DNA of 7,880 nt from Candidatus Desantisbacteria bacterium CG1_02_49_89 (lineage in GTDB: Bacteria > Desantisbacteria > UBA1551), in NCBI GenBank assembly GCA_001871075.1, contig MNUP01000029.1, positions 1 to 7,880 on the forward strand, given 5' to 3'. The notes under the pieces are model-generated. The model saw only the letters and a program-made list of their open reading frames with translations. It did not search any database and was not told the DNA's origin. Position 1 is the stretch's first letter, and every line of letters starts with the position of its first letter. The position numbers were made by a program, and so were the translations under genes. Below, piece after piece: positions 1 to 7,880 of this stretch.

Positions 1-1628
1 GAGTCCAGGCCTGACGAGGTCTCAGGGGTGCTGTCGCTTTCCTTTTTCCATTCATTCCCTGCGTGTGCAAACTCTTTCTTTTCCTCGTTAAGCCTTGCTT
101 CCTCGTTCTTCTTTGCCTCAAGCCTTTCCTTCAGGGACCCAAGCAGGACCTTATTCTCGTTTATGCTGCTGAGGAGCTCATCCCTTTTCTTTGAAAGTTT
201 TCCGGCATCGTCCAGGATGGCGCTTGGGGAGATCCCTTCTTTGTTCTTGCCGGTTTCGCTGAACCTTTTTCCCTGGATGAAACAGCCTTCGCCGTCCCTT
301 TCGCCCTTCCAGGTGCAGACCGTGCAGCACATGCACAGCGAATCTTTTTCCCGTTTCTGGGCTTCTTTCAGGCCTGCCTCAACCGAATTGAGCTGCGCCT
401 CGTCTATACTGATGTCCGTTTTGCATTTCTCCGTCTCTGTCTCTATGCTTTTTATCTCGGTTATTATTCTGTGTAGATCCGTGTCAATGATCTTTATTTT
501 ATTTTCTATCCTTTCCAGCTCCTCTATTATCTCCCCCTCCCTTTCGGAAAGGTTTTTCTTGCGCTCTTCCAGGACGATCACGCGGGAACCCGCCTTTTCC
601 CTGGAAGAAATGGATTCGTAATGCATTTCCCTGTGAAGCCTCAGGTCCTCTTCTCTTTTCGCGAGTTCTGAGCGCAGTTTTTCAAGGCCTGCCTCAGCGA
701 CCGAGAATTCTTTCTGGAATTCCTGTTCTTTTTCCCTTGCCGCGTCAAGGTCGCCCTTGATGGACGCCCGGTTGTCATTTATGCCGCGCAGCTTGTGGAG
801 CAGTAGCTTTATTTCCAGGTCCTTCAGCTCCGCCTTGTGCTTTTTGTAGCGCTCTGCCTTGCTGACCTGGCGCCTTATCGCGTTTATTGACCGCTTCACT
901 TCTGAAATGATGTCGGTGACGCGGAAAACGTTCTTCTGGGTCTCCTCCAGCCTTCTCATCGCCTCTATTTTGCGGATGCGGTACTTCATTATGCCCGCGG
1001 CCTCCTCGAACAGGAACCTGCGGTCCTCAGGCTTGCTGGTAAGCACCATGTTCACCTTGTTCTTTTCTATCAGGGAATAGGCGTTTGAGCCAAGGCCTGT
1101 GTCCATAAATACATCCGAGATATCTTTCAGGCGCACCGACTGCTTGTTTATGTAATATTCGCTTTCTCCCGACCTGTAGTAGCGCCTTGACACCGTGATC
1201 TCGGGAAGAGTTTTCCAGTCAATGGAGGCGTCGGTCACAACCACTTTTTTCCCCTCACTATTTTCCATCTCCATGGAGGTGGGGACAGCAAAGCCGTTCC
1301 CGACCCTTTTTTCCTCACCTGGCGCCTGTGGCTGCCGCAGGTCTTTCGCTTTTATTTCCTCATATTCGGGATTATCGACCGTAAGAGAAACCTCGGTGTA
1401 ACCTTTGGGTTTGCGCGACTTGCTGCCGTTGAATATAAAATCCTCAAGCCCGCGCACCCTCAGAGTTTTTGTGCTCTGCTCCCCGAGTACCCATTGTATC
1501 GCGTCCGCAACGTTCGACTTGCCGCAGCCGTTGGGACCTACTATCGCGGTAACGCCGGTTTCAAACTTAAGCGTGGTGTTGTCCGCGAACGACTTGAACC
1601 CATTCATCTGTAACTTTTTTAAATACAT
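1..1628 (-). CDS. smc: Chromosome segregation ATPase SMC, N-terminal part (runs off left edge)
   Basis: Structural maintenance of chromosomes protein, the ATPase of the bacterial condensin that compacts and segregates DNA. The frame is open for 542 codons from ATG at 1628 to the edge. Walker A is GPNGCGKSN (residues 31-39). Family blocks LEDFIFNGSKSRKPKGYTEV (61-80), SGESEYYIN (153-161) and FEEAAGIMKYR (207-217) are clear. From about residue 220 the protein is long Glu/Lys/Arg-rich coiled coil; the hinge, second coil and Walker B/signature half lie outside the window. The start is supported by AGGAGG at 1633-1638. Oddities: about 50 extra residues at 92-141; AYSLIEKNKV (183-192), where SMCs usually have a Q-loop like SIIxQGKV, so Lys189 stands at the Gln position; and a Cys cluster C432, C434, C435, C438, C449 interrupting the coil. 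Rad50 is unlikely because the head motifs are SMC type and the cysteines are not a simple apex hook. Confidence 0.96.
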   Translation of the reverse strand, partial: MYLKKLQMNGFKSFADNTTLKFETGVTAIVGPNGCGKSNVADAIQWVLGEQSTKTLRVRGLEDFIFNGSKSRKPKGYTEVSLTVDNPEYEEIKAKDLRQPQAPGEEKRVGNGFAVPTSMEMENSEGKKVVVTDASIDWKTLPEITVSRRYYRSGESEYYINKQSVRLKDISDVFMDTGLGSNAYSLIEKNKVNMVLTSKPEDRRFLFEEAAGIMKYRIRKIEAMRRLEETQKNVFRVTDIISEVKRSINAIRRQVSKAERYKKHKAELKDLEIKLLLHKLRGINDNRASIKGDLDAAREKEQEFQKEFSVAEAGLEKLRSELAKREEDLRLHREMHYESISSREKAGSRVIVLEERKKNLSEREGEIIEELERIENKIKIIDTDLHRIITEIKSIETETEKCKTDISIDEAQLNSVEAGLKEAQKREKDSLCMCCTVCTWKGERDGEGCFIQGKRFSETGKNKEGISPSAILDDAGKLSKKRDELLSSINENKVLLGSLKERLEAKKNEEARLNEEKKEFAHAGNEWKKESDSTPETSSGLD

Positions 1629-1650
1629 CCTTCCTCCTCTCCCTTAAAAT

Positions 1651-1690
1651 ATGATTACAGTGATTATCAACTAATGATTACGGTGATTAT
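1651..1690 (-). repeat. 17-bp direct repeat upstream of smc
   Basis: Two 17-bp copies differing at one base start at 1651 and 1674 (ATGATTACAGTGATTAT and ATGATTACGGTGATTAT), a 23-bp period. Each contains TGATTA twice. The second copy overlaps the possible smc -10 at 1686-1691, so an operator role is possible, but nothing else supports it. Confidence 0.55.
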
Positions 1691-1716
1691 ATTCAGTGTC
1701 AAGAGTCAAGTGTCAA
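1686..1716 (-). promoter_or_regulatory. Possible smc promoter
   Basis: On the minus strand a perfect TATAAT (1686-1691) lies upstream of smc. TTGACA at 1711-1716 is 19 bases further upstream. A nearer TTGACT at 1704-1709 leaves only 12 bases. The long spacer makes this weaker than the two promoters near 6300-6410. The -35 words are part of the heptamer array, so the match may partly be a by-product of the repeat. Confidence 0.4.
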
Positions 1717-1723
1717 GAGTCAA
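1696..1723. repeat. Four heptamers GTGTCAA/GAGTCAA
   Basis: Four perfect 7-bp units alternate as GTGTCAA, GAGTCAA, GTGTCAA, GAGTCAA, with one more G after the last. Read on the minus strand they are TTGACTC/TTGACAC, so each unit carries a -35-like TTGAC and a TGA. A run of 7-bp units puts a stop in all three minus-strand frames. The period matches the other heptamer families in the window although the word differs. Confidence 0.8.
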
Positions 1724-1795
1724 GTAGAAAATTAATCTTGTGGAAATCGTGTGTAATCGTGTGGTTTATTCCGTGCCTCTGTGGTTTATATTTAA

Positions 1796-1823
1796 CTTTT
1801 GCAATTTGAAATTTGAAATTTAA
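1796..1823. repeat. TTTTGCAATTTG / AATTTGA heptamer run after purD
   Basis: TTTTGCAATTTG is followed by AATTTGA-type heptamers, ending 9 bases from the purD stop codon at 1832-1834. The same word TTTTGCAATTTG occurs twice inside purN (3795-3842), and variants occur in the vapC-purM gap near 5345 and 5415, so it belongs to a dispersed word family. Confidence 0.6.
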
Positions 1824-1831
1824 CTTGTATT

Positions 1832-3112
1832 TTAGTATTTCAAAGCCTTAACGCCTATATCCCTGCGAAACTGCATCCCGTCGAAACTGATGTCCTTAAC
1901 GGTCTCATATGCCTTTGACCGCGCGTCTGTTATGTCCCTGCCAATCGCCGTGACACCCAGGACCCTGCCCCCGGCGGTCACTACTTTTCCGTCCTTAAGA
2001 GCAGTGCCTGCGTGGAAAATAACAACATCCTTCCTTTTCGCGGCTGCGTCAAGCCCTTTTATCTCTTTTTCCTTCTCGTACGCGTTCGGGTACCCGCCTG
2101 ACGCTGCAACAACGCAGACACAGGTTCCTTTTTTCCATTTAAGCTTTATTTTATTCAGCTGGTTATTCGCGCAGGCGAGAAGGACCTGTGCCAGATCTGT
2201 GTCTAATAATGGCAGTATCGCCTGCGTCTCAGGGTCCCCGAACCTGACGTTGAACTCAAGCACGTAAGGAACGCCCCCTGACACCATTATCCCCGCGTAA
2301 AGTATCCCGTTAAAACTTATTCCTTCTTTTTTGAACCCCCGCATCATCCTTCCGAAAACTTCCTCGCGTATTTTCCTGTCCAGGTCCAGCTCTTCTGTCA
2401 GGAGCGGAACCGGGGAATAAGCTCCCATGCCTCCTGTGTTTGGCCCCTTGTCATCGTCAAAAATACGTTTGTGGTCCTGGCTTGAGATGAGCGGTACGCA
2501 CGTGTCCCTGTCCACAAGCGCGAGCATCGAAATTTCTTCTCCGGGAAGGCACTCCTCTATTACGACCCTGGCCCCCGCGTCCCCGAATATCTTTTCATCC
2601 AGGATCCTGCGCACGGAATCTATGGCTTCGTCCTCGGTTTTGCACACGATAGCGCCTTTTCCGGCTGCAAGCCCGTCCGCCTTAACCACTATAGGCGCTC
2701 CCTTCTTCTTTATGTAGTCCGAAGCCGGCTTTGATTCCTTAAAAATTTCGAAGGGGGCTGTAGGAACCCCGTATTCCTCCATCATTATCTTGGCAAACAC
2801 CTTGCTTCCTTCAAGCCTGCTGGGTTCCTTGCCCGGCCCGAATATCGCAAGGCCTTCTTTCCTGAAAAAATCCGCCATCCCTTTTACAAGCGGCGCTTCG
2901 GGCCCGACAACAGTCAGGCCTATTTTTTCCTTTCTTACAAAATCCGCGATCGCCTTGAAATCGTCAAGCGGCAGGCCGAAGGGGCGATCCGCGATCCGCG
3001 ATATGCCCGCGTTGCCGGGGATGCAATAGACCTTTTCAACGCTTTTGCCCTGGGCTATCTTCCAGACAAGCGCGTGCTCCCTTCCCCCGCTTCCGATCAC
3101 TAATACTTTCAT
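1832..3112 (-). CDS. purD: Phosphoribosylamine-glycine ligase (GAR synthetase)
   Basis: Cytosolic ATP-grasp enzyme joining glycine to 5-phosphoribosylamine with ATP to give glycinamide ribonucleotide, the second step of purine synthesis. The 426 residues are full length for the family. Visible blocks are GSGGREHA (7-14), PGNAG (32-36), VVGPEAPLVKG (68-78), the ATP-grasp segment VVKADGLAAGKG (142-153), SQDHKR (211-216), GPNTGGMGAYSP (223-234) and the metal-binding EFNVRFGDPETQ (286-297, with E286 and N288). No key residue is missing. Start ATG at 3112 has GGGAG five bases upstream (3118-3122). It is the third pur gene after purM and purN, separated from purN by a repeat-filled 144-bp gap. Its product's substrate and product link it directly to PurN. 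Confidence 0.97.
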   Translation of the reverse strand: MKVLVIGSGGREHALVWKIAQGKSVEKVYCIPGNAGISRIADRPFGLPLDDFKAIADFVRKEKIGLTVVGPEAPLVKGMADFFRKEGLAIFGPGKEPSRLEGSKVFAKIMMEEYGVPTAPFEIFKESKPASDYIKKKGAPIVVKADGLAAGKGAIVCKTEDEAIDSVRRILDEKIFGDAGARVVIEECLPGEEISMLALVDRDTCVPLISSQDHKRIFDDDKGPNTGGMGAYSPVPLLTEELDLDRKIREEVFGRMMRGFKKEGISFNGILYAGIMVSGGVPYVLEFNVRFGDPETQAILPLLDTDLAQVLLACANNQLNKIKLKWKKGTCVCVVAASGGYPNAYEKEKEIKGLDAAAKRKDVVIFHAGTALKDGKVVTAGGRVLGVTAIGRDITDARSKAYETVKDISFDGMQFRRDIGVKALKY

Positions 3113-3126
3113 TCAAACTCCCAAGA

Positions 3127-3256
3127 TTTCCACGAAGACACGAAATCCCACGAAAAATTCTTTTATCTCAGATTTATAAAGAGAAAACCAACGAATTTAA
3201 GTGTAAAAATCTATCTTCTTTCGTGCCTTCGTGATACTTTCGTGCTTTCGTGGAAA
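3127..3256. repeat. Inverted CACGAA / TTCGTG word clusters between purN and purD
   Basis: A 19-base arm TTTCCACGAAGACACGAAA (3127-3145) and its near reverse complement TTTCGTGCTTTCGTGGAAA (3238-3256) bracket the gap. CACGAA occurs three times on the left (3131, 3139, 3149) and TTCGTG four times on the right (3220, 3228, 3239, 3247). The right arm ends on the base before the purN stop codon. RNA across the gap could form a long stem. The arms match imperfectly and there is no U run, so an ordinary intrinsic terminator is not supported. Confidence 0.65.
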
Positions 3257-3931
3257 TTATTTTTCTATTTTTGCCTTTTTGCCTTTGATTTTCAGCTTCC
3301 CGGACGCGAAAAGCTTCAGCGCCTGGGGATATGCGATGTGTTCGTATTTAAGCACGCGCTTCGCAAGCGTATCCGGTGTGTCGCCCTTGCGCACCCGCAC
3401 TTTCTTCTGCAGTATTATCGGGCCTGTGTCACAGCCTTCGTCAACGAAATGGACCGTGCACCCCGATTCTTTTACCCCGCTCTTCAGCACCGCCTCGTGC
3501 ACGTGATGGCCGTACATTCCTTCTCCGCCGAACCTGGGCAGGAGCGCGGGATGGATGTTCAGCACGCGGTTTTTGAAGTTCCTTACGAAGTACGGGTGGA
3601 GTATCAGCATAAATCCTGCCAGGCACACCGCGTCTATATTCCTTTTTTTGAGTTCTTTAACCAATGCTTTCGCATATTCAAGCCTGTTCTTGTATTTTTT
3701 ATCAGTGAGGATCAGTGTCTCAATCCCGGCTTTTCCCGCCCTTTCCAGCGCGTACGCCTCCGGGTTATTGCTTATTACTAAAGATATTTTATAATTTTGC
3801 AATTTGCCCCAAAGGGACTCGTTCGAGCATTTTGCAATTTGCAATTTGACTTTGGGTCTCTGGTTGTCTATCAGCGCCTGTAAATTCGACCCACCTCCCG
3901 AAACCAAGACTGCAACCCTGGTCACCTTCAT
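3257..3931 (-). CDS. purN: Phosphoribosylglycinamide formyltransferase, folate dependent
   Basis: Transfers a formyl group from 10-formyltetrahydrofolate to GAR, making FGAR (third purine step). Recognisable blocks are VAVLVSGGGSNLQALID (6-22, phosphate binding), ISNNPEAYALERA (53-64), LAGFM (103-107), NIHPALLPRF (124-133) and GCTVHFVDEGCDTGPI (156-171). The catalytic Asn124, His126 and Asp167 are present and match N106, H108 and D144 of E. coli PurN. The protein is 224 residues against 212 in E. coli. About 16 extra residues lie at 28-43, between the phosphate loop and the SNNP block, exactly where the DNA carries repeat words. The start at 3931 has AAGGAAAG just upstream (3934-3941). The gene lies between purM and purD in one orientation. 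The insertion falls outside the catalytic residues, so activity is plausible. Confidence 0.95.
   Translation of the reverse strand: MKVTRVAVLVSGGGSNLQALIDNQRPKVKLQIAKCSNESLWGKLQNYKISLVISNNPEAYALERAGKAGIETLILTDKKYKNRLEYAKALVKELKKRNIDAVCLAGFMLILHPYFVRNFKNRVLNIHPALLPRFGGEGMYGHHVHEAVLKSGVKESGCTVHFVDEGCDTGPIILQKKVRVRKGDTPDTLAKRVLKYEHIAYPQALKLFASGKLKIKGKKAKIEK
3794..3849. repeat. Repeat words inside purN
   Basis: The 14-base word ATTTTGCAATTTGC occurs at 3794-3807 and again at 3829-3842, 35 bases apart. The second copy runs on as GCAATTT, GCAATTT, GAC, a 7-bp period. CCCAAAG (3808-3814) and CTTTGGG (3850-3856) form a short inverted pair around the second copy. The word matches intergenic repeats elsewhere in the window. 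The coding frame is preserved across it. Confidence 0.75.
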
Positions 3932-3951
3932 TTCTTTCCTTTTATTTTTGT

Positions 3952-4211
3952 TTACACGTTACACGGTTAGTTATATGGTACTCTGCCTTTCCCCTTACAC
4001 GTGACACGTTACACGTTACACGGTTAGTTATATGGTACTCTGCCTTTCCCCTTACACGTGACACGTTACACGTTACACGTTACACGGTTATTATTATGGT
4101 ACTCTGCCTTTCCCCTTACACGTGACACGTGACACGTTACACGGTTAGTTATATGGTACTCTGCCTTTCCCCTTACACGTGACACGTTACACGTTACACG
4201 TTACACGGTTA
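3952..4211. repeat. Compound tandem array: TTACACG heptamers with 29-bp linkers
   Basis: Blocks of TTACACG heptamers (some TGACACG) alternate with a 29-bp linker containing GGTACTCTGCCTTTCCCC. Block sizes are 2, 4, 5, 4 and 5 units, so linkers recur at 57, 64 and 57 bp. Linkers start at 3966, 4023, 4087 and 4144, and a truncated fifth (GTTATTAT, 4208) runs into the purM stop codon. Linkers 3 and 5 share a GTTATTAT start and follow five heptamers; linkers 1, 2 and 4 start GTTAGTTA. This implies a 121-bp higher-order unit (3995-4115) repeated from 4116. The array fills almost the whole purM-purN gap, and no gene or promoter was seen in it. Confidence 0.92.
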
Positions 4212-5210
4212 TTATGCCAGCTCTACCGCCTGCTTCCCCTTCACCACGTCCCCGATCAGGTACGCCCTGACTGACCTTCCCGCGGCTCTCAGGACTGCCT
4301 TCGCCTGGGATCTCGGCACTACCAAAACCATCCCTATGCCCATGTTGAACGTGCGGAACATTTCTTTGTCGGGAAGGCCGCTTCTTTTCTGCACTTCTTT
4401 AAAGATCCCGGGCACAGGCCAGGTCCCCTTCTTTATTCTTATACCTGTGCCTTTGGGCAGGATCCTGGGCGGGTTCTCAAACAGGCCCCCGCCTGTTATG
4501 TGCGCGATGCCTTTTATCTTATATTTGGATATAAGCCTCATTATTATATCAGTGTAAATCCGTGTCGGTTCAAGCAGTTCTTCTTTGAATTTCTTCCATT
4601 CGCTCTTTTTGAAAAGCCTGCGCGTAAGCGAGAACCCGTTTGAGTGCAGGCCGCTGGACGCAAGCCCTATTACTTTATCGCCCGGCTTAATGTTCCTTCC
4701 GTCGATCATCTTTTCCCTTTCAACCACGCCCACAGCGAACCCCGCCATATCGTATTCGCCCTTCTGGTAGAAATCAGGCATTTCCGCGGTTTCTCCCCCG
4801 ATAAGCGCGCACCGCGAGATCCTGCAGCCCTTTACGATCCCCCTCATCGCTTCTTTCGCGTCCTTCAGGCTCAACTTCCCTGTGGCGAAATAATCCAGGA
4901 AGAAAAGCGGCTTCGCGCCGCAGCATATCAGGTCATTCACTGACATCGCGACAAGGTCAATGCCCACGGTATCGTGTTTCTTCAGTTCAAATGCGATCTT
5001 CAGCTTTGTGCCCACCCCGTCAGTGCAGGAAACAAGCACCGGTTCCTTGTAACCCGCAGGAAGGGCGAACGCGGCGTTGAACCCCCCGATGCCGGCAAGC
5101 ACTCCCTTTGCGCCGAAGGTGGTCTTTGCCGCGCCTGTTATGTAATCAACAAGCCTGTCCCCCGCATCTATGTCCACCCCGCTATCCCTGTAGGTTATCC
5201 GCCTGGCCAT
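4212..5210 (-). CDS. purM: Phosphoribosylformylglycinamidine cyclo-ligase (AIR synthetase)
   Basis: ATP-dependent ring closure of FGAM to 5-aminoimidazole ribotide, step 5 of purine synthesis; a cytosolic homodimer. With the start at 5210 the protein has 332 residues, close to the usual length. It begins MARRITYRDSGVDIDAGDRL, as family members do. Other blocks are GIGGFNAAFAL (40-50), SCTDGVGTKLKIA (61-73), LIGGETAEMPDFY (136-148), GLASSGLHSNGFS (182-194), HITGGGL (237-243) and a late MFRTFNMGIGM. A longer frame opens at 5237, but it would add nine unconserved residues encoded partly by an octamer repeat. AAGGAG sits just upstream of 5210 (separated by ACAGGG) and supports the shorter form. 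The gene is first of the purM-purN-purD cluster. Its stop codon is the last base pattern before the heptamer array. Confidence 0.96.
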   Translation of the reverse strand: MARRITYRDSGVDIDAGDRLVDYITGAAKTTFGAKGVLAGIGGFNAAFALPAGYKEPVLVSCTDGVGTKLKIAFELKKHDTVGIDLVAMSVNDLICCGAKPLFFLDYFATGKLSLKDAKEAMRGIVKGCRISRCALIGGETAEMPDFYQKGEYDMAGFAVGVVEREKMIDGRNIKPGDKVIGLASSGLHSNGFSLTRRLFKKSEWKKFKEELLEPTRIYTDIIMRLISKYKIKGIAHITGGGLFENPPRILPKGTGIRIKKGTWPVPGIFKEVQKRSGLPDKEMFRTFNMGIGMVLVVPRSQAKAVLRAAGRSVRAYLIGDVVKGKQAVELA

Positions 5211-5229
5211 CCCTGTCTCCTTCTCCTCT

Positions 5230-5260
5230 CGTGACATCGTAACATCGTGACATCGTGAGT
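5230..5260. repeat. Octamer run CGTGACAT upstream of purM
   Basis: Units are CGTGACAT (5230), CGTAACAT (5238), CGTGACAT (5246) and a partial CGTGAGT (5254). On the minus strand each unit supplies an ATG, in successive reading frames; one of them, at 5237, creates a spurious upstream start for purM. The run lies directly upstream of the purM ribosome-binding site. Confidence 0.8.
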
Positions 5261-5271
5261 CGTTGAAAACA

Positions 5272-5295
5272 GATTAAGATTGAGATTAAGATTAA
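5272..5295. repeat. Hexamer run GATTAA
   Basis: Four consecutive hexamers, GATTAA, GATTGA, GATTAA, GATTAA, lie twelve bases beyond the octamer run upstream of purM. This is a second, unrelated short word in the same gap. Confidence 0.75.
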
Positions 5296-5334
5296 GGTTT
5301 TAAAACTGACAAAACCGACTAAACTATTATTTTA

Positions 5335-5421
5335 ATTTTGACTTTTGCATTTTGTTGAGCTGGTAGCGAAATCCCCCCTGCTTGCCCATTCAGGGCAAGG
5401 GGGGACATTTTGACTTTTGCA
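5335..5421. repeat. GC-rich hairpin element between 15-bp direct repeats
   Basis: The 15-base word ATTTTGACTTTTGCA is repeated exactly at 5335-5349 and 5407-5421. Between them is a REP-like hairpin: CCCCCC (5373-5378), a TGC bulge, TTGCCC (5382-5387), loop ATTCA, GGGCAA (5393-5398), GGGGGG (5399-5404). The stem is strong, but no T run follows on either strand, so a simple intrinsic terminator is not supported. The arrangement resembles a small palindromic element inserted with, or excisable between, flanking direct repeats. Confidence 0.75.
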
Positions 5422-5425
5422 ATAT

Positions 5426-5466
5426 TCTGTCTTTCCCTTACACGTAACACGTAACACGTTACACGG
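5426..5466. repeat. Heptamer block after the PIN toxin gene
   Basis: TCTGTCTTTCCC, a variant of the end of the 29-bp linker in the purM-purN array, is followed by TTACACG, TAACACG, TAACACG, TTACACG (5438-5465) and then G plus the reverse of the toxin stop codon. It is the same repeat family, in the same orientation and the same position relative to a stop codon, as the array after purM. Confidence 0.85.
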
Positions 5467-5877
5467 TTATACCCAGACCACTTCAACTTCCTTCTCCACG
5501 CTCTTGAAGTCCCTGTCCCCCGTGACGATCTTCGCGCCCTTGGCTTTCGCGACCGCCACCACAAGGGCATCCCCCAGGCTCAGGGGGAACTGCACCCTGA
5601 TCTCTCCCGCCGCCATCAGGAGCTGCTCGTCTAAGCCCACGGATTCAATGGGAAGGTTCCTCACCAGCACCATTGTTTTCAACGCCTTATCCCTTCCTTC
5701 CTCTTTTAATACAATATGATATATTTCAGCCAGGTCCATTGATGTAAGGAATATAACCGCGTCGCGCTTCTGCGCCTTCTTGAGCATTTCCTCAATGAGC
5801 GCGGAACCGTTTTCGTTGTTCAGGTAGGCAAGCATCGCGCAGGTATCCAGGACGTATTTATCTTTCGGCGAATCCAT
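5467..5877 (-). CDS. PIN-domain ribonuclease, VapC-like toxin
   Basis: A 136-residue PIN-domain protein, the usual VapC toxin size. The acidic metal-binding residues are present: Asp11 in YVLDTCAMLAYL (8-19), Glu51 in SMDLAEIYH (46-54), Asp103 in SLGDALVVA (100-108) and Asp121 with Asp123 in VTGDRDF (118-124). Such proteins are Mg2+-dependent RNases, commonly cutting tRNA or rRNA, inhibited by a partner antitoxin. The AbrB-type gene upstream on the same strand is the obvious partner. The pair is unusually far apart because a palindromic element lies between them, whereas vapB and vapC normally touch or overlap. GGAGG lies 13 bases upstream of ATG 5877, a distant ribosome-binding site, so translation may be weak. 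The specific RNA target cannot be read from the sequence. Confidence 0.9.
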   Translation of the reverse strand: MDSPKDKYVLDTCAMLAYLNNENGSALIEEMLKKAQKRDAVIFLTSMDLAEIYHIVLKEEGRDKALKTMVLVRNLPIESVGLDEQLLMAAGEIRVQFPLSLGDALVVAVAKAKGAKIVTGDRDFKSVEKEVEVVWV

Positions 5878-5905
5878 CCTGCTTAATTTTCCTCCGCGTA
5901 TAATT

Positions 5906-5989
5906 TGTCATTGCGAGGAGTGTACCGACGAAGCAATCTCTGTTTTAACAACTAGATTGCCACACTCACTTCGTTCGTTCGCAATGACA
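5906..5989. mobile_element. MITE/REP-like palindromic element between antitoxin and toxin
   Basis: Terminal arms TGTCATTGCGA (5906-5916) and TCGCAATGACA (5979-5989) are perfect inverted repeats of 11 bp. A second, inner pair is GCAATCT (5933-5939) and AGATTGC (5954-5960). The interior is imperfectly palindromic with about 14 bases of loop. GTCATTGCGAG...GCAATCTC elements are recurrent intergenic palindromes in many unrelated bacterial genomes. There is no coding capacity, so any movement would need a transposase in trans. No unambiguous target duplication was seen; TAAT-like bases lie on the two sides. Confidence 0.75.
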
Positions 5990-6012
5990 TTATCGGGTTT
6001 TTTACGTTTGTA

Positions 6013-6255
6013 TCAGTACTCTTCTTTATACTTCTTCAATTCCTGCTTCAGCTCTGACATCACTTCTTTGGACGAACGCCTGAACTTCAAGAATCCCCTT
6101 GCTGACTGTATCGGGTCTTTGGCAAGCGGGACCAGCACGATGGCGTTGTCAACCTCAAGGATTTCCAGACTGTCGTGCGGCCCTATGTTATATTTCTTTC
6201 TTAAATTAGCAGGTATTACGATCTGACCTTTTGAAGAGACGTTTGCTATTGACAT
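6013..6255 (-). CDS. AbrB/SpoVT-family antitoxin, VapB-like
   Basis: A small swapped-hairpin DNA-binding protein. Residues in the 80-residue form include ANVSSKGQIVIPANLRKKY near the start and SLEILEVDNAIVLVPLA, the two halves of the AbrB/MazE-like beta fold. The basic and acidic C-terminal tail (FLKFRRSSKE to the end) would be the toxin-binding part in VapB-type antitoxins. A frame opens five codons earlier at 6270, but GGAGG is eight bases upstream of the ATG at 6255 and the earlier ATG has no good site, so the shorter form is preferred. It lies upstream of the PIN toxin on the same strand. As in other such modules, it probably neutralises the toxin and represses its own promoter, which is strong and surrounded by repeated TAGNACT-like words. 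Confidence 0.9.
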   Translation of the reverse strand: MSIANVSSKGQIVIPANLRKKYNIGPHDSLEILEVDNAIVLVPLAKDPIQSARGFLKFRRSSKEVMSELKQELKKYKEEY

Positions 6256-6271
6256 CCTACTTTCCTCCAAA

Positions 6272-6362
6272 AAGTACTACATAGCCTACTATTATAGCAC
6301 TTTTTCCTTAAAAGTCAATAAAAAAGTTAATTTAGCACTATTTTTAAGAAAAGGTAGTACTT
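6272..6362. promoter_or_regulatory. Operator candidates around the antitoxin promoter
   Basis: AAGTACTAC (6272-6280) and its exact reverse complement GTAGTACTT (6354-6362) bracket the promoter. TAGCACT occurs twice in direct orientation between them (6295-6301 and 6333-6339), with a related TAGCCTACT at 6283-6291. One TAGCACT overlaps the -10 box. Such an array fits cooperative binding and looping by an AbrB-type antitoxin. Binding itself is inferred. Confidence 0.55.
6291..6318 (-). promoter_or_regulatory. Sigma-70-type promoter of the toxin-antitoxin operon
   Basis: On the minus strand TTGACT (6313-6318) and a perfect TATAAT (6291-6296) are separated by 16 bases. Transcription would start near 6284, giving a leader of about 30 bases before ATG 6255. 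Confidence 0.8.
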
Positions 6363-6383
6363 ATATAAAATAATTAAAAGAGC

Positions 6384-6412
6384 TTGACTTTCTGCGTTTT
6401 GTGTGGTATAAT
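6384..6412 (+). promoter_or_regulatory. Sigma-70-type promoter of the AAA/DUF4143 gene
   Basis: TTGACT (6384-6389) and TATAAT (6407-6412) are 17 bases apart, an ideal spacing. A second TATAAT directly follows at 6413-6418. Transcription is expected near 6418-6420, at the edge of the first TGTCGG palindrome. The -35 box is 65 bases from that of the divergent antitoxin promoter. Confidence 0.85.
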
Positions 6413-6417
6413 TATAA

Positions 6418-6470
6418 TGTCGGTTATAAACCGACATTTTTATACTAAATTTGTCGGTTAATATCCGACA
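6418..6470 (+). promoter_or_regulatory. Paired TGTCGG...CCGACA palindromes in the AAA gene leader
   Basis: TGTCGGTTATAAACCGACA (6418-6436) is a perfect 8-bp-arm palindrome with a 3-base centre. TGTCGGTTAATATCCGACA (6452-6470) has 6-bp arms. Starts are 34 bp apart, about three helical turns, so proteins bound to both would face the same side. The first begins at the expected transcription start; the second ends just before the ribosome-binding site AAGGAG (6474-6479). The first is also an RNA hairpin followed by five T residues (6437-6441), so an attenuator is possible. The regulator is unknown; the adjacent ATPase, with its winged-helix segment, is a candidate. Confidence 0.75.
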
Positions 6471-6484
6471 CAAAAGGAGACAAT

Positions 6485-7672
6485 ATGGATCAGCAAACAA
6501 TATACCCCAGAAGGCTTGAAACCAGACTGCTTGAGGAAATGGGCTCGCAGAAAATAGTGGTGCTGACCGGGATGAGGCAGACAGGCAAAACAACCCTCAT
6601 GCGAAAGATCTTCAATTCGGTTAAAAGTGATAACAAGGTCTTCCTTGATCTGGAAAATCCTCTGAATCAGAAGGTTTTTGAAGAGGAGAATTTTGACAAT
6701 ATCCTGCGGAATTTAAAAGCAGTCAATATTGACCCGGCAGGCAAATGCTGCATCTTTCTTGACGAAATACAGTTGATGCCGGAGATCTCAAAAGCCGTCA
6801 AATACCTCTTTGACCGTTACAAGATCAAATTCTTTCTGACTGGTTCAAGCAGCTTCTACCTGAAAAACCTTTTCTCTGAATCTCTGTCAGGAAGAAAAGC
6901 GGTTTACGAACTCTTCCCTCTTGATTTTGAAGAATTTCTTATTTTTAAGGAATCGGCAAGGGAGCCTTGCGGCAGTTTATCGGAAGCGGCGGCAAAGAAG
7001 AATAAAATATCATATGGGCTCAAAGGAGGGCTTTTCAAGGAATATCTTGAATTCGGGGGTTTCCCCGGAGTCGTGTCTGAAAAACCGGGTAAAACGAAAA
7101 CGCTGGGGGACATCTTTACTTCTTATTTCGAAAAAGACGTAAAGTCTCTGGCGGATTTCAGGGAAATCAATAAATTGAGGGATATTGTCCTGCTGCTGGC
7201 AAACAGGGTGGGTTCAAAAATCGATATTACCAAAATTTCAAGCGAAATCGGTATTTCCCGGGAAACGGTTTACTCGTACCTGAACTTTCTTGAAAAAACC
7301 TATTTTATATTCCTGGTCCCGCCCTTTTCGGGAAGCCTGAACGGGGAAGTAAGGGGGGCGAAGAAAGTCTACTTTTGCGACATAGGCCTGCTGAATTACT
7401 TAGGCAAAATAAGCGAAGGCGCTGTCTTTGAAAACGCGGTATTCAATAACCTGAGGAAATACGGAAAAATAAATTATTACCAGAAACATAAGGGCCCTGA
7501 GATTGACTTTATTCTGGAAGAAAAAATCGCCCTGGAGATCAAGATGCACGGAGACACGTCAGATATAGTGAAACTGTCAAGGCATGCCGTAAACCTTAAA
7601 ATAAAAGAACATTATTTGGTCACTGGGAATTTCTTTGACCATCCCCGGGCAATACCCGCGCAGGACCTGTAA
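6485..7672 (+). CDS. AAA+ ATPase with C-terminal DUF4143 (PD-(D/E)xK-like)
   Basis: A 395-residue protein of the widespread predicted-ATPase family with AAA_14 and DUF4143 domains. It has Walker A GMRQTGKTT (29-37), Walker B CIFLDEIQ (89-96, D93/E94), a sensor-like FFLTGSSS (116-123) and the LSGR motif (134-137). A winged-helix-like segment follows: IDITKISSEIGISRETVYSY (246-265). The C-terminal half carries a nuclease-like signature with FEN (E316), PEIDFI (D341) and LEIK (E351, K353), all intact. Family function is unsettled; an accessory or mobile-element-linked ATPase role has been suggested by context. The start is fixed by AAGGAG five bases upstream. The gene diverges from the toxin-antitoxin operon and ends 20 bases before a strong terminator. 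Its coding sequence is visibly more A+T-rich than the pur genes, consistent with acquisition but not proof. Confidence 0.92.
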   Translation: MDQQTIYPRRLETRLLEEMGSQKIVVLTGMRQTGKTTLMRKIFNSVKSDNKVFLDLENPLNQKVFEEENFDNILRNLKAVNIDPAGKCCIFLDEIQLMPEISKAVKYLFDRYKIKFFLTGSSSFYLKNLFSESLSGRKAVYELFPLDFEEFLIFKESAREPCGSLSEAAAKKNKISYGLKGGLFKEYLEFGGFPGVVSEKPGKTKTLGDIFTSYFEKDVKSLADFREINKLRDIVLLLANRVGSKIDITKISSEIGISRETVYSYLNFLEKTYFIFLVPPFSGSLNGEVRGAKKVYFCDIGLLNYLGKISEGAVFENAVFNNLRKYGKINYYQKHKGPEIDFILEEKIALEIKMHGDTSDIVKLSRHAVNLKIKEHYLVTGNFFDHPRAIPAQDL

Positions 7673-7692
7673 AACAGGGAAGATCTAACAAT

Positions 7693-7723
7693 AAAAAAAC
7701 CCGCTGGCTCTGGCGGGTTTTTC
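7693..7723. terminator. Bidirectional intrinsic terminator
   Basis: The stem AACCCGC (7698-7704) / GCGGGTT (7713-7719) has an 8-base loop. It is preceded by seven A residues in all and followed by five T residues (7718-7722), so it works in both directions. It ends the rightward AAA/DUF4143 transcript and the convergent receiver-domain transcript. Confidence 0.93.
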
Positions 7724-7771
7724 TTCTGAAATAACTTACAGCATAAAAAACTTCAAAGGACTTGTTTCATT

Positions 7772-7880
7772 TCACTGTTTATTCACTTTGTCCAGAATAT
7801 TGCTTAGCTCATCCATTGTATAAGGTTTTGGCAGGGCATGGCAAAAACCGTATTCGCCCGGATTGACTATCGCGGGATCG
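7772..7880 (-). CDS. C-terminal end of a response-regulator receiver domain (runs off right edge)
   Basis: The last 35 codons of a leftward gene, reading DPAIVNPGEYGFCHALPKPY at the edge and then a helix TMDELSNILDKVNKQ and TGA at 7772-7774. The EYGF...LPKPYxxxEL pattern is typical of the end of CheY-like receiver domains, with the conserved lysine followed by proline (Lys18-Pro19 of the fragment) at the active site and the final alpha-5 helix after it. Because the protein stops right after the domain, it is either a lone response regulator or, more likely given the sequence style, a hybrid sensor histidine kinase with a terminal receiver. It converges on the AAA gene and shares its terminator. 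Confidence 0.82.
   Translation of the reverse strand, partial: DPAIVNPGEYGFCHALPKPYTMDELSNILDKVNKQ

Follow-up and report, generated by a model that had tools for sequence, protein, structure and literature searches.

The window (the whole 7,880-nucleotide stretch of Candidatus Desantisbacteria bacterium CG1_02_49_89 DNA that was analysed) contains a forward-strand gene for an ATPase with AAA_14 and DUF4143 domains, preceded by a predicted promoter and by two closely spaced palindromes that we treat below as putative operators. The features of this locus, in window coordinates, are as follows:

6384–6412, forward strand: predicted sigma-70-type promoter, TTGACT-17-TATAAT, with TG before the −10 element (11 of 12 consensus bases)
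6418–6436, forward strand: putative operator 1, TGTCGGTTATAAACCGACA, approximately +1 to +18 of the predicted transcript
6452–6470, forward strand: putative operator 2, TGTCGGTTAATATCCGACA, approximately +34 to +52 of the predicted transcript
6475–6479, forward strand: ribosome-binding site AGGAG, read directly from the sequence
6485–7672, forward strand: AAA_14/DUF4143 ATPase gene, 395 amino acids, PADLOC PDC-S01 (Pfam, PADLOC and AlphaFold2), with its ATG at 6485
7166–7384, forward strand: winged-helix part, residues 228–300, with predicted helices 228–240, 248–255 and 259–271 and a wing
7259–7297, forward strand: predicted recognition helix, residues 259–271, including R259 and E260 (the alignment columns most predictive of a shared operator)
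7385–7669, forward strand: C-terminal PD-(D/E)XK-like domain with D341, E351 and K353 (motif GPEIDF...ALEIK, and secondary structure)
7700–7724, forward strand: likely intrinsic terminator, CCCGC...GCGGGTTTTT, read directly and missing from the terminator scan list

Both palindromes have the form TGTCGG-N7-CCGACA and are 19 bp long, with a start-to-start distance of 34 bp, exactly as had been described in the original prediction. Operator 1 can be extended to perfect 10-bp arms (6416–6438), and operator 2 contains an inner mismatch (T7–T13) that limits its unbroken pairing to the six outer bases. Since 34 bp does not correspond to an integral number of helical turns, simple cooperation between proteins bound on the same face of the DNA is not implied. 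The further claims that the pair is too regular to be accidental and occurs nowhere else in the window were both borne out. A simple 4^-12 estimate gives approximately 5e-4 exact matches per window of such size, so that two within 34 bp are not a chance occurrence, and the 110-nt region upstream of the gene, with a palindrome score of 15.5, falls in the p ≤ 0.01 group by comparison with 200 dinucleotide shuffles. No further copy with up to two mismatches was found in the window, and no further exact copy in the whole 2.48-Mb genome. The statement that the two sites ‘exactly fill’ the leader is a fair one, as both are located between the promoter and the AGGAG sequence, although the transcription start is only predicted, from the promoter. 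The terminator downstream of the gene is consistent with a transcript that likely contains this single gene.

Divergently oriented from the ATPase gene is a VapBC-type pair on the reverse strand, comprising a PIN-domain gene (5467–5877) and an AbrB/MazE-like gene (6013–6270), with several AGTACTA/AGCACTA-like repeats around the pair's own promoter (6260–6365). A long imperfect inverted repeat at 5905–5990 (TCATTGCGAGGAGTGTACCGACGAAGCAATCT ... AGATTGCCACACTCACTTCGTTCGTTCGCAATGACA) is probably a dispersed hairpin element, and several near-identical units of approximately 60–70 bp (TTACACGTGACACGTTACACG...GGTTAGTTATATGGTACTCTGCCTTTCCCC) are found at 3955–4215, between purN-like and purM-like genes.

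Domain architecture of the ATPase

The protein scored above the gathering thresholds of both of its Pfam families (PF13173, AAA_14: 118 bits versus 27, E-value 3.6e-34; PF13635, DUF4143: 110.4 bits versus 28.1, E-value 9.1e-32), and the best of the PADLOC PDC-S01 models matched residues 8–352 (227 bits, E-value 6.8e-68). Its AlphaFold2 model (mean pLDDT 94) comprises an ATPase (residues ∼1–220), a winged helix (residues 228–300) and a C-terminal domain. The closest structural relatives of the ATPase and winged helix are two MNS/STAND-type proteins, PAB2304 (2qen; Z 17.7, 263 residues, 4.2 Å) and SSO1545 (2fna; Z 17.2, 260 residues, 3.6 Å), which align over residues 3–308 (Z 17); the next-best are plant NLR, CED-4 and Apaf-1-type STAND proteins. 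As modelled, the window protein is of the STAND/MNS type, with a P-loop ATPase followed by a winged helix in that fold. It differs from SSO1545 and PAB2304 in its additional C-terminal PD-(D/E)XK-like domain and in the palindromes at its promoter; we know of no operator for either of those proteins.

The C-terminal domain is a predicted nuclease with intact PD-(D/E)XK-like active-site residues. D341 is invariant in 89 family sequences, and D341, E351 and K353 are all positioned on the expected strands of the predicted model. This assignment uses the motif and secondary structure only and makes no claim to a fold match, since the VIA-align list hardly covers residues beyond 328.

AAA/DUF4143 genes had originally been described as having no agreed function, a statement that needs updating: PADLOC lists the family as the defence candidate PDC-S01, which is reported to rank fourth in frequency among prokaryotic defence-type systems and to be without established function (PMC12988326). 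Phage defence is a suspected, candidate role of the family. PDC-S01 is described in PMC12988326 as a solitary ATPase + PD-(D/E)XK gene, as is the gene in the window. The available parts of the PDC-S01 accounts (PADLOC, PMC12988326 and PMC13356809) deal with prevalence and phylogeny, and we found no operator or regulation in them.

Palindromes and shared upstream sequence in DUF4143 genes

Palindromes were scored in the 110 nt before the start of each gene in a DUF4143 set (139 genes, later enlarged to 199), with p values from 200 dinucleotide shuffles and with 152 genes from 20 unselected stretches of the same genomes as controls. At p ≤ 0.05 a palindrome was present in 46% of the DUF4143 upstream regions versus 20% of controls, and at p ≤ 0.01 in 30% versus 7% (Fisher p 3e-7). 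The rate was near background at positions −110 to −220 and within coding segments. Among a further 21 plasmid-borne genes whose starts are annotated, 10 had a palindrome at p ≤ 0.05 and 6 at p ≤ 0.01. About half of the DUF4143 genes had no significant palindrome. Where both a significant palindrome and a clear promoter could be identified (31 genes), the palindrome centres clustered at −35 to −15 and at −5 to +5, which are classical places for repression. The palindrome sequences themselves are not the same in different genes, and even paralogues of the window genome have different ones. Judged from these sequence patterns, the results suggest that the feature common to the family is the possession by each DUF4143 gene of its own, gene-specific putative operator.

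Two variants of this arrangement were also observed. In L112, L121, L074, L131, L132, L034 and L098, a group with a distinct recognition helix, the dyad is replaced by non-palindromic repeats like TAACCCTGCTAAAATT (present twice in L112 and L121). In L256 and L265, the DUF4143 gene encodes a V-N recognition helix and is immediately preceded by a very long, near-perfect palindrome (47–60 nt).

The expectation that the motif would recur upstream of other AAA/DUF4143 genes failed in its exact form. TGTCGG-N7-CCGACA gave 13 matches in a collection of 84,980 genomes and none in viral contigs, and none of the 13 is upstream of a homologous gene; we therefore rejected the exact motif, and with it the twin arrangement, as a family signature. 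A relaxed version of the same expectation was partly upheld, in that the core TGTC-N11-GACA is present upstream of 3 of the 199 DUF4143 genes (the window gene and two homologues, L030 and L031) and absent from the other 196. The protein encoded by L030 is 64% identical to the window protein and belongs to a genome of the same order (site TGTCTAATATTACTTGACA); that encoded by L031 is 50% identical and belongs to a genome outside this phylum's two collection members (site TGTCGGTTTATAGTTGACA). All three proteins have the recognition-helix sequence RETVYSYL. In both homologues the right half-site of the core is the −35 box itself (TTGACA). The core in these genes thus overlaps an untranscribed element, indicating that it acts as DNA and not as leader RNA, and the shift of the element relative to the transcription start, with its sequence kept, likewise fits a DNA operator. 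Three further genes with R-E at positions 259–260 are without TGTC-N11-GACA, one of which (L075) has TGTC-N10-GACA. A second clade, comprising L058, L086, L032 and L189 (43–51% identity to the window protein), has a dyad of its own at the −35 box, ACAAATAGT-N3-ACTTTTTGT with variations.

Across the gene set, the sharing of near-upstream blocks became more frequent with increasing protein identity, from approximately 2% of pairs below 35% identity to 13% at 45–50%, 35% at 50–60% and 70% at 60–75%. Sharing remained at 1–7% both at 110–220 nt upstream and in the 110 nt after the stop codon, and Mantel permutation of the genes gave an observed value of 0.137 versus a maximum of 0.046 in 2000 permutations. 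As 102 of the 168 shared blocks extend into the open stretch that precedes the start codon used, misannotated N-terminal coding sequence was considered as their source, and the analysis was repeated upstream of the in-frame stop: the effect is smaller there but persists, with sharing in this strictly non-coding sequence rising from 1.2% to 18% and 27%, figures that represent a lower bound because many operators are close to the start. No conserved gene other than the ATPase was found up to 1.5 kb from the seven closest homologues, and neighbours also differ among the plasmid loci. The putative operator is conserved with the protein and not with its neighbours; given that the seven close loci have no neighbouring gene in common, the regulator carried along with it is most simply the ATPase itself.

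We then related individual residues to block sharing, using a CMH test on residue identity at each alignment column with overall identity controlled in bins. In the main analysis (199 genes, with a more accurate alignment than the first), columns 259 and 260 ranked first and second of 395 (z 7.1 and 5.9), and the doublet 259–260 was the best of 394 (z 8.1). For pairs at 36–42% identity, a block was common to 20 of 106 pairs matching at both positions versus 27 of 1106 matching at neither. These two residues begin the recognition helix. After collapsing of clades, columns 259 and 260 were again first and second at two of the cut-offs, and tenth and sixteenth at a third. When the analysis was limited to non-coding sequence, the top four columns at a sharing threshold of 13 were 232, 259, 286 and 260, which all belong to the winged helix (its first helix, the beginning of its recognition helix and its wing region); the exact ranks moved at stricter and laxer thresholds (259 dropping to 18 at 14.5), and the doublet was first at all three thresholds tried. 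Individual helix classes also go with particular half-sites: V-N with ATTTGC/TGCAAA (ATTTGC in 13 of 19, versus 39 of 199 overall), V-H with GTGCAA (4 of 4, versus 6 of 199 overall) and H-N with ACAAAT.

The residue signal is not phylogenetically independent: among 74 non-overlapping sister pairs, the association was weak (Fisher p 0.04), with a partial correlation of approximately zero after overall identity; a domain-level regression indicated that winged-helix identity predicts sharing no better than that of the ATPase or nuclease domains; and the winged helix did not stand out in the first column analysis, which used 139 genes and a faster alignment. Operator sharing is also correlated with residues 335–336 (window positions 7487–7492), immediately ahead of the nuclease motif, which suggests that the C-terminal domain may touch DNA as well.

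Proposed autoregulation and alternative explanations

We consider it probable (approximately 0.7) that the two palindromes serve as operators in an autoregulatory circuit private to this gene, in which the ATPase binds to and represses its own gene. A dedicated regulator, with autoregulation through the winged helix of the ATPase, had been put forward in the original prediction and is the best-supported reading, now on the basis of the core shared with homologues that have the same recognition helix. Counting against it, the best structural relatives are STAND ATPases, in which the winged helix often has a structural role and does not read DNA. In the proposed mechanism, the resting ATPase would bind its operators via the winged helix, using the helix that starts with RET (residues 259–261), and would do so as a symmetric unit, probably a symmetric pair. 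The bound protein would obstruct RNA polymerase at the start of the ATPase promoter, so that only little of a potentially toxic ATPase-nuclease is made, and the presence of two operators in the window gene could tighten that repression. A change in ATP state, or encounter with a trigger, would draw the protein off the operator, such that repression falls and more protein is made. Binding by the ATPase, its dimeric form, repression over activation, and derepression by a trigger are steps that we infer.

The sites might instead serve a separately encoded regulator, such as the AbrB-like protein (6013–6270), whose gene is divergently transcribed 215 bp from the ATPase gene, or a host factor; dyad operators are typical of many repressors. 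We regard this as unlikely. A conserved neighbour acting as the regulator was rejected because none is found at the seven close loci (and the neighbours at plasmid loci differ), and a global regulon was rejected because exact copies of the sites are absent from the rest of the 2.48-Mb genome. Furthermore, paralogues within the same genome have different operators, and between distant genomes the operators follow the sequence of the ATPase, a pattern that runs counter to control by a separate protein.

Hairpins in the leader mRNA could also be the functional form of the element, protecting the message, attenuating transcription or hiding the ribosome-binding site. The leader does fold unusually well as RNA (−24.2 kcal/mol, z −5.2), operator 1 together with a run of T residues scores as terminator-like, and the leader has a sub-threshold Rfam match to preQ1-II (RF01054). 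Any DNA dyad will fold as RNA, however, and the preQ1-II riboswitch was rejected on its score (35.5 bits versus a gathering cut-off of 47) and on the absence of most of the model's core, which the match skips. A leader RNA was itself rejected because the homologous sites in L030 and L031 overlap the untranscribed −35 box; many palindromes in the family are also centred upstream of the transcription start. An RNA element is accordingly very unlikely. That the sites are targets or protection sites of the nuclease domain, with no part in promoter control, is an explanation to which we give hardly any weight: the intact D341, E351 and K353 and the correlation at nearby columns 335–336 would fit it, but the palindromes are positioned at promoters and starts, the recognition-helix residues rank higher, and cleavage within the gene's own promoter would be self-damaging.

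Autorepression through palindromic operators is already known, as are separate repressors of defence islands. BrxR and RptR are examples of the latter, repressing phage-defence islands through palindromic or repeated operators (PMC9122601, PMC12255303). The window gene resembles these systems in having putative palindromic operators at the promoter of a candidate defence gene and, as proposed, a DNA-binding repressor; it differs in that BrxR and RptR are regulators only, with genes of their own next to those for defence, whereas here the effector is apparently the regulator. Toxin-antitoxin systems and the controller proteins of restriction-modification systems likewise place a potentially harmful gene under negative feedback via gene-specific operators. 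Unlike those, the window gene has no separate antitoxin or controller, and its operator would be read by an ATP-dependent switch protein. A family of this size made up of apparently self-repressing sensor-effector ATPase-nucleases, with private operators for each copy, was not found in the open-access literature searched.

An extension of autorepression to PDC-S01 as a whole (tens of thousands of genes) is possible but doubtful. One protein would then be sensor, effector and transcription factor, with a simple recognition-helix code setting its private operator; the operator would be the resting place of the armed protein, and an encounter with an invader would lead to its release, and thereby to higher expression and a freed nuclease. 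If PDC-S01 members do repress themselves through private operators, the operator would provide a ready reporter for the trigger of any member, the DNA bound by each copy would be predictable from its recognition helix, and the winged helix of a STAND-like ATPase would be a sequence-specific reader of DNA, with a bearing on how such proteins switch.

A DUF4143 gene of Thermus thermophilus, TT_RS11170 (pTT27), has a palindrome directly before its start codon:

L210:21075–21112, reverse strand: TGAATGA-N3-TCATTCA, TGAATGACTATCATTCA (second strain, L299:497–534)

The palindrome is kept in that other T. thermophilus strain, in which the sequence farther upstream differs. Judged from its domains and place, TT_RS11170 is probably TT_P0211, a DUF4143 gene that was up 6.6-fold in plasmid-bearing cells with Argonaute (PMC4406477), a rise that gives a hint that family members are inducible. 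Separately, genomes G132, G157, G357 and G043 each contain approximately 30–50 candidate DUF4143-type genes, which is a large number for what is supposed to be a defence gene.
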